From positions 248,001 through 312,000 of the forward strand of contig NZ_BMOQ01000005.1 in NCBI RefSeq assembly GCF_014647155.1: a stretch of DNA of 64,000 nt. Direction: 5' to 3'. The DNA is from Halarchaeum nitratireducens. GTDB taxonomy: Archaea > Halobacteriota > Halobacteria > Halobacteriales > Halobacteriaceae. Positions 1 to 64,000 of the stretch are shown piece after piece. The notes below the pieces were generated by a model that did not search any database, was not told where the DNA came from, and worked only from the letters and a program-made list of their open reading frames with translations. Each line of letters begins with the position of its first letter. Position 1 is the stretch's first letter. The position numbers were made by a program, and so were the translations under genes.

Positions 1-70
1 GCCACCCCGCCACGACCAGGAGCAGCAGCCCCATCAGCACCGAGAATACGAGTTCGGGGGAGACTGCCAT
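1..70 (-). CDS. N-terminus of a small membrane protein, cut by the window edge
   Basis: Only the first 23 residues are visible, starting at the ATG complementary to 68-70. After a short MAVSPE head they form one hydrophobic stretch (LVFSVLMGLLLLVVAGW), so this is probably the first membrane helix of a small membrane protein. It lies on the same strand as the small oxidase-associated proteins and coxC/coxB upstream, so it may belong to the same respiratory cluster. The family cannot be named from so little sequence. Confidence 0.5.
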   Translation of the reverse strand, partial: MAVSPELVFSVLMGLLLLVVAGW

Positions 71-143
71 GTTCGGCAGTGGGGGTCCCACGGTAAAGAA
101 AGGTACGGGTTCGCCCGTCGCACGGCGACGAACTGTCCGCCGA

Positions 144-392
144 TTACGGCCCGACTTCGATGTCTTCTTCCACCTCGATCCGGCGCGCGGCGGCGTACGT
201 CAGGATCGAGAGTCCGATGAACGGGAGGACGAGCAGTGCGTACTGAAGCACGCGGCTGAACGTCGTGTCGTTCGCCCACGGGTTGACGACGAGGAAGACG
301 GCCGCGAAGACGACGATCACGGCGAGCGGGATGATGTTCACCGCGATGTCGAGGAGGACCTCTTTTTCGAACACGCTGGATTTCGCCTTCAT
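144..392 (-). CDS. Small two-helix membrane protein, DUF6684-like
   Basis: An 82-residue protein starting MKAKSSVFEKEVLLDIAV. It has two hydrophobic segments at about residues 15-36 and 47-68, joined by a short loop containing VNPWANDT, and ends in an acidic tail. The VNxxPL...VNPW pattern matches, from memory, the DUF6684 family found beside cytochrome oxidase genes in haloarchaea. The start at 392 was chosen because upstream in-frame sequence is Arg/Ser-rich and unlike coding sequence here. Its role is unknown; an accessory part in oxidase assembly is inferred only from location. Confidence 0.75.
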   Translation of the reverse strand: MKAKSSVFEKEVLLDIAVNIIPLAVIVVFAAVFLVVNPWANDTTFSRVLQYALLVLPFIGLSILTYAAARRIEVEEDIEVGP

Positions 393-438
393 TGCGTGAG
401 CGTGCGGTCCCCGAGCAAATATATGTTGAGGGTTTCCC

Positions 439-795
439 TCAGAGGTAGCCCCGCTCGTAGCAGCAGAACCCGACGGCGGCGAGGACCGCGATCCCGCCCG
501 CGCCGGCGAGCGCGGCCCCGCGGTTGAACCGTCCGACGGTGAGGAGCGCGGCGCCGACCCCGCCGACGAACAGCCCGACACCGAGCGACGACGGCCACAG
601 CGAGTCGACGTACCCGGACTCCCGGAGAATCCCGACGACGCTCGCCTCCAAGAGGAGGACGCCACCGACCCCGACGGGGAGGAGGTAGTTGCCGAGGAAC
701 ACGCCGAACTCGGTGAGGACGAGTCCGAGCGCGACGAACACCGGCCACGGGCTCGCGCGAGTGTACTGTTCGCTCAGGCCCGGTTGCTCTTCCAT
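439..795 (-). CDS. Four-helix membrane protein of the cox cluster, DUF7541-like
   Basis: A 118-residue protein with an acidic N-terminus (MEEQPGLSEQYTRASPWP) and four hydrophobic segments at about 17-37, 41-56, 67-86 and 90-108. The YxRxSPWPVFVALGL opening is what I associate with a haloarchaeal cox-cluster family (DUF7541, from memory). It lies downstream of coxC on the same strand. The function is unknown; by position it may be a small extra subunit or assembly partner of the haem-copper oxidase. Confidence 0.7.
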   Translation of the reverse strand: MEEQPGLSEQYTRASPWPVFVALGLVLTEFGVFLGNYLLPVGVGGVLLLEASVVGILRESGYVDSLWPSSLGVGLFVGGVGAALLTVGRFNRGAALAGAGGIAVLAAVGFCCYERGYL

Positions 796-850
796 ACCGA
801 TGCGTTGGGGCGCGGACGTAAGAAGCGTATCGCTCCGGGATCGCCGCGTC

Positions 851-1717
851 TCAGAAGGGACTGAACTCCGTCCCGAAGACGGAGCCGATGTAGACGACGG
901 CGACGAGGAACAGCCAGATGGCGTCGACGAAGTGCCAGTACCACGAGACGGTCGTGACGGAGACGTGCCGATCGGCGTCGTAGTGCCCGCGAAGCCCGCG
1001 CACGAGGAGGATGGCGAGCAGGAGTGCGCCGAAGGACACGTGGATCCCGTGGATGCCGGTGAGCCCGAAGAAGCCGCTGGCGAAGACCCCAGAGGTGAGA
1101 GTGAATCCCTCGTGGACGATGAACTCGTAGTACTCGTAGATCTGCCCCCCGATGAAGACGATCCCGCAGAGCAAGGTGACGAGGAGCCCCTGTACGAACC
1201 GCTGGTGGTTCCCCTTCTGGAGGTGGCCCTCGGCCCAGTGGATGGTGAAACTGGAGAACACGAGCAGGACCGTGTTGATCACGAGGACGCTCGTGAGGAT
1301 GCCGCTCTCGGGGAGGTATTCGGTGTGCCAGCCACCGGTGCGGATGAAGAAGTAGTACGCGAACCCGGCGCCGAACGTGGCGATGTCGGTCCCGAGGAAC
1401 AGCAACATCCCGAGGCGGAGCGACGCGCCGCCGTTGTGCGAGCCCCGGTCCCAGAAGTCGACGACGAACGCCTGATAGATCCAGCCGAACATCCCGAGGA
1501 TCGTGACGGCCCAGCCCGCGACGAACGCACCGAGGCCGACGCTCGACGAGACGAGGTCAGTACCGCGTCCGATCACGTAGAGCGATGCGCCGGTGTAGAC
1601 GACCAAGAGCCCGATGGCCGTGACGAACGGCCACCAGCTCGCCTCGCCGTAGCCGCGCGGCCAGTCGCGGACGGCGGGCAAGAAGTGTCCGTGGTCTTCG
1701 CTTTCCTCCGTAGCCAT
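851..1717 (-). CDS. coxC: Cytochrome c oxidase subunit III
   Basis: A 288-residue polytopic membrane protein with about seven hydrophobic segments. It shows the subunit III pattern: GMLLFLGTDIATFGAGFAYY, then a loop, a helix with IHWAEGHLQKGN, and a C-terminal FGLTGIHGIHVSFGAL...VSWYWHFVDAIWLFL block. Subunit III stabilises the haem-copper oxidase core and is thought to help proton supply; it binds no redox metal. The start at 1717 has a TATA-like tttttta (about 1743-1750) roughly 28 bp upstream, consistent with leaderless transcription. coxB lies upstream on the same strand; coxA is not in this window. Confidence 0.93.
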   Translation of the reverse strand: MATEESEDHGHFLPAVRDWPRGYGEASWWPFVTAIGLLVVYTGASLYVIGRGTDLVSSSVGLGAFVAGWAVTILGMFGWIYQAFVVDFWDRGSHNGGASLRLGMLLFLGTDIATFGAGFAYYFFIRTGGWHTEYLPESGILTSVLVINTVLLVFSSFTIHWAEGHLQKGNHQRFVQGLLVTLLCGIVFIGGQIYEYYEFIVHEGFTLTSGVFASGFFGLTGIHGIHVSFGALLLAILLVRGLRGHYDADRHVSVTTVSWYWHFVDAIWLFLVAVVYIGSVFGTEFSPF

Positions 1718-1832
1718 ATACTGGCGGGTAACGCGGGATACGATAAAAAACCTCCCAACTGGCTCCGCCGGCGACGTCGAGACCGATCGCTACGGACTCG
1801 GGTGGAAACGGTGAGAACGGAAGGGAGCGGCG

Positions 1833-2696
1833 TTAGACAGACGGGGCCGCGAGCGCTGCCGTCTCGTCGGTCGCCGTGGCGTTCATCGCGGTCTCGTTCG
1901 TGGCCGTCGCCGTCGCGTTCGAGGACTCGTCGCTACTCGATCCGCTCGCTTCTTCTCGGGCCTGTTGGGCCTGCTCGCTCGCCCACTGCTCGTATTCCGA
2001 CTGGTCTTTCACGATGACGTCGGCGAGCATGTTGGAGTGGCCGGCCCCACAGAACTCCGCACAGTAGAGCACGTACGGCTCCTCGCGGACGGAGTCCTCG
2101 TTGATCTCCGTGGCGATGTACGTCGTCCGGGCGGGGAAGGCGTCCTTCTTCAGCCCCAGCGCGGGGATGTGGACCGCGTGGAGGACGTCGCGTGACGTGA
2201 TTCGTAACACCACCTGTTTCTCGGCGGGGAGCACGAGATTCTCGGACGTGAAGTTCGTCCCGTTGTGCTGGTAGTGGAACTGCCACGACCACTGGTAGGA
2301 GTCGACGTGGACGACGGTCGTGTCGGGTTGTTCCATCATCTGCTGGGAGTCCTCCTGAGAGGCGAGGACGTACGGCGACCCCATCGCGCCGTAGGCGACG
2401 AGGCCGACGAACAGCAGGACGACCGCGGTCGCGGCGGTCCAGGTGATCTCGAGGCGACGGTTCTCCTGAGTGGGCTTCGCTTCGTCGGCCTTCCGGAACT
2501 TCCAGATGGCGTAGAAGAGGACCCCCTCGACGATGATCGTGATGGGGAGCGCGACGGCGAGCAGCAGGTTGCTGACGTTGTCGATGTACTGGCTCGTCAC
2601 GGACGACGCCGCGGCTGCCGGTTGTGCGGCGACGACGAACGGCACCAGCCCCATCAGCCCCATCGTCAGGACGGACGAGAGCCGCTTCCGGGACAT
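1833..2696 (-). CDS. coxB: Cytochrome c oxidase subunit II (CuA subunit)
   Basis: A 287-residue protein with an N-terminal signal peptide (about 1-29), two membrane helices (about 39-65 and 84-108) and an extracellular cupredoxin domain. The aromatic SYQWSWQF patch receives electrons, and CAEFCGAGHSNM (about 210-222) together with the His of VLHAVHIP forms the CuA site, so all ligands are present. The Ser/Thr/Asn/Ala-rich tail after about residue 245 is not needed by the fold and resembles a glycosylatable surface linker. An upstream in-frame start at 2804 is possible, but starting at 2696 puts the signal peptide at the N-terminus. It is divergent from the haem synthase at 2806. Confidence 0.94.
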   Translation of the reverse strand: MSRKRLSSVLTMGLMGLVPFVVAAQPAAAASSVTSQYIDNVSNLLLAVALPITIIVEGVLFYAIWKFRKADEAKPTQENRRLEITWTAATAVVLLFVGLVAYGAMGSPYVLASQEDSQQMMEQPDTTVVHVDSYQWSWQFHYQHNGTNFTSENLVLPAEKQVVLRITSRDVLHAVHIPALGLKKDAFPARTTYIATEINEDSVREEPYVLYCAEFCGAGHSNMLADVIVKDQSEYEQWASEQAQQAREEASGSSSDESSNATATATNETAMNATATDETAALAAPSV

Positions 2697-2805
2697 TGCT
2701 ACCCGATCGTTGGGAAGTGCCGGACAAGTAACTACCGACTCGGGCTCCGTGGGCGGGAGTCGGGGGGGATAAGTACGCCCCGACCCAACCTCCGATAGAG
2801 TCATC

Positions 2806-4194
2806 GTGCGACCGATACGCCCCCGTCTCTCCCACGTGCTCGTCGTCGCCGTCCTCGGCGTCTACGCACTCCTCGTCGTCGGCGCGACGACGGCGCTGAC
2901 GGACGCCGCCGCAGCCTGTCGGACGTGGCCGGCCTGCGACGGTCAGTGGTTCGCACTCACCTCCTTCCCGCTGGAGGTCGTCTGGGCGCACCGCCTCCTC
3001 GCGGCCCTCGTCGCGCTCCTCCTCGTGGGAACGATCGGGCTCGCGTACGTTCGAGACGCCGACACCCGCGTCCTCGCCGCGATCGGCGTCGCGCTCGTCT
3101 GCTATCCCCTCCAAGTGGCGGTCGGCGCGCTCGCCGCGACCGACTCCGTCGCGTACGTCCCGGCGATCCACCTCGGCTTGGGAGTCGCCATCTTCTCCGC
3201 GCTCGTCGTCGCGCTCGCGTGGGCGCTCGAATCGCGGACGGCGCACAAGCCCTCCGCCGAGTGGGACGGCGAACCGAAGGACGGGAGCGATCCCGCGCCG
3301 GCGTCGGTCGCGTCGTCGCCCGACGACCTCGGGTGGCGGGCGCTCGCGGGAGCCTATTTCCGGATGATGAAGCCGCGGCTGATGTGGCTGCTCTGCCTCG
3401 TCGCTTCGGCGGGGATGGCGCTCTCGGCCGGTCCCGCGCTCACCGTGCGGACGGTCGTCCTCACCCTCCTCGGTGGCGTCCTCTCGATCGGCGCGAGCGG
3501 GACGTTCAACCACGTCTTGGAGCGCGACGTCGACCGGAAGATGAACCGCACCGCGGACCGCCCGCTCGCGAACGACGCGATCCCGAAGCGAAACGCGCTC
3601 GCCTTCGGTGCGTTCCTCGCGCTCGCCTCGCTCGCGGTCTTCTCTCAGATCGGCCTCCTCACCGCCTTCCTCGGGCTGACCGCGATCGTCTTCTACTCCG
3701 TCGTCTACACGCTCGTGCTGAAGCCGAACACGGTCCAGAACACCGTCATCGGGGGCATAGCGGGCGCGCTTCCGGCGCTCATCGGCTCGGCGGCCGTCAC
3801 GGGCTCGATCGGGCTCCCCGCGCTCGCGCTCGCTGGCCTCATCTTCCTCTGGACGCCCGCCCATTTCTACAACCTCGCGCTCGCCTACCGCGACGACTAC
3901 GAGCGCGGGGGGTTCCCGATGATGCCCGTCGTTCGCGGGGCCGCGGTCACGCGCAAGCACATCGTCGGCTGGCTCGGCGCGACGCTCGTCGGCGCGGCCG
4001 CCCTCGCCGCCGTGACTGACCTCGGGTGGCTGTACGCCGCGACGGTCGTCGCCCTCGGCGGCGTCTTCCTCTGGATGGTCGTCCGTCTCCACGAGGAGCG
4101 CGATCGGGCGGCCGCGATGCGCGCGTTCCACGCCTCGAACGCGTTCCTCGGCGCGACGCTCGTCGCCGTCCTCGTCGACGCGCTCGTACTCTGA
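2806..4194 (+). CDS. ctaB: Fused half-size haem A synthase domain and haem O synthase
   Basis: A 462-residue membrane protein starting at GTG. The C-terminal part (about 180-462) is protohaem IX farnesyltransferase, a UbiA-type prenyltransferase making haem O; the first Asp-rich site is seen in NHVLERDVDRKMNRT and the second in YRDDYERGG. The N-terminal part (about 1-145) has four helices with the CtaA hallmarks CRTWPAC, WAHRLLA, YPLQVAVGAL and IHLG, i.e. half of a normal eight-helix haem A synthase. Residues 145-175 are a hydrophilic linker. Divergent from coxB; the product haem would feed the oxidase. One polypeptide doing both haem O and haem A synthesis is inferred. Confidence 0.9.
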   Translation: MRPIRPRLSHVLVVAVLGVYALLVVGATTALTDAAAACRTWPACDGQWFALTSFPLEVVWAHRLLAALVALLLVGTIGLAYVRDADTRVLAAIGVALVCYPLQVAVGALAATDSVAYVPAIHLGLGVAIFSALVVALAWALESRTAHKPSAEWDGEPKDGSDPAPASVASSPDDLGWRALAGAYFRMMKPRLMWLLCLVASAGMALSAGPALTVRTVVLTLLGGVLSIGASGTFNHVLERDVDRKMNRTADRPLANDAIPKRNALAFGAFLALASLAVFSQIGLLTAFLGLTAIVFYSVVYTLVLKPNTVQNTVIGGIAGALPALIGSAAVTGSIGLPALALAGLIFLWTPAHFYNLALAYRDDYERGGFPMMPVVRGAAVTRKHIVGWLGATLVGAAALAAVTDLGWLYAATVVALGGVFLWMVVRLHEERDRAAAMRAFHASNAFLGATLVAVLVDALVL

Positions 4195-4199
4195 AACCG

Positions 4200-4850
4200 A
4201 TGTACCGGCTCATCGATCGCGCCGTCCCGACGCCCGACGCCGCGACGCTGCTCCGCTGGGCCGCGGTGGTGAACGCGGAGATCCTGGTGACACTCGCGTA
4301 CGTCGTCCTCTCCCCGAACACCCCGACGGACCCCCTGATCTACGTCTACCCGTGGGTGTGGGTGAACGTCGCCGTTTGGGGGGTCCTGCGCGTCCGACCG
4401 ACGCCGACGTCGCGGCGCGCCCGCTGGGCCGCCGCCATCGTCGGCGTCGCGTACTTCCTGCTGGTCGGCTACGCCGGCGGCCTCTACCACCTCTCGGGTG
4501 CGGGGCTCGGGTTCTCCACGCACTGGCTCCCGCCCGGGTGGGGGCCGACGCCGGTCTACAGCGCGTCCGCGTTCACCCTCGTCCTCATGCCGTTCAAGGT
4601 CGTCGGGTACGTCGCGCTCGCCTACCTCGTCTCCGTCACCGTCCGGGACGCCTCGGCGTCCGCTCTCTCGGGTCTCGTCGGCCTCGTCTCCTGTGTCTCC
4701 TGTACGTGGCCGGTGCTCGCCACGCTCGCCACCGGGCTCTTCGGGAGCGCGTCGGCCCTCTCGTCGATCGCCATGACGCGGGCGTACGGCGTCTCGACGG
4801 TCGTCTTCGTCGTCTCGGTCATCGCGCTGACGTGGCGGCCGACGCGCTGA
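4200..4850 (+). CDS. Polytopic membrane protein, DUF7546-like
   Basis: A 216-residue protein with about six hydrophobic segments. It starts at the ATG directly after the ctaB stop, so the two are probably co-transcribed. Visible landmarks are VYPWVWVNVAVW, a YAGGLYHLSGAGLGF loop, and CVSCTWPVLATLATG, a Cys pair at the membrane surface. From memory this fits a haloarchaeal family (DUF7546) found in cox/haem-synthesis clusters. The function is unknown; the CxxC and location would fit haem or copper delivery, but that is inference. Confidence 0.8.
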   Translation: MYRLIDRAVPTPDAATLLRWAAVVNAEILVTLAYVVLSPNTPTDPLIYVYPWVWVNVAVWGVLRVRPTPTSRRARWAAAIVGVAYFLLVGYAGGLYHLSGAGLGFSTHWLPPGWGPTPVYSASAFTLVLMPFKVVGYVALAYLVSVTVRDASASALSGLVGLVSCVSCTWPVLATLATGLFGSASALSSIAMTRAYGVSTVVFVVSVIALTWRPTR

Positions 4851-4899
4851 CGCGAGAGCGATACCCTTACCGCACAGCCGCGCCCACGTTCGGGTAGTG

Positions 4900-5820
4900 A
4901 TGGCTCCGGCTGTGGTCGCCGACGACGTCTCCGAGAGCTACGGTGACACCGTCGCGCTCGACGGCGTCTCGCTCGCCGTCGAGGCGGGCGAGGTGTTCGC
5001 GCTGATCGGGCCGAACGGCGCCGGAAAGACGACGCTCACCCGCTGTCTCACGGGCACGCGGACGCCCGACGGAGGGCGAGTCGAACTGCTCGGCAGCCCG
5101 CCGATCGAGGCCGCAAGGGAGCGTCTCGGCCTGCTCCCGCAGGACTTCGACCCGCCGGATCGGCTGAGCGCGCGCGAGCTCGTCGCCTACTACGCGGGGC
5201 TCTACGACGACGCGCGCGCTCCCGACTCCCTCCTCCGGACGGTCGGGATGGACCCCGACACCGACACGTGGTACGGCGACATGAGCGGCGGCGAGCAGCG
5301 CCGCACGTGCGTCGCGGCGTCGCTCGCCAACGACCCCGACGTCCTCTTCGTTGACGAGCCGACGACGGGCATCGATCCCGCGGGGCGGCGCGCGCTCTGG
5401 GACGTCTTCGAGGACCTCGCGGACGCCGGCACCACGGTCTTCCTCACGACGCACTACATGGCGGAGGCCGAGCGCCTCGCGGACCGCGTCGGTCTCCTCG
5501 CCGACGGCTCGCTCGTCGCCACCGGGACGCCTGACGATCTGATCGCCGCGTACGGCGGCGAGCAGTACCTCGCCGTCGAGACAGACGCCGACCCCGGTGC
5601 GGTGGACGACCTCGGCTACGAAGTCACGCGCGCGGGCGACGAACTGCGTGTCCTGGGCGTCCCGCCCGAGGCCATCGGCGACGTCGCCGCGGCGCTCGAC
5701 GCCCGCGGCGTCCCGTTCGACGCCCTCTCGTGGACGGAGCCCGACTTGGAGGACGTCTACCTCCGGCTCGCCGACGGTCCGGGCGCCGCCGGGGCCGACG
5801 AGACGGAGGTGACGGCGTGA
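4900..5820 (+). CDS. ABC transporter ATP-binding protein, DrrA-like
   Basis: A 306-residue ATPase with all ABC motifs: Walker A GPNGAGKTT (about 40-48), Q-loop LLPQDF, signature MSGGEQRR, Walker B DVLFVDEPTTGID and the switch His in LTTHYMAEAERLADRV. The C-terminal 90 residues form the accessory domain usual in DrrA-type exporters. The GTG at 4897 could also be the start; the ATG at 4900 gives the same protein one residue shorter. The permease follows 52 bp downstream. Substrate unknown; within the oxidase island it may export haem-related or lipid compounds, but nothing in the sequence proves that. Confidence 0.92.
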   Translation: MAPAVVADDVSESYGDTVALDGVSLAVEAGEVFALIGPNGAGKTTLTRCLTGTRTPDGGRVELLGSPPIEAARERLGLLPQDFDPPDRLSARELVAYYAGLYDDARAPDSLLRTVGMDPDTDTWYGDMSGGEQRRTCVAASLANDPDVLFVDEPTTGIDPAGRRALWDVFEDLADAGTTVFLTTHYMAEAERLADRVGLLADGSLVATGTPDDLIAAYGGEQYLAVETDADPGAVDDLGYEVTRAGDELRVLGVPPEAIGDVAAALDARGVPFDALSWTEPDLEDVYLRLADGPGAAGADETEVTA

Positions 5821-5872
5821 GCCGTCTCGCGTCGCGCGACCCGACCGACGCCCGCACGTCGAGGTGGGTCGC

Positions 5873-6637
5873 GTGAGTCGGTCCGCGCGGATCGCCGCCG
5901 AGGCGCGCGCCGCCTACAAGTCGTTCGTCCGGCGGCGGGTCGCGGTCTTCTTCACGTTCTTCTTTCCGATCCTCCTGATCGTCATCTTCGCGGGGCTCGT
6001 CCGCACCGGCGGGGGCGGCACGGGCCTGTTCAGTCAGCCGCCGGGCTACTACGTTCCCGCGTACCTCGCGGTCGTCGTCCTCTTCACGCCGCTCTCGCGC
6101 CTCGGTAGCGAGGTGGCGCGCTTCCGCGAGGGCAATCGCTTCGAGAAGCTCGCCGCGTCGCCGATGCGCCGCTGGGAGTGGCTCATCGCCCAGACGGCCA
6201 TCAACACCGCGCTCATCGCGGTGGCCTGTGCCGCGCTGCTCGCGCTCCTCGCCGCGACGGGCGCGCAGTTCCGCCTCTCCCCGTGGCTCGTTCCCTTCGT
6301 CCTCACCGGCTCGGTGTTGTTCTGCGGGGTCGGCGCGATCCTCGGCGCGCTCGCCGACAGCCAGGACGGCGCGATCACGGCGTCGAACGGCGTCGCGCTC
6401 CCGCTGTTGTTCCTCTCGAACACCTTCTTAGGGCCCGCGTCGCTCCCCGCGTGGTTCCGTCCGGTGACGGACCTCTCGCCGCTCAGCTACTTCGCGTACG
6501 GCGTGCGCGCGGCGACCTACCCGGGGAACCACACCGGCTGGCCGGGCTCCGTCGGTGCGGACTACGCGGTGTTGCTCGTCCTCGCGATCGTCGCGTTCGC
6601 CCTCGGCGCGTGGCTGCTCCCGTGGACCGAGCGCTAG
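5873..6637 (+). CDS. ABC-2 type transporter permease
   Basis: About 254 residues with an N-terminal cytosolic stretch (MSRSARIAAEARAAYKSFVRRRV), a first helix FFTFFFPILLIVIFAGLV, an external loop, then five more helices. This is the ABC-2 membrane-subunit pattern, with a typical LFLSNTFLGPASLPAWFRPVTDLSPL segment near the end. It partners the ATPase just upstream. A GTG at 5864 would add three residues; 5873 was preferred because the family usually begins near this MSR sequence. Its stop codon overlaps that of the convergent DUF420 gene. Confidence 0.88.
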   Translation: MSRSARIAAEARAAYKSFVRRRVAVFFTFFFPILLIVIFAGLVRTGGGGTGLFSQPPGYYVPAYLAVVVLFTPLSRLGSEVARFREGNRFEKLAASPMRRWEWLIAQTAINTALIAVACAALLALLAATGAQFRLSPWLVPFVLTGSVLFCGVGAILGALADSQDGAITASNGVALPLLFLSNTFLGPASLPAWFRPVTDLSPLSYFAYGVRAATYPGNHTGWPGSVGADYAVLLVLAIVAFALGAWLLPWTER

Positions 6638-7239
6638 CGCGCCATCGGAACCCACGAGTAGACGTGGTTCAGCATCCAGTAGGTGACGACGCCGAGGCCG
6701 AGGCTGAGCGTCCACGCGACGACGGCGATCTTCCCCGCGGTCGGGTGCGACGTGTTCGGCAGTTCGTTCGTGTCGTGGGTGAGCCCGAGGACGACCGCGT
6801 GGAGGACGACCGGGACGGAGACGACGCTCAGGAGGATGTGGACGGCGAGCATGGCGAGGTAGGCGACGTGCACGACGTCCGCGTACTGCCAGAGGAACTG
6901 CCCCTGTTCGATGACGATGCGCTTCTCGAAGCCGCCCCCGACCTTCCAGAGGTAGAGCACGAGGAAGGCCATGATGAGCGCGAACGCCGTCAACATCGCC
7001 GTCCGATGCGCGCGAACCTTGCCGTTTCGGATGCAGTAGTAGCCGACGAGGAGCGCGGTGAGCGCGCAGGTGTTGACGACGGCGATGAGGTCGGAGAAGA
7101 GCAACACCGTGTCCCGGCTGATCTCGGGGAAGATCGGCACGACGCCGGCGAACGTCCCGATGACGAGCGCGTAGCCGACGACGGAGACGACGGCCGTGAC
7201 CCACCGTGGGCGGGCGCGGACCGCGCCGCGTACGTTCAT
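6634..7239 (-). CDS. DUF420 membrane protein, CtaM-like oxidase assembly factor
   Basis: A 201-residue protein with about five helices. DUF420 features include SDLIAVVNTCALTALLVGY, IRNGKVRAHRTAML (conserved Arg-His at the membrane edge), YLWKVGGGFEK, VHVAYLAMLAVHILLSVVSVPVVL, and the C-terminal HPTAGKIAVVAWTLSLGLGVVTYWML with several His residues. DUF420 includes CtaM/YozB, needed for assembly of aa3-type oxidases in Gram-positive bacteria. Location at the edge of the cox/haem island supports the same role. Stops overlap with the convergent ABC permease. Confidence 0.87.
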   Translation of the reverse strand: MNVRGAVRARPRWVTAVVSVVGYALVIGTFAGVVPIFPEISRDTVLLFSDLIAVVNTCALTALLVGYYCIRNGKVRAHRTAMLTAFALIMAFLVLYLWKVGGGFEKRIVIEQGQFLWQYADVVHVAYLAMLAVHILLSVVSVPVVLHAVVLGLTHDTNELPNTSHPTAGKIAVVAWTLSLGLGVVTYWMLNHVYSWVPMAR

Positions 7240-7320
7240 ACGTCGGATTGCCGTGCGCGCGCCTTATCCTGTACGCTTCGCGTCGCGGCCGTCCCGTCCG
7301 CGTCGCCGTCCCGTCTCGGC

Positions 7321-7605
7321 CTACATCCCCATGTCCGCGGCGCGCTCGGGGACCGGGAGGTCGTTCGGGTCGCAACCGAGGAGCTCGGCGGCGTGGTCGA
7401 GCGCCATGTCGAAGCCGTAGTAGCGTTCGAGCTCGTCGCCGTCGACGCTCGGGCGCACCTTCAACATCGCGTACCCCTCACGGTTCTGCGCGATACAGGC
7501 GCTCCGGCCGTCGCGCTCGAACTCCAGCACGCGCTCCGCGTCGGTCTCGCGGTAGCGCGCCGTGATACCGTCGGCCTCCGCGGTGTCGGCGTCCGTGTCG
7601 GTCAT
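7321..7605 (-). CDS. Small conserved haloarchaeal protein, DUF7111-like
   Basis: A 94-residue soluble acidic protein. The body ITARYRETDAERVLEFE, then AQNREGYAMLKVRP and YYGFDMALDHAAELLG, looks like one compact alpha/beta domain with a short acidic head. From memory it matches a haloarchaea-only family (DUF7111). There is no enzyme motif and no membrane segment. It stands alone, about 80 bp from its neighbours on each side. The function is unknown. Confidence 0.75.
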   Translation of the reverse strand: MTDTDADTAEADGITARYRETDAERVLEFERDGRSACIAQNREGYAMLKVRPSVDGDELERYYGFDMALDHAAELLGCDPNDLPVPERAADMGM

Positions 7606-7678
7606 CGTCGGCGGTTCTCGCGCCCGGTAAGTGAGGCTGTCGGCTCGCCGCTCGCGCGTCGCGACGCGGTCCGGTGCG

Positions 7679-8263
7679 TCACGTCTCCTCGGCCTCGGAG
7701 AGCACCGACTTCACCGACGGGGCGTCGTACGACTCGTAGGCGTCGAGGAGGGCCGCGGCGTCGTCCGCGACCGTCACCATCTCGCGGTGTTTCGACTCGA
7801 CGAACCCCGCCGACACCTGGTGATCGAAGAACGACGCGAGCTCGTCGTAGTAGCCCGCGACGTTGAGGAAGCCACACGGCTTCGCGTGGAAGCCGAGCTG
7901 GGCCCACGTGAGCACCTCGACGATCTCTTCGAGCGTGCCGAAGCCGCCGGGGAGCGCGACGAACCCGTCCGCGAGCTCCGCCATCCGGGCCTTGCGCGCG
8001 TGCATCGAGTCGACAACGTCGAGTTCGGTGAGCCCGTGGTGGGCGATCTCCTTCGCTTCGAGCGACTCCGGGATGACGCCGTGGGCCTCGCCGCCGGCGT
8101 CGAGCGTCGCGTCCGCGAGCGCGCCCATCAGGCCGACGCGGCCGCCGCCGTAGACGAGCGTCGCGTCGCGCGCGGCGAGCTCGCGCCCGAGCGCCTCCGC
8201 GGCGGCGCGGTACGCGTCGTCGGTGCCCGGACTCGATCCGCAGTAGACACAGAGTGCGTCCAT
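7679..8263 (-). CDS. LOG-family protein (TIGR00730), putative nucleotide phosphoribohydrolase
   Basis: A 194-residue Rossmann-fold protein. It carries [12 protein letters not shown] (about 42-53) and the LOG signature [12 protein letters not shown] (about 110-121), plus the HARKARM motif. Members cleave nucleoside 5'-monophosphates such as cytokinin ribotides to base and ribose phosphate; many were once mislabelled lysine decarboxylases. Start 8263 was chosen because [11 protein letters not shown] is the usual family N-terminus; in-frame sequence further upstream has no such match. The in vivo substrate in an archaeon is unknown. Confidence 0.87.
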
Positions 8264-8381
8264 ACTCGTCCGTCCGCCGGCGGCGGTGTAAAGTCCACCG
8301 GGCTCGCGGGGATCGCGGCCGACCGCCGACGCCGAACCCGGTGAGGGTTTAGGCCCGAGCGCCGTAGGTCCGCGTACACAG

Positions 8382-9155
8382 ATGCCCCCGCTCGTCGCGC
8401 CGACCGAACTCGCGCTCTTCGCGCTCGTGGGGTTGCTCGGCGGCGCACACTGTCTCGGGATGTGCGGGCCGCTCGTCACGACGTACGCCGAGCGGATGCC
8501 CTCGGACGATCGCGGGCCGTCGTGGTTCGAGCTCCGTCAACACGCGCTGTTCAACGCGGGACGGACGGCGAGCTACGCGCTCGTCGGCGGCCTGCTCGGC
8601 CTCGTCGGCGCGACCGTCTACGCGGGAGCGGGCGCGGCGTTCGGCGGTGTGGGCGACCTCCTGCGCGGCGTCGTCGGCGTCGCCGTCGGCGTCGTCGTGA
8701 TCGCCGTCGGCCTGACGCGCGTCCTCGGCAGCGATCGGCTCCACGGGCTCCTCCCGGTCTCGCTCGGCACGAGCGCGGTCTTCTCGCGCGTCGCCGGGTA
8801 CGCGAGCTCGCGCATCGACGACTACGCCACCGGCCCGAGGATCGCCCTCCTCGGCGCGATCCACGCCTTCCTCCCCTGCCCGCTCCTCTACCCGGCGTTC
8901 GTCTACGCGCTCGGGCAGGGACGGCCCGTCGCGGGCGCGCTGAACCTCGCGGCGCTCGGCGTCGGCACCGTTCCGACGCTGTTCCTCTACGGGACGGTCC
9001 TCGGGTCGGTTCCGGCCGCGCGGCGCGCGGCCGCCCATCGCGTCCTCGGCGGCGCGTTCGTCCTGCTGGGACTCATCCCGCTCCTCGCGGGCCTCGGCCT
9101 GCTCGGCGTCCCCGTCCCGCACCTCCACATCCCACACTACACCGCGACGCCGTAA
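8382..9155 (+). CDS. UreH-like (SafE/DsbD-type) membrane protein of the copper cluster
   Basis: A 257-residue membrane protein with six to seven helices. The N-terminal [16 protein letters not shown] and the later [23 protein letters not shown] are the paired Cys motifs typical of the urease accessory UreH/SafE family, found beside FixI/CcoI copper ATPases. It ends 9 bp before the P-type ATPase and is almost surely co-transcribed with it. The Cys-containing helices suggest copper or thiol transfer across the membrane for oxidase maturation. The C-terminus PHLHIPHY is His-rich and could bind metal. Confidence 0.85.
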
Positions 9156-9164
9156 CACGACACC

Positions 9165-11699
9165 ATGACCGACACGACCGATACCTGCACCCTCTGCGAC
9201 CTCCCGATCCGCGGCGATCCCGTGACGGCCGACGACGACGCGAACGGCGACGGCGCCGCGAGCCAGTCGGAGACGGACGCGACCGACGCCGCCGGCGAGA
9301 CGTTCTGCTGTCGCGGCTGTCTCGAGGTGTATCGCACGCTCGGCGACGCCGACCCCGAGGCGGTGTCCACAGACGACCTCGAAGACGCGAGCGACGGCGA
9401 CGCGGACCGACGCGACGTCCCCGAGGACGCCGAGACGGCGTTCCTCGCCGTCGACGGGATGCACTGCACGGCCTGCGAGGCGTTCCTGGAGACCACGGCG
9501 CGGGCCGGCGAGGGGGTCTACGACGCCGAAGCGAGCTACACGACGGAGATGCTGAAGGTGTCCTACGACGGCTCGAAGACGGACGAGGAGGCGCTCGCCG
9601 AGTCGGTGAGCCGCCTCGGCTATCGGGCGAGCGTCCCGGAGGTCGGGACGGCCGCCGCCGAGGAGGAACGCTTCGGGCGCGACGAACTGCGCACCGTTCT
9701 CGGCGTCCTCGGTGCGATGTCGGTGATGATGATCTACGTCCTCTTCCTCTACCCGAGCTACCTCGGCATCTACTCGGAGTCCTTCCTCTACGAACCGGCG
9801 ACGCACGTGATCGTCTTCGTCCCCATCCCGCTGCTCTCGACCATCGTCGTCTTCCTCGTCGGCTATCCGATCGTCCGATCGGCGTACGTCAGTTTACGCG
9901 CGGGAACGCCGAGCATGGACGTGCTGATCGCCGGCGGCGCGCTCGCCTCGTACGCCTACTCGATGTACGTCGTCGCCACGGGCGGCGTCGTCATCTACTT
10001 CGACGTCGCGGTCGCCATCGTCGCCGTCGTGACGCTCGGCGACTTCGTCCAGCGCCGCGTGAAGCGCCGCGCGCTCGGCTCGATCGGCGATCTCGACTTC
10101 GACCGCGTGAGGAGCGCGCGCGTCCGCGACGCCGCGGGCACGCACGAGGTGGACGTGGACGCCCTCGAACCCGGGGACGAAGTCGTCGTGAAGCGCGGCG
10201 AGCGCGTCCCGCTCGACGGGACGGTCGTGGACGGCGAGGCGGCGGTCGACGAGGCGCTCGTCACGGGCGAATCCGTCCCCGAAACGCGGGGACCGGGCGA
10301 CGCGGTCATCGGCGGGTCGGTCGCCACGGACGGCCGCCTCGTCGTCCGCGTGGGCGAGCGCGCGGCGAGCACGTACGACCGCCTGCTCGCGCAACTGTGG
10401 AACGTCCAGTCGGGTTCGGGCGGCACGCAGCGCCTCGCGGACACGATCGCCGCGCTCTTCGTGCCGTTCGTGCTCGCGCTCGCGCTCGTCGTCGCCGGCG
10501 GCTGGCTCCTCACGGGCGCGCCCGTCCGCGAGGCGCTCACGATCGGCGTCTCGGTCCTCGTCGTCTCATGTCCGTGCTCGTTCGGCCTCGCTACCCCCGT
10601 CGCCGTCGCCGCGGGCGTGAGTCGCGCCGCCGACGACGGCGTGCTCGTGACGAACACGGACGCCGTGGCGTCGCTCGCTGACGTCGACGTCGTCGCCTTC
10701 GACAAGACCGGGACGCTCACCGAGGGGCGGATGCGCGTCACCGACGTCGCAGTCGACGACGCGACCGAGCGCGACGTCCTGCGGTACGCGGCCGCGATCG
10801 AGCGCGAGGCGAACCATCCGGTCGCGGACGCCGTCGTCGGCCACGCAGACGAGCGCGGCGTGCGCACGTCCGGCGAGCGCACGCTCGCGAGCGACGGTGG
10901 GGCGGCCGTCACCGACGGGGCGACGGACGACGGTGACGCCGCGGCGGACTCGCTCCGCGTCGCGGACTTCGAGGAGCGGCGACGCGGGGCGATCGGGACC
11001 GTCGACGGCGCGCGCGTCCTCGTCGGACACCCCGACCTGTTCGCGGGCGAGGACTGGACCGTCCCCGGCGCCGTCTCGCGCGCCGTCACGAGCGCGCAGG
11101 ACGACGGTGCGATCGCCACGGTCGTCGGCTGGGGCGGACGGGCGCGCGGCGTGCTCGCGGCGCGCGACACCCCCCGCGACGACTGGCGGGAGACGGTCGA
11201 GGCGCTCGCCCGCGACGGCCGGGAGATCGTCGTCGTGACGGGCGACGACCAGTCTCGCGTGTCGCAGTTCGAGGCGCACCCCGACGTCGCCGACGTCTTC
11301 GCGGGCGTCCTCCCGCAAGCGAAGGCCGCCGTCGTCGAACGACTGCGCGGCGCGGAGGGGACGGTGGCGATGGTCGGCGACGGGACGAACGACGCGCCGG
11401 CGCTCGCCGCCGCCGACCTCGGCGTGGCGTTCGCCTCCGGCACCGAGCTCGCCACGGAGGCCGCCGACGCCACCGTCACCGAGGGCGGCTTGCGCTCCGT
11501 TCGGCGGCTCTTCGGGATCGCCACGACGACACGCTCGCGCGTCCGGCAGAACTTCGCGTGGGCGCTCGGCTACAACGTGATCACGCTCCCGCTGGCCGCG
11601 CTCGGCCTCGTCGACCCGCTGCTCGCGGCGATCGCCATGGCGGCGTCCAGTCTCCTCGTCGTCGCCAACTCCGCGCGCTCCTATCGGCCGGACGAGTGA
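9165..11699 (+). CDS. Copper-type P1B ATPase with FixI-like N-terminus
   Basis: An 844-residue P-type ATPase. Order: a Cys-rich metal-binding head (CTLCDLPI and FCCRGC, split by an acidic insert), an HMA domain with GMHCTAC (about 101-107), helices, the actuator loop with VTGESVPE, the intramembrane SCPCSFGLATP (copper selectivity), the phosphorylation site DKTGTLTEG, the nucleotide-domain HP in ANHPVADA, and the hinge GDGTNDAPALAAAD. All catalytic residues are present. The Cys-rich head resembles the domain of FixI/CcoI, which supplies copper for oxidase assembly rather than only detoxification. An acidic stretch of about 35 residues near 575-605 is a halophilic insertion. Confidence 0.93.
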   Translation: MTDTTDTCTLCDLPIRGDPVTADDDANGDGAASQSETDATDAAGETFCCRGCLEVYRTLGDADPEAVSTDDLEDASDGDADRRDVPEDAETAFLAVDGMHCTACEAFLETTARAGEGVYDAEASYTTEMLKVSYDGSKTDEEALAESVSRLGYRASVPEVGTAAAEEERFGRDELRTVLGVLGAMSVMMIYVLFLYPSYLGIYSESFLYEPATHVIVFVPIPLLSTIVVFLVGYPIVRSAYVSLRAGTPSMDVLIAGGALASYAYSMYVVATGGVVIYFDVAVAIVAVVTLGDFVQRRVKRRALGSIGDLDFDRVRSARVRDAAGTHEVDVDALEPGDEVVVKRGERVPLDGTVVDGEAAVDEALVTGESVPETRGPGDAVIGGSVATDGRLVVRVGERAASTYDRLLAQLWNVQSGSGGTQRLADTIAALFVPFVLALALVVAGGWLLTGAPVREALTIGVSVLVVSCPCSFGLATPVAVAAGVSRAADDGVLVTNTDAVASLADVDVVAFDKTGTLTEGRMRVTDVAVDDATERDVLRYAAAIEREANHPVADAVVGHADERGVRTSGERTLASDGGAAVTDGATDDGDAAADSLRVADFEERRRGAIGTVDGARVLVGHPDLFAGEDWTVPGAVSRAVTSAQDDGAIATVVGWGGRARGVLAARDTPRDDWRETVEALARDGREIVVVTGDDQSRVSQFEAHPDVADVFAGVLPQAKAAVVERLRGAEGTVAMVGDGTNDAPALAAADLGVAFASGTELATEAADATVTEGGLRSVRRLFGIATTTRSRVRQNFAWALGYNVITLPLAALGLVDPLLAAIAMAASSLLVVANSARSYRPDE

Positions 11700-11820
11700 C
11701 TGCTCCGGATATGATTAACTCGGAGTGTAGTTTCCAATATCGTCGTATGGGGCGCTATACCGCTTGAAAACGCCGTCTCGTCGGAAAGGGTTAAGTCGAT
11801 AGGACGGCCATAGTGAACCG

Positions 11821-12675
11821 ATGATGATGTCCGACGCGGTGCCGGTAGCGGACGTGTTCGACGCGCTCGCCGCGGCCGCGCCAGAGATACGGGCGGGGTT
11901 CGCGGGACGCGCCGGTGAGACCGACGACCGTAACGCGACCGGCGACCGGCAGCTCCACGCGGACATCCACGCCGACGACATCCTGCGTGCGCGTCTCGGC
12001 GGGCTCGACGCCGTCGGCCAGTACGCCAGCGAGGAGGCCGAGGACGTCAGCGACGTCGGATCCGGCCCGCTCTCGATCAGCGTCGATCCCCTCGACGGCT
12101 CCTCGAACCTGAGCGCGAACAACCCGACCGGCACCATCGTCGGCGTCTACGACGCGCCGCTTCCCGCGGCCGGACGCGATCTCGTCGCCGCCGCTTACGT
12201 CCTCTACGGCCCGCTCACGACGATGGTGGCCGCAACGGACGACGGCGCGACGCGGTACGCGATCACCTCCGACGGGCGACGGGACGACGAACCCGCGGTC
12301 CTCCCCGACGACCCGACCGTCTACGGATTCGGCGGTCGCGTCCCCGACTGGACGGCGGCGTTCACCGACTACGCCCGTCGCGTCGAGGACGAGCTGAAAC
12401 TCCGGTACAGCGGCGCGATGGTCGCCGACGTCAATCAGGTGCTCACGTACGGTGGCGTCTTCGCTTACCCCGGCCTCCGCGATCGGCCGACGGGCAAGCT
12501 TCGCACGCAGTTCGAGGCCATCCCGATGGCGTACATCGTCGAGGCCGCCGGCGGAGCGTCCACGGACGGCACGCGCTCCCTCCTCGACGTCGAACCCGAC
12601 ACCCTCCACGAGCGGACGCCGATCTACCTCGGCAACGACGCGCTCATCGATCGCGCGGAACGCATCGTCTCCTGA
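11821..12675 (+). CDS. fbp: Class I fructose-1,6-bisphosphatase
   Basis: A 284-residue enzyme of the FBPase/inositol phosphatase fold, acting in gluconeogenesis. Metal-binding motifs are SEEAED and DPLDGSSNLSANN. KLRYSGAMVADVNQVLTYGG and GKLRTQFEAIPMAYIVEAAGG are specific to class I FBPase, so inositol monophosphatase is less likely. It is shorter than the usual class I enzyme (about 330). Three ATG codons stand near the start (11821, 11824, 11827); the first is given. A ggttaag element about 30-35 bp upstream could be the TATA box. Confidence 0.88.
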   Translation: MMMSDAVPVADVFDALAAAAPEIRAGFAGRAGETDDRNATGDRQLHADIHADDILRARLGGLDAVGQYASEEAEDVSDVGSGPLSISVDPLDGSSNLSANNPTGTIVGVYDAPLPAAGRDLVAAAYVLYGPLTTMVAATDDGATRYAITSDGRRDDEPAVLPDDPTVYGFGGRVPDWTAAFTDYARRVEDELKLRYSGAMVADVNQVLTYGGVFAYPGLRDRPTGKLRTQFEAIPMAYIVEAAGGASTDGTRSLLDVEPDTLHERTPIYLGNDALIDRAERIVS

Positions 12676-12720
12676 TCGGCGGGCCGCATCTTTCTTCGGT
12701 CACCGGATACACGTCCGGGT

Positions 12721-13980
12721 ATGGCCTCCGACGAGAACCCGTTCACGAACCTCCAAGAACAGATCGACGACGCGGCGTCGTACCTCCCCTCCACCGTCAA
12801 CGACGACGTCCTCACGCGGCTCAAGCACCCCGAGCGCGTCCTCGAGACGAACCTCACCGTCGACATGGACGACGGGTCCCTCGAGACGTTCACGGCCTAC
12901 CGCTCGCAGTTCAACGGCGATCGCGGTCCGTACAAGGGCGGCGTCCGCTATCACCCCGACGTCTCGCGCGACGAGGTGAAGGCCCTCTCCGGCTGGATGG
13001 CCTACAAGTGCGCCGTCGTCGACGTCCCGTACGGTGGGGCGAAAGGCGGCATCGTCGTCGATCCCGGTGAGTACAGCGCCGCCGAACTCGAACGCCTCAC
13101 GCGCTCGTTCGCCGAGGAGATCCGCCCGCTCGTCGGCGAGGACCGCGACATTCCCGCCCCCGACGTCAACACCGGCCAGCGCGAGATGAACTGGATCAAG
13201 AGCACCTACGAGACGCTCGAACGCACCACCGCACCCGGCGTCGTCACCGGGAAGTCCATCGAGAACGGGGGGAGCGAAGGGCGCGTCGAAGCCACCGGTC
13301 GCTCCGTGATGCTCGCCGCGCGCGAGCTCTTCGATTACCTCGATACGCCCGTCGACGACGCCACCGTCGCCGTGCAGGGGTACGGCAACGCCGGCTCCGT
13401 CGCGGCCGAACTCATCGCCGACCTCGGTGCGACCGTCGTCGCCGTCTCCGACTCATCGGGCGGTATCCACGACGCGGACGGCCTCGACCCGCGGGCGGTC
13501 AAGGAGTTCAAGAACGACACCGGGACCGTCTCCGACTACGCGGGAAGCGAGAACATCACCAACGAGGACCTGCTCACACTCGACGTCGACCTCCTCGTCC
13601 CCGCCGCGCTCGAAAACGCCGTCGACGGGGATCTCGCCGCGGACGTGCAGGCCGACGCCATCGTCGAGGCCGCCAACGGCCCGCTCACTCCCGATGCCGA
13701 CGACGTCTTCCAAGCGCGCGACGTGCCGGTGATCCCGGACATCCTCGCCAACGCCGGCGGCGTGACGGTGAGCTACTTCGAGTGGGTGCAGAACCGCCAG
13801 CGCTTCTACTGGTCGGAGGAGCGCGTCAACGACGAGCTCGAAACCGTCATCGTCGACGCGTTCGACGACCTCGTCGAGGCTGCGGAGACGCTCGACCTCC
13901 CGAGTTTCCGCGTCGCCGCGTACGTCGTCGCCATCCAGCGTGTCGTCGACGCCTACACGGGCAACGGGAACTGGCCCTGA
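12721..13980 (+). CDS. gdhB: Glutamate dehydrogenase (Glu/Leu/Phe/Val family)
   Basis: A 419-residue NAD(P)-dependent dehydrogenase interconverting glutamate and 2-oxoglutarate plus ammonia. The substrate domain has [19 protein letters not shown], with the catalytic Lys in [19 protein letters not shown]. The cofactor domain begins near [17 protein letters not shown] (GxGxxG about 221-226). The N-terminus [14 protein letters not shown] is typical of haloarchaeal GdhB. Length is normal. A separate 45-bp spacer from fbp suggests its own promoter. Confidence 0.93.
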
Positions 13981-13984
13981 AACC

Positions 13985-14344
13985 CCATCTCCGGGCGCGA
14001 CGTGCCCGGCGGCTCCCTTCTTCGTGCCTACTCGGACCGTCGCGTCGTACGCCACCTCGTCGACGTGCGTTCGCGGCCCGTCGGCCACCGTGTCGATGGC
14101 CGCGTTCGCGTCGTCACGAGCGCCGTCGGTGGAGTCCGACACGGCGCCCGCGGAGTCGCCCGACGGAAGGAAAACGGGTAGGCCGCTCACGCGGTTTCCT
14201 TGAGCGTGCGTTCGACCCCGTTCGAGCGGGTCGCGAGAACGCGAGAGCGCGATCGCTCTCGGCTTCGAGCGTCTCGAACGCGTCACCGATCGCGCTCGAT
14301 CCCCACGCCGGTCCGGTCTCCGAGCCGCCCCGTTCGCTCGACAT
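13985..14344 (-). pseudogene. Interrupted minus-strand coding remnant between gdhB and the kinase gene
   Basis: This gap holds coding-like sequence in more than one minus frame. From the ATG at 14344, residues MSSERGGSETGPAWGSS continue to GDAFETLEAESDRALAF with good GC3 codon use, then the frame turns Arg/Ser-rich. Another minus frame then looks coding and ends in GVERTLKETA-stop at about 14192. A third frame reads from a GTG overlapping that stop: SGLPVFLPSGDSAGA and on to VRVGTKKGAAGHVAPG near 13985, without a stop before it runs antisense into gdhB. I read this as a gene broken by one or two indels, or small overlapping genes; the family is not recognised. Confidence 0.35.
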
Positions 14345-14464
14345 GACGCCTACCCGATCGGCTGTGTCCGCCCGACCGAAAAGTCCGGGGGCGACGCGGA
14401 CGAGCCGTCGCGGCCACGGGTGTGGGGCGAAAGGGACTATACGCGGAGCGGCGTTGCAGTGCGT

Positions 14465-15280
14465 ATGAGCCTCCGGCAGTTCGTCCGCGGCACCGTCCCG
14501 TGGTCGTCGCTCGAAGCGGTCGCCCGCGAGATGGCCGAGCGCTACGACCAGGAGCGCGTGCGCGTCACGTTCCTGGAGGCGGACAACTGGTTCTCCACGC
14601 CCGCCGTCGTGAACGACCGGTGGTTTTGTAAGATCGTCTCCCCGCAGAACGCCTTCGTCCACTCGCTGTTCACGGGGATGCGGAACCTCGGCATCTTCTC
14701 TGCGGGCGCGGAGGGGTTCTTCGAGCCGTTCGACGGTCCCGTGGAGATGGCCGAACACGAACTGGCGGCGACGCGACGGATGCGCGAGGCGGGCCTCAAC
14801 GTCCCCGAGCCGATCGAGGTGTTCGCCGTCGACGACCTCGGCGTCCTCGTCATGGAGTACCTCCCGGACTTCGAGACCCTCGACGACCTCCCGGCCGCGG
14901 GGATCGAGGCCCGCGCGCCCGAGCTGTTCGCCGCGTTGCGGACGATGCACGACCACGGCCTCGCACACGGCGACCTCCGCGCCGAGAACGTCCTCGTCCA
15001 CCGCGGCGACCTCTACTTCATCGATGCGACCCGGGTCCGCGAGGACGCGGACGTCGAACGCTCCGCGCAGGCGTACGACCTCGCGTGCGCGCTCGCCGTC
15101 CTCGAACCGCTCGTCGGCGCGGAGGTCGCCGTACGCGCGGCCCGCTCGGCCTTCGACGTCGAGGCGCTGCTCGCCGCCCGGGAGTTCCTCGACTTCGTCG
15201 CCATCCGCCCCGATCACGACTTCGACGCCGCCGCGCTCCGCGGCGAACTCGAAGGCGCGGCCAGCGATCGAGACGGGTAG
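14465..15280 (+). CDS. RIO/ABC1-like atypical protein kinase
   Basis: A 271-residue kinase-like protein. The N-lobe Lys is probably in WFCKIVSP (about 56-63), the helix-C Glu in AEHELAATRRM, and the catalytic loop is HGDLRAENVLV (about 164-174), followed by the metal-binding Asp in YFIDATR. This matches compact RIO/LPS-kinase-type enzymes, which phosphorylate Ser or small molecules and lack the eukaryotic activation segment. Start 14465 was chosen because MSLRQFVRGTVPW begins the domain. The target is unknown. Confidence 0.8.
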   Translation: MSLRQFVRGTVPWSSLEAVAREMAERYDQERVRVTFLEADNWFSTPAVVNDRWFCKIVSPQNAFVHSLFTGMRNLGIFSAGAEGFFEPFDGPVEMAEHELAATRRMREAGLNVPEPIEVFAVDDLGVLVMEYLPDFETLDDLPAAGIEARAPELFAALRTMHDHGLAHGDLRAENVLVHRGDLYFIDATRVREDADVERSAQAYDLACALAVLEPLVGAEVAVRAARSAFDVEALLAAREFLDFVAIRPDHDFDAAALRGELEGAASDRDG

Positions 15281-15357
15281 CGACGTGCCCCCGTTCGGTC
15301 CGGCGGTTCCCGCAGCCTCCGCCATACCTATACGTCCCGATTCGGAACGCGACGACC

Positions 15358-15504
15358 ATGGAGGGGGACGAGCGGTCCGTGACGGTACAGGAGAAACTCG
15401 AGGAGGCCTTAGAGCACGCCGAGAACGACCGAACGCGCTACCTGCTTCGGAGCGCGCTACAGGACCTCCTCATCGACGTGAACGTAGACGAGGAGTCGGA
15501 CTGA
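15358..15504 (+). CDS. Small helical acidic protein (48 residues)
   Basis: A 48-residue protein, MEGDERSVTVQEKLEEAL...LIDVNVDEESD. Heptad-like spacing of Leu/Ala (KLEEALEHAENDRTRYLLRSAL) suggests an amphipathic helix or short coiled coil. Codon use fits its neighbours, and a TATA-like cctatacg lies near 15323-15330, about 30 bp upstream. I do not recognise the family. Small size keeps the confidence moderate. Confidence 0.6.
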   Translation: MEGDERSVTVQEKLEEALEHAENDRTRYLLRSALQDLLIDVNVDEESD

Positions 15505-15570
15505 GCTGTCGGATGCGGGGAACGGTGGGAGGCGATGGGGGTGGCCCCACCTTGTCGGCAGGGGCCGGTG

Positions 15571-15597
15571 GTCGTCCGGCGCGGGATTCCGGACGAC
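15571..15597. repeat. Inverted repeat able to form a 9-bp hairpin
   Basis: GTCGTCCGG (15571-15579) and CCGGACGAC (15589-15597) are perfect complements around a 9-nt loop. It lies in the convergent gap after the 48-residue protein gene, so a 3'-end or terminator role is the simplest reading. No T-run follows directly. Confidence 0.5.
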
Positions 15598-15689
15598 TCG
15601 GGGTCGGCGTGGAGACGAGGTGCGGGCGTTAGTGCCAACACGCGACGAGAAAAGCGTCTCGCGTCGGCATCCCTTCATTCGCCCTCCGC

Positions 15690-15732
15690 GCGTAAAAAGT
15701 TATCTACCGACGGCCGATTCACGACCGTCGGT
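15690..15732 (-). terminator. Hairpin and T-run at the 3' end of the nitrilase operon
   Basis: ACCGACGG (15706-15713) and CCGTCGGT (15725-15732) are perfect complements over an 11-nt loop that includes the nitrilase stop. On the minus strand the stem is followed by a short spacer and a run of five T (complement of 15694-15698). Archaeal termination mainly needs the T-run; the stem may protect the transcript end. Confidence 0.5.
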
Positions 15733-16528
15733 CGTCGAGCGCGGGGAACGAGTCGCGGACCGATCGGACGCGCTCGGGGTCGATGTCGGTGACAACGAGC
15801 GTCGCCTCGTCGCCGGCGCTCGCCACCGGCGTCCCCCACGGGTCGTAGACGGTCGAGCGCCCGAGCAGCCGTGACTCGCCCTGCTCGCCGACGCCGTTGA
15901 CCGCGCCGAGGTACCACTGGTTCTCGACGGCGCGCGCCCGCGAGAGCGTTCGCCAGTGCTCGACGCGCGGATACGGCCACGCCGACGGAACGAGGACGAG
16001 CGTGACGCCCCGATCGAGGAGGTCGCGGTAGAGTTCGGGGAAACGGAGGTCGTAGCACGTCGTCGCCGCGACGGTGAAGCCGCCGACGTCCGCGGTGTCG
16101 AGTCGGTCGCCCGGCGCGAGCAGGTCGGCCTCGCGCGAGTCGTACCCGAACAGGTGCCGTTTACGGTAGACGAGGCGGCGCTCGCCGGTCCGGTCGAAGA
16201 GCACGCTCGTGTTCGCGTAGCCGTCGGCGCTGGGGGTCTCGAACCCGGCGGCGGCGCTCGCTTCGAGGTCCTCGACGACGCTCCCCGCGAGAACCGCGAT
16301 CCCGTGGTCCGCGGCGGCGTCGGCGAGGGCGTCGAGTCGAGGGCCGTCGAGACCCTGGGCGGCGCTCGGGTAGTCGTCGAACGAGAAGTACCCGACGTCC
16401 CACAGCTCGGGGAGCGCTACGAGGTCCGCCCCGCGGTCGGCCGCCGCCGCGACGGCGTCGCGTGCCGCCCGCTCGTTCGCCGTGACGTCGCCCGCCGCGG
16501 GGTCGAACTGGGCGAGTGCGAGGCGCAT
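15719..16528 (-). CDS. Carbon-nitrogen hydrolase (nitrilase superfamily)
   Basis: A 269-residue amidase-type enzyme. The catalytic triad is clear: Glu in ALPELWDVGYF (about 41-51), Lys in VYRKRHLF and Cys in TTCYDLRFPELYRDL (about 158-172). Members hydrolyse small amides or omega-amides; the YDLRFPELYR context resembles the omega-amidase/Nit2-like group, but the substrate cannot be fixed from sequence. It is the last gene of a tight minus-strand operon with the SRPBCC protein 6 bp upstream. Confidence 0.9.
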   Translation of the reverse strand: MRLALAQFDPAAGDVTANERAARDAVAAAADRGADLVALPELWDVGYFSFDDYPSAAQGLDGPRLDALADAAADHGIAVLAGSVVEDLEASAAAGFETPSADGYANTSVLFDRTGERRLVYRKRHLFGYDSREADLLAPGDRLDTADVGGFTVAATTCYDLRFPELYRDLLDRGVTLVLVPSAWPYPRVEHWRTLSRARAVENQWYLGAVNGVGEQGESRLLGRSTVYDPWGTPVASAGDEATLVVTDIDPERVRSVRDSFPALDDRRS

Positions 16529-16534
16529 CGCGGG

Positions 16535-16945
16535 CTACGACTCCCGGGAGCCGAGCTCCCGTTCGAGGTTGTCGAGCTCGTCGTCGAGCTTGCGCTTGAA
16601 GAAGGACTCCACGCCGGGGAACTTCCCCTCGACGACGAAGGTGTTGTGGAGCAGACAGCCGTCCTCGGTCGGCTCGATCTCGTGCTCTCCGGTGACGTTC
16701 AGCACGGAGGACTTCCCGACGAACTCGACGTATTCGCCCTCGCGGCGATCGACGTCGCGCGTCTCGACTTCGATGGTCCGCCGGACGACGGGGAGTTCGA
16801 CGAACCAGACGGTGACGTCACCACGGCGCTCGTAGCCGGTGACGACGCTGATGGCCGACGCGCGCTTCGTCGGGTCGGCGATGAACTCCCAGACGTCCGC
16901 CGCGGGGACGTCCAACTCGAACGTCCGTTCGACCCGGACAGTCAT
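16535..16945 (-). CDS. SRPBCC/START-like lipid- or ligand-binding protein
   Basis: A 136-residue protein with the helix-grip pattern of SRPBCC domains: MTVRVERTFELDVPAADVWEFIADPTKRASAI at the N-terminus, alternating strands, and a long C-terminal helix FFKRKLDDELDNLERELG. Such proteins bind hydrophobic ligands such as quinones or polyketides. It is in an operon with the nitrilase downstream and close to the winged-helix protein upstream. The ligand is unknown. Confidence 0.82.
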   Translation of the reverse strand: MTVRVERTFELDVPAADVWEFIADPTKRASAISVVTGYERRGDVTVWFVELPVVRRTIEVETRDVDRREGEYVEFVGKSSVLNVTGEHEIEPTEDGCLLHNTFVVEGKFPGVESFFKRKLDDELDNLERELGSRES

Positions 16946-16988
16946 ACGTGGAGGTGAAGCAGCGCGAGCAAAAAACCGCCGGTTCGAC

Positions 16989-17213
16989 TCACGCCGGTTC
17001 GACGCGCCAGGTCGTCGACTTCGAACGCCCCCACTTCTCGATGTCGACGTCCTCCGATTTCTCGGCGAGCCGGGGGAGGCGCGCCCCGACCTGTTTGGCG
17101 GTGAGGCCGAGGTTGCCGGCGATCGTCTTCGCCCGGAAGTACCGCTCGCCGGCCGCGACGCTCTCGTTGAGGTAAGCGAGGATGCGGCGTTCGTCCTCGG
17201 TGTACTCCGTCAT
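16989..17213 (-). CDS. Small winged-helix protein, DUF7123-like
   Basis: A 74-residue protein, MTEYTEDERRILAYLNESV...KSTTWRVEPA. Predicted helices with a turn at LGLTAKQVGARLPRLAE and a C-terminal beta-hairpin fit a compact winged helix. From memory it matches a haloarchaeal family (DUF7123). It is the first gene of the minus-strand run leading to the SRPBCC protein and nitrilase, so it could regulate them, but no operator is evident. Confidence 0.75.
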   Translation of the reverse strand: MTEYTEDERRILAYLNESVAAGERYFRAKTIAGNLGLTAKQVGARLPRLAEKSEDVDIEKWGRSKSTTWRVEPA

Positions 17214-17263
17214 GGGTCTGTGTAAACGGCTCGCGTGCTTAACCGTTTCCGGTCCCGGGACCC

Positions 17264-17431
17264 TCAGGCGAACGCGTGGAACGCCGCGACGGAGAGGGCG
17301 GCGAACGCGACCGCGACGGCGAACCCGGTCGAGACGGCGACCCCCGTGAGCACGCCGAGCGCGCCGAGCGTCGCGATCGCACCGCAGACCAGTCCGACTC
17401 CGATTCCCTCATCAGTGGTCGTCTCTGTCAC
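17264..17431 (-). CDS. Small two-helix membrane protein (55 residues)
   Basis: A 55-residue protein starting at a GTG: MTETTTDEGIGVGLVCGAI and then almost wholly hydrophobic, consistent with two short membrane helices separated near GVAVSTG. In-frame sequence upstream is Arg/Ser-rich and lacks membrane character, so 17431 is the best start. It is not recognised. It is separated from the winged-helix gene by about 50 bp. Confidence 0.6.
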   Translation of the reverse strand: MTETTTDEGIGVGLVCGAIATLGALGVLTGVAVSTGFAVAVAFAALSVAAFHAFA

Positions 17432-17519
17432 GCGTCCGCATACCGACGCCCGCGACTTAGCGCCTGCGGTCCCCGTCCCGTGACGCAAGGCTTTCGACGG
17501 TCGCGGCCGCTCACGGCGC

Positions 17520-18833
17520 ATGGACATCCGCGCGCTCGCGTTCGGGACGCGTCGCCGCTCGGTCGCCGTCGGTCTCATCGCCGTCGTCGGCGTCGTCGCG
17601 GCGGCCGTCGCCCTCGGCTGGATCGGTGCGCCGTCGGTCGCGGCGACGCAGAACACCTTCGCGGACGTCGACGAGACGACGACGACCGTCGACACCGCGC
17701 TAACGATCCGCAACCCGAACCCGCTCGCGGTCCGTCTGGGCGGCGTGAGCGTCGACTACACCGTCTCGATGAACGGCGTCGGGTTGGCGCGCGGGGAGAA
17801 GCGCGGCGTCGCGGTCAGCACCGGGAACACGACCCTGCGCTTCGAGAGCTACATCCGCAACGAGCGCATCCCGACGTGGTGGACGAGCCACGTCCGGAAC
17901 GGCGAGGAGACGACGGTCTCCGTGGCCGCGGACGTCACCTCGGGCACCCTCGGACGCACCGTCTACGTCGTTCCCGTGACGCGGACCGTGACCACGAACA
18001 TCAGCGATCAGTTCAACTCGACGGCCGACCGGCCGGTGAACGCCAGCCTCCCGCTCGTGAGCGATCCCGTCCTCGTCGTCGACGAGACGCGCGCGCACTG
18101 GGGGAACGTGACGAACGAGTCGACGCCCCTGGAGACCTCGTTCGTCGTCCACAACCCGAAGCCCGTCCCCGTCGCCATCGGCGGAATCGGGTACGACGTG
18201 ACGATGAACGACGTCGCGGTGGGGAGCGGCGAGACGGAGCACACCGTCGTCATCCCGCCCGGGGGGACGCGGACCGTGCGCGCCGAGACGGTCATCGACA
18301 CCGAGCGGATCGACGAGTGGTGGGTGACGCACCTCCGACGGAACCAAAAGACGGACGTCGCCATCGACTTCTACGCGCGCCTCTCCGTCGACGGGGCGAA
18401 GGGGGTACGCGTGCCGTTGCACGGGCTCACGTACCGGGAGACGATCGAGACGGACATCTTCGGGACGAAGAACGCGAGCGCGAACGCATCGGCCGGCGGG
18501 ACGGGCGCGCCCGACTCGTCGAACGCGTCCGCGAACGAATCCGCCGACGGGAGTTCTCGCGACGGCTTCGTTTCCGACGGACCGAACGCGACGACCAGCG
18601 ACGGTCTCAGCGGCGTTCTCGACGGCGGTACGACGGAGACCGACACGGCGACGACATCGGAGAGCACGACGGGAGGAACGACGACGGAGAACACGACGGC
18701 GGTGACGACGGAAGGAACGACTACGACGGGAGGGACGTCGACGGCGGGAGAGACGTCGGCGGGAGGGGATACGACGAGTACGACGACGAGAGGTACGACG
18801 ACCGACGGCCTGCTCGCCCTCGGCGCGCCCTGA
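17520..18833 (+). CDS. Surface protein with two WHy/LEA2 domains and a Thr-rich tail
   Basis: A 437-residue protein with one N-terminal membrane anchor (about 15-40). Two copies of a water-stress/hypersensitive-response-like domain follow: VDTALTIRNPNPLAVRLGGVSVDYTV...RNERIPTWWTSHVRN and, about 140 residues later, LETSFVVHNPKPVPVAIGGIGYDV...DTERIDEWWVTHLRR. The shared NPxPxxVxxGGxxxDxT and IxxWWxxHxRN motifs show an internal duplication. After about 325 comes a Ser/Thr/Asn/Gly tail with many N-glycosylation sequons, typical of an extracellular linker. LEA2 domains are associated with desiccation or osmotic protection; the exact role here is unknown. Confidence 0.82.
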   Translation: MDIRALAFGTRRRSVAVGLIAVVGVVAAAVALGWIGAPSVAATQNTFADVDETTTTVDTALTIRNPNPLAVRLGGVSVDYTVSMNGVGLARGEKRGVAVSTGNTTLRFESYIRNERIPTWWTSHVRNGEETTVSVAADVTSGTLGRTVYVVPVTRTVTTNISDQFNSTADRPVNASLPLVSDPVLVVDETRAHWGNVTNESTPLETSFVVHNPKPVPVAIGGIGYDVTMNDVAVGSGETEHTVVIPPGGTRTVRAETVIDTERIDEWWVTHLRRNQKTDVAIDFYARLSVDGAKGVRVPLHGLTYRETIETDIFGTKNASANASAGGTGAPDSSNASANESADGSSRDGFVSDGPNATTSDGLSGVLDGGTTETDTATTSESTTGGTTTENTTAVTTEGTTTTGGTSTAGETSAGGDTTSTTTRGTTTDGLLALGAP

Positions 18834-19862
18834 TCACTCCAGGGTCGTGTGTGCCGACTGCTCGTTGAGCGCGAGGTTCGCGGCGATCTCCGCGTTCCGC
18901 ATGGCGAGCTCGGCGATCTGTTGGAGGCTCACGAGGACGTCCCGCACGCGGAGCAGGCGGAGGTTCTCCATCTCGGGGAGCGCTTCGAGCATCTCGGTTT
19001 CGAGGTCCGCGACCTGCGCGAAGCGCTCGCGGCATTGGACGTGCTTCGCGTAGTCGCGCTCGACGACGGCCTCGACGGCGAGGCGCGTGAGCTCGTCGAC
19101 CTCGTCGGTGAACTCGCGGATCTGGCGCATCGTCGCGTTGTCGACGTCGAGGGTGTGGCCGTCGGATTCGAGGACGATCTCCGCGATGTCCTCGGCGTTG
19201 TCCGCGGTGAGTTCGAGGTTCTTCGCCACCGACCGGTAGCCGATGAGCGAGAACCCGTCGTCGAGGCCGACGGCGCGCGCGAGGTTCGGGTTCTCGTAGG
19301 CCGTGAAGATGAGTCGGAGGAGGAGGACGAAGATCTTGTTCGCCTGCCGCTCGCGGTTGAGCGCGCGCTCGGCGAGGTCGGGGTTGCCGTGCGCGAGCGC
19401 CTTCACGGCCTCTCCGCGCATCGTGCTCCCCGTGTTCTCCAGTCGCTGGAGGAGGTTGTCGAGCGTGAAGTCCTCGGGGTCGACCGAACAGCGGATGGTG
19501 ATTCGCTCGGGGGTCTCCTCGACGACGCCGAGTCCCATCAGCTGCGTCTCGGCCTTGTAGACGGCGTTGATGTGGTCGCTGTCGAGGGTGTCCTCGTCCG
19601 TGACGTGGATGACGCGTCGACCGAGGACGTACTGGCCGACGATGGCGCGCTCCACCGCCGCGGCGTCGAACGTCTCGGCGTGAATCGTCGCCTCGCTCTC
19701 GTCGTCGCTCGCCGACGCCGGCGTCACCGTCAGCGTCCCCTTCCCGCTCTCGCGGACCGTGACCTCGTCCCCCTTCTCGACGTTCTGCGATCGGGCCCAC
19801 TGCGCGGGAAGCGTCATCGCCAGCGTCGACGGCCCGAGTCGCTGCACCTTTCGGCTCTCCAT
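18834..19862 (-). CDS. phoU: PhoU-family phosphate uptake regulator with AbrB head
   Basis: A 342-residue protein. The first 45 residues (MESRKVQRLGPSTLAMTLP, then EKGDEVTV) form a SpoVT/AbrB-type swapped hairpin, usually DNA-binding. The rest is two PhoU helical bundles with metal-binding acidic patches (for example ELTADNAEDIAE and VEAVVERDYAKH). Archaeal fusions of this kind regulate phosphate transport and possibly transcription. Start 19862 was chosen because the family begins METRKVQ. TATA-like aagattaagg lies about 29 bp upstream. Its stop directly abuts that of the convergent LEA2 gene. Confidence 0.9.
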   Translation of the reverse strand: MESRKVQRLGPSTLAMTLPAQWARSQNVEKGDEVTVRESGKGTLTVTPASASDDESEATIHAETFDAAAVERAIVGQYVLGRRVIHVTDEDTLDSDHINAVYKAETQLMGLGVVEETPERITIRCSVDPEDFTLDNLLQRLENTGSTMRGEAVKALAHGNPDLAERALNRERQANKIFVLLLRLIFTAYENPNLARAVGLDDGFSLIGYRSVAKNLELTADNAEDIAEIVLESDGHTLDVDNATMRQIREFTDEVDELTRLAVEAVVERDYAKHVQCRERFAQVADLETEMLEALPEMENLRLLRVRDVLVSLQQIAELAMRNAEIAANLALNEQSAHTTLE

Positions 19863-20040
19863 ATCTCGACCGTAGCCACTGCAGTACCTTAATCTTGCGC
19901 TCGACACATTATATTCTCTAAGGAACTTGCTTCGAATACCCGATGCGCCGAACAGGGCTCCCGAACGACTCGACGATTCCGCACCGATGCGCGTAGAGAC
20001 GCCTCACGGCCGCGGTGCTCTCCGTGTATACCATCGCCTT

Positions 20041-20056
20041 ACGTCCTTAAGGACGT
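20041..20056. repeat. Perfect 16-bp palindrome downstream of the NAD kinase-like gene
   Basis: ACGTCCTTAAGGACGT reads the same on both strands. It touches the stop codon of the NAD kinase-like gene and lies about 180 bp upstream of phoU on the same strand. It could be a dimeric-regulator site or a 6-bp hairpin with a TTAA loop ending the upstream transcript; the sequence alone does not decide. Confidence 0.55.
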
Positions 20057-21147
20057 TATTCGACCTTCACGAGCCGGCGGGTGTGACGACCCGTCCGGAC
20101 CTCGATCCAGCCTCGGAGGTCCGCGTCGAGGGCCGTATCGCCCGTATCGACGTGGAGGACACCGGTCGCCGCGAGCTTCTCCGGCGAGGCGACGACCGCG
20201 AGCTCCGATCGGCGCACGATCGCGGGGCTGAGCTGTTGGTTCCCCCGTCCGAGGACGAACCCCTGTCCGCCGATCGGCGAGACGACGACGACGGTGCGCT
20301 CCCCGAGGGCGTCGAGGAGCTCGGCCTCGCTCCCGTCGCGGACGAGCAGCTCGCCGTCGCGCCAGGCGTCGACGCCGAGCGGGGACCCCTCGATTCCGAG
20401 CGCGCGCTCGATGGCGCCGACCGTCCCGCCGGGCCCGAAGAGGTACGTTACGCCCGCCTCGGCGTCCGCGGCGAACCCGGCCGCGAGGGTGTCGACGCTC
20501 CCCGAGGTGCGCTGCTTGCCCGACTGAAGCGCCGGGGCGACCGGCACCGTCGCCACCGCCCGCAGTTCCGCGCGGACCTCGCCCGCGCGGTACGCGTCCT
20601 CGTCGATGTCGTTCACCTCGCGGCGCTCCGTCCGCTCGAACGTCGCCGCGATCCGCCCGGCGTCGCGCGGCGTCCGCGCGAACACCGACGAGTAGACCTT
20701 CACGCCCGCGGGGACGCCGAGCATCGGCGTCTCACTCCCCGCTTCATCGATCGCGTCCGCGACGTCCGTCGCGGTCCCGTCGCCGCCGACGAAGAGGACG
20801 AGATCGACGCGGCGCTCGACGAACGCGCGCACCGCGTCGCGGGTGTCAGTGGCCGTCGTCTCCGCACCCGCTGGTCGACCGACGACCGTCGGGGCGAAGC
20901 CGGCCTCCCGGGCCGCGTTCTCGCCCATCGCGTCGCCGTACGCGAGCAGGGCGATTCCGTGTCCGTCCCCCGCGTCCGTCGCGTCGGCCGCGTCCGCGAG
21001 CGCTCGAAGCGCCGCGAGCGCGCGCTCCGGTGCGCGCGGCTCCGCACCGCGTTCGCGCGCCTCTTCGACCCGATCGTCCGTCCCCTTCAGGCCGACGCGC
21101 CCACCCATCCCGGCGATCGGGTTGACGACGACGCCGATCGTGCGCAT
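20056..21147 (-). CDS. ATP-NAD kinase-like protein with C-terminal extension
   Basis: A 363-residue protein of the NAD kinase/diacylglycerol kinase fold. The N-terminus IGVVVNPIAGMGGRVGLKGTD (with LKGTD typical of the archaeal COG3199 group) and LVLFVGGDGTATDVADAI (GGDGT) are diagnostic. A later LGVPAGVKVYSSVFA belongs to the substrate site. It probably phosphorylates NAD or a related small molecule, but COG3199 members are poorly characterised. Start 21147 is the ATG at the family N-terminus MRTIG. Confidence 0.83.
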   Translation of the reverse strand: MRTIGVVVNPIAGMGGRVGLKGTDDRVEEARERGAEPRAPERALAALRALADAADATDAGDGHGIALLAYGDAMGENAAREAGFAPTVVGRPAGAETTATDTRDAVRAFVERRVDLVLFVGGDGTATDVADAIDEAGSETPMLGVPAGVKVYSSVFARTPRDAGRIAATFERTERREVNDIDEDAYRAGEVRAELRAVATVPVAPALQSGKQRTSGSVDTLAAGFAADAEAGVTYLFGPGGTVGAIERALGIEGSPLGVDAWRDGELLVRDGSEAELLDALGERTVVVVSPIGGQGFVLGRGNQQLSPAIVRRSELAVVASPEKLAATGVLHVDTGDTALDADLRGWIEVRTGRHTRRLVKVE

Positions 21148-21243
21148 TCGCCCCCGCTTCGCGCGCCCCGCGTAAAGCCCGTTCGCCACGACCGCGACGG
21201 CGATGCTAAACGGTTAAGGGCGCGCCCGCAGAACCGATCGCGT

Positions 21244-21354
21244 ATGTTCGCACCCCTCGCGGAGACCGCGCTCCCCCTCAGTGCGGTGAGCTGGATCGTC
21301 CTCGTGCTCGGCATCGTCCTCGCCGCCGCCTGGTGGGCCTACGAGGTCCGCTGA
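21244..21354 (+). CDS. Single-helix small membrane protein (36 residues)
   Basis: A 36-residue protein, MFAPLAETALPLSAVSW and a hydrophobic stretch IVLVLGIVLAAAWWAYEVR. This is one membrane helix with a short polar tail. The start follows a TATA-like cggttaagg at about 21210-21220. I have the impression that similar mini-proteins accompany cinA in haloarchaea, but cannot confirm. Convergent with the CinA-like gene. Confidence 0.55.
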   Translation: MFAPLAETALPLSAVSWIVLVLGIVLAAAWWAYEVR

Positions 21355-21363
21355 CCGCGTCCG

Positions 21364-22050
21364 CTACTCCTCGCCGCCGTCGACGCGCTCGCGGAGCCAC
21401 GCGGCCGCCTCGCTCACTTCCCCCGCGTCCGCGCCGCGGATCCGAACCCGGACGCCGTCCCCCGGATAGCTCCCGACGGTGACGTCGAAGCGCTCGCGGA
21501 CGCCCTCGATCCGATCGACGAGCGCGCTCTCCGGCTCGGCGGCGTACACCGTCTCGACGACGCGCGTCTCGCCCCCGAACTCCCCGGAGACGCGCTCGAA
21601 GACGGCTCGCATCTCGTCGGGCACCCCCGGGAGCACGTAGCAGTTCGCCACGACCGCACCCGGCGCGACGCCCGCGTCGTTCGCCAAGAACCGCGCCCCC
21701 TCGGGGAGGGCCGTCGCGTCCGCGTCCGCGTTCGAGTAGCCGTCGCGCGTCTCGAAGTACGCGACTGCGTCGGGGTGTGCGATCAGATCGCGGTCGAACG
21801 CCGCCGCGACCCCGGCCATCGTCACGTCGTCCGGCGTCGGCCCGAGGCCGCCCGTGACGATCACGGCGTCGTAGCCCGTCGAGAGGAGGCGAACGGTCGT
21901 CTCGATCGTCTCGCGCTCGTCGGGGACGACGACGACGCGCGCCACCGTCGCGCCCCGCTCGGTGAGTTGGCGGCCGAGCCACGCCGCGTTCGTGTTCGTC
22001 GTCTCTCCCGCGAGCACTTCGTCGCCGACGGTCAACACGGCCACGTCCAT
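21364..22050 (-). CDS. CinA-like molybdopterin-binding domain protein
   Basis: A 228-residue protein of the MoaB/Mog fold: MDVAVLTVGDEVLAGET, NTNAAWLGRQL, then VIVTGGLGPTPDDVT (GGxGPTxDD) and NCYVLPGVPDEM. This is the N-terminal half of bacterial CinA; the nicotinamide-deamidase half is absent, as is usual in archaea. Possible roles are pyrophosphatase action in NAD or CoA-type metabolite repair. It stands alone on the minus strand. Confidence 0.87.
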   Translation of the reverse strand: MDVAVLTVGDEVLAGETTNTNAAWLGRQLTERGATVARVVVVPDERETIETTVRLLSTGYDAVIVTGGLGPTPDDVTMAGVAAAFDRDLIAHPDAVAYFETRDGYSNADADATALPEGARFLANDAGVAPGAVVANCYVLPGVPDEMRAVFERVSGEFGGETRVVETVYAAEPESALVDRIEGVRERFDVTVGSYPGDGVRVRIRGADAGEVSEAAAWLRERVDGGEE

Positions 22051-22145
22051 GAGCCGATCACCGCACCGCGGTGGGAAAAAAGCGCCCGTCGTCGACGCCG
22101 GTGGGGACGGGGAGCCGGGCGGCGATCACCGGGTCTGCCCTGCCT

Positions 22146-22883
22146 TCACTCCTCGCGGACGTCGAGGCCGCTCTCCGCGCGCTCGCGTTCGAGGCGACGG
22201 ATCTGACGCCGATAGTAGACGATCCCGCCGACGGCGACGAGTCCGCCGAGCGCGAGCAGTCCCGCGAAGAGGTAGACGTCGCGCAGCAAGAAGAACTGGA
22301 GGCTGAGCGACTCGGCGTCCACGCTGTCCCAGCGGACGTGCACGCGATCGTCGACGATGGTCCGCTCGTACCCGCCGGGACTGACGCTCCCGAAGACGGG
22401 GACGCGAACGCGCATCCCCGCGGGGAGGATCACCTCGTGTGATCGCTCCGGGAGGACAACGGGCACGTCGAGCGACCGATCGCCCATCGGCGCGGTGTAC
22501 GCGAACTGCCCGCGATCACCGGGCGGCGTCACCGTCACCGCGTCGCGCGACTGCGAGACGTCGATGGCGGTGGCGTTCACCACCGTTCCGTTCGGGTAGC
22601 GAAACTGGATCGCGCGGATCGGGATCGGCTGCTCGCCGGTGAACTGGCTCGTCTGCGAGAAGCGCATCGCGCTCCCGTTCGTTCCGGTCACGTTCAACAC
22701 CGCCCGGTACTGCCCGCCGGTTGCGTTCACGACCGCCGAGGCGTTCTGCGCCTGGGTCGCGTTCCACTCGTACGTCGCGTTCTGGTTGAGCTGCTGATCG
22801 CTGACCGTGCTCGTGCCGAGACAGCCGGCGCTCACCGCGAGCAGGCCGACCGCCGCGAGCAGGAGGAGCCAGCGCCGTCGCAT
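22146..22883 (-). CDS. Membrane-anchored lipoprotein, DUF5803-like
   Basis: A 245-residue exported protein: signal peptide MRRRWLLLLAAVGLLAVSAGCLG with a lipobox Cys, an external beta-rich domain with several N-glycosylation sequons (QNATYEWNATQ, NGTVVNAT), and one helix at about 205-225 followed by a basic cytosolic tail. This corresponds, from memory, to DUF5803. It is the last gene of the TFE operon, 2 bp after the DUF2110 gene. The function is unknown. Confidence 0.8.
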   Translation of the reverse strand: MRRRWLLLLAAVGLLAVSAGCLGTSTVSDQQLNQNATYEWNATQAQNASAVVNATGGQYRAVLNVTGTNGSAMRFSQTSQFTGEQPIPIRAIQFRYPNGTVVNATAIDVSQSRDAVTVTPPGDRGQFAYTAPMGDRSLDVPVVLPERSHEVILPAGMRVRVPVFGSVSPGGYERTIVDDRVHVRWDSVDAESLSLQFFLLRDVYLFAGLLALGGLVAVGGIVYYRRQIRRLERERAESGLDVREE

Positions 22884-22885
22884 CG

Positions 22886-23560
22886 TCAGGGGACCACGCA
22901 GAGCAGTTCCGCGGGGACGTACTCACCGATGCTGGCGAGCAGCCCCGGCGCGTCCGTGTCCTCCCGGCAGACGATGCTCTGCTCCAGGAGCCCGAGGCGC
23001 TCGACGGTCACGATGTCGCGGGCGTGACCCGCGCGGTTGACGGTCGCGCGCACTTCGGCGCGCGTCGCCGAGTTCACGTTCACGCGCCCCGACTCCGCGC
23101 GCGTCCAGTCGTAGAGTCGGTCGCGTTCCGCGTCCGCGAGCTCGTGGCCGTCCGTCGCGTCGTAGACGAAGCGCAGGGGGACGTGTTGGACGAGCCCGAA
23201 GCGCGTGCGGACCTGCTCGGGCGTCCCGGGACCGAGGCCGATGCCGTCGGCCGGGATCCGAACCTCCTCACCGGCGTCGAGGACGAAGCCGTCGTCGTCC
23301 CACGCCTCAAGGGTACCGACGTACGTCTCGCCGTCGGCGAACTCGGGCGTGATCGTCCCCCACTCCTCGCGGAGGACGTTGCGGGCGACGGGCGCGTCGT
23401 CCCCGTCGAGCGTCACGGACGGGAACCCGTCGTGGCGCAGCCCGATGTCGAAGGAGACGTCGAGGTCGCCAAGGGCGTTGCCGACGAGCGATCCGAGGGA
23501 GTCGAGCGCGCGCTCGCGGGCGTCGCCCTCGACGTAGACTTTCGTCGCGAGAACGACCAT
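22886..23560 (-). CDS. DUF2110 family protein
   Basis: A 224-residue soluble protein, MVVLATKVYVEGDARERALDSL..., with a central EEWGTITPEF and GPGTPEQVRTRFGLVQHVPLRF and a C-terminal SIVCREDTDAPGLLASIGEYVPAELL. This matches the archaeal DUF2110 family (two small alpha/beta domains, no known activity). Its ATG directly follows the tfe stop, so translation is probably coupled. Conserved linkage with tfe hints at a role in transcription or RNA handling, but that is inference. Confidence 0.85.
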   Translation of the reverse strand: MVVLATKVYVEGDARERALDSLGSLVGNALGDLDVSFDIGLRHDGFPSVTLDGDDAPVARNVLREEWGTITPEFADGETYVGTLEAWDDDGFVLDAGEEVRIPADGIGLGPGTPEQVRTRFGLVQHVPLRFVYDATDGHELADAERDRLYDWTRAESGRVNVNSATRAEVRATVNRAGHARDIVTVERLGLLEQSIVCREDTDAPGLLASIGEYVPAELLCVVP

Positions 23561-24076
23561 TCAGACGATACCCAGTTCGGTTTCGAGCGCTTCGAGACGC
23601 TCGTCGATGGCCTCGGCCATCTCGTCGTTCTCCATCGCCTCCAGGGGCGAACCGCACTCGGGGCACTCGAAGCCGAAGTCCATCGCCTCGTCGAACTCGA
23701 AGCGGATCGAGTCCACCTCACAGAGGTAGAACTCGTTGTCACGCTCGTACTCCCGACGCTCCGCTAAGGCCTCGCGCAGTCGCTCCATCTCCTCGTGGAG
23801 GTTCCCCGGGACGTTCTCGTAGTGGAACGTCCAGAGGTAGGTGAGCCACCCCGAGTCCTCGTCTCGCACCCGCCGATAGGTCGCCAGATCGTTCTCGTAG
23901 AGGATGAACAGCGCCCGGCGGACGTCGTTCAGTTCGAGGTCGAGGCGCTCCGCGAGTTCCTCGTCCGTCACCTCGCCGTCCGGCGGTGCCGCCGCTACCG
24001 GCATCCCCTTCGGTCCGACAAGCTCGTGGAGGTATTTCTGTACGACTGGGTCCTCCAACAACCCCTCGAAAGCCAT
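23561..24076 (-). CDS. tfe: Transcription initiation factor E, alpha subunit
   Basis: A 171-residue protein. The N-terminal extended winged helix (about 1-95: LLEDPVVQKYLHELVG...RALFILYENDLATYRR) helps open the promoter with RNA polymerase clamp and TBP/TFB. A basic/acidic helix then leads to a zinc ribbon (FYLCEVDSIRFEFDEAMDFGFECPECGSPL is the span; the key Cys are in YLCEVD and CPEC). Only three Cys are visible: the second Cys of the first knuckle is Asp. Start 24076 puts the usual MAFEGLLEDP first. It heads the tfe-DUF2110-DUF5803 operon. Confidence 0.93.
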   Translation of the reverse strand: MAFEGLLEDPVVQKYLHELVGPKGMPVAAAPPDGEVTDEELAERLDLELNDVRRALFILYENDLATYRRVRDEDSGWLTYLWTFHYENVPGNLHEEMERLREALAERREYERDNEFYLCEVDSIRFEFDEAMDFGFECPECGSPLEAMENDEMAEAIDERLEALETELGIV

Positions 24077-24156
24077 GATGCGTGAAACTCGGGGCCGAGC
24101 GACCCTTAATACCATCGGGTACGATGCACGCGGGGCCGAGCGATGGCGAGGGCGTT

Positions 24157-24206
24157 CACGAGACGCACTGCGTCTCGTGCGCCAACCGGAACGCGGTGCG
24201 TTCCGG
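24157..24206. repeat. Two adjacent perfect hairpins in the gap upstream of the tandem membrane genes
   Basis: First hairpin 24157-24179: arms CACGAGACGCA and TGCGTCTCGTG around one base. Second 24186-24206: arms CCGGAACGC and GCGTTCCGG around GGT. They lie about 80-130 bp upstream of the tfe start on the divergent side and about 170 bp before the first tandem membrane gene. No T-run follows. They may be a dispersed intergenic element. Confidence 0.6.
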
Positions 24207-24223
24207 TGACGCCGCGTTTAGAG

Positions 24224-24297
24224 CGAGCGGGGAGCGAACGACCGTGAGCGATGTGTGAGCCGCGCGCAGCGAGGTCTCGGTACACACGAGCGGGGAG
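24224..24297. repeat. Short direct repeat in the same intergenic gap
   Basis: CGAGCGGGGAG occurs exactly at 24224-24234 and 24287-24297, 63 bp apart, each followed by a similar GA-rich tail. Sequence of this kind is common between haloarchaeal genes. No open frame here looks coding, so the 24077-24374 gap holds repeats and promoters only. Confidence 0.45.
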
Positions 24298-24374
24298 TGA
24301 GACCGAGCCGCGAGTCCTGAGACGCCGTCGAGGCGCACCGAGGATTCATCACGCCCCGGTGTCGACTCGTCAAC

Positions 24375-24740
24375 GTGTCCCTCCGAGAGTTCCGAGAAGC
24401 CACTCGCGAGCGCGGATTCGTCCGCCACGCCCTCCTCTGGGCGGTCGTCGCCCTCGCCCTTACGGTCGTCAACGATTGGTCGCCCGTCGGGTTCGTCCTC
24501 TGCTACGCCGCGATGCTCGGGGTCGAACTCCTCTTTGTCGCGTCCGTCGTCCTCGGCGTCCCCGGGTGGATCCGACAGGCGGTCGTCGGGATCTGCGTGA
24601 TCGCGATGGGCGCGGCCGCCCTCCTCCTCGACGCGGGGAGCGCCGGCCTCGGCGCCACGGTCGCTTCCGTCGTGCTGGTGCTCCTCGGTCTCGTGAGCCT
24701 CGCCAGCGCGTTTCGCGACTCGCCGGTGGCCGCCACGTGA
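24375..24740 (+). CDS. Tandem small membrane protein, copy 1 of 3
   Basis: A 121-residue protein starting at GTG (MSLREFREATRE). A short charged head is followed by four hydrophobic segments at about 18-34, 38-60, 66-84 and 90-110, and a final RDS tail. The pattern GF..L...GVPxWxRxxVxGxCxxAxGxAxL is shared with the two following genes, so the three are tandem duplicates. No known family is recognised. Start chosen by the MSL(R/H)EF motif shared with copy 2. Confidence 0.72.
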   Translation: MSLREFREATRERGFVRHALLWAVVALALTVVNDWSPVGFVLCYAAMLGVELLFVASVVLGVPGWIRQAVVGICVIAMGAAALLLDAGSAGLGATVASVVLVLLGLVSLASAFRDSPVAAT

Positions 24741-24788
24741 CGGCGCCGACGAAAACGGCTTAGCAGTCAGGCGACCAATCATTCGCCC

Positions 24789-25166
24789 GTGTCACTTCAC
24801 GAGTTCCCCGACGCCCTTCGCGAGCACACGAACGCGGGCGTCCTCGCCGGTTGGCTGGTGGTCGCCGTCGCGGTCACGTTCTGGAGCGGCGAGTCGCTCG
24901 GCGGCTTCACCGTCCTCGCGGCGTCGGGCGTCGCCGTCCCGTTCTCGGCCGCCCTCGCGGACGCGTTCGACGTTCCGTATCGGTCCAGGAAGGCGGCCAG
25001 TGGCGCCGCTCTCTGTGCCCTCGGGGTCGCTATCGCCGACTGGGGGGTCGACGCGCACGCCGTCCTCTTGGTGCTCGTCGGCGTCGGGGCCGCTGTCGTG
25101 GGCGTGCGCGGGCTGTTTCGTGCCCTCCGAGACCTGGACCGCCGTGTGAACGGCGAAACGGTTTAG
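24789..25166 (+). CDS. Tandem small membrane protein, copy 2 of 3
   Basis: A 125-residue protein starting at GTG (MSLHEFPDALREH) with the same four-helix plan as its neighbours and a C-terminal FRALRDLDRRVNGETV. It is the most diverged copy (FDVPYRSRKAASGAAL replaces GVPxWxRxxVxG). AAACGGCTTAGC at 24753-24764 looks like its TATA/BRE element; a near-identical AAACGGTTTAGC precedes copy 3, so the duplicated unit includes its promoter. The function is unknown. Confidence 0.72.
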   Translation: MSLHEFPDALREHTNAGVLAGWLVVAVAVTFWSGESLGGFTVLAASGVAVPFSAALADAFDVPYRSRKAASGAALCALGVAIADWGVDAHAVLLVLVGVGAAVVGVRGLFRALRDLDRRVNGETV

Positions 25167-25190
25167 CGTTCGAGAGCAGACGTCTCTCAC

Positions 25191-25552
25191 ATGTCCCTCC
25201 GTCGTTCCGCACGGCCGCGAACGAACGCGAACTCGCCCGTAGAGTCGCGTTCTGGGTCGTTACGGCTGCCGTGCTGACCGTCCTCATCGGGTGGTCCGTC
25301 GCCGGCTTTGCTCTCCTCCTTACCGTCCTCATTGCGGCGTCCATCGCACCGGCCGTCGCCGCCGCGTTCGGCGTTCCCGCGTGGGTCCGATCGGTCGTCG
25401 GGGGGTGTTGTGCGGTCGCGTTCGGTGCGGCCGGCCTCTACGCGTACGCGGGTTCGTCGGCACCGCTGATGACGCTCCTCGCGGCCGGGTTCGTGCTCGC
25501 CGGGACCCTGATCGCCGTTCGCGCCCTCCGCGACCGGTCGGACGCGGCGTGA
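25191..25552 (+). pseudogene. Tandem small membrane protein, copy 3, with a 1-nt frameshift near its start
   Basis: The ATG at 25191 follows a promoter like that of copy 2 and encodes MSLR, matching MSLREF/MSLHEF. That frame then stops after 28 codons. The frame one base away carries the homologous body: SFRTAANERELARRVAFWVV to RALRDRSDAA ending at 25552, closely similar to copy 1 (GVPAWVRSVVGGCC against GVPGWIRQAVVGIC). No ATG or GTG exists in that frame before the first helix. One base appears to be missing around 25202-25206. Either a recent inactivation or an assembly error; the rest of the frame is intact. Confidence 0.65.
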
Positions 25553-25609
25553 CGCCACGCCGCCGCTGACCGGGGCGCTTTTCGCGCGACGCGTCGAAAC
25601 CCGCCCGTG

Positions 25610-26260
25610 ATGCAGACGCGCACCCTCGGCTGGCGCGCCGCCGAGGCCGCCGTCCTCGGCGGGTTCGCGCTCGCCATCGGCTTCGAGTACCCGGTAGCAC
25701 TCGCCGTCGGCCTCGCCGCGCTCGCCGTCGGCCTCGCCGAGGCCGCGGGCGAGCGGTACGACGCCGCGACGGCGGCCCGGCACGCGACGCTCGCCATCGT
25801 ATCGGGTGCGTTCGCCGCGCTCGCGCTCGTGCGGGGCGCGCGCTGGGTCGCCCTCGTCGCCGTCCCGCTCGCGTGTTGGTTCGCCCTCGACGCGCTCGCC
25901 CGGCGGTCCGGCGCGACGCCGCGCGCGACCGAGACCGCGCGCGGATCCCACGAGCCCCGGGCGGTCGACGAGACTGGCGTCGATCCCGACGCCTTCGCGG
26001 ACGCGGACCTCGCGGGCGAGTGCCTGCGCGCGCTCCGCGACGAACCCCGAGCGCCCGCCGCGCTCGCGGACGGCCTCGGCGTCGAGACCGCACGCGTCCG
26101 GCAAGCGCTCGCCGTCCTCGACGCCCGCGGCACCGTCGAGCGTGACGACGACGGCCGATATCGGCTCGCGGGCGACGCGTTCGATCCGTTCACGCTCACC
26201 GTCCGACTGGCCGAGCGCGTCGCCGACCCGCTCTCCCGCCTTCGGTACTCACTCCTCTAG
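25610..26260 (+). CDS. Membrane protein with C-terminal winged-helix domain
   Basis: A 216-residue protein. Residues 1-105 hold four hydrophobic segments; after a polar linker (about 106-135) the C-terminus has ECLRALRDEPRAPAALADGLG...VRQALAVLDARGTVERDDDGRYRLA, a clear winged-helix pattern. Membrane-tethered winged-helix proteins are common putative regulators in haloarchaea. A GTG at 25607 would add one residue. Its 3' end overlaps the convergent aTrm56 gene by 12 bp. The signal and target are unknown. Confidence 0.75.
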   Translation: MQTRTLGWRAAEAAVLGGFALAIGFEYPVALAVGLAALAVGLAEAAGERYDAATAARHATLAIVSGAFAALALVRGARWVALVAVPLACWFALDALARRSGATPRATETARGSHEPRAVDETGVDPDAFADADLAGECLRALRDEPRAPAALADGLGVETARVRQALAVLDARGTVERDDDGRYRLAGDAFDPFTLTVRLAERVADPLSRLRYSLL

Positions 26261-26803
26261 CTCGTCGGGCGAGACGACTGTCTTGCCCGTCTCCTCCGGG
26301 ACGACGACCTGCTCGGCGTCGGTCCACTCGCGTTCGAGTTCGTCGCCCTCGAAGAGCCGATCGAGAAAGACGGCGAGGCCGGCGACCTCCGAGTGGGGTT
26401 GGTTCGTCACGCCGACGTTCCAATCGGCCTCGTCGTACACCTCGAAGGGGACCTTCTCGCCGCCGACGACGATCAGAAGGGGCTCGTCGGTCTCCTCGCG
26501 GGCCGCGCGGACTTCGCCCTCGACGTCCTGCACGCGTTCGCCGTACATCGTCAGGTGGACGACCCGGCCATCCCAGTCGCGGATCGTCGCCGCCTGCGAG
26601 TCGTCGAGTTCGGCGTCGAACGGGCCGCCGAAGCGCGTCGTGATGTCGCGGATCGTCTCCAGCGATTGGCCGGCGTTGTCCGGGAGGATCACGCGGTCCG
26701 CGCCGAGCGCGCGCGCCGTGAGCCCGACGTGCGTCGTCATCCGGTCGTCGCGTCCCGGTCGGTGGCCGAACCGGAGCACGGCGACTTCGGGGTCGTCCTG
26801 CAT
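26249..26803 (-). CDS. tRNA (cytidine-56-2'-O)-methyltransferase, aTrm56
   Basis: A 184-residue SPOUT-class enzyme that methylates the ribose of C56 in the T loop of archaeal tRNAs. Signatures: VAVLRFGHRPGRDDRMTTHV (start of the family), ITTRFGGPF, VVHLTMYG and the knot segment LLIVVGGEKVPFEVYDEADWNVGVTNQPHSEVAGLAVFLDRL in pieces. Length is normal. Start 26803 was selected by the usual M-x-E-V-A-V-L-R opening. Confidence 0.92.
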   Translation of the reverse strand: MQDDPEVAVLRFGHRPGRDDRMTTHVGLTARALGADRVILPDNAGQSLETIRDITTRFGGPFDAELDDSQAATIRDWDGRVVHLTMYGERVQDVEGEVRAAREETDEPLLIVVGGEKVPFEVYDEADWNVGVTNQPHSEVAGLAVFLDRLFEGDELEREWTDAEQVVVPEETGKTVVSPDELEE

Positions 26804-26901
26804 ACCGCATTCGAGGGGCGTGGGTGGGTAACGGCTTACGGAACGCGGCGCGGGGGGTGAGAAAGGAAAAGGCACTTGCACCGCCTCGCGTTCGATGATC
26901 C

Positions 26902-27846
26902 ATGGACCTCACGGACCGGACCGTCGTCGTAACGGGCGTTGCGGGCCTCGTTGGCTCGCACCTCGCCGCGCGACTGACGGCTGACAACCGCGTGATCGGT
27001 GTCGACGACCTCTCGAAGGGCGAGCGCGCGGCGGTGCCCGAGGGCGTCGACTTCGTCGAAGCCGACCTCCGCGACGCGGCGGAGACCGCCGACACGATCC
27101 CCGCTGACACGGACGTCGTCTTCCACCTCGCGGCGTACACGGACACGAACTTCGACGACGACCGGACGCTCTTCGAGGAGAACCAAGCGATGACGTACAA
27201 CGTCCTCGAACGGATGGCGGACGTCGGGGCCTCGAAGATCGCGTTCACGTCCTCATCGACCGTCTACGGCGAGGCGCCGATGCCGACGCCCGAGGACTAC
27301 GCGCCCCTCGAACCGATCAGTATCTACGGCGCGTCGAAGCTCGCCGACGAGGGACTGCTCTCCGTCTACGGCCACTCCTACGACTTCCAGGTGTGGCTCT
27401 TCCGGTTCGCCAACATCGTCGGGCCGCGCCAGCGCGGGACCGTCGTCCCGGACTTCATCGAGAAGCTCCTCGAAGACCCCAGGGAGCTGGAGATCCTCGG
27501 AAACGGCCGCCAGCAGAAGTCCTACATGCACGTTGAGGAGTGCGTCGAGGCAATCGAGTACGTCGTCGAGCACGCCGACCGGGACGTGAACACGTACAAC
27601 CTCGGGACGCGGACGACGACGTCCGTCAATCGGATCGCGGACGTCGTCGCGGACGTCCTCGACTGCGACCCCGACTACGCGTACACGGGCGGGGACCGCG
27701 GCTGGACGGGCGACGTGCCGAAGATGCGCCTCTCGATCGAGAAGCTCGCGGCGCTGGGGTGGGAGCCGAGTCAGTCGAGCGACGAGGCGGTCAGGAAAGC
27801 GGCCGAGCAGCTGGCGGCGGAGATACGCGCGGAGCGCGAGGCCTGA
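26902..27846 (+). CDS. NAD-dependent epimerase/dehydratase (extended SDR)
   Basis: A 314-residue sugar-nucleotide enzyme. The NAD site is VTGVAGLVGSHLAARL (GxxGxxG about 11-17), the catalytic pair is Ser in AFTSSSTVYG and YxxxK in ISIYGASKLADE (about 147-151), and the nucleotide-sugar site includes FANIVGPRQRG. This pattern fits UDP-glucose 4-epimerase-like proteins. No glycosyltransferases adjoin, so the product cannot be assigned. It may serve S-layer glycosylation. Confidence 0.88.
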   Translation: MDLTDRTVVVTGVAGLVGSHLAARLTADNRVIGVDDLSKGERAAVPEGVDFVEADLRDAAETADTIPADTDVVFHLAAYTDTNFDDDRTLFEENQAMTYNVLERMADVGASKIAFTSSSTVYGEAPMPTPEDYAPLEPISIYGASKLADEGLLSVYGHSYDFQVWLFRFANIVGPRQRGTVVPDFIEKLLEDPRELEILGNGRQQKSYMHVEECVEAIEYVVEHADRDVNTYNLGTRTTTSVNRIADVVADVLDCDPDYAYTGGDRGWTGDVPKMRLSIEKLAALGWEPSQSSDEAVRKAAEQLAAEIRAEREA

Positions 27847-27915
27847 GCGGGGACGGGTCGCGCCCGGCGCGGGGGTCGGTACGTTTTAACGCCCGTCGAT
27901 CGAACGTGTCGGCCG

Positions 27916-28566
27916 ATGGGGGACAGCTACGACGTGGGCGACGCCCTCCCGATCGACGAGATCCCGGCGGGCACGAACCTGATGATCGGCGGGCCGCCGA
28001 TGACCGGGAAACGTGACCTCGCGCTCTCGCTCGTCGAGTCGGGCTGCCGTCGAGGCGAGGGCGCGCTCGTCGTCACGATGCGCGACGACGTGGAGCGGCT
28101 GCTCGATAAGTCCGCACCGCTCGCGGACGCGGTCGCGGAGGGACGGGCGGGCGTCGTCGACTGCGTGACGCGCGAGCGCGGCGAGGACGTCCGGGACAAG
28201 CGGTGGATCCGCTACGCGTCCTCTCCGGGCGACGTGACCGACATCGGGATCCGCTCTGCGGGGCTCTTTCAGGCGCTCGACGAAGGGGGCGTCGAGCGCG
28301 TCCGCTCCGGGTTCGTCTCCATTCCGACGATGCTGATGTACACGGAGCCGCGCCGGCTCTTCCGGTTCCTCCACGTCTACACCGGCCGGATCCAGTCGGC
28401 CGGACAGCTCGGGTTCGCGCTCATCGAACTCGGCGACCGGGAGGCCTTCGATCGGTTCGCGCCGCTCTTCGACGGGATGGTGCAGACGCGGACGAACGAG
28501 GACGGCAAGCGCCAGCTCCGCGTCGTCGGCGTGACGTCGTCGCCGACCGAGTGGATCCCCTACTGA
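27916..28566 (+). CDS. RecA/RAD55-like ATPase (regulatory type)
   Basis: A 216-residue protein of the RecA-like fold. The P-loop is GGPPMTGKRDLA (about 26-37), followed by SGCRRGEGALVVTMRDDVERLL, the usual strand/Walker region of haloarchaeal RAD55-like proteins. A clear Walker B (four hydrophobics and DD) is not visible, so ATP hydrolysis is uncertain. Proteins of this group (DUF7504-like, from memory) often act near signalling genes. The gene starts 69 bp after the epimerase. Confidence 0.72.
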   Translation: MGDSYDVGDALPIDEIPAGTNLMIGGPPMTGKRDLALSLVESGCRRGEGALVVTMRDDVERLLDKSAPLADAVAEGRAGVVDCVTRERGEDVRDKRWIRYASSPGDVTDIGIRSAGLFQALDEGGVERVRSGFVSIPTMLMYTEPRRLFRFLHVYTGRIQSAGQLGFALIELGDREAFDRFAPLFDGMVQTRTNEDGKRQLRVVGVTSSPTEWIPY

Positions 28567-28567
28567 G

Positions 28568-29020
28568 TCAGGAGAACTGCTCCTCGACGGCGTCGTCGAG
28601 TTCCTCGCCCTCCGGTTCGCCCTCGGACTCGCGGAGCTCGCTCGCCGGATTCTCGATGTAGTCGAGCGCGATGTCGGTGAACGCGCCCGTGTCGACGACG
28701 CTGTCGCGATCGAAGGAGACGATGACGCCGCTCCACTGCCCGAGGGGCACCTGGAGGACGACGACCTCGTGGAACCACCGGACGCTCAGGTCGAGGTGGC
28801 CGAAGCGGGAGAACTCGGGCTGGTCGAGCTCGTCGTCGAAGCCCTTGAGGATGAGGTTCTTCGTGGTCTCCTCGATCTCCTCGGGCGTCTGGGCGTCCGC
28901 GACGTCGTCGCGGGTGTAGAGGTGATCGTACGCCTCCCCGTCGTACGCGATCGCGCGCCGGATCCGACCCACGTCGGCGTCCCGGAGCGCGTCGACGAAC
29001 GCCTCGGCTTCCTCGTTCAT
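28568..29020 (-). CDS. Conserved haloarchaeal soluble protein
   Basis: A 150-residue acidic protein, MNEEAEAFVDALRDADVGRIRRAIAYD. The motif EAYDHLYTRDDVAD and SFDRDSVVDTGAFTDIALDYIE recall haloarchaeal families with a YDHLYxRDDV box, but I cannot name this one. No membrane segment and no catalytic motif are seen. Convergent with the RecA-like gene, the stops separated by a single base. Confidence 0.7.
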   Translation of the reverse strand: MNEEAEAFVDALRDADVGRIRRAIAYDGEAYDHLYTRDDVADAQTPEEIEETTKNLILKGFDDELDQPEFSRFGHLDLSVRWFHEVVVLQVPLGQWSGVIVSFDRDSVVDTGAFTDIALDYIENPASELRESEGEPEGEELDDAVEEQFS

Positions 29021-29105
29021 ACGTGTCCGTGTGACGCGGCGTGGGGTTAATCTTACCCCCTCGGCCGTCAGAGCGTTCTTGTACGCGGCGCACCGACGGT
29101 GTGGC

Positions 29106-29723
29106 GTGCACGCCGTCGTCGTCGCGGGCGGTCGCTCGACCCGGTTCGGTGAGCGCGATAAGGCCGTCGCGTCGCTCGCCGGAACGCCGCTAATCCGCCG
29201 GGTCGCCGACCGGCTCGCCGGCCCCGTCGAGTCGCTCGTCGTGAACTGCCGGCCCGCCCAGCGCGCCGTGATCGCGGACGTGCTCGCCGACTACCCGCGG
29301 CCGGTGACGTACGCCCTCGACGCGCCCGACCGCGCGGGCGAGGGGCCGCTCGCCGGGATGGGGGCGGGGTTGCGCGCGACGGACGCCGAGCGCGCGTTCG
29401 TCGTCGCCTGCGACGTGCCGTTCGTCGACCCCGCGTTCGTCCGCTACCTCTTCGATCGGGCGGCGGCGCGCGAGGCCGCGGTGCCGTACCGCGAGGGGTA
29501 CCCCGAACCGCTCCACGCCGTCTACGAGGTCGAACCGGCCCTCGACGCGATCGAGCGCGCGCTCGACGGGGGGCGACGCCGCGCGGACGCGGCGCTCGAC
29601 GCCCTCGACGCGAGCGCCGTCCGGGAGGCCGCGATCGGGACGCACGCGGCTCCGGGCGCGTTCACGAACCTGAACACGCGAGCGGCGCTCGACGCCGCCG
29701 AGGACCGGCTGCGCCGACGCTGA
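29106..29723 (+). CDS. mobA: MobA-type nucleotidyltransferase
   Basis: A 205-residue NTP transferase. It opens with VVVAGGRSTRFGERDKAVASLAGTPLI in sections (GGxSxRxG...K, nucleotide binding), has EGPLAGMGAGL and the metal-binding VVACDVPFVDP. It probably joins GTP and molybdopterin to make the molybdenum cofactor used by enzymes such as the sulfite-oxidase-like protein at 52.8 kb. Start is the GTG at 29106 giving MHAVVVAGG. The related CofC/guanylyltransferase function is less likely. Confidence 0.85.
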   Translation: MHAVVVAGGRSTRFGERDKAVASLAGTPLIRRVADRLAGPVESLVVNCRPAQRAVIADVLADYPRPVTYALDAPDRAGEGPLAGMGAGLRATDAERAFVVACDVPFVDPAFVRYLFDRAAAREAAVPYREGYPEPLHAVYEVEPALDAIERALDGGRRRADAALDALDASAVREAAIGTHAAPGAFTNLNTRAALDAAEDRLRRR

Positions 29724-29739
29724 AAAGAGGGACGGGCCG

Positions 29740-30045
29740 TCACCGGGCGCGCTCCGCCTCCTCTTCGAGGAGTGCGGAGATGTACTGGTGTTCCCAGCTC
29801 TCGCGGTCGATGATCTCGCGCCGACCCCGTCTGGTCAGCGAGTAGGCGTTCGTCCGTTCGTCCTGCTTGCGCTTATCGACGAGCCCCTTCTCGCAGAGCG
29901 TATCGAGGTTCGGGTAGAGTCGGCCGTGATTGATCGCCGTCCCGTAGTACTCCTCGAGTTCGTCCTTGATGTCGAGTCCGTTGGGTTCGTCCAGCCCGCA
30001 GGTAACGAAGAGGAGGTCGCGCTGAAAGCCGGTGAGGTCGTGCAT
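29740..30045 (-). CDS. PadR-family transcriptional regulator
   Basis: A 101-residue winged-helix protein: MHDLTGFQRDLLFVTCGL, then DELEEYYGTAINHGRLYPNLDTLCEKGLV (recognition region) and SLTRRGRREI, the classic PadR order; the C-terminal helix probably dimerises. TATA-like gttaaacgg lies near 30072-30080. It is divergent from the YeeE sulfur operon across a 300-bp gap rich in inverted repeats, making it a candidate regulator of that operon. Confidence 0.85.
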   Translation of the reverse strand: MHDLTGFQRDLLFVTCGLDEPNGLDIKDELEEYYGTAINHGRLYPNLDTLCEKGLVDKRKQDERTNAYSLTRRGRREIIDRESWEHQYISALLEEEAERAR

Positions 30046-30256
30046 CGCGTGTCCGAACGGAAGATCGAACGCCGTTTAACTCCGGTGGCCAACGTGACCC
30101 CGGTCAGTGGTGGTGTCCTCGCCGATCGCGCCGCGGGCACCGGTGGCGGCGCGGCGGGCGTCGTCTCGCTGGCGACGCGCTCGGCGTCGGACGCCCGGCA
30201 CGCGCGGGCGTCGTAGCGCATCATCGATCGTCATCGAATAACCGGAATCCGTTGCC

Positions 30257-30301
30257 GACGCTCTCGACGGAGCGTCACCGGTGACGGTACAGTCGTACCG
30301 T
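30257..30301. promoter_or_regulatory. Cluster of three inverted repeats upstream of the sulfur-transport operon
   Basis: Three dyads stand in 45 bp: GACGCTC/GAGCGTC (30257-30276, 6-bp spacer), the perfect palindrome GTCACCGGTGAC (30274-30285), and ACGGTAC-N4-GTACCGT (30284-30301). The last ends about 10 bp before a TATA-like agttatcc at 30311-30318, which is about 30 bp before the GTG start at 30346. This is the geometry of an operator or activator site. A perfect GGAGGT ribosome-binding site (30335-30340) precedes the start. The rest of the 30046-30345 gap contains no gene I can support. Confidence 0.55.
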
Positions 30302-30345
30302 AATGCGGCCAGTTATCCCACTGAAACCGATAGCGGAGGTCACCC

Positions 30346-31515
30346 GTGGTATCACAACTGCTCATCGCGGCCGTTGTCGGCCTCGGAATCGGCGCCTGCC
30401 TCCAGAAGGGCCGATTCTGCTTCGTCAACGCCTTCCGCGACCTCTTCGCGTACAAGGACACCCGCGTCACGAAGGGCGTCATCGCCGCCGTCTTGGTGAC
30501 GATGGTGTTCTGGGGCACCGCCTATCAGTTCGGTTACTTCCAAGGCTTTTGGACCCCCGGCTGGGGGCTCACCGGCCTCGTCGGTGGGTTCGTCTTCGGC
30601 GTTGGGATGACGTACGCCGGGGCCTGCGCCTCGGGGACGCTCTACCGCGCCGGCGAGGGGTACGTCCAGTACTGGCTCACCCTGCTGTTCATGGGCGTCG
30701 GGTACGTCGCCTTCGTGATCGCGTTCCCGTCGCTTCAGTCAACGTACTTCGCCTCGCTGACGTTCGGTGAGGGCGTCTCGCTGTTCGAGATCTCCCCGGT
30801 CCCGGCCGGCCTCCTCGCCATCGCCGTCGCCGTCGTCGCCACGCTCGCCTACGCGACCGTCCTCGGTCGCCAGCACGCGGGCGGGAGCGAGCGCGCGACG
30901 GCCGCCGAGGCCCGTCCCGCGACGATCGTCGGGACGCCCGTCGTCGGCCTCCAGCGCCTCGCCGCCGGCACGCGCGCGTACGCCGCAGGCCTCCGCGACG
31001 CGTGGGCCGATCCGGTCGCCGCGAGCAAGCGCCCGTGGGACCCGCGGACCGCCGCGCTCGGCATCTCGGTCTTCGCGCTCATCTGGTTCACGAGCGTCTC
31101 GATCGTCGGCGTCACCGGTCCCGAGGCCCGCTGGAGCGGCTATCTGCTCTCGCTCGCCGGCGTCGACGCCGGCTCGTTCGCCTACTGGGGGTCCGTCCTC
31201 TTCCGCGGCGCCGGCGTCGGCGTCACGGTCGACATGGTGATGATCGCCTTCCTCATCCTCGGCTCCGCGCTCGCCGCGTACTGGAGCGGCGACTTCTCGC
31301 TTCGCATGCCGCGCAAGCGCCGGCTCCCGAACGCCGTCCTCGGCGGGTTCGCCATGGGCGCCGGCTCCCGGCTCGCCCCCGGTTGCAACATCGGGAACAT
31401 CTACTCCGGGCTCGCCGAGCTCTCCGTCCACTCGTTCATCGCGACGGTCGGCATCATCGCCGGCGTCTACGTGATGACCCACTGGATCTACCGCGAGGTC
31501 GGCTGCGCGATCTAA
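30346..31515 (+). CDS. YeeE/YedE-family transporter, TsuA-like (thiosulfate uptake)
   Basis: A 389-residue membrane protein made of two related halves. Conserved Cys motifs are KGRFCFVNAF (Cys about 25), GMTYAGACASGTLYRAGEG (Cys about 94) and GAGSRLAPGCNIGN (Cys about 347), matching the cysteines along the thiosulfate path in TsuA. A polar linker (about 168-225) separates the halves. The TusA-like and rhodanese genes follow 44 and 340 bp after its stop, giving a transport and sulfur-relay operon. Start is the GTG preceded by GGAGGT. Confidence 0.9.
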   Translation: MVSQLLIAAVVGLGIGACLQKGRFCFVNAFRDLFAYKDTRVTKGVIAAVLVTMVFWGTAYQFGYFQGFWTPGWGLTGLVGGFVFGVGMTYAGACASGTLYRAGEGYVQYWLTLLFMGVGYVAFVIAFPSLQSTYFASLTFGEGVSLFEISPVPAGLLAIAVAVVATLAYATVLGRQHAGGSERATAAEARPATIVGTPVVGLQRLAAGTRAYAAGLRDAWADPVAASKRPWDPRTAALGISVFALIWFTSVSIVGVTGPEARWSGYLLSLAGVDAGSFAYWGSVLFRGAGVGVTVDMVMIAFLILGSALAAYWSGDFSLRMPRKRRLPNAVLGGFAMGAGSRLAPGCNIGNIYSGLAELSVHSFIATVGIIAGVYVMTHWIYREVGCAI

Positions 31516-31559
31516 CGGAACCGTCAGACAGACACCCCTCCACCGACTACGACACACCA

Positions 31560-31853
31560 ATGCCATCCATCGACGACGTTGTTGACTCCCCCGACGAACT
31601 GGACGACGAGACCGCACAGGAACTCTACGAGAACGCCGACCGCACCCAAGACATGATGGGCGAGGTCTGCCCGTACCCGCAGGTCGAGGCGCAGAAGGGC
31701 CTCCAGAAGCTCGAATCGGACGAACTCCTCGTTCAGGAGACGGACCACGTCCCCTGCACGGAGAACGTCCCGAAGGCCGTCGGCGACGACGCCGAAGCGA
31801 CCGTCTGGCGCAGCGGCGACGGCGTCTACCGCATCTACCTCCGGAAGAACTGA
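31560..31853 (+). CDS. TusA-family sulfur carrier (TsuB-like)
   Basis: A 97-residue protein. An acidic head of about 30 residues precedes the TusA fold, whose active Cys is in GEVCPYPQVEAQKGL (CPxP motif about 37-40). TusA-like proteins carry sulfur as a persulfide; TsuB is the partner of YeeE transporters and receives or processes thiosulfate. A second Cys lies in HVPCTEN. It lies between the transporter and rhodanese genes, with 2 bp before the latter. Confidence 0.88.
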   Translation: MPSIDDVVDSPDELDDETAQELYENADRTQDMMGEVCPYPQVEAQKGLQKLESDELLVQETDHVPCTENVPKAVGDDAEATVWRSGDGVYRIYLRKN

Positions 31854-31855
31854 TC

Positions 31856-32197
31856 ATGCCCGCAGAACTCAGCCCCGCCGAGACCAGCGAGCGACTCGAC
31901 GACGAGGACTTCACGCTCGTCGACATCCGCGACCCCGAGGCCTACGAAGAGGGCCACGTCCCCGGCGCGGAGAACCTCACCCTCGAGGAACTCGAAGAGA
32001 CCGTCGAGGAGCGCGAGTGGAACGACACCGTCGCGTTCCTCTGCTACATCGGCAAGTCCTCCCAGCAGGCCGCTCGCTTCGTCGAGGAGTACGGCGACGC
32101 GGACGACGTCTACAGCGTCGCCGGCGGCATGGACGAGTGGGACGGGGAGGTCGAGGTCGCGGACGACGTCGACGCCCTCGACGCCGGGAGCGATTGA
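31856..32197 (+). CDS. Single-domain rhodanese-like sulfurtransferase
   Basis: A 113-residue rhodanese domain: FTLVDIRDPEAYEEGHVPGAENLTL and the active-site loop FLCYIGKSSQQAA (Cys about 62), then VYSVAGGMDEWDG. It would move the sulfane sulfur of imported thiosulfate to the TusA-like protein or to acceptors such as cysteine or thiolated tRNA. All expected residues are present. Last gene of the operon; 49 bp separate it from the next start. Confidence 0.9.
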   Translation: MPAELSPAETSERLDDEDFTLVDIRDPEAYEEGHVPGAENLTLEELEETVEEREWNDTVAFLCYIGKSSQQAARFVEEYGDADDVYSVAGGMDEWDGEVEVADDVDALDAGSD

Positions 32198-32246
32198 GGG
32201 CGGGGGCGACGGACAGCTTTTCGTGTCGGCCCCGCGACGGGCCGGT

Positions 32247-33215
32247 ATGCGCTTCGGTATCCTCAGCACCGCGGACATCGCGCTCGATTCCTTCGTCCCC
32301 GGCGTCGCCCGGACCGAACACGAGGTCGCGGCCATCGCCTCGCGCGACGCCGAGCGCGCCGCCGCGGCCGCGACCGCACACGACATTCCCGACGCTTACG
32401 GGAGCTACGACGCACTCCTCGAGGCGGACATCGACGCCGTCTACAACCCCCTGCCGAACGCCCTCCACGCCGAGTGGACGACGCGCGCCGCCGACGCCGG
32501 ACTCCACGTGCTCTGTGAGAAACCCCTCACGCGCGACGCGAACGAGGCCCGCGACGTCGTCGACTACTGCGCCGACCGGGGCGTCACCCTCATGGAGGCG
32601 TTCATGTACCGCTACCACCCGCGCACCGAACGCGTCCACGGCCTCCTCGACGCGATGGGCGACGTCGTCTCCGCGTCCGCGTCGTTCGGCTTCCCCCTCC
32701 GCGGTGATCCCGCGGACGTCCGACTCCAACCCGGGCTCGCCGGCGGGTCGCTCATGGACGTCGGGTGCTACCCCGTCAACGCCCTCCGGACCTTCCTCGG
32801 CGAACCCGACGCCGTCACCGCGACGACGTACGACAGCCGCGACTGCGGTGTCGATACCCGCCTCGCCGGGACGTTCGAGTACGAGGGCGGCGCGAGCGCC
32901 ACCCTCCGCTGTTGGTTCGACGCCCCCGAACACCAGCGCTACCGGATCGAGACGACCGACGGCTGGATCGAGGCGACCCCGGCGTTCAACGTCCCCGCGG
33001 ACGCGTCCGCCGAACTCCGCTACGGCCGCGACGGGCGCACCGTCACGGAGACGTTCGAGCCGGTCGATCAGTACGCCCGCGAGGCCGAACACTTCGCCGA
33101 CTGCGTGGAGAGCGGCATGACGCCTCGCACCGACGGCGCGGACGCGCTCGCCAACATGCGCGCGATCGACGCGCTCGCCGAGGCGGCCGCCACCGGAGAG
33201 CGCGTCACGCTCTGA
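32247..33215 (+). CDS. Gfo/Idh/MocA-family oxidoreductase
   Basis: A 322-residue NAD(P)-dependent sugar dehydrogenase-like protein. The Rossmann head is MRFGILSTADIALDSFVPG; the family motif is HVLCEKPLTRDANEA (EKP about 92-94), and the substrate domain starts with GVTLMEAFMYRYHPRTERV. It is close to haloarchaeal D-xylose dehydrogenase-type members, but no sugar-catabolism genes adjoin, so the substrate is open. Length is normal. Confidence 0.87.
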   Translation: MRFGILSTADIALDSFVPGVARTEHEVAAIASRDAERAAAAATAHDIPDAYGSYDALLEADIDAVYNPLPNALHAEWTTRAADAGLHVLCEKPLTRDANEARDVVDYCADRGVTLMEAFMYRYHPRTERVHGLLDAMGDVVSASASFGFPLRGDPADVRLQPGLAGGSLMDVGCYPVNALRTFLGEPDAVTATTYDSRDCGVDTRLAGTFEYEGGASATLRCWFDAPEHQRYRIETTDGWIEATPAFNVPADASAELRYGRDGRTVTETFEPVDQYAREAEHFADCVESGMTPRTDGADALANMRAIDALAEAAATGERVTL

Positions 33216-33266
33216 GCCGCGGAGCAGGCACATCGTTTATGTGTTATCGGGGTGTCACCTACACGC

Positions 33267-33476
33267 ATGCCGAGCTCGGACGTCGAGGACGACATCTACG
33301 AGGCGCTGCTCGCGGTAGCCGAGAAGGACGATTGGGGACTGCGCGACCTGGCCGCACACGCGGACGTGACGACCGACGGATTCGGAATGCAGCTCTGTGA
33401 ACGCTGTCTGAACCGCCTCGAAACGCAGGGGCGCGTCGAGTGGGACGGCGGAACCTGGCGGCCCGCGGAGCGTTGA
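33267..33476 (+). CDS. Small helix-turn-helix protein
   Basis: A 69-residue protein, MPSSDVEDDIYEALLAVAEK...VEWDGGTWRPAER. Helices with WGLRDLAAHADVTTDGFGMQLCERCLNRLETQGRV and a short wing fit a minimal winged helix. Start 33267 was preferred over the GTG at 33252 because a TATA-like gtttatgtg (33234-33242) lies about 30 bp upstream. The CERC pair could bind a metal, but two Cys alone are weak evidence. Confidence 0.65.
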   Translation: MPSSDVEDDIYEALLAVAEKDDWGLRDLAAHADVTTDGFGMQLCERCLNRLETQGRVEWDGGTWRPAER

Positions 33477-33545
33477 GTCGGCCGGCCCGCGACGGATCAC
33501 GCCGCTACCGCAACGCACGTCCGGGTCGACACCCAGTACCGACGT

Positions 33546-34562
33546 ATGGTGACGAACCGGCAGTTCGTACTCGCGCGTCGCCCCGAGGGGAAACCGACCG
33601 ACGACGACTTCGAACTCGTCGAGGCGGACGTCCCCGACCCCGGCCCGCGTGCGGTGCTCGTTCGTACCCGCTATCTCAGCGTCGACCCCTACATGCGCGG
33701 TCGGATGCGCGCGGGCGAGTCGTACGCCGACCCCTGGGCCGTCGGCGACGTGCTTCAGGGTGCCGTCGTCGGCGAGGTCGTCGAGTCGAACCACCCCGAT
33801 TTCGCGGCGGGCGACACCGTCACCGGGAACCTCCAGTGGGCGGACTACGCCGTCGCCGACGGCGACGACCTCGTCGGCGTCGATACGGGTGACGTCTCGG
33901 ACTCCGCGGCGCTCGGCGTCCTCGGGATGCCCGGCCGCACCGCGTACTTCGGCGTCACTGACGTGCTCGACCCCGACCCCGGCGACACCGTCGTCGTCTC
34001 CGCGGCCGCGGGGGCCGTCGGAAGCGTCGTCGGCCAGCTGGCGAAACTGAACGGCTGTCGCGTCGTCGGGATCGCCGGGAGCGACGGGAAGGTCGCGCAC
34101 CTCGAAGACGACCTCGGCTTCGACGCCGGGATCAACTACGCCGACGCGGACGTCGCCGACGCACTCGCCGAGGCCGTCCCGGACGGCGTCGACGGCTACT
34201 TCGACAACGTCGGCGGCCCGATCACGGACGCGGTCTTCGACCACCTGAACGTCCGCGCGTCCGTCGCCGTCTGCGGACAGATCGCCCTCTACAACGACGA
34301 GGGCGTCCCGACCGGCCCGCGGAAACTCCACACGCTCGTCGAGAAGCGCGCGAGCGTCGAAGGGTTCCTCGTCGGAGACTACGCCCCGCGGTTCGCCGAG
34401 GCGACCGAACGCCTCGTCGGGTGGGTGCAGAGCGGTGACGTCGCGTTCCGCGAGACCGTCGTGGACGGATTGGAGAACGCCCCCGACGCCTTCGTCGGCC
34501 TCTTCGAGGGCGAGAACGTCGGAAAGCAGGTGGTGCGGGTCGAGGCCGAGTCCGACGCGTAA
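33546..34562 (+). CDS. Medium-chain NADP-dependent oxidoreductase (zinc-free)
   Basis: A 338-residue MDR protein of the leukotriene-B4-12-hydroxydehydrogenase/curA type: NRQFVLARRPEGKPTDDDF, LSVDPYMRGRM, then the cofactor motif VVVSAAAGAVGSVVGQLAKL (AxxGxxG) and DGVDGYFDNVGGPITDAV. Zinc ligands are absent, as in this subgroup. It reduces activated double bonds of enals or enones with NADPH. No operon partner; the spacing to both neighbours is 70-135 bp. Confidence 0.9.
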   Translation: MVTNRQFVLARRPEGKPTDDDFELVEADVPDPGPRAVLVRTRYLSVDPYMRGRMRAGESYADPWAVGDVLQGAVVGEVVESNHPDFAAGDTVTGNLQWADYAVADGDDLVGVDTGDVSDSAALGVLGMPGRTAYFGVTDVLDPDPGDTVVVSAAAGAVGSVVGQLAKLNGCRVVGIAGSDGKVAHLEDDLGFDAGINYADADVADALAEAVPDGVDGYFDNVGGPITDAVFDHLNVRASVAVCGQIALYNDEGVPTGPRKLHTLVEKRASVEGFLVGDYAPRFAEATERLVGWVQSGDVAFRETVVDGLENAPDAFVGLFEGENVGKQVVRVEAESDA

Positions 34563-34696
34563 GCGTCGGGCACGCGAGAACGATAGATCTCTCCACGTTC
34601 GACGGCGCTACGAGCCGTCGAGCACGCAGGACCGTGTCCTGTGGAGTTCGGCGGATCGTACGCGTCGGTCCGGTCGTCCCCGTTTCGACCGCGCCG

Positions 34697-35659
34697 TTAC
34701 TCGAAGCCCATCGCTTCGATCTGCTCCTGGTAGCGATTGCGGATGGTGACCTCGGTCACCTGCGCGACATCGGCGACCTCGCGCTGGGTCTTCTTCTCGT
34801 TGCAGAGGAGGCTGGCGGCGTAGATCGCGGCGGCGGCGAAGCCGGTCGGGCTCTTCCCAGAGAGGAGGCCCTGCTCGGCGGAGATGTCGATGATCTCGTT
34901 GGCCTTGGCGATCGTCTCCTCGTTGAGTTCGAGCTCGCTGGCGAAGCGCGGCACGAACTGTTTGGGGTCGACGGGCTCCATCTCCAAGGAGAGCTCTTGG
35001 GCGACGTACCGATAGGTGCGCCCGATCTCCTTCTGGTCGACGCGGGATACCTCGGCCACCTCCTCAAGCGAGCGCGGGATGCCTTCCTTTCGACAGGCGG
35101 CGTAGAGACAGGACGTGGCGACGCCCTCGATGGAGCGCCCGCGGATGAGGTCCTCCTTGAGCGCGCGACGATAGATGACGGACGCGACCTCACGGACCGA
35201 GCGCGGGACGCCGAGCGCCGAGGCCATCCGGTCGATCTCGGAGAGCGCGAACTGGAGGTTTCGCTCGCCGGCGTCCTTCGTGCGGATGCGTTCTTGCCAC
35301 TTTCGCAGACGGTGCATCTGCGATCGCTTCTTCGAGGAGATCGAGCGACCGTAGGCGTCCTTGTCCTTCCAGTCGATCTGCGTCGTCAGCCCCTTGTCGT
35401 GCATCGTCTGGGTGGTCGGCGCGCCCACCCGACTCTTCTGCTGGCGCTCGGAGTGGTTGAACGCGCGCCACTCCGGCCCCCGATCGACGTTGTCCTCCTC
35501 TAGTACGAGGCCGCAGTCCTCACAGATGAGCTCACCCTGGTCCGCACTCACCGAGAGGTTGGAAGACTCGCACTCCGGACAGGTGCGCGTCTCCTCCTGC
35601 TCCCCGTCGGTCGTCTCCGCCTCGACGTCTCGCTCCTGCTGGCGGCTGCGGCGTGCCAT
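34697..35659 (-). CDS. tfb: Transcription initiation factor IIB
   Basis: A 320-residue TFB. The zinc ribbon holds CPEC and CEDC (about 23-26 and 46-49), followed by the B-finger/reader segment [16 protein letters not shown] and two cyclin folds (from about 125 and 220; for example [22 protein letters not shown] and [20 protein letters not shown]). It bridges TBP-bound promoter DNA and RNA polymerase. Haloarchaea carry several TFBs; which paralog this is cannot be told. Start at 35659 follows a TATA element. Confidence 0.95.
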
Positions 35660-35680
35660 GTATGATGACCAATGACACCG

Positions 35681-35693
35681 ATAGATTTAAGCC
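35681..35693 (-). promoter_or_regulatory. TATA element of tfb
   Basis: On the minus strand this reads GGCTTAAATCTAT, with its centre about 28 bp upstream of the tfb ATG, so transcription would start at or beside the start codon. Confidence 0.55.
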
Positions 35694-35794
35694 CTTTGCC
35701 CAGTCGGATATAGGTCTCTTTCGGCACACAACGGTGGTACGGGGCGTCTCCGGTAGATATCTCCGCATCCGATCCGCCATCACGCGGGTGTGAG

Positions 35795-36232
35795 TCACTC
35801 CCGCGTGTCGTTCGCGCCGCCGGTCGTCGCCGCGCCCCCCGACTCCGTGACGACGATGTCCCCCACCATCCCGAGGTTGACGTGGGGCTCGCAGACGATG
35901 TGGTAGGTGCCCGGGACGGTGAACTCGTGGTCGTACGTGTGACCGCGCGAGCGGAGTTCGGGCTCGCCCGTCCAGTCGGCCCCGGCGGGCTTCTCCGTCG
36001 GCACGACGTTGTGGCCGTTGCTCCGCCAGACGAAACGGACGGTTGTCCCCGCGTCGATCACCAACGGCTCGTCGGTCCCCGGCCGAAAGGCGTAGTCGAC
36101 GAGCGCGCACCGGACGGTGTCGGGCGGGAGCGGCGTCGTCGATGTCGACGCCGTAGACGCATCGCTACCACAGCCGGCTAGTCCGGTCGTGGCGAGTGCA
36201 CCGACGCCGGACAGATACGTTCGTCGTCGCAC
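35795..36232 (-). CDS. Halocyanin-like blue copper lipoprotein
   Basis: A 145-residue exported protein starting at a GTG: MRRRTYLSGVGALATTGLAGCGSD carries a twin-arginine motif and a lipobox Cys, so it is probably folded inside and lipid-anchored outside. The cupredoxin domain has the type-1 copper ligands His in SNGHNVV, and Cys, His and Met in HIVCEPHVNLGMVGD. It should carry electrons to the terminal oxidase. Five bases of the usual start context are missing, but no ATG fits the signal better. The DsbA-like gene lies 70 bp upstream on the same strand. Confidence 0.87.
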   Translation of the reverse strand: MRRRTYLSGVGALATTGLAGCGSDASTASTSTTPLPPDTVRCALVDYAFRPGTDEPLVIDAGTTVRFVWRSNGHNVVPTEKPAGADWTGEPELRSRGHTYDHEFTVPGTYHIVCEPHVNLGMVGDIVVTESGGAATTGGANDTRE

Positions 36233-36302
36233 ACGCGCCCTAGCCCGCGCGCGAGAAAACGCGTGTCGGTCGGTGATCGCTCTCGGGTCTCGCGCCGGCC
36301 CG

Positions 36303-37010
36303 TCAGGCCGAGCGCGCGTCGTCGATCGCCGAGCTGATCGCGTCGTACCCCGGGTCGTCGGTCGCGGTGCCGTCGACGAACACCGTCGGCGTCCCCCGGA
36401 CGCCCATGTCGCGGCCGGCCTGCCGGTCGGCCTCCAGTACGGGATCGTACGCGCCGCCCTTCGCGGCCCGGACGACCGTCGTCGCGTCCGCACCGAGGTC
36501 GTCCGCGACCGTCCCGAGGTAGTCGTAGCCGGTCGCGCCCGCGCCGACGTACGCGTCCTGATGGGCGAAGAGCGTCGCCGCGTACTCGAAGAACGCCGCG
36601 TCGTCGAGGGCGTCCTGCACCGCGCGGGCCGCGTTCGCCGCCGCCCACGACCACTCTTCGTTCACCGGGAGCGGGAAGTCGTGGTGCTCGTAGCGGACCT
36701 CGCCGGGATCGACGTACGACTCGACGAGCCGCGGGACGACCTCGTTCGAGTAGGTCGCACAGTGCGGGCAGGCGTAATCCTCGAAGGCCTGGACGGTCAC
36801 GGCGGCGTCCGGGTCGCCCCGAACCGGCGTCGGGAGCGAGTCCACCGTCTCGACGTCCGGGTCGTCGGGGACGTCGACGTCGAGCAGGTCCCGCGTCGTG
36901 GTCGAGCCGCCCGACCCGGTCGACTCGCCGTCGCCGCTAGAGGTACAACCCGCGAGCAGTCCCGCGCCGAGTGCGCTCGCCGTCGCCAGCACGTCGCGTC
37001 GCGTTCGCAT
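36303..37010 (-). CDS. DsbA-like thioredoxin-fold lipoprotein
   Basis: A 235-residue exported protein: MRTRRDVLATASALGAGLLAGC is a twin-arginine signal with lipobox. After a Ser/Gly/Thr linker comes a DsbA fold with the active site YACPHCATY (CPHC) and the cis-Pro loop VRGTPTVFVDG. It probably makes or isomerises disulfides in exported proteins, perhaps in copper-protein maturation beside the halocyanin. An ATG at 37037 would add nine residues; 37010 puts the signal motif closer to the N-terminus. Confidence 0.88.
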   Translation of the reverse strand: MRTRRDVLATASALGAGLLAGCTSSGDGESTGSGGSTTTRDLLDVDVPDDPDVETVDSLPTPVRGDPDAAVTVQAFEDYACPHCATYSNEVVPRLVESYVDPGEVRYEHHDFPLPVNEEWSWAAANAARAVQDALDDAAFFEYAATLFAHQDAYVGAGATGYDYLGTVADDLGADATTVVRAAKGGAYDPVLEADRQAGRDMGVRGTPTVFVDGTATDDPGYDAISSAIDDARSA

Positions 37011-37106
37011 GTGTCGTCGAACGGGGGTGCGACGCATAGGCTCACCGCCTCGCGACGCCGTCCCGTGCGGACGTGAGACCGGCCCACGGGGCCGTTGAAA
37101 CGACGC

Positions 37107-37211
37107 TTTTATGCGTCGCATCCGCTTCCCTTCAGAGGAGACAGGCGTAGCCTGTTTCACTGACCCGTAGCAGCTCCCCTGACGGGGGCAGACACACTAC
37201 GGAGGTGAAAG
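37107..37211 (+). promoter_or_regulatory. Promoter and structured leader of the L1-L10-L12 operon
   Basis: A TATA-like cttttatgc at 37106-37114 predicts a start near 37137, leaving a leader of about 75 nt. In it, ACAGGC-GTA-GCCTGT (37141-37155) makes a perfect hairpin and GCTCCCC...GGGGGC (about 37172-37188) a second one. A strong Shine-Dalgarno GGAGGTG (37201-37207) is 4 nt before the ATG, unusual in this mostly leaderless window. By analogy with other archaea, L1 protein may bind this leader and repress translation. Confidence 0.65.
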
Positions 37212-37847
37212 ATGGCAGACAACATAGAAGAGGCAGTTGCGAACGCGATCGACGAGGCACCGCCGCGGAACTTCCGCGAGACGGTCGACCTCGCGATCAA
37301 CCTTCGTGACCTCGACCTCAACGACCCGTCGAACCGCGTCGACGAGAGCGTCGTGCTGCCGTCGGGCACCGGACAGGAGACGAACATCGTGGTATTCGCC
37401 GAAGGCGAGACGGCCGTTCGCGCCGAGGACGTCGCAGACGACGTCCTCGGTGGGGACGACCTCGAAGACCTCGGCGACGACGATGACGCTGCGAAGGACC
37501 TCGCCGATGAGACGGACTTCTTCATCGCCGAAGCCTCCCTCATGCAGGACATCGGTCGTTACCTCGGTACCGTCCTCGGTCCCCGCGGGAAGATGCCGAC
37601 CCCGCTCCAGCCCGACGACGACGTCGTCGAGACCGTCAATCGAATGAAAAACACCGTGCAGCTCCGCTCGCGCGACCGGCGCACCTTCCACACCCGCGTG
37701 GGTGCGGAGGACATGAGCGCGGAGGAGATCGCGTCGAACATCGACGTGATCGTCCGCCGACTGCACGCGAACCTCGAGAAGGGCCCGCTCAACGTCGACT
37801 CCATCTACGTGAAGACGACGATGGGCCCGTCCGTAGAGGTGGCCTAA
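37212..37847 (+). CDS. rpl1: Large-subunit ribosomal protein L1
   Basis: A 211-residue L1 protein (uL1), which forms the mobile stalk near the E site. Family sections seen are [40 protein letters not shown] and [20 protein letters not shown]. First gene of the operon with L10 and L12; its stop directly abuts the L10 ATG. L11, often upstream in archaea, is not adjacent here. Confidence 0.96.
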
Positions 37848-38894
37848 ATGTCCGCATCCGAGCGTACCACCGAGACGATCCCCGAGTGGAAGAAAGAGGA
37901 GGTCGAGGCACTCACCGAGTTCCTCCGCTCCTACGACTCCGTCGGCGTCGTCAACGTCGCGGGCATCCCCTCGCGCCAGCTCCAGGACATGCGCCGCGAG
38001 CTCCACGGGAGCGCCGAACTCCGGATGAGCCGGAACACGCTCCTCGCTCGCGCGCTCGACGAGGTCGACGACGGCCTCGAACAGCTTTCCGAGTTCCTCA
38101 CCGGCCAGGTCGGGCTCGTCGGGACGAACGACAACCCGTTCGGTCTCTACAAGGAGCTCGAGGCCTCGAAGACGCCCGCGCCGATCAACGCGGGCGAGGT
38201 CGCCCCGAATGACATCGTCATCCCCGAGGGTGACACCGGGATCGATCCGGGTCCGTTCGTCGGCGAACTCCAGCAGATCGGTGCCGACGCGCGCATCCAG
38301 GAGGGCTCCATTCAGGTGCTCTCCGACTCGGTCGTCACCGAGGAGGGCGAGGTCGTCTCGGACGACGTCGCCAACGTCCTCGGCGAGCTCGGTATCGAAC
38401 CCAAGGAGGTCGGTCTCGATCTCCGGAGCGTCTACAGCGAGGGCGTCCTCTTCGATCCCGAGGACCTCGCGATCGACGTCGAGGAGTACCGCGCGGACAT
38501 CCAGTCCGCCGTCGCCTCGGCGCGCAACCTCTCGATCAACGCCGAGTACCCGACCGCCGCCACCGTCCCGGCCATGCTGCAGACGGCCGCGGGCGAGGCG
38601 AAGAGCGTCGGTCTGGAGGCCGCGATCGAGAGCCCCGACCTGATGGACGACCTCGTCAGCACGGCCGACGCGCAGGTTCGCGCGCTCGCCGCCAACATCG
38701 ACGACGAGGACGCGCTCCCCGAGGAGCTCCGCGGCGTCGAAGCGCCCGCGGAGCCCGCGGCGGAGCCCGACGACGACGAATCGGACGCCGACGAGACCGA
38801 GACCGACGAAGCCGACTCCGACTCCGCGGAGCCCGACGACGAGGGCGACGAGGACGACGGCGCGGAAGGCCTCGGAAACATGTTCGGCGACTGA
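37848..38894 (+). CDS. rpl10: Large-subunit ribosomal protein L10 (P0)
   Basis: A 348-residue P0-type L10 (uL10). The N-terminal rRNA-binding domain (to about 105: [44 protein letters not shown]) is followed by the archaeal insert domain, L12-binding helices (about 215-280), and a very acidic tail ending GLGNMFGD, the same terminal motif as L12. It anchors L12 dimers to form the GTPase-activating stalk. The tail after about 295 is nearly all Asp, Glu, Ala and Ser. Confidence 0.95.
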
Positions 38895-38924
38895 CTATAC
38901 CACACCCACAACACCCCTAGAACA

Positions 38925-39272
38925 ATGGAATACGTTTACGCTGCGCTCATCCTGAACGAATCGGGCGACGAGATCAACGAGGACAACGTCACGGCCGTTC
39001 TCGAGGCCGCCGGTGTCGATGTCGAGGAGTCCCGCGTCAAGGCCCTCGTCGCCGCGCTGGAGGACGTCGACATCGAGGAGGCCATCGAGTCCGCCGCGGC
39101 CGTCCCGGCCGCCGGCGCCTCCGGTGGTGCCGCGTCCGGCGGCTCCGCGGAGGAGTCCGAGGACACCGAAGAGGAGTCCGAGGACGAAGAGGCCGCCGAC
39201 GAGGCGGACGAAGGCGGCGACGAAGAGGACGAGGAGGCCTCCGGCGAGGGTCTCGGCGACCTCTTCGGCTAA
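38925..39272 (+). CDS. rpl12: Ribosomal protein L12 (P1-type stalk protein)
   Basis: A 115-residue archaeal P1: helical dimerisation domain [32 protein letters not shown] in sections, Ala/Gly-rich hinge ([16 protein letters not shown]) and a Glu/Asp tail ending GLGDLFG, which contacts elongation factors. It is the last gene of the operon, 30 bp after L10. Confidence 0.96.
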
Positions 39273-39293
39273 CCGTCCGCGACTCGAATCACG

Positions 39294-39303
39294 TTCTTTC
39301 TTT
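39294..39303 (+). terminator. T-rich terminator after L12
   Basis: TTCTTTCTTT begins 21 bp after the L12 stop. T-rich tracts terminate archaeal RNA polymerase, so this probably ends the L1-L10-L12 transcript. The remaining gap to 39465 holds no convincing gene. Confidence 0.55.
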
Positions 39304-39465
39304 CGACGGCACGCCGCGTAGCGACGGCGTCGTGCAGTCCAATCGAGAGAGTACCCGGCGTCCAATCGATACCTCGACGGGACTGCGCGATACCTCGGCT
39401 CTACGGCCCCGAAGGTGCCAGCGGTGGCGCGCGTTCAAGTGCGAGGGCGCGCCCACTCCGGTCCG

Positions 39466-40713
39466 ATGTACGCGTTCGGCGTCCGCCTCGGTCTGGAAAC
39501 GCAGTCGACGGCGGCCGCGCTGGCCTGCGTCGCGGTCGGCATCGGCCTCGGGACGTGCTCGGGGCTGACGCCCGGCCTGCACGTGAACACGCTCGCCGTG
39601 TTGCTCGCGGCCGCGGCGCCTCTCGTACCGGGGCCGGCACGCGGCGTCGCGGTGGCGATACTCGTGGCCGGCGTCGTCCACTCGATCCTCGACGTCGTGC
39701 CGGCGCTCGCGCTCGGCGTGCCCGACGCCGCGATGGCGCCGTCGACGCTTCCGGGTCACCGCCTCGTCCTCGACGGTCGGGGACGCGAGGCGCTCCGGCT
39801 CTCGGCGCTCGGGAGTGGCGCGGCCGCCCTGCTCGCGTGCGTCCTCGGGTGGCCGATCACGCTCCTCGTTCGCCCGCTCGCGCCCGCCGTCCGGGCGCAC
39901 CTCCCCCTCCTCCTCGCCGCCGTCGTCGTCTTCCTCGTGTGCACCGAGCCGACGCGCCGCCGGCGGGTCGGGGCCGCGTTCGCGTTCGCGCTCACTGGGG
40001 CCTTCGGACTCGTCGCCCTCGGACTCCAGACGAACCCGCTGCTCGGTGACGGGGACCTCTTGATGCCGGCGTTCGCGGGGCTGTTCGGCCTGCCCGTGCT
40101 GCTCGCGGCGCTGCGGGGTCGCGGGCCGCCCGCGCAGACGGACGCCGCGATCCGTGCACCGAAACCGATCACGTCGCTCGCGGCGCTCGCGGGGGCCGTC
40201 GCCGGCGCCGCGGTGAGCTACGTCGCCGGCGTGTCGAGCGCCGTCGCGGCCGTCGTCGCGCTCGCTGTGCTCCCCGGACTCGACGAGGAGACCGGCGATC
40301 GGGCGTTCCTCGTCGCCACGAGCGGCGTCAATACTAGTAATACGATCTTCGCTCTCTTCGCGTTCGTCGCCCTCGGCGAGGCGCACACCGGCGTCGTCGT
40401 CGCGCTTGATCGGAGCGCGGCCCCGCTCGACCTTTCGCTCTATGTCGCCTGCCTCCTCCTCGCCGCCGCCGTAGGCGTCGTCCTCGTCGTCGCTATCGGG
40501 GAACGCTATCTCGCCGCCGTGGCGTCGCTCCCGACCGCGTGGGTCTGTGCGGGTGCGTGCGTCCTCGTCGCAGCACTGAGCGTCGTTCTCGCCGGCCCCA
40601 CCGGACTCGCGGTGCTCGCCGGCGCGACCGGTCTCGGGTTCGTCCCGCCGCACTTCGGCGCGCGTCGCGTCCACCTGATGGGCGTGCTCATCGTCCCGCT
40701 CCTCGTCGCTTAG
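39466..40713 (+). CDS. TctA-like (DUF112-type) polytopic membrane protein
   Basis: A 415-residue protein with 10-12 hydrophobic segments. It has the archaeal TctA-like signatures CSGLTPGLHVNTLAVLL (about 34-50) and LPGLDEETGDRAFLVATSGVNTSNTIFALFAF. Bacterial TctA is the large permease of a three-part tricarboxylate transporter; no small subunit or binding protein is nearby, so substrate and mechanism are unknown. Start 39466 excludes an Arg-rich upstream stretch. Its stop overlaps that of corA. Confidence 0.83.
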   Translation: MYAFGVRLGLETQSTAAALACVAVGIGLGTCSGLTPGLHVNTLAVLLAAAAPLVPGPARGVAVAILVAGVVHSILDVVPALALGVPDAAMAPSTLPGHRLVLDGRGREALRLSALGSGAAALLACVLGWPITLLVRPLAPAVRAHLPLLLAAVVVFLVCTEPTRRRRVGAAFAFALTGAFGLVALGLQTNPLLGDGDLLMPAFAGLFGLPVLLAALRGRGPPAQTDAAIRAPKPITSLAALAGAVAGAAVSYVAGVSSAVAAVVALAVLPGLDEETGDRAFLVATSGVNTSNTIFALFAFVALGEAHTGVVVALDRSAAPLDLSLYVACLLLAAAVGVVLVVAIGERYLAAVASLPTAWVCAGACVLVAALSVVLAGPTGLAVLAGATGLGFVPPHFGARRVHLMGVLIVPLLVA

Positions 40714-41690
40714 AGCCAGCTCTCGCGGCGGAAGTACCAGAGGAGGATCAGGGAGACGAGTCCCATCCCGATCATGACGGCGGGGTAGCCGTACGGCCAC
40801 GCGAGCTCGGGCATGTTCCACGGCGTGTCGGCGAAGTTCATCCCGAAGACGCCGACGACGAGCGTGAGCGGGAGGACGATCGTCGCCACGACGGTGAGCT
40901 TCTTCATCACCTCGTTCGTGCTCATCGAGAGCGTGTTGAGGTAGATGTCGCGCGCGCCGGCCGCGAGATCCCGGTACGTTTCGACGAGATCGACCTGCTG
41001 GACGAGGTGATCGTAGACGTCGCGGTAGTACTTCTCCGTCTCCGCGCGCACCTGTGGCGGGTCACCGCGGGAGAGCACGCCGATGGCGTCTCGGGTCGGC
41101 CACAGGAGCTTGCGGAGGGCGAGCAGTTCGCGGCGGGCGTCGTTGATCTCCGTCAGGACGTCGGCCTCCGTCTCGTCGAGCACGGTGTCCTCGACGTATT
41201 CGAGGCGGTCCTCGACGTCGTCGAGCGCCCCGAAGTAGTCGTCGACGACGGCGTCGACGATCCGATAGGCGGTGAAGTCCGGGCCGCGCTGAAGGACGCG
41301 GTCGTCCTCGGTGCGGACGAACCGCCACGTCCGTTCGACGGCCGCGCAGTCGTCGGTCGCGTACGTGACGAGCCAGTCCTCGCCGAGGAAGAGTCCGATG
41401 GGGTTCGTGAGGAGCTCGCCGCGAAACGAGGTGTCGCCGCTGGCGAGGCGGGCGGCCTTCACGAGGACGAACGTGTGGTCGTCGAACTCCTCGACCTTCG
41501 GTCGAATGTCCTTCTGGACGTCCTCGACGGTGAGCGGATGGAGGCCGTAGACGGACGCGACGTGTTCGAGTTCGTCCGGCGTCGGGTCGAACAACCGCAC
41601 CCACGTCGTCCCGGCGGCCGCCTTCGCGGCGTCGATGTCGTCGTAGGTCGTCACCCCGCCGGCGGCGTAGACGACGGCCTCGACGGTCAT
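40710..41690 (-). CDS. corA: CorA-type Mg2+/Co2+ channel
   Basis: A 326-residue protein: cytosolic N-domain (to about 240), a long stalk helix ending in the pore helix, and the family signature GMNF in VFGVFGMNFADTP between the last two helices. The C-terminus YFRRESWL is basic as expected. It forms pentameric magnesium channels. The ATG overlaps the stop of the small membrane gene upstream by four bases, so the two are co-translated. Confidence 0.94.
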   Translation of the reverse strand: MTVEAVVYAAGGVTTYDDIDAAKAAAGTTWVRLFDPTPDELEHVASVYGLHPLTVEDVQKDIRPKVEEFDDHTFVLVKAARLASGDTSFRGELLTNPIGLFLGEDWLVTYATDDCAAVERTWRFVRTEDDRVLQRGPDFTAYRIVDAVVDDYFGALDDVEDRLEYVEDTVLDETEADVLTEINDARRELLALRKLLWPTRDAIGVLSRGDPPQVRAETEKYYRDVYDHLVQQVDLVETYRDLAAGARDIYLNTLSMSTNEVMKKLTVVATIVLPLTLVVGVFGMNFADTPWNMPELAWPYGYPAVMIGMGLVSLILLWYFRRESWL

Positions 41691-41857
41691 TCACCGCCCC
41701 CGACGAGACGCCCCTCGCTGATCGCACAGAGCGTGATCCCGACCATGACCGCCGTGATGGTGAACGCGCGGCCGGGGTAGGCGTAGAGGACGCCCGCGAC
41801 GTATCCGAGGGCGCCGAGCGCGCTGAGGGCGAGGCCGACCCCGGCGATCCGATCCAT
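41687..41857 (-). CDS. Small two-helix membrane protein linked to corA
   Basis: A 56-residue protein, MDRIAGVGLALSALGALGYVAG, then AYPGRAFTITAVMVGITLCAIS and a polar end. Two membrane helices are predicted. The four-base overlap with corA indicates coupled translation and suggests a functional link with the channel. A longer in-frame start about 27 bases upstream exists but is less likely. It is not recognised as a named family. Confidence 0.65.
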   Translation of the reverse strand: MDRIAGVGLALSALGALGYVAGVLYAYPGRAFTITAVMVGITLCAISEGRLVGGGE

Positions 41858-41903
41858 ACCGCGTGGGTCGACCGGGCCGAGCAAAAGCGTTGTCGTCGCC
41901 TCG

Positions 41904-42554
41904 CTACTCGCTCTCGGTCGCGTGTTCGACGGCGTCGAGGAGCGTCCGGACGTGCTCGGATTCGCTGTCGTCGAGACGCTGTGGATAGACGGCGATCGCG
42001 AGGACGTAGTCGTCGCCGTGCTGGACGCGCGTCACGTGGACGTAGACGTCGACGGACCCCCCGCCGACGAGCTGGGCGTCGGCGCTGAATTTCCCGACGG
42101 TGGTGTTCTGCCCGAGCATCGTCGTCGAGTAGTTCCCGACGGGCTGTACGTTCTCGATGCTCTCGTAGCGCGACTGGAGCATCATCACGAGCTGCTCGCG
42201 TGGGTAGTCGCCGATCGGGTTGAACGATTGGCCGAGGACGTTCACCTGCGGGGTGGCGACGGTACTGAACACCGCGGCGCGCTGCGAGCCCAGCGGCCCG
42301 AGGTCTATCGACCGGTCGTACTGCGCGATCCAGTTCGTCACTTTCACCGTCTTCGACTGGTCGGCCGCGCTGACGTTCCGCGTGATGACGGACTCGTTCA
42401 CCGACTGCTCCTCGTAACCGGTCTGGGAGAGGGCCTGCTCGCTCACCGTGGCCTTATCGGCGCCGAACGTGACCGGTCCCCCGGTGAGCGCCGAACAGCC
42501 GGCGAAGGCGACGAGCAACACCACTCCCGCGACCGCGACGATACGTTCTCGCAT
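41904..42554 (-). CDS. Lipoprotein, DUF6517-like
   Basis: A 216-residue exported protein. The signal peptide MRERIVAVAGVVLLVAFAGCSAL includes a lipobox Cys at about 20. The external domain has repeated sequons and FGADKATVSEQALSQTGYEEQSV, NWIAQYDRSIDLGPLG, and VATPQVNVLGQSFNPIGDYP, which fit, from memory, the haloarchaeal DUF6517. No transmembrane helix follows. The function is unknown. Confidence 0.78.
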   Translation of the reverse strand: MRERIVAVAGVVLLVAFAGCSALTGGPVTFGADKATVSEQALSQTGYEEQSVNESVITRNVSAADQSKTVKVTNWIAQYDRSIDLGPLGSQRAAVFSTVATPQVNVLGQSFNPIGDYPREQLVMMLQSRYESIENVQPVGNYSTTMLGQNTTVGKFSADAQLVGGGSVDVYVHVTRVQHGDDYVLAIAVYPQRLDDSESEHVRTLLDAVEHATESE

Positions 42555-42599
42555 GTCCGAACCCGCCTACACGCCATCCGGGAAAAAGGATATCGGCCG

Positions 42600-44078
<1,479 letters not shown>

Positions 44079-44128
44079 GGTCGCCGGATAGGGCGACCCC
44101 GGTGGTTAAACCATCGCTCTCGCTGCCG

Positions 44129-44632
44129 TCACGCCGTCGTCGGTACGGCGGCGAGCGCCGCCTCGACCGCGCGCAGGGCGTCCGGGCCGTCGCGACGGCT
44201 CACGACGACGAGGAGGCCGTCGCCCGCGACGCCGGCGGCCTCGATTTCGATGCCGTCAGTCGCCAGACGACCGAGCACGGACCCGAGCGCGGCCGCGTCC
44301 ACGTCGCCGGTGGCGATGACGCCGGTCAGCGTCCCTTCCCCCGGCGCGAATCCGACGCCGTTCACCGAGAGGAGGCCGTCGGGTGCGTCTTCCGCGCGCC
44401 CGAGGCCGCTCTCCATGGTGACGCGGGCGTCGCGCGATTCGACGGCGTACGCCTCGCGGTCGTCGGCGTACCGTCGGAGCGCCGTCGCGGCCGCCTCGAC
44501 GTCCGCGTCGGAGTCGAGGTCGAGGAACCGCGCCGCGGCGGCGTAGTTCACGACGCCGGCGCGTAGCGCCGTGACGAGGAACGGGTGATCCCGGAGCGCT
44601 TCGCGTGCGCGCTCGGCGAGCGTCTCGGTCAT
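44129..44632 (-). CDS. ACT-like domain protein, DUF7523-like
   Basis: A 167-residue protein. The N-terminal half is helical (ETLAERAREALRDHPFLVTALRAGVVNYAAAARFL), the C-terminal half has two ferredoxin-like beta-alpha-beta units (TLTGVIATGDVDAAALGSVL and GLLVVVSRRDGPDALRAVEAAL), i.e. an ACT-type ligand-binding domain. From memory this is DUF7523. Such proteins bind amino acids; the partner is unknown. Start 44632 fixed by MTETLAERAREAL. Confidence 0.75.
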   Translation of the reverse strand: MTETLAERAREALRDHPFLVTALRAGVVNYAAAARFLDLDSDADVEAAATALRRYADDREAYAVESRDARVTMESGLGRAEDAPDGLLSVNGVGFAPGEGTLTGVIATGDVDAAALGSVLGRLATDGIEIEAAGVAGDGLLVVVSRRDGPDALRAVEAALAAVPTTA

Positions 44633-44779
44633 ACCCACACCGCAGACACGGCGACGGGGTAACTCTTCTCGTGCGGACGCGCGCCGGACGACGCCGCGGC
44701 GATTCCGCCTCGGGTACGTCCCCGGGCGAGGGTCGGGAGAGACGGTGGTCCTAAGGTCGGCGCGAGCCAACTGCGGGAC

Positions 44780-45676
44780 ATGCAAGCGCTCGTCATCGCG
44801 GCCCACGGCTCGCACCTCAACCCGGGGTCGAGCGAACCGACGTTCGCGCACGCCGAGACGATTCGCGCCACCGGCGCGTTCGACGAGGTCCGCGAGGCGT
44901 TCTGGAAGGAGGAACCGTCGTTCCGCGAGGTGTTGCGAACCCTCGAATCCGACGAGGTGTACGTCGTGCCGCTGTTCGTCTCCGAGGGCTACTTCACCGA
45001 GCGCGTCATCCCGCGCGAGCTCCGCTTGGAGGGGTGGAACGTCTCGGACTGGGAGTCGGACGGCACCGACGCCGACCACGCCACGCTGAGCGCCGCGGAC
45101 GTCGAGAAGACCGTCCACTACTGCGGGCCGGTCGGGACGCACGACGCGATGGGCGACGTCATCGTCGAGCGCGCGCGCTCGATCACCGAGGACCGTGACC
45201 TCGCCGATTTCGGCCTCGCCGTCGTCGGCCACGGCACCGAGCGAAACGAGAACTCCGCGAAGGCCATCCACTACCACGCGGATCGCCTCCGCCGGAGCGG
45301 GCTGTTCGCGGAGGTCCGCGCCGTGTTCATGGACGAGGAGCCCGAAGTCGACGACGTGGCGACGCTCTTCGAGACCGACGATGTCGTCGTCGTGCCGCTC
45401 TTCGTCGCGGACGGCTTCCACACCCGGGAGGACATCCCCGAGGACCTGGGCCTCACCGACGACTATCGGAGGGGGTACGACGTCCCGACGGCCGTCGATG
45501 GCGTCCGGATCTGGTACGCCGGCGCGGTCGGCACCGAACCGCTCGTCGCGGACGTCGTCCTCGAACGCGCGGCCGACGCGGGCGCGGACGTGGCCGACGC
45601 CATCGCGGCCGTGCGCGAACGGACGCGGAGCGGGCCGGAGGCGACCACCGGGACGGCGACGGGGCGATCGCGATGA
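44780..45676 (+). CDS. cbiX: CbiX-type sirohydrochlorin chelatase (two-domain)
   Basis: A 298-residue chelatase with two CbiX-like repeats. The first has AHGSHLNPGSSEPTF (metal-binding His about 9) and VVPLFVSEGYF; the second AVVGHGTERNENSAKAI (His about 157) and VVVPLFVADGFH. It inserts cobalt (or iron) into sirohydrochlorin on the way to cobalamin or sirohaem. The gene overlaps the DR2241-family gene by four bases, a strong sign of joint action. Confidence 0.9.
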   Translation: MQALVIAAHGSHLNPGSSEPTFAHAETIRATGAFDEVREAFWKEEPSFREVLRTLESDEVYVVPLFVSEGYFTERVIPRELRLEGWNVSDWESDGTDADHATLSAADVEKTVHYCGPVGTHDAMGDVIVERARSITEDRDLADFGLAVVGHGTERNENSAKAIHYHADRLRRSGLFAEVRAVFMDEEPEVDDVATLFETDDVVVVPLFVADGFHTREDIPEDLGLTDDYRRGYDVPTAVDGVRIWYAGAVGTEPLVADVVLERAADAGADVADAIAAVRERTRSGPEATTGTATGRSR

Positions 45677-46845
45677 CGGGCGACGTCGCCGCCCTGATCG
45701 AGGCGGCCGGCGACGGGATCGACTTCGACGGTCTCGTCGTCGAGGACACCGCCTACGGCTACCGCTTCGAGACGCCCGAGGTCTCGAAGCGCGGGATCGA
45801 CACGAGCGAGCTCGCCGCGCTCGCCGACGGGGATCCGTACGTCGCCAACTGGCGGTACTGGGCGGAGACGGTCGGCGGGCGCGGCACCGCACGGCGGGCG
45901 TTCCTCCGGTGGCTGGAGGGCGCGGACGCCGCGGGGACTGACGACGCCGAAAGTGGCGACGACACCGAGGGGGACAGCGACGCGGGACGAGGCGACGGCG
46001 CGCAGCGCGGGGACACCGACGGGGACGAAGGCGGCGACGACGCGACCGTCGACGCCCGCGAGCGCCTCGCCGCTCTCCGCGACGGCGGCCGCGCCCGGAC
46101 GTGGGGCGAGCTCCGCATCCGCGTTCGCCTCGCGGATGCGGGCGGCGAGCGCGTCTACGACGTCCGCCACCGGGACGACGCCGCCGCCGACCCGCGGGAC
46201 CTCGACGCGTTCCGCGATCCGGGGGCGGCCCACGACCTCGTCAAGTACGACGACCGCGGGCGCTACCGGCCGCTCTCCACCGCGCCCTCGCTCCCGCACG
46301 GCTGGCAGTTCGTCGAACTCGACGGCGACGCCCTCGTCGATACCGTCGACTTCGTCTACCCGGCCACGGTGGCCAACTGGCACCGCGAGCGCGAGGGGGC
46401 CCTCGACGTCACCCACTGGCGCGAGACGGCGGCGCGACAGACCGGCATCTACGGCCTCGTCTCCGACCTCCCGACCGAGGCGCTCACGTGGGCCGCCGAG
46501 GCCTGTTGCGTCGACAGTCAGTGTCTGAAGCGCCGTGAGTGGGACCACGACGCCGGCACCGAACTCGACGTTCCGCGGGGCGACGGCGAGTTCCCCTGCC
46601 GGGAGCCGTGTTCGCTGTTCGTCGCGGCGGCCCGCGAGTTCACGAAACTCGAAGGCGAGCCCGAGGACACCCACGAGGTGACGCTCTCGGAGAGCGAGGT
46701 CGAGGGCCTCGGCGATCTCGTCGACGCCGTCGCGGAGGACCGCGTGGACGAGGTCCGCGAGGCCGACCTCGACGACGGTGCGAACCGCTATCGCGTGCGC
46801 TATTTGCGCGCGAAGCGCGGCCGCGACCTCGGCATCGACTCCTAG
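45673..46845 (+). CDS. DR2241-family Cys-cluster protein
   Basis: A 390-residue protein, likely the DR2241 family linked to CbiX genes. A Cys cluster lies near 275-315: EACCVDSQCLKRREWD and FPCREPCSLFVAA, five Cys in a 4Fe-4S-like spacing. An acidic insert of about 40 residues (near 93-135) looks like a halophilic linker. Coupled translation with cbiX suggests a role in metal insertion or tetrapyrrole redox chemistry; direct evidence is lacking. The last 4 bp overlap the convergent membrane gene. Confidence 0.77.
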   Translation: MTGDVAALIEAAGDGIDFDGLVVEDTAYGYRFETPEVSKRGIDTSELAALADGDPYVANWRYWAETVGGRGTARRAFLRWLEGADAAGTDDAESGDDTEGDSDAGRGDGAQRGDTDGDEGGDDATVDARERLAALRDGGRARTWGELRIRVRLADAGGERVYDVRHRDDAAADPRDLDAFRDPGAAHDLVKYDDRGRYRPLSTAPSLPHGWQFVELDGDALVDTVDFVYPATVANWHREREGALDVTHWRETAARQTGIYGLVSDLPTEALTWAAEACCVDSQCLKRREWDHDAGTELDVPRGDGEFPCREPCSLFVAAAREFTKLEGEPEDTHEVTLSESEVEGLGDLVDAVAEDRVDEVREADLDDGANRYRVRYLRAKRGRDLGIDS

Positions 46846-47390
46846 CGGAGCGCGTACCAGGCCGCGACGCCACAGCAGAGCGCGAGCGCGCCGACCACGA
46901 CCCCGACGAGTTCACTCAGAAGTAACACGGCGAGCACCGCGAGCGCGAGGCCGACCACGGCGATCGCCGCGGGGACGAACGCCCGCGGGTCCGGTCCGTC
47001 GTCGCGCTCCTCCGGCGTCGTGACCTCCCCCAGCGACTCGTCGACCTCGACCGTGTCCGGCGTGTCGCGCTCGACGATCCGCACGGGGATCTCGAGGCGT
47101 TCGGCCCCGTAGCCTGCGGCGATCCGAAGCGTCCCCTCGACCGGACGCGGGCCGGGTTCTCCGACGGAGACGGTGATCCGCTCGCGCGACTCGGGCGGGA
47201 CGTAGTAGTTGCCGCCCGCCGGACGCGCGACCCGCGAGAGAGCCTCGTCGGTGTGGATGTGGACGTGGCTCCCGGCGCCGTGGTTACGGATCTCGACGGC
47301 GAACGACCCGTCCGCCTCGAACGGGACCGGCGAGGCGGCCAACGCGTGCGCGCGGCCGTCGTTCAGGTCGACCGTGAGCGTCAGGGGCAC
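46842..47390 (-). CDS. Beta-domain protein with two C-terminal membrane helices, DUF7524-like
   Basis: A 182-residue protein. The first 110 residues look like an Ig-like beta domain (FAVEIRNHGAGSHVHIHTDEAL, YYVPPESRERITVSVGEPG), the last 50 form two helices (FVPAAIAVVGLALAVLAVLL and VGVVVGALALCCGVAAWYAL). From memory this matches DUF7524. There is no signal peptide, so the beta domain may lie in the cytosol. The function is unknown. Confidence 0.75.
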   Translation of the reverse strand: MPLTLTVDLNDGRAHALAASPVPFEADGSFAVEIRNHGAGSHVHIHTDEALSRVARPAGGNYYVPPESRERITVSVGEPGPRPVEGTLRIAAGYGAERLEIPVRIVERDTPDTVEVDESLGEVTTPEERDDGPDPRAFVPAAIAVVGLALAVLAVLLLSELVGVVVGALALCCGVAAWYALR

Positions 47391-47444
47391 GTGCGGCCGG
47401 GGAGACGATGCCCGACAGCAAAAAGCTTCGTCCGCTTCGGCGGG

Positions 47445-47639
47445 CTACGCCGGGGTCTCCTCGCGCATGTCCGGCGGGAGGAGGTTCGGGATGCCGTCCT
47501 CGATCGGGTAGGTCTCGCCGCAGTCCGTGCACGTCAGCGTCCCGGCGACGACCTCGTCGTCCTCCTCGGACTCGACGTCGAGGTCGAGGTCGTGTTTGTC
47601 GAGCGGACAGCAGATGATGTCCATGAGGTCCCGCTTCAT
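47445..47639 (-). CDS. Trm112-like zinc-binding protein
   Basis: A 64-residue protein: MKRDLMDIICCPLDKHDLDL, an acidic middle, and GTLTCTDCGETYPIEDGIPNLLPPDM. Cys pairs CC and CTDC with the YPIxDGIPxLLP ending match Trm112. Archaeal Trm112 activates tRNA, rRNA and release-factor methyltransferases by heterodimer formation. Start at 47639 removes an unrelated short extension. Confidence 0.85.
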   Translation of the reverse strand: MKRDLMDIICCPLDKHDLDLDVESEEDDEVVAGTLTCTDCGETYPIEDGIPNLLPPDMREETPA

Positions 47640-47723
47640 GCCTCGTGGGTGGGTGGCGGCCACCCAAAAGCCTTCCTCACTTTCCGCGGTCGTCGGTGAC
47701 GGCCCGCCGCTTCGCTGCGCGCG

Positions 47724-49094
47724 TTACGCCTCGAAGGGGTTCGTCCGCACGACCGTCTCCTCGCGGCCGGGTCCGACGCCGAGCGCGTAGGCGGGCACGC
47801 CGAGTTCGTCCTCGACGTACTCGACGTAGGCGCGCGCGTTCGCGGGGAGGGCGTCGTATCCCTCCGCGGCGACGACCTCGGAGTCGAAGGCCTCCCAGCC
47901 GTCGAAGGTCTCGAAGACGGGAGCGCACGCCGCCCAGCGCTCCGTCGTCGCGGGGATCGTCGACACCGTCTCGCCGTCGAGTTCGTAGGCGCGTCCGACC
48001 TTCACCTCGTCCAACCCCGCGAGCACGTCGAGGTGGTTGATGACGACGCCGGTGAAGCCGTTCGCGCGCGTGGCGTGACGCAGCATCGGGAGGTCGAGCC
48101 ACCCGACGCGGCGCGGTCTGCCGGTCACGGTGCCGTACTCGCCGCCCTCGTCTCGGATGTACGTGGCGAGCTCCTCCTCGCGACCCTCGCCCGGCGTGTA
48201 GTCCGGCGTGTCGCCCTCGACGCCGCCGAGTTCGGTGGGGAGCGGGCCGCTTCCGACGCGCGTCAGGTAGGCCTTCACGATGCCGACGACGTCGCCGTCG
48301 TCGCCGCCGACGACGCCGGGGCCGAGACCCGTCCCCGTCGACGCGCCGCCCGCGGTCGGATTCGAGGACGTGACGTAGGGGTAGTTCCCGTGGTCGATGT
48401 CGATGAGGGTGCCCTGCGCGCCCTCGAACATGACGTTCGCGTCGTCGTCGAGGCGGTCGGCGAGGAAGTCGCCGGCGTTCACGAGCATGCCCTCCTCGAC
48501 GAGTCGCTCGGCGTACTCGGAATACTCGGCGTGGAGGGCGTCGATATCGAACGCCTCGTCCACTTCGACGCCGAAGACGTCCTCGGCGAGCGCGCGCTTT
48601 TGCGGGACGACGTACTCCAGTTTCTCGCGGAGCAGGTCGGGGTCGACGAGGTCGCCCACCCGGATGCCGCGCCGGCCGGCCTTGTCCTCGTAGGTCGGGC
48701 CGATGCCGCGTCCGGTGGTGCCGACCTCCTCGCCGTCCTCGCTCTTGGCTTCCTCCTCGATGCCGTCGAGGACGCGGTGGTACGGGAAAATGACGTGTGC
48801 GCGACGCGCGACCCGGACGTCCGGGTCGAGGCCGCGCTCGCGGAGGGCGTCGATCTCCTCGAAGAGCGTGGCGGGGTTGACGACACAGCCGTTGCCGAGG
48901 ACGCCGGTCTTGCCGCGGACGGCACCGCTTGGCACGAGCGAGAGCTTGTATTCCTCGCCTTCGTGCACGACGGTGTGGCCGGCGTTGTCGCCGCCCTGAT
49001 AGCGGGCGACGACGTCGACGGCGTCGCCGAAGATGTCGACGACGCCGCCTTTGCCCTCGTCGCCCAACTGCGAGCCGACGATGGTGACGGTCAT
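47724..49094 (-). CDS. purA: Adenylosuccinate synthetase
   Basis: A 456-residue enzyme of AMP synthesis that joins IMP and aspartate using GTP. The glycine loop SQLGDEGKGGVVDIF (about 8-22) has the catalytic Asp, followed by YQGGDNAGHTVVHEG with the catalytic His; VTGRPRRVGWLDLP and GPTYEDKAGRRGIRV are conserved. It is slightly longer than bacterial PurA, mainly from acidic surface loops. Confidence 0.95.
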   Translation of the reverse strand: MTVTIVGSQLGDEGKGGVVDIFGDAVDVVARYQGGDNAGHTVVHEGEEYKLSLVPSGAVRGKTGVLGNGCVVNPATLFEEIDALRERGLDPDVRVARRAHVIFPYHRVLDGIEEEAKSEDGEEVGTTGRGIGPTYEDKAGRRGIRVGDLVDPDLLREKLEYVVPQKRALAEDVFGVEVDEAFDIDALHAEYSEYAERLVEEGMLVNAGDFLADRLDDDANVMFEGAQGTLIDIDHGNYPYVTSSNPTAGGASTGTGLGPGVVGGDDGDVVGIVKAYLTRVGSGPLPTELGGVEGDTPDYTPGEGREEELATYIRDEGGEYGTVTGRPRRVGWLDLPMLRHATRANGFTGVVINHLDVLAGLDEVKVGRAYELDGETVSTIPATTERWAACAPVFETFDGWEAFDSEVVAAEGYDALPANARAYVEYVEDELGVPAYALGVGPGREETVVRTNPFEA

Positions 49095-49281
49095 ACGCCG
49101 GACGTTTCGCCCCCTCGGTGAAACTCGTTACGGTCCCCGTTCCCGAGATGTACACAGACGTGGACACGTCGCGGTATCGAGCTCGTTTGGCTACCCACGT
49201 ACGGGCCCACTAATCGGGGCAGAAAGACGTAAGCCCTCCCCGTGTGAAACCACGGGACACGCCCGCACTCTCCGGGGCGTA

Positions 49282-49303
49282 GGACAACCTTTAAACGCTG
49301 TCC
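49282..49303. promoter_or_regulatory. Inverted repeat around the TATA box of the small regulator gene
   Basis: GGACA (49282-49286) and TGTCC (49299-49303) flank ctttaaac (49289-49296), which lies about 30 bp upstream of the ATG at 49323. A dyad over the TATA box ahead of a DNA-binding-protein gene suggests autoregulation. The arms are only five bases, so chance is possible. Confidence 0.4.
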
Positions 49304-49322
49304 CGACGAGTTAACAAATGCC

Positions 49323-49628
49323 ATGATAGACCGGCTTGAGAAAGAGGTTGATATGCTCGAACGCCATCTCGAAGTGCTCCGGATGGTCATCGAGAACGAG
49401 CCCATCGGGATCGTCAAGATGTCCAACGAGACGGGCTACCCGCACCACAAGGTCCGCTACTCCCTCCGCGTCCTCGAAGAGGAGAACCTCATCGAGCCCT
49501 CCAGTCAGGGCGCGATCACGACCGACCACACCCACGAGTTCGTCGAGGAACTCGATGAGAAGGTCGACGAGACCGTCCAGAAGCTCCAGTCGATGAAGAT
49601 CGAGGCCCCCGCCGAAGCGGAGAACTAG
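49323..49628 (+). CDS. Small winged-helix transcriptional regulator
   Basis: A 101-residue protein. The N-terminal coiled-coil helix (MIDRLEKEVDMLERHLEVLRMVIEN) precedes a helix-turn-helix (IGIVKMSNETGYPHHKVRYSLRVLEEENLIE) and a C-terminal helix (VEELDEKVDETVQKLQSM). The layout, with NEPIGI and PHHKVRYSLRVLE, is a haloarchaeal regulator family seen before. It probably dimerises through its helices. The 228-bp region upstream holds only its promoter. Stops overlap with the convergent 788-residue gene. Confidence 0.8.
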   Translation: MIDRLEKEVDMLERHLEVLRMVIENEPIGIVKMSNETGYPHHKVRYSLRVLEEENLIEPSSQGAITTDHTHEFVEELDEKVDETVQKLQSMKIEAPAEAEN

Positions 49629-51991
49629 AGCCCGGGCACGGTCACGTGGAACGATCCCGCGCGATCCTCCACGAGACAGAGGTGGTAGCCGCGTTTGCGA
49701 GCGACTCTCACGTAACTCTCCTTCTCGCTTCGCCGCAGGAAGCTGCCGTCCGACGTCGCATCGTTCGCCGCTTCCAGCGCGTCCGGTTCGAAGAACGACG
49801 CCGTGACGTAGAACGCCGCCGTCAGCGTCTCCACGCCCTCGCTGATCCGCGACGCCGCCGCCGTCAACGCCTCCATCTCGTCGCCGTCGACGGGGCCGCG
49901 GCCGGTGTTCAGCGCCGCGACGGCGAGCGGATCGCCCATGCCGTCGCGTAACACGACGTCGAAGGACTCCGTCACCGTCTCACCGCTCTCGGTCCCGACC
50001 GCCACCGTCCCGTCGAGTTCCGCGCGGTCGATCTCCGGGATCGCCTCGTAGAGCTCCGCGAGGCCGGTCCGGTGCCCGGTCTCGTCTATCTCGAACGGGA
50101 GGTCGCGGACGACCCACGAGACGAACCGATAGGGCGCGGACGCTTCGAGGAACGTCCGATAGTCGTCGCCCGACACCGTGGCGTCAACCGCGTCGAAGCT
50201 CGTGTGGTGTTCGAGCCGGAGGTTCGCGTCGATCGCCTCGGGGTCGGCCTCCCCGAGCGCGTCCAGGGTCGGCTCGGCCTTCGACTCGTAGCGCACGAAG
50301 AGGTTCGTCCCCGCGAGTGCCGTCTCGGGGTCGAGCTCGGTCGCGGGATCGACCCGCCCGCCCGCGGCGTCGAGCGCCGACTCCAGCTCCGCGACGCGAT
50401 CCTCCAGCGTCGCTACCGTCTCGCGGAGGTCGTCGCGCTCCGCGCGGAGCCGATCGAGCTCCGCGTCGCGTTCCTCCACCGCCGCCTCGGCCGTCTCGGC
50501 CCGCTCCGTCAGCGTCTCGACTCGCTCCGCACGCTCGGCGAGGCGGTCCTCGTAGTCGGCGATGCGCGCTTCTCGCTCCTCGATCGCCTCCCGCAGTTCC
50601 GCGACGTGCACCTCGCGTTCGGCCACCCCGACGCGCTCCGTCCCGTTCTCCGGCGCCGGTCCGTCAGCGTCGGCGTCGGCGTCGTCGTCGGCTTTCGTTC
50701 CGGTTCTGACCCCGTCGCCGTCCGCGCCCGCGTCATCGGCGTCCGGCCCCGAATCCGCCGGAGACGTCTCGTCGGCCCCGACGGAGCCGGGGCGTTCGTC
50801 GTCCCCCGTGGGTCTGTCGTCGGCCGTCGGCGCGTCGCGTCCCGTCGTCCGCGCGTCCGCCGTCGCCCCGACGTCAACCCCGTCGTCGCTTTCCGCGGTC
50901 TCAGTCCTTTCACCGTCGCTTTGCACGGCGTCGGTCTCTTCGGCGTCGGCCGTCGGCGCGTCACGCTCGCTCGTCACGTCCCCCCGTCGATCGCTCGCTC
51001 CGTCGTCGCGGTCGGCGTCGACCGGAGAGTCGCTACCGGCCCCGAGCGATTCCAGCGCCGCGGCGTCCGATTCGCCACCGGAATCCCCGGCGTCGGTGTC
51101 GTCCGCGTCCTCGTCGCTGGTCCCGTCCCGGCTCTCGTCGTCAGCCTCGCCCGGGCTCTCGTCGCCGGTTCCGCCTGCGCCACCGTCGGCGTCGGCCCCT
51201 TCGTCGTCCGCGGGTCCGGCGGCCGCGATGGCGAGCTCGTCGGGGACGTCGCGCTCGCGAGTTCCCTCTCCACCGGCGTCGTCGCTCTCGTGCGCGTCCT
51301 CGTCGTCGACCCTGTCGTTCTCGTCCGCGAGCGCCGCGCCACCGACGGTCGCCGCGTCGTCGCCGCGCACCTCGGTGTCCGCTCCGGCCCTCGTCGCGTC
51401 GTCGCCGCCGGCCCCGGCCGCCGCACCGTCGGTCCCGTCGACCGACTCCTCGGGTTCCGGGAGGTCCGGGAAGTCGAAGTCGACCGAGACGACGTCGTAG
51501 ACGCCGACTTCGTCGGCCGCGCGTTCGAACGCCTCCTCGCCCGTGAGCACCGTCGGCACGTTCCCGACGAAGGCGACGGGGAACGAGCGACCGCCGTAGT
51601 AGGCGACGTAATAGTCGCCGCTCAGGACGTTCTCCGAGAGCTCGACGTAGCCCGTGAACCCCGCGTCGCGGAGCGCCTCGTCGGTCTCTGCGAGCGGCGT
51701 CTCGTTCGTGTAGTAGCGTGCGCGCGTCTCGCCGTCCGATTCGTGCATCGCCAAGAGGAGGGAGAGGGACCGTTCCGGTGCGCTTCGGGCCTCGCCCGAC
51801 CCCTCGACGACGTCCGCGACGGTGCCGTCGGCGACGGCGACGGCGCGGCCGTTGACGAAGAAGAGGTGCGCGCCGCCGGCGGCGACGACGCCGGAGAAGT
51901 CCGCGGCCGCGAGTTGGGCGAGCGCGTCCGCACCGCCCTCGTAGGGACGGGCGTCCCACGACTCGACGCGCTCGGCCGTGCGTGTCTGCAT
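49625..51991 (-). CDS. Large acidic protein with conserved ends and a long disordered middle, DUF7527-like
   Basis: A 788-residue protein. The N-terminal domain (about 1-180, EGGADALAQLAAADFSGVVAAGG...VYDVVSVDFDFPDLPEP) is ordered. Residues about 185-455 are almost entirely Asp, Glu, Ala, Gly, Thr and Ser, with no repeats longer than a few residues. A coiled coil follows (EVHVAELREAIEEREARIADYEDRL to about 545), then a C-terminal domain (NLFVRYESKAEPTLDALG...SFHVTVPGL). It recalls a haloarchaea-only family (DUF7527, from memory). The function is unknown. Confidence 0.75.
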   Translation of the reverse strand: MQTRTAERVESWDARPYEGGADALAQLAAADFSGVVAAGGAHLFFVNGRAVAVADGTVADVVEGSGEARSAPERSLSLLLAMHESDGETRARYYTNETPLAETDEALRDAGFTGYVELSENVLSGDYYVAYYGGRSFPVAFVGNVPTVLTGEEAFERAADEVGVYDVVSVDFDFPDLPEPEESVDGTDGAAAGAGGDDATRAGADTEVRGDDAATVGGAALADENDRVDDEDAHESDDAGGEGTRERDVPDELAIAAAGPADDEGADADGGAGGTGDESPGEADDESRDGTSDEDADDTDAGDSGGESDAAALESLGAGSDSPVDADRDDGASDRRGDVTSERDAPTADAEETDAVQSDGERTETAESDDGVDVGATADARTTGRDAPTADDRPTGDDERPGSVGADETSPADSGPDADDAGADGDGVRTGTKADDDADADADGPAPENGTERVGVAEREVHVAELREAIEEREARIADYEDRLAERAERVETLTERAETAEAAVEERDAELDRLRAERDDLRETVATLEDRVAELESALDAAGGRVDPATELDPETALAGTNLFVRYESKAEPTLDALGEADPEAIDANLRLEHHTSFDAVDATVSGDDYRTFLEASAPYRFVSWVVRDLPFEIDETGHRTGLAELYEAIPEIDRAELDGTVAVGTESGETVTESFDVVLRDGMGDPLAVAALNTGRGPVDGDEMEALTAAASRISEGVETLTAAFYVTASFFEPDALEAANDATSDGSFLRRSEKESYVRVARKRGYHLCLVEDRAGSFHVTVPGL

Positions 51992-52034
51992 ACGCCCCCC
52001 GTGGCGGCACCGACGTAAAACGTTTTCCGGAGAC

Positions 52035-52313
52035 CTACAGCTTGCCGCCGGCGTCGTCCGCGAGCTCCTCCATGCGCTTGGAGATCCGACCGGCGTTGGA
52101 GAACTCGTCCTCGCTCATGGCGACCGCCAGCGCGTTACCGAGGACGAAGACCGCGTGCTTGTGTTCGCTCTTCGACTTGTGGACGTGTGAGGGGTCGATG
52201 TCGAGCTCCTCGTACGGCTCGAAGACGCTCGCGTCGACGCCCTCGTACCCCGAGAACGTCTCTTTGATCTCCACCATCTCCTCGTGGAGTTCGAGCAGTT
52301 CGTCCTTGTGCAT
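52035..52313 (-). CDS. UPF0058 family protein
   Basis: A 92-residue all-helical protein, MHKDELLELHEEMVEIKE...DDAGGKL. The motif SEHKHAVFVLGNALAVAMSEDEFSN is the hallmark of UPF0058, an archaeal family of unknown function that probably forms dimers. It is transcribed from its own promoter and lies between the large acidic protein and the ribbon-helix-helix gene. Confidence 0.9.
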   Translation of the reverse strand: MHKDELLELHEEMVEIKETFSGYEGVDASVFEPYEELDIDPSHVHKSKSEHKHAVFVLGNALAVAMSEDEFSNAGRISKRMEELADDAGGKL

Positions 52314-52380
52314 ACCGCGAATTGGACACAGCGAGGGTTAAACCTTGCTCGCCAGCCGGTCACACACGTGAAAAGGCGAG

Positions 52381-52593
52381 TTAGAAGACGTACTCGTCGT
52401 CGTGGCCCATCATGCCCTCGTCCTCGAGGCCCGGCTCGTCCTCGTCCATCGGCCCGCTGGTCTTGTACGCTTTGATACCGGCGGAGAGGAGGTCCTTGAT
52501 CGCGTCCTCCCGCGTGAGGAACTCGCCCTGCTCGACGAGCTGGGCGATCTGCATCTCGATGTGGTCGGGGATGTTGATTTCGACCTTTGGCAT
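52381..52593 (-). CDS. Ribbon-helix-helix DNA-binding protein
   Basis: A 70-residue protein: MPKVEINIPDHIEMQIAQL (beta strand and first helix), then VEQGEFLTREDAIKDLLSAGIKAY (second helix of the fold), and an acidic tail. This is a CopG/NikR-like ribbon-helix-helix (DUF7120-like, from memory). Such dimers often repress their own gene by binding tandem repeats one helical turn apart; repeats of that kind overlap this promoter at 52610-52634. Confidence 0.85.
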   Translation of the reverse strand: MPKVEINIPDHIEMQIAQLVEQGEFLTREDAIKDLLSAGIKAYKTSGPMDEDEPGLEDEGMMGHDDEYVF

Positions 52594-52609
52594 TCGTCTA
52601 CTCCGAGGT

Positions 52610-52634
52610 TTGGCGTCGCTTGGTATAAGCTTGG
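52610..52634 (-). promoter_or_regulatory. Three TTGG repeats spaced one helical turn apart over the TATA box of the ribbon-helix-helix gene
   Basis: TTGG occurs at 52610-52613, 52620-52623 and 52631-52634 (starts 10 and 11 bp apart), the last two within identical GCTTGG hexamers around tataa (52624-52628). On the minus strand this reads CCAAGC-TTATA-CCAAGC, the TATA lying about 33 bp upstream of the ATG at 52593. It is a plausible autoregulatory operator for the 70-residue protein. Between 52635 and 52755 I see AT-rich promoter sequence and a palindrome GTACCGGTAC (52715-52724) before the next gene. Confidence 0.5.
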
Positions 52635-52755
52635 CGGGGCGATTTGACTATTAGAGGAATTATCATTACTGTATCCGAAAACATAGTTCCCTCTCCGTAT
52701 TGCGTTGGTTCCCGGTACCGGTACGCTCAGGGGCGTTCGGGACGTGTCGGTCGGT

Positions 52756-53361
52756 ATGGACGAGACGGACGTGCGCGACGTCACGGCCCTCTATCGGGAG
52801 TTCGGCGACGAGCGCCTCCCGCCGGGCCAGCGCGAAGTCGAACGCTTCCCCGTGCTCTCGATGGGGGGTACGCCCGACTGGGACCCGGAGACGTGGTCGT
52901 TCGACGTGGGCGGCGCGATCGAGCGGCCCCGATCGTTCACGTGGGAGGAGTTCCGCGAGCTCCCGAGCGAGACGCAACGGCAGGACTTCCACTGCGTCAC
53001 CGGCTGGAGCAAGTTCGACTGCGAGTTCACGGGCGTCACCGCGACGTCGCTCCTCGACGCCGTCGGCGTCGAGTCCGACGCCGTGCACGTCATGTTCCAC
53101 GCCCTCGACGGCTATACGACCGACCTCCCGCTCGACGCCGTCGCGCGCGACGAGGTGCTGTTCGCGTGGGGGTACGACGGCGACGCCCTCCCGCGAGAAC
53201 ACGGCGGACCGCTGCGCGTCGTCACTCCGCACAAGTACGCCTACAAGGGCGCGAAGTGGGTCGACGGCGTCACGCTCCTCACCGAGCCCGAGCGGGGCTA
53301 CTGGGAGCAGCGGGGGTACTCCGTGACCGCGGATCCGTGGAGCGAGGAGCGCTACTCGTGA
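52756..53361 (+). CDS. Molybdopterin-dependent oxidoreductase, sulfite-oxidase/MsrP-like
   Basis: A 201-residue single-domain protein. The cofactor Cys is in QDFHCVTGWSKFDCEFTGV (Cys about 79), with typical PPGQREVERFPVLSMG and HVMFHALDGYTTDLPL, and a cofactor-pocket KYAYKGAKWVDGVTLL. It resembles the YedY/MsrP catalytic domain, which repairs methionine sulfoxide or acts on related sulfoxides. There is no signal peptide, so it is probably cytosolic. An earlier GTG at 52744 would add four residues. Confidence 0.86.
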   Translation: MDETDVRDVTALYREFGDERLPPGQREVERFPVLSMGGTPDWDPETWSFDVGGAIERPRSFTWEEFRELPSETQRQDFHCVTGWSKFDCEFTGVTATSLLDAVGVESDAVHVMFHALDGYTTDLPLDAVARDEVLFAWGYDGDALPREHGGPLRVVTPHKYAYKGAKWVDGVTLLTEPERGYWEQRGYSVTADPWSEERYS

Positions 53362-53468
53362 CGCTGCCGCCCTCGATCGGTTCGTCGGGCGGCGGCGCCC
53401 GCGGTCGAGCGCGCCGACGCGTCGTCGGTCGTAGGGGCTAAGGCGCGCGCACTCCGAGTCCGTAGTAG

Positions 53469-54842
53469 ATGGATTCACGCGAGGGTATCGCACGGGCCGA
53501 CACCGCACGGCTCGTCAGTCGGACGGTCCGCCTGCCGGACGCGTCGCTGACGGGCGTACTGCGGACGCTCGGGCGGCCGAACGCCGTGTGGACGGCGCCT
53601 GACGAACCCGGCGTCGTCGGCTACGGGGCCGCGGCGCAGGTGACCGCCGACGGCGCGGAACGCTTCGGAGCGGTCCGCGAACGCGCCGACGACGTGCTCG
53701 CGTCGCCGGACCGCCCCGCGGACGCCCCCGCGGTGGCCCGGCCGCGCTTCCTCGGCGGCTTCGCCTTTCACGACGGCCACGCGGGGACGGGGCCGTGGGA
53801 CGGCTTCCCGACCGCCGCGTTCGTCCTCCCGCACGTGCAGGTCGTCACCGGGGCCGGCGAGACGTGGCTGACCGTGAACGCGCACGGGGAGAACGCGAGC
53901 GAGTCGGCCGTCGAGCGGACGCTTCGGGACGTGACCGAGCGCTTCGCGCCCGACGAGCGCGCGGCCGCGTCGCCCCCCGGCGTCGTCGCGACGGAGCGCA
54001 CGACGTCGCGCGCCGAGTGGCGCGAGCAGGTGCGCGCCGCGACCGGCCGCATTCGCTCGGGCGAACTGGAGAAGGTGGTGCTCGCCCAGGCGCTCGACGT
54101 GACGCTCGCCGGGGCGTTCTCGCTCCCCGACGCGATGGCGCGCCTCGGAGACACCTATCCCTCGTGCTTTCGCTTCGCGCTCCGGCCGACGAACGGCGCG
54201 GCGTTCTTCGGCGCGTCGCCCGAGCGCCTCGTCACCCGCGACGGCGACGCCCTCCGGACGGGCGCGCTCGCGGCGACGGTCGGACGCGGCGGGACGCCGG
54301 ACGAGGATCAGCAGCTCGCGGCCGACCTCCGCTCGTCGTCGAAATACCGCCACGAGCACGAAGTCGTCGCCGAGCGGATCCGCGACCAGCTCGCCGACGT
54401 AGCGACGGCCGTCGAGACGGGCGAGCGCCGCGTCCGCAAGCTCGAAACCGTCCAGCACCTCTTCACGCCGATCACGGCATCGAGCGACGCGCACGTCCTC
54501 ACCCTCGTGGAGGCGCTCCACCCGACGCCCGCGGTGGGCGGGCTCCCGCCGGACGCCGCGCTCCGCGTGATCCGGGAGACCGAGACGTTCGATCGCGGGT
54601 GGTACGCCGCGCCGGTCGGGTGGTTCGACCGGTCGGGCGACGGGACGTTCGCGGTCGCGCTCCGCTCCGCGCTCGCCGACGAGACGCGCGTCCGTCCGTT
54701 CGCCGGCGCGGGCATCGTCGCCGACTCCGACCCGGACACCGAGTGGGACGAGGTCCAGTTGAAGTACCGACCGATTCTCGACGTCTTCGAGGACGACGGA
54801 GACGACGGAACGGACGCGCGCTCGGGGGGCGGCGACGCGTGA
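53469..54842 (+). CDS. menF: Isochorismate synthase
   Basis: A 457-residue chorismate-utilising enzyme making isochorismate, the first step of menaquinone synthesis. The catalytic core is at the C-terminus: RIRSGELEKVVLAQALDV (Lys), FFGASPERLVTRDGD, RTGALAATVGRG, and FAVALRSALADETRVRPFAGAGIVADSDPDTEWDEV in sections, all conserved. The acidic stretch of the last 15 residues is dispensable. The ATG at 53469 is the first in frame. The stop overlaps the menD start (GTGA). Confidence 0.92.
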   Translation: MDSREGIARADTARLVSRTVRLPDASLTGVLRTLGRPNAVWTAPDEPGVVGYGAAAQVTADGAERFGAVRERADDVLASPDRPADAPAVARPRFLGGFAFHDGHAGTGPWDGFPTAAFVLPHVQVVTGAGETWLTVNAHGENASESAVERTLRDVTERFAPDERAAASPPGVVATERTTSRAEWREQVRAATGRIRSGELEKVVLAQALDVTLAGAFSLPDAMARLGDTYPSCFRFALRPTNGAAFFGASPERLVTRDGDALRTGALAATVGRGGTPDEDQQLAADLRSSSKYRHEHEVVAERIRDQLADVATAVETGERRVRKLETVQHLFTPITASSDAHVLTLVEALHPTPAVGGLPPDAALRVIRETETFDRGWYAAPVGWFDRSGDGTFAVALRSALADETRVRPFAGAGIVADSDPDTEWDEVQLKYRPILDVFEDDGDDGTDARSGGGDA

Positions 54843-56596
54843 GCGCGCCCAACCGCGCGACGCTCCACGCGCGCGTCCTCGTCGACGAGCTCGCGAAGAC
54901 CGGCGTGTCGTCCGTCTGCGTCGCGCCCGGGAGCCGATCCACGCCGCTGACCGTCGCCGCCGACGCGCACCCCGACCTCGTCGTCTTCTCTCACCTCGAC
55001 GAACGCTCGGCGTCGTTCTTCGCGCTCGGGCGCGCGAAGCGCGCGGGCGACCCCGTCGCGCTCGTCTGCACGTCGGGGACGGCGGCCGCGAACTTCCACC
55101 CGGCCGTGATCGAGGCGAGTCAGGCCCGCGTGCCGCTCGTCGCCCTGACCGCGGACCGCCCGCCCGAGCTCCGCGACAGCGGCGCGAACCAGACGATCGA
55201 TCAGGAGAAGCTCTACGGCGACGCCGTCCGCTACTACGACGACCTCCCCGAGCCCGCCGTCGAGGACCGCACGCTGCGCTCGCTGCGCGTCCGCGTCGAT
55301 CGGGCCGTGACGGCCGCGACGGGGACGCACCCCGGCCCGGTCCACCTGAACGTCCCGTTCGCCAAACCCCTCGAACCGACCGCGGTGCCGGACGACTCGC
55401 CACACGCCGTCCCCGAGGGGTGGGCGGACGACCACCCGCTGGCCGCCCGCGGGCGCGACGGTCCGTTCGTGGCGACGACCGCGGGACGCATGGCGCTCGA
55501 CGAGAGCGCGCTCGCCGCCCTCTCGGAGGCGATCACGAACGCGGAGCGCGGCTTGCTCGTCGCCGGGCCGACAGACCGGGGGTACGCGCCCGCGCTGGTC
55601 GCGCTCGCCGAGGCGAGCGGCTTCCCGATCCTCGCCGATCCGCTCTCGGGGCTCCGCTACGGGCCGCACACCGCTGACGTTCCCGTCTACGGCGCGTACG
55701 ACGGCTACCTCGACGAGCGCGTCACGGCGGCCTGGCCGGCCCCGGACGTCGTCGTTCGAACCGGGGCGTCGCCGACCTCGAAGCCCCTGCGTCGCTATCT
55801 CGCTCGGGAGGGCGCGCGACAGTTCGTCGTCGACCCCGCCGGCGAGTGGCGCGAGGCGACGTTCCGCGCGACCGATCTCGTCACGGCGGACCCCGGACTG
55901 CTCGCCGTCGAACTCGCCGAACGCCTCGATACGGAGAGCGCCGACTGGCCGGGGTTCGAGCGCGCCGAACGCGTCCACGCGGCCGAAGTCACGGCCGCGG
56001 AGGGACGCTTCGAGGGCGCGATCGCGCGCCGCGTCGTCGCGGACGCCCCGGACCCCGCGACGCTGGTCGTCTCGAACAGCATGCCCGTCCGCGACGTCGA
56101 TCGCTTCGCCGCGCCCCGCGACGCCGCTCTCACCGTCCTCGGCAACCGCGGCGCGTCGGGGATCGACGGGATCACCTCCACGGCGCTCGGCGCGGGGAGC
56201 GCGACGGACGAGCCGCTCGTCCTCCTGATCGGCGACCTCGCCTACTACCACGACGCGAACGGACTGCTCGCGCTCGAACGCTGCGGGGTCGACGCCACGA
56301 TCGTCCTCGTCAACAACGACGGCGGCGGCATCTTCCACATGCTCCCCATCGAGGCCTTCGATCCGCCGTTCGAGGGGCAGTTCAGGACGCCCCACGGCCT
56401 CGACTTCGCGCCGACCGCGGCGCTCTACGGCTTCGACTACGTTCGCGTCGGGGCGGGCGACGACTTCGCGGACGCCTATCGCGCGAGCCTCGCGAGCGAC
56501 GGGACGCAAGTGATCGAGGTGACCTCGGACGCCGAACGGAGTCACCGGACGCGCGAGTCGATCAGGGAGCGCGTCGTCGCTCGCCTCGACGAGTGA
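54839..56596 (+). CDS. menD: SEPHCHC synthase (menaquinone biosynthesis)
   Basis: A 585-residue thiamine-diphosphate enzyme that joins isochorismate and 2-oxoglutarate. It opens HARVLVDELAKTGVSSVCVAPGSRSTPL; the catalytic Glu is not obvious by eye, but the C-terminal ThDP/Mg site is clear: VLLIGDLAYYHDANGLLAL (GDxxxxHDxN) followed by IVLVNNDGGGIFHMLP. Start is the GTG overlapping the menF stop by four bases. Further men genes are not in the window. Confidence 0.94.
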   Translation: MSAPNRATLHARVLVDELAKTGVSSVCVAPGSRSTPLTVAADAHPDLVVFSHLDERSASFFALGRAKRAGDPVALVCTSGTAAANFHPAVIEASQARVPLVALTADRPPELRDSGANQTIDQEKLYGDAVRYYDDLPEPAVEDRTLRSLRVRVDRAVTAATGTHPGPVHLNVPFAKPLEPTAVPDDSPHAVPEGWADDHPLAARGRDGPFVATTAGRMALDESALAALSEAITNAERGLLVAGPTDRGYAPALVALAEASGFPILADPLSGLRYGPHTADVPVYGAYDGYLDERVTAAWPAPDVVVRTGASPTSKPLRRYLAREGARQFVVDPAGEWREATFRATDLVTADPGLLAVELAERLDTESADWPGFERAERVHAAEVTAAEGRFEGAIARRVVADAPDPATLVVSNSMPVRDVDRFAAPRDAALTVLGNRGASGIDGITSTALGAGSATDEPLVLLIGDLAYYHDANGLLALERCGVDATIVLVNNDGGGIFHMLPIEAFDPPFEGQFRTPHGLDFAPTAALYGFDYVRVGAGDDFADAYRASLASDGTQVIEVTSDAERSHRTRESIRERVVARLDE

Positions 56597-56599
56597 CCG

Positions 56600-57598
56600 T
56601 CACTCGCCGGTGAGCGCCTCGCTCGCGGGCGCGAAGTCGATCGTCTGTCCGCGATCCGCCTCGGCGGCGCGCTCGTAGAGCATGTGCGCGGCCGCGACGG
56701 TCTCGATGGCGGTGCCGCCGGAGTCGAAGATCGTGATCTCCTCGTCGTCCTCGCGCCCCGGCAGTCGGTTCACGAGGACGTCCCCGAGCTCGCCGTAGAC
56801 GTCCGCGTCGGTGACCGCGTCCTCCGCTTTCGCCTGGATGAACGAGCCGGCGTCCGTCTCGGCGCGCGCCGCGAGGTCGAGGACGTACGTCCCGCGTTCG
56901 AGGGTGCGCGCGTCGAGCTCGCGCTTCTCGGGGTCGTACTGTCCCATCGCGGTGACGTGCGCCCCGGGTTCGAGGTGGTCGCCGTCGAAGACCGGTTCGG
57001 ACGCGTTCGTGGCGGTGACGACGATGTCGGCGTCCTCGACGGCGGCCGCGGAGGAGGCGACGGCGGCGACGGAGGCGTCGAGGCGCTTGTTCATCTCGCC
57101 CGCGAAGTCCTCGCGGTTCTCCTTCGTCGGGGAGTAGACCCACACGGTCTCTAAGTCCCGGACGGTGTCGATGGCGCGCAGTTGCCCGCGGGCTTGCGCG
57201 CCGCTTCCGATGATGGCGAGCGAGGTGGCGTCGCGGCGCGCGAGCGCGTCCGTCCCGACGGCACCGACCGCGCCGGTCTTGAAGGGGTTCATGCTCGCGC
57301 CGTCGAGGAGCGCGAGCGGCTCGCCGCTCTCGGCGTCGAAGACCGGCGCCACGAACCACGCGTCGCGATCGCCGAAGCCCGCGCCGTACATGTAGCCGCC
57401 CATCGCGCCGGTCTCGGGGAGCACCGCGGCGTACGTCGTGAACATCCCCGGCGGCTCCTCGCTGACGAGCTTGGTTCGGGGCTCGGCGGGCGCGCCCTCG
57501 CCGCGCTGACGGTAGGCGTCGCGGACGGCGGCGACGTACTCGGCGGGCTCCGCGAGGTCGGCGACGTCGCCGCTCCCGAGGTAGAGGCAGTCGGTCAT
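56600..57598 (-). CDS. Ornithine cyclodeaminase/mu-crystallin family protein
   Basis: A 332-residue NAD(P)-dependent protein. It shows RTKLVSEEPPGMFTTYAAVLPETGAMGGYMYGA, substrate Lys in PFKTGAVGAVGTDAL, the cofactor motif LAIIGSGAQARGQLRAI (GxGxxA) and WVYSPTKENREDFAGEM. Family members are ornithine cyclodeaminase, alanine dehydrogenase and ketimine reductase; the sequence does not separate them. Alanine dehydrogenase (archaeal type) is a reasonable guess. Convergent with menD, 3 bp apart. Confidence 0.87.
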   Translation of the reverse strand: MTDCLYLGSGDVADLAEPAEYVAAVRDAYRQRGEGAPAEPRTKLVSEEPPGMFTTYAAVLPETGAMGGYMYGAGFGDRDAWFVAPVFDAESGEPLALLDGASMNPFKTGAVGAVGTDALARRDATSLAIIGSGAQARGQLRAIDTVRDLETVWVYSPTKENREDFAGEMNKRLDASVAAVASSAAAVEDADIVVTATNASEPVFDGDHLEPGAHVTAMGQYDPEKRELDARTLERGTYVLDLAARAETDAGSFIQAKAEDAVTDADVYGELGDVLVNRLPGREDDEEITIFDSGGTAIETVAAAHMLYERAAEADRGQTIDFAPASEALTGE

Positions 57599-57638
57599 AC
57601 GGGACGGTTAGACGACCGTGCGGAAAAGGGTTGAGGGG

Positions 57639-57902
57639 TTACTCGGCAGCCGGCATCGGGGATCGGTCGTCCGGGGACGCGCCCGGTCCGACGGGGGTAC
57701 TCGCGCTCGCGCTCGCGGAGACGCCCGCGGACTCGTCCGTGGGACCGCGGACGAAGAGCGCGTGACCGACGAGTACGACGCCCACACCACCCGCCGCGGG
57801 TATCGCGACCGTCGTCGAGTAGCCGAAGATGGTGACCGCCGCGGCGACGGCGACGAACGCGAGGGGGATCAGGCCCAAGATGTGGTCGTAATAACTCGTC
57901 AT
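57639..57902 (-). CDS. Small two-helix membrane protein with a Ser/Ala/Pro tail
   Basis: An 87-residue protein, MTSYYDHILGLIPLAFVAVAAAVTIFGY, a second helix AIPAAGGVGVVLVGHALFVRG, then a polar tail (ESAGVSASASASTPVGPG...). Its promoter is unusually AT-rich: a clear TATA (57927-57936) sits between two inverted 8-bp arms. I do not recognise the family, but the helix pattern is common in small haloarchaeal proteins. The regulation suggests a condition-specific role. Confidence 0.7.
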   Translation of the reverse strand: MTSYYDHILGLIPLAFVAVAAAVTIFGYSTTVAIPAAGGVGVVLVGHALFVRGPTDESAGVSASASASTPVGPGASPDDRSPMPAAE

Positions 57903-57914
57903 AATGTATTTCGT

Positions 57915-57950
57915 ACTATGCAGAGATCATATATAAGTGTTTTGCATAGT
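57915..57950. promoter_or_regulatory. Inverted repeat flanking the TATA box of the small membrane protein gene
   Basis: ACTATGCA (57915-57922) and TGCATAGT (57943-57950) are perfect inverted copies 20 bp apart, with catatataag (57927-57936) between them. The TATA lies about 30 bp upstream of the ATG at 57902 (read leftwards). A dimeric or tetrameric regulator binding both arms would control access of TBP/TFB. Confidence 0.6.
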
Positions 57951-57976
57951 TGACCTGTTACTACTGGGTACGCAAC

Positions 57977-57989
57977 CTATAACTTATAG
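57977..57989. promoter_or_regulatory. Palindrome CTATAACTTATAG between divergent-side genes
   Basis: A perfect 13-bp palindrome (arms CTATAA/TTATAG around one C), 27 bp upstream of the flanking repeat described above and 50 bp past the end of the DUF3054 gene. It stands in the most AT-rich stretch of the window and may be a further regulator site or a spare TATA-like element. Confidence 0.4.
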
Positions 57990-58039
57990 ATCGGCTGATT
58001 CGATAGTATCGGTCGAAACTGACGAGAAGCGGCACGCGC

Positions 58040-58444
58040 TCAGCGGCGCAGCGTCGCGTGGGTCACGCCGCGCGTGAGCAGGAGGAACAGCGAGCCGAAG
58101 ACGGCGACCACGACCGCGAAGATCGGGTCGTAGCCGATCGGGAACGCGCCCGAGAGGAGGAGGACCTGCCCGAGCACGTCGGCCGCGAGCCACGACGCGA
58201 GCGTCCAGCCGACGAGTCCGCGGGGGTCGTGCGTCCGCACGCTGTACGCCCGGAGGAGCGGTGCCGCGACGATCCAGCCGACGAGGAACGGCGCGAGGAC
58301 GCCGAGGAAGCGAAGCGGGTGCGTCGCGGTGTAGACGAGCATCCCGTGTTGGTACTCGCCCACGAGCACGAACGCGACGATGGCGACGAGGTCGGCGAGG
58401 GCGAACGCTCGGACCGTCCGGCGATCGACGTCGAGGAGCGACAT
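58040..58444 (-). CDS. DUF3054 membrane protein
   Basis: A 134-residue protein with four helices: DLVAIVAFVLVGEYQHG, FLGVLAPFLVGWIVAAPLL, RGLVGWTLASWLAADVLGQVLLL and FAVVVAVFGSLFLLLTRG. The pattern, including GEYQHG and the Pro/Trp loops, matches DUF3054. No function is known. Start 58444 (MSLLDVDRR) was chosen because further upstream the frame is in the promoter region of the acetyltransferase. Confidence 0.85.
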   Translation of the reverse strand: MSLLDVDRRTVRAFALADLVAIVAFVLVGEYQHGMLVYTATHPLRFLGVLAPFLVGWIVAAPLLRAYSVRTHDPRGLVGWTLASWLAADVLGQVLLLSGAFPIGYDPIFAVVVAVFGSLFLLLTRGVTHATLRR

Positions 58445-58531
58445 ACTCGCGCTTGGGTCGGTCGGGGCTTTCCCGTATCGGTTCGCCCGAAGCGACGCCA
58501 CCCACAAGGGCGTCGGGCCCCCACGACGGGC

Positions 58532-59116
58532 ATGGAGTTCGCCCTGCTCGGACGGCCCCCGGACGCCCCCCGCCTCCGACTCGATTGGCGGCGCTTCGCC
58601 TACGCCGGGAAGTTCGTCACGGGCGACGCCGGGACGGCCGTCGCCGTCGCGGACGGGGTGCTCGACCGCGAGGGATGGCCGCCCGACGCCCGGGAGGCCG
58701 AGGCCGAGGGCGTGCTCGGCGCGGTCTCCTTCAATCGACACCACGCCGATCCCGACGCCGCCGTCCTCCGCTACGTCACCGTTCGGGCCGACCGGCGTGG
58801 CGAGGGGATCGGCGCGCGCCTCTGTGCGTTCGCCGCCGAACGCCTCCGCGACGATTACGCCCGCGTCCGCATCGACGTCAACAATCCCTACGCCTACGAG
58901 GCGCTCCACAAGGCCGGGTTCAGCTACACGGGCGAGCGGGCGGGACTGGCGGAGCTCGTCCTCGAACGGCCGTGCGAGGAACGGGAGGCGCGCTACGCGG
59001 CCGGCCTCGACGTCTACCGCGAACGCGACCTCAGCGACGACGAGCGGGCCTTCGTCGACTCGCGCGACGGTCCGCCGCCGATCGTCGACGCGCCGGCCGG
59101 CGAAGGCGAGCGTTAA
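58532..59116 (+). CDS. GNAT-family N-acetyltransferase
   Basis: A 194-residue protein. The acetyl-CoA motif is RYVTVRADRRGEGIGARLCAFAAERL (R-x-G-x-G-x-G/A, about 96-104), followed by VRIDVNNPYAYEALHKAGFSYTGE, the usual motif B. The C-terminal acidic helix is extra. The acceptor is unknown. The gene ends 24 bp before fen1 and may be co-transcribed with it. Confidence 0.87.
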   Translation: MEFALLGRPPDAPRLRLDWRRFAYAGKFVTGDAGTAVAVADGVLDREGWPPDAREAEAEGVLGAVSFNRHHADPDAAVLRYVTVRADRRGEGIGARLCAFAAERLRDDYARVRIDVNNPYAYEALHKAGFSYTGERAGLAELVLERPCEEREARYAAGLDVYRERDLSDDERAFVDSRDGPPPIVDAPAGEGER

Positions 59117-59140
59117 GGCCCGCGCGCCGATAGGGCGGGT

Positions 59141-60121
59141 ATGGGAAACGCGGACCTCCGGCAGCTCGCCGTCATCGAGGAGGTCGGATTCGACGAGCTC
59201 GACGGGGCGGTCGCCGTCGACGCCCACAACTGGCTCTACAAGTACCTCACGACGACCGTCAGGTTCACCCGCGACGACGCGTACACGACCGCGGACGGGA
59301 CCGAGGTCCCGAACCTGATCGGCGTCGTGCGGGGCCTCCCGAAGTTCTTCGAGAACGATCTCACGCCGGTCTTCGTCTTCGACGGCCGCGTCGTCGGCCT
59401 GAAGGACGAGGAGGTCGAGTCGCGCCGCGAGGAGCGCGAGAAACGCGAGGCGAAACTCGAAGAAGCCCGCGAGGCGGGCGACGCCCTCGAAGTCGCGCGC
59501 CTCGACTCGCAGACCCAGCGCCTCACCGACGTCATCCACGAGACGACGCGCGAACTCCTCCGCCTGCTCGACGTCCCGATGATCGAGGCGCCCGCCGAGG
59601 GCGAAGCCCAGGCCTCCCACATGGCCCGGACGGACGAGGACGTCCGCTACGTCGGCAGCGACGACTACGACTGCTTGCTCTTGGGCGCGCCCCTCACGCT
59701 GCGCCAGCTCACGAGCACGGGCGACGTCGAGCGCATGGACTTCGAGGCCACCCTCGCCGAACACGACGTCACGTGGGAGCAACTCGTCGACGTCGGCATC
59801 CTCTGCGGCACCGACTTCAACGACGGACTCCCCGGCTACGGCCCGAAGACCGCGTTGAAGGCCGTCAAAGAGCACGGCGACCTCTGGGCCGTCCTCGATG
59901 ACGAAGACGAGTACATCGACGACGCCGATCGCATCCGCGAGCTCTTCCTCGATCCCGACGTCACCGACGACTACGACTACGACGACGACGTCGACCCGGA
60001 CCTCGACGCCGCGCGCGACTACCTCGTCGACGACTGGGGGATCGCCGCGGACGAGATCGAGCGCGCCTTCGAGCGTATCGAGGAGTCCGTGACGCAGACC
60101 GGCCTCGACCGCTGGACCTGA
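59141..60121 (+). CDS. fen1: Flap endonuclease 1
   Basis: A 326-residue FEN1/XPG nuclease that removes 5' flaps during Okazaki-fragment maturation. Metal-binding carboxylates are in [12 protein letters not shown] (Asp about 27), [22 protein letters not shown] (two Glu) and [13 protein letters not shown] (two Asp); the helix-two-turn-helix is [18 protein letters not shown]. The C-terminus TQTGLDRWT resembles a PCNA-interacting QxxLxxW box. All catalytic residues are present. Confidence 0.95.
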
Positions 60122-60197
60122 GGCGATCGCGGGCCGGCGACGACCGATCGCTCGCGTCTCCGCGTCCCTTTTGTCCGCGCGCGCCCATTCTCCGTCC

Positions 60198-60434
60198 ATG
60201 AGTCCAGAGGAAGTCCAGCGACGGATCGAGGACCGGCTGCCCGAGTGCGACGCCGACGTCACCCGTGCGCGGGGGAAACACGACGACGACCACCTCGCCG
60301 CGACCGTCGTCTCGCCGTCCTTCGAGGGCGAGACCATCGTCGATCAACACCAGCAGGTGTACGACGCGCTCGGCGACGCGATGACGACGGAGATCCACGC
60401 GCTCGAACTGACGACGAAGACGCCCGAGGAGTAG
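60198..60434 (+). CDS. BolA-like protein
   Basis: A 78-residue protein: MSPEEVQRRIEDRLPECDADVTRARGKHDDDHLAATVVSPSFEGETIVDQHQQVYDALGD is the body in order, with the BolA pattern of strand, Fxxk/Hxx motif (DQHQQVYDALGD) and a short C-terminal helix. BolA/IbaG proteins interact with monothiol glutaredoxins in Fe-S handling. The glutaredoxin partner is not in the window. Confidence 0.78.
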   Translation: MSPEEVQRRIEDRLPECDADVTRARGKHDDDHLAATVVSPSFEGETIVDQHQQVYDALGDAMTTEIHALELTTKTPEE

Positions 60435-60630
60435 CGTCGACGAGGGCCGCGGGACGGCGATCCGCGGCGAGACGCGGGGGCCTGTTCAGATCCGCCGCTT
60501 CCGTGCGAACGCGACCGGTCCGCGCTTCGTTTTCGAAGCGCCGTGTCGGTCTCGCGGACCGACGGCCGGCCATTCGCCCCGACCGTTCCGGCCGTTGAAT
60601 CTTTGATGAATCCTCAGAAACGTTCGGCCG

Positions 60631-63054
60631 ATGACCGAACACCACATTCCGAAGGGCGTCAGTCTCGACACCCTCCGAGAGATCATCGGCGGGTGGGCCG
60701 AGGCCGGCGCCGACGACGAGCCCCGTTACACCTCGGACGTCGAGGACGTCACCAGCGTCTCCGACGCAGTCGGGCGCCAGACCAGATTTCTGGAGGAGCT
60801 CGGGATCATCGAGCCCCATCGGCAGAAGCACCGACTGACCGACGCCGGCGAGGAGATCGCCGCAGCGCTGACCGAGGGCGAGGGGGAGCGGAGCCGCGAG
60901 CGAATGCGGGATCTCCTGTCCGACTGGGAACTCACCGAGGACGTCCGGGGAGTCCTCGATAGGAACCCCACGACGGCAGCGGAGCTCGTACCGATCGTCG
61001 CCGACCTGGCCGGTCAGGATCTGGAGACCAGCCGCGTCAGGACGGGGGTGACGACGCTACTGGATCTCTACGAGTGGGCGGGCCTGGTGGAGCGCGACGA
61101 GGACGACCGGCTCCGACTCCCTGAGTCCTCCGCGTCCGCGGTGGCCGACCAGACGTCCGAGGACGCAGTCGAGGCGACGGACCGGCCGACGGGAGAGTCC
61201 GGAGAAGCCCCCGGCGGGGAGGTCGCCGGGAGCGAAGCGAACGGGCCCGTCGGGTCCGCCGAGGAGGCTTCTCCCGAACGCGTCTCTGCCGACGTCGAGA
61301 CGGCCAGGGAAACCGCCGAAGAGGCGGCCGGCGTCGCCGATCGAGCGGCCTCTGCCGCCGAGTACGCGACGGATGAAACCGGGGCGGCGGACGCGTCCGA
61401 ACGGATCGAGCAGACGATCGAGGACATCGCCGAACGGGTCGTGACCGATACCGCACGGGCCGCGGCCAGCCGAGCAGCGAGGGAGACGGCCGAGAAGGTG
61501 GTCGAAGAGACCGCCGCGTCGGCTGCCGAAGAGGTCGCCGCGGACGTCGCGGCCGACACCGCCGCGGACGTCGCGGAGGAACGGGCGACGGACGTCGCTC
61601 GCGACCTCGCGGAGGAAACCGCGACCGACGTGGTCGAGAGGACGGCCGACGACCTGCAGACGACCGCGACGACCGCCGAGGAGGCCGCCGAGACGGCACG
61701 TCGGGTCGCGGAGCGGGTCGAGTCGGAGACCGTCGATGAGGAGTCGATCGAAGAGACCGCGGCGGAAACCGCCCGCGAGACCGCGCGTGAGGTCGCTCGA
61801 ACGTCGGCACGGGAGACCGCGGCCGAAACCGCCCGCGAGGTCGTCGAGGACGCCGCGGACGAGGTGGAACGCGCCGCCGAGACCGCGGCGAACGCCGCCG
61901 AAACCGTCGAGGACCTCGCCGAGAGCGCTCAGACGACGACCGCCGAGTCAGCCACGGAGGCGGCCGCCCGAGCCGCGGAGGACGGTGCCGAGGAGGCCGA
62001 AGCTGACGAGCCAGCGGCCGAGGACGTCCCTGAGCCCGCGTCACAGGCCGAAGAGGCGCTCACCGAGGCCGTGGAGGGGACCGGTGGGGACGTCGCGGAG
62101 GCAGCCGAGGAGGTGACGCGTGACCTCCTCGAGGACGCCGGGAAGATCGAGATCTCGGTCGGCGACGAGCCGAGCGTGGAGATAACCGTCGACGAGGAGT
62201 CCGGCACCGAAATCAGCCTCGATAGTGACGCCGACTTACGGGACGTCGACCTTCCCGACGGGATCCAAATCGACACGGGGAGTTCGGGCCACGAAGGCGG
62301 CGAAACGTCCGGGTCCGACGACCTACAGGCCGACGGTGGTGTCGGGGACCCCGTTCCCGACGGCGGTTCGGTCGAGCTCTCCGAGGAGGACGACACCGTC
62401 CGGATCGACATCGGCGCGGGCCCGGGAATCACGATCTCCCTCGACGAGGAACCGGAGGACGCGACCGAGCCCGCGGAGGAGACCGCGGAATCCGACGAGG
62501 GGACTGCGGAGTCGCCGTCCGACGAGTCAGAAGAGGCGGTGGCCGAGGAGGGGTCGGAGACGACGGAGGGAGAAGCCACGGAGAGAGCCGGCGAGGCAGA
62601 GCCGGCGGCGGGCGAAGAGGCCGATGAGGCGAGCGACGAAGCAGTCGAAGAGACGACCGACGGAGTCGAAGCGGCTGCTGAGGAGGGAGCCGCCGGGACC
62701 GAAGAGACGGCCTCGGAAGCCGAAGCCGTCGCGGCGGAAACCGAGGACGCGGCCGCAGAGGCGGCTGCGGGCGGACTCGAAGACCTCTCGGACGTCGAGT
62801 CTGTCGGGGAACTCGTCACGGAAATCGCCGAGACGGCCGAGGAAGCCAGAGAGGCCGCTCGCGAGGCCCGCGAGGCGGCAGAGCAGGCACAGGACGCGGC
62901 AGCGCGCGTCACCGGTAACGGCGCCGCGAACGAATCGGGTCCGGCGTCCGAACCTCACGCGCTCTCACTGGACATCGACATCGACGCGGACTCCGAGGAC
63001 CTCGAAGAGATAGTCAGCGGCATCAAGAACGGCTTGGTCACCGAAGAGGACTGA
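60631..63054 (+). CDS. Large protein with two N-terminal winged-helix domains and a long Ala/Glu/Thr helical repeat
   Basis: An 807-residue protein. Residues about 8-85 (VSLDTLREIIGGWAEAGADD...FLEELGIIEPHRQKHRLTDAGEEIA) and about 90-165 (MRDLLSDWELTEDVRGVL...LYEWAGLVER) look like two winged-helix domains. From about 215 to 520 comes a long alpha-helical, 11-residue-like repeat rich in ETAREVA and AETARET, resembling LEA group 3 or apolipoprotein helices. Two short beta-type motifs (KIEISVGDEPSVEITVDEE and TVRIDIGAGPGITISLDEE) follow, then acidic low complexity and a final GLEDLSDVESVGELVTEI domain. I know of no named family. Confidence 0.78.
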   Translation: MTEHHIPKGVSLDTLREIIGGWAEAGADDEPRYTSDVEDVTSVSDAVGRQTRFLEELGIIEPHRQKHRLTDAGEEIAAALTEGEGERSRERMRDLLSDWELTEDVRGVLDRNPTTAAELVPIVADLAGQDLETSRVRTGVTTLLDLYEWAGLVERDEDDRLRLPESSASAVADQTSEDAVEATDRPTGESGEAPGGEVAGSEANGPVGSAEEASPERVSADVETARETAEEAAGVADRAASAAEYATDETGAADASERIEQTIEDIAERVVTDTARAAASRAARETAEKVVEETAASAAEEVAADVAADTAADVAEERATDVARDLAEETATDVVERTADDLQTTATTAEEAAETARRVAERVESETVDEESIEETAAETARETAREVARTSARETAAETAREVVEDAADEVERAAETAANAAETVEDLAESAQTTTAESATEAAARAAEDGAEEAEADEPAAEDVPEPASQAEEALTEAVEGTGGDVAEAAEEVTRDLLEDAGKIEISVGDEPSVEITVDEESGTEISLDSDADLRDVDLPDGIQIDTGSSGHEGGETSGSDDLQADGGVGDPVPDGGSVELSEEDDTVRIDIGAGPGITISLDEEPEDATEPAEETAESDEGTAESPSDESEEAVAEEGSETTEGEATERAGEAEPAAGEEADEASDEAVEETTDGVEAAAEEGAAGTEETASEAEAVAAETEDAAAEAAAGGLEDLSDVESVGELVTEIAETAEEAREAAREAREAAEQAQDAAARVTGNGAANESGPASEPHALSLDIDIDADSEDLEEIVSGIKNGLVTEED

Positions 63055-63380
63055 TACGCCGGTCTCATCGCCACCGTTCCCCGCCGGTGTCCCGAGATCG
63101 GCTCGTCCGCGGTGAGAACGAACCACACGTCATCGAAAAGGGCGACCGCATCGCGGGGTGTCTTTCTCACTTGATGAGGTCTTCGGATCGGCGATGGCTC
63201 CCGGTCTACTCACACGGTGCGGGACGGTAACAGGGTCGGCTCGGGGGCGACCGTTCCCGATCTAAGCGACGATGTGTCGGCAAGACGCGCCGGGGAGCGT
63301 CGTCTCCGAACCACGACGCGGGTCGGCCCGTACAAGGTCACACCGATACCGGCCGTCGAGGCGCGTGGAGACGAGAGCGC
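63055..63380. other. Intergenic gap without a supportable gene
   Basis: Between the 807-residue gene and the ABC ATPase, no frame shows protein-like codon use over a useful length. T-rich gtgtctttctcac near 63158-63170 could terminate the upstream transcript. I see no tRNA-like or large inverted-repeat structure. Confidence 0.4.
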
Positions 63381-64000
63381 TTAGAGCGAGAGGTCGACGT
63401 CGGCGTCGCCGTCGAACTCGCGGTTGCGTAGCGCCTCTCCGCTCCGACGATCGAAGAAGTGGACCGCCTCCTCCGGAATGCGCGCGACGATGTCGTCGCC
63501 CTCGTCGACGAGCGTCCGGCCGTCGACGTTGGCGATGAACGTCTCGTTCCCCGCGGTGTCCGAGAACGTGAGGTAGACGTTGTTCTCGTCGCCCATCGGC
63601 TCGACCACGTCCACGGTGACGGCGACGTCGTGACCCGACTCGACCGCGTCGACGAGCTCGATGTCCTGCGGGCGGATGCCGAGGACGAGCGCGTCGGTGT
63701 CGAGTTTGGCGCGGACGTCGTCGCTCACGGGGTAGTCGAGGCCGTCGCCGACGACCGAGTCGCCCTCGAGGTCGACGTCGAAGAAGTTCATCGACGGCTC
63801 GCCGATGAACCCCGCGACGAACTGGTTCGCGGGCGCGTGATAGGCTTCGAGCGGCGTGGCGACCTGCTGGAGGATCCCGTCGTTGAGGATGGCGATGCGA
63901 TCGCCCATCGTCATCGCCTCCGTCTGGTCGTGCGTGACGTAGACGGTTGTGGTGTCGAGGTCCTCCTGGAGACGCTGGAGCTCCGTGCGCATCTGCGCGC
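63381..64000 (-). CDS. C-terminal part of a sugar-type (MalK/UgpC-like) ABC ATPase
   Basis: The gene runs off the end of the window; about 206 C-terminal residues are visible. The beginning AQMRTELQRLQEDLDTTTVYVTHDQTEAMTMGDRI contains the switch His, which places this just after the Walker B region. After about 60 residues comes the regulatory domain with two OB-like folds: GIRPQDIELVD, VEPMGDENNVYLTF and VARIPEEAVHFFDRRSGEAL. This is the MalK/UgpC type, which powers uptake of sugars or glycerol-3-phosphate. Permease and binding-protein genes should lie beyond the edge. Confidence 0.9.
   Translation of the reverse strand, partial: AQMRTELQRLQEDLDTTTVYVTHDQTEAMTMGDRIAILNDGILQQVATPLEAYHAPANQFVAGFIGEPSMNFFDVDLEGDSVVGDGLDYPVSDDVRAKLDTDALVLGIRPQDIELVDAVESGHDVAVTVDVVEPMGDENNVYLTFSDTAGNETFIANVDGRTLVDEGDDIVARIPEEAVHFFDRRSGEALRNREFDGDADVDLSL

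Follow-up and report, generated by a model that had tools for sequence, protein, structure and literature searches.

The 64,000-nucleotide stretch of Halarchaeum nitratireducens DNA that was analysed here (contig NZ_BMOQ01000005.1, positions 248,001 to 312,000; hereafter the window) contains a gene for an 807-residue protein, most of which is a low-complexity region of Ala/Glu-rich sequence. The striking middle of this protein can divert attention from the conserved parts that define its family, and the locus raises the question of which parts these are, with what genes they are associated in other haloarchaea, and what function they may indicate. The gene is one ORF of 807 codons on the (+) strand (60631..63054), with an ATG start codon at 60631 and a TGA stop codon ending at 63054, as described in the initial annotation. 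The start is supported by homologs, nearly all of which have the same first residue. Upstream of the gene there are a FEN-1 gene and, between the two, a small BolA-like ORF (60198-60434), and downstream there is a convergently oriented sugar ABC transporter. The net charge of the whole protein is -183.

A family defined by its two ends

Results of our analysis indicate that the window protein represents a long form of a hitherto unnamed archaeal family, in which a tandem winged-helix-like head is combined with a strand-helix tail. When the first 170 residues were used as a query against 245 genomes of Halobacteriales, homologs at E < 1e-20 were identified in 20 of them (about 8%), representing several families. 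Within Halobacteriaceae, 13 of 26 genomes have a homolog. The presence of the protein in other haloarchaea and the winged-helix resemblance of its N-terminus (see below) are thus the reverse of the two findings that had been named as capable of refuting the initial annotation. The family as defined here excludes the weak matches to the head in eight further genomes (G004, G073, G150, G194, G212, G365, G391, and G451), which resemble stray hits or winged-helix regulators of a generic kind. No relative was found in the viral contigs searched. The closest named records, as judged by the head, are those of Halospeciosus flavus (76% identity) and of plasmid pCBA1220-01 of Halarchaeum sp. CBA1220 (75%), the latter being an 814-aa protein annotated as hypothetical. 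An aldehyde dehydrogenase gene adjoins the pCBA1220-01 homolog as well as the homolog in another genome of the same genus.

The tandem N-terminal unit of the window protein can be aligned to the family members over about 165 aa, with an identity of 44-75% to the Halobacteriales core members and of 24-34% to the three most divergent ones. In the full-length members both ends are conserved, namely, the head of about 165 aa, which starts with the consensus M-x-x-H-x-I-P-K-G-V, and a C-terminal motif of 31 residues, while the number of residues between them ranges from some 10 to over 650. Members of 216-240 aa (in genomes G130, G171, G124, G569, and G159) comprise the head and the tail with little in between, and the Halobacterium relatives differ in size from 289 to 774 aa despite their close heads. 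This variation indicates that the length of 807 aa is a property of the window branch and not of the family, and the approximately 600 aa that separate the head from the tail are a fast-changing spacer of variable length and not the defining part of the protein. The assignment of the window protein to this head-plus-tail family is well supported. The initial annotation covered the middle of the protein but missed this conserved frame, including the 31-residue tail. A decayed short paralog is present elsewhere in the genome of the window (G000:C4:15667-15828; about 7668-7829 in L064), and intact 216-aa copies occupy the corresponding site in G130 and G171. The long-form gene of Halobacterium hubeiense is interrupted inside the Ala/Glu insert and reads as two ORFs (L038:7396-9906).

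The head (residues 1-165) likely consists of tandem winged helices, as judged by its sequence and predicted structure. In the AlphaFold model, the first winged-helix-like unit (residues 12-82; 60664..60876, (+) strand), which is also conserved among the members, comprises helices 12-26, 40-57, and 67-82, and residues R49 and Q50 in helix 40-57 are nearly invariant in the family. The closest Pfam resemblance of this unit is the haloarchaeal winged-helix domain HVO_A0261_N (PF25213; E 2e-4, 21.8 bits, below the curated cut-off of 35), which matches 16 of 18 members at 29-82, likewise below the cut-off; this domain covers one unit only and lacks counterparts of the second unit, the insert, and the tail. 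The best match in the PDB profile search was the winged helix of Sso10a (PDB 1r7j; residues 18-86, E 0.002). Sso10a is a 95-aa protein with a single wHTH and a coiled coil, whereas the window protein has two units, a tail, and a long insert. The second winged-helix-like unit (residues 86-165; 60886..61125, (+) strand) is predicted to contain helices 86-97, 103-111, 116-126, and 133-149 and short wing strands. AAA_assoc_C (PF09821) gave a weak match across both units (residues 51-156, E 0.0027, 18.7 bits, below the cut-off of 27.6), and in a direct comparison of profiles the probability of its relation to the head was only 15% (E 0.0018). The model of the head was built from two sequences (mean pLDDT 61, pTM 0.60) and has the helix layout expected for two winged-helix units. 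The use of this model as a Foldseek query returned no match with E below 0.001; an IclR winged helix was found with a probability of 0.84 but with E of 1.3. The two N-terminal winged helices of the initial annotation are thus supported, short of proof, by the sub-cut-off Pfam matches, by the similarity to Sso10a, and by a model of moderate quality. The net charge of the head, -20, speaks against the recognition of DNA, although acidity is a general feature of the proteins that bind DNA in haloarchaea.

The C-terminal tail (residues 775-805; 62953..63045, (+) strand) is common to the full-length relatives, including those of 216-240 aa. Its motif reads ALSLDxDxDADPEDLExLVRGIRRGL, and in the window version the strand-like ALSLDIDID is followed by helix 788-802. 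This version scored 47.2 bits against the tail HMM (shuffled sequences, at most 6.6), and the corresponding match in the window's genome was found at C5:310953-311045 with E of 1.5e-13, the window row itself being a part of the model in both cases. The tail may resemble that of bacterial DUF5343 (PF17278) proteins. Membership in DUF5343 was rejected, as the Pfam scan gave no match to this domain in the window protein or in the members scanned; a search of plasmids with a DUF5343-type tail sequence gave no match either. A search for the domain in 146 genomes had no match even in the controls and is uninformative as to its presence in the clade.

In accordance with the initial annotation, which knew of no named family with this order of parts, no curated Pfam or NCBIfam model reached its cut-off in the window protein, and PHROGs and PADLOC gave nothing for it. 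The family is unnamed, yet it is of a known kind, that of multi-wHTH accessory proteins.

The spacer between head and tail

The spacer begins with a low-complexity linker (residues 166-214; 61126..61272, (+) strand) with no predicted structure (pLDDT about 30), followed by an Ala/Glu/Thr/Arg-rich helical insert (residues 215-503; 61273..62139, (+) strand), in which helices 215-244, 252-362, 370-456, 470-481, and 485-503 were predicted with low confidence. The full-length AlphaFold model, also built from two sequences, has a mean pLDDT of 44.9 and is too poor to indicate a tertiary structure. The Ala/Glu/Thr-rich composition reported for the middle was confirmed (A 23%, E 21%, T 10%, and D 9%), but its repeats are not the 11-mers of that report. 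In residues 251-460, sequence identity is elevated at lags of 4, 8, and 12 (z = 5.3, 5.2, and 3.6) and not at a lag of 11 (z = -0.2), and the hydrophobicity power has its maximum near 4.0-4.1 residues. The true period is therefore 4, with a tetrad unit of roughly [DE]-[VT]-A-x. The same period characterizes the nearest long forms (L029, L030, and L039), while the inserts of the Halobacterium branch and of L032 have periods of 7 and 11 residues instead; this difference among relatives points to a helical spacer and not to a fixed repeat. At the DNA level, Tandem Repeats Finder detected only short arrays of 12 and 24 bp.

Two beta motifs follow the helices. Motif 1 (residues 505-547, KIEISVGDEPSVEITVDEESGTEISL...DLPDGIQI; 62143..62271, (+) strand) contains strands 506-508 and 516-519, predicted with low confidence, and motif 2 (residues 580-607, SVELSEEDDTVRIDIGAGPGITISLDEE; 62368..62451, (+) strand) is similar to it. 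Between residues 507-523 and 591-607, 7 of 17 positions are identical, and the best 17-mer self-match within residues 504-620 has a score of 40, as compared to 28 +/- 4.6 for shuffled sequences (p 0.018). Both motifs recur in the long homologs, so that the matching pair noticed in the initial annotation is real, and their conservation implies that the insert is not wholly neutral. The region described there as an acidic tail corresponds to a second helical acidic stretch (residues 667-762; 62629..62916, (+) strand) with predicted helices 667-714 and 722-762 of low confidence and a hydrophobicity period of 3.5 in residues 721-765; that description was incomplete, as the stretch is followed by the conserved 31-residue motif, which had not been listed.

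Relatives in plasmid cassettes and stand-alone long forms

A match to the tail alone in genome G017 revealed a 313-aa head-plus-tail protein (locus L103), encoded directly upstream of a DUF87/HerA ATPase gene (DUF87, E 6e-13; PADLOC HerA, E 7e-28). Against an HMM built without L103, its tail scored 43.5 bits, as compared to at most 6.3 for 500 shuffled sequences, and the tail of the protein of locus L141 scored 21.7 bits in the same held-out test. In addition, the head profile of the family aligned end to end with the profile of the heads from HerA operons and of double-head relatives (hhalign probability 89%, E 2.1e-6, 146 columns). Together, the held-out tail match and the alignment of head profiles tie the family to a HerA/DUF87 cassette that is carried by plasmids. 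HerA is encoded in one operon with a family member in L103, in L141, and in the Haloarcula plasmid relatives. The order of genes in the cassette is a gene of 137-140 aa, the head-plus-tail gene, and the HerA gene, with the gene of an AAA_assoc_C protein and small winged-helix genes on the other strand; genuine AAA_assoc_C proteins are thus constituents of the cassette, while the head of the window protein resembles them only weakly. The cassette is also present on plasmid pSTJ003 of Halobacterium hubeiense, and its main parts on a plasmid of Haloarcula sp. SYNS111. Several small winged-helix genes accompany it in three genera (L103:5278-10258, L141:7698-12375, and L145/L146). On the SYNS111 plasmid the cassette adjoins genes of type B DNA polymerase and Orc1/Cdc6, and the proximity of replication genes on this one plasmid makes plasmid maintenance a possible role instead of defence. 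Either of these functions may be served by the HerA plasmid cassettes.

The second context of the family comprises an XPB-like helicase gene and a gene of about 325 aa with an invariant R-x4-5-H motif, the product of which can be called HEPN-like by this motif only, as searches of Pfam, PADLOC, NCBIfam, and PDB did not corroborate a HEPN identity. The latter gene was found in four genomes: in G003 and G159 it adjoins head-plus-tail genes, and in G117 and G169, related double-head genes. In G159, the helicase gene is followed by a head-plus-tail gene, the HEPN-like gene, and a converging second head-plus-tail gene, with a CRISPR array beside; in G003, a head-plus-tail gene and the HEPN-like gene are present. 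In G117 (a plasmid of Haladaptatus QDMS2) and in G169, the HEPN-like gene is accompanied by a 506-aa double-head gene, the product of which shares the head, although its tail score was not above that of shuffled sequences. The CRISPR array (L047:11780-14040), which adjoins the cassette of helicase, head-plus-tail, and HEPN-like genes, has over 30 copies of a 30-bp repeat (GCTTCAACCCCTCATAGGTACATCTGGAAC) spaced by about 65 bp. Outside Halobacteria, the gene of a distant 224-aa head homolog in G344 is flanked by AAA_assoc_C-type genes, with HepT-like and EVE-domain genes in the vicinity.

The long form in the genome of the window is a chromosomal, stand-alone version. There is no HerA/FtsK gene in its operon, no gene of the R-x4-5-H partner was found in the genome, and its neighbours (FEN-1, BolA-like, and ABC transporter genes) include no motor or effector gene. 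Among genera, the long forms have no common neighbours, apart from a loose proximity to an aIF-1A-like gene. In seven genomes, which belong to two families (L032, L034, L035, L037, L038, L040, and L041), such a gene, scored within the 18-kb loci of the carriers, is located at most several kb from the family member, and a block of Obg-type GTPase and rhodanese genes also recurs among the carrier loci, which together soften the notion that synteny is wholly unconserved.

Possible function of the family

In HerA/FtsK anti-invader systems, fast-evolving multi-wHTH proteins have been proposed to act as recognition subunits (PMC10853773, PMC12839542). The motors that accompany the present family act by moving or opening DNA. 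By analogy, the head may recognize DNA or a DNA-bound partner, and the tail may form homo- or hetero-oligomers by strand pairing or serve for docking. Tentatively, we favour the interpretation that the family consists of recognition or adaptor proteins with a DNA-binding head and an oligomerising tail, parted by a long acidic spacer in the window protein, which would place a DNA motor or an effector on particular DNA. If this is true, the head and the tail would be a candidate for a portable module for the targeting of DNA motors. DndG, SspB, and DUF4007/BrxA are fast-evolving winged-helix proteins associated with HerA/FtsK (PMC10853773, PMC12839542), and direct relatives of the window protein likewise accompany a HerA motor on haloarchaeal plasmids. 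However, no sequence match of the window protein to those families was found in Pfam or PADLOC, and the window protein has two wHTH units instead of the three of those systems, no HerA neighbour, and an insert of 600 aa. The neighbourhood of the window gene, devoid of motor and effector genes, the lack of the R-x4-5-H partner in the genome, the lack of shared neighbours among the long forms, and the sub-cut-off matches and moderate model behind the winged-helix assignment also speak against the adaptor role.

Alternatively, the protein could be a one-component transcription regulator, with winged helices binding one or a few promoters, a dimerising tail, and an insert that is a neutral low-complexity expansion in an acidic proteome. 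The nearest Pfam resemblance of the head, HVO_A0261_N, the stand-alone chromosomal location of the gene in most carriers, and the very different insert lengths of near relatives, such as the Halobacterium proteins of 289 to 774 aa, are consistent with such a function. We consider it rather unlikely, as there is no conserved adjacent target gene across genera and no ligand domain, relatives accompany DNA motors, and the conserved beta motifs argue against a neutral insert. If, instead, the long helices were the working part, a rod or a filament anchored by the head, the protein would be a scaffold of the nucleoid or of the envelope. Several hundred residues are predicted to be helical, with a strong periodicity of 4 residues (7 and 11 in relatives), and Sso10a, the best match in the PDB profile search, has a coiled coil in addition to its winged helix. 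Nevertheless, intact head-plus-tail genes without the helices exist, the length and period of the helices vary within the family, and its presence is patchy, which renders a scaffold improbable. As to the envelope, an inspection of the sequence by eye revealed neither a hydrophobic segment nor a signal peptide. Thus, of the DNA- or envelope-associated role suggested in the initial annotation, the former half is better supported, because relatives adjoin genes of HerA, XPB-like motors, and other winged-helix proteins.

The stress protectant proposed there, folding on drying in the manner of LEA proteins under desiccation or salt stress, is largely refuted and in our opinion very improbable. The protein is indeed very acidic, of low hydrophobicity, and rich in Ala/Glu/Thr, and it has predicted helices of such composition in common with group 3 LEA proteins (LEA_4). 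The latter, however, have a period of 11, in contrast to 4 in residues 251-460 of the window protein, which has conserved ends and no match to an LEA family in the Pfam listing up to E 10. Moreover, the gene is absent from over 90% of haloarchaea facing equal stress, and the relatives of 216-240 aa, which lack the Ala/Glu region, indicate that this region is dispensable.

Returning to the recognition or adaptor role, the acidic, mostly helical spacer of the window version, with its two beta motifs, would keep the head at a great distance from the tail, which would allow several heads bound to DNA to be joined through their tails. A more far-reaching proposal, which we regard as doubtful, is that the head-plus-tail adaptor family provides the recognition subunit common to two or more haloarchaeal systems of plasmids or of defence that are as yet undescribed (HerA/DUF87, and XPB-like helicase with a HEPN-like protein), and that the long chromosomal forms with the tetrad-repeat acidic helical spacer are a domesticated, DNA-bridging branch of this family. 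What makes the locus interesting is the family with its cassettes, more than the helical middle: the window protein gives access to a haloarchaeal protein family absent from the catalogues and to two compact recurrent cassettes, HerA and XPB-like helicase with HEPN-like, the small subunits of which are unnamed in defence and domain libraries.

The window protein probably works without a dedicated partner encoded in its neighbourhood, possibly with chromosomal paralogs of HerA or XPB. The co-occurrence of these with the long forms is uninformative, since a chromosomal HerA or XPB is present in nearly all long-form carriers searched (G025 and G037 have only a weak HerA match and no XPB match). 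The XPB/Rad25-like helicase in the genome of the window (G000:C4:279616-282981; L149:2617-5982) is interrupted in frame by about 490 aa, the ends of which are intein-like, and a similarly split pattern of XPB matches was observed in G130 and G569.
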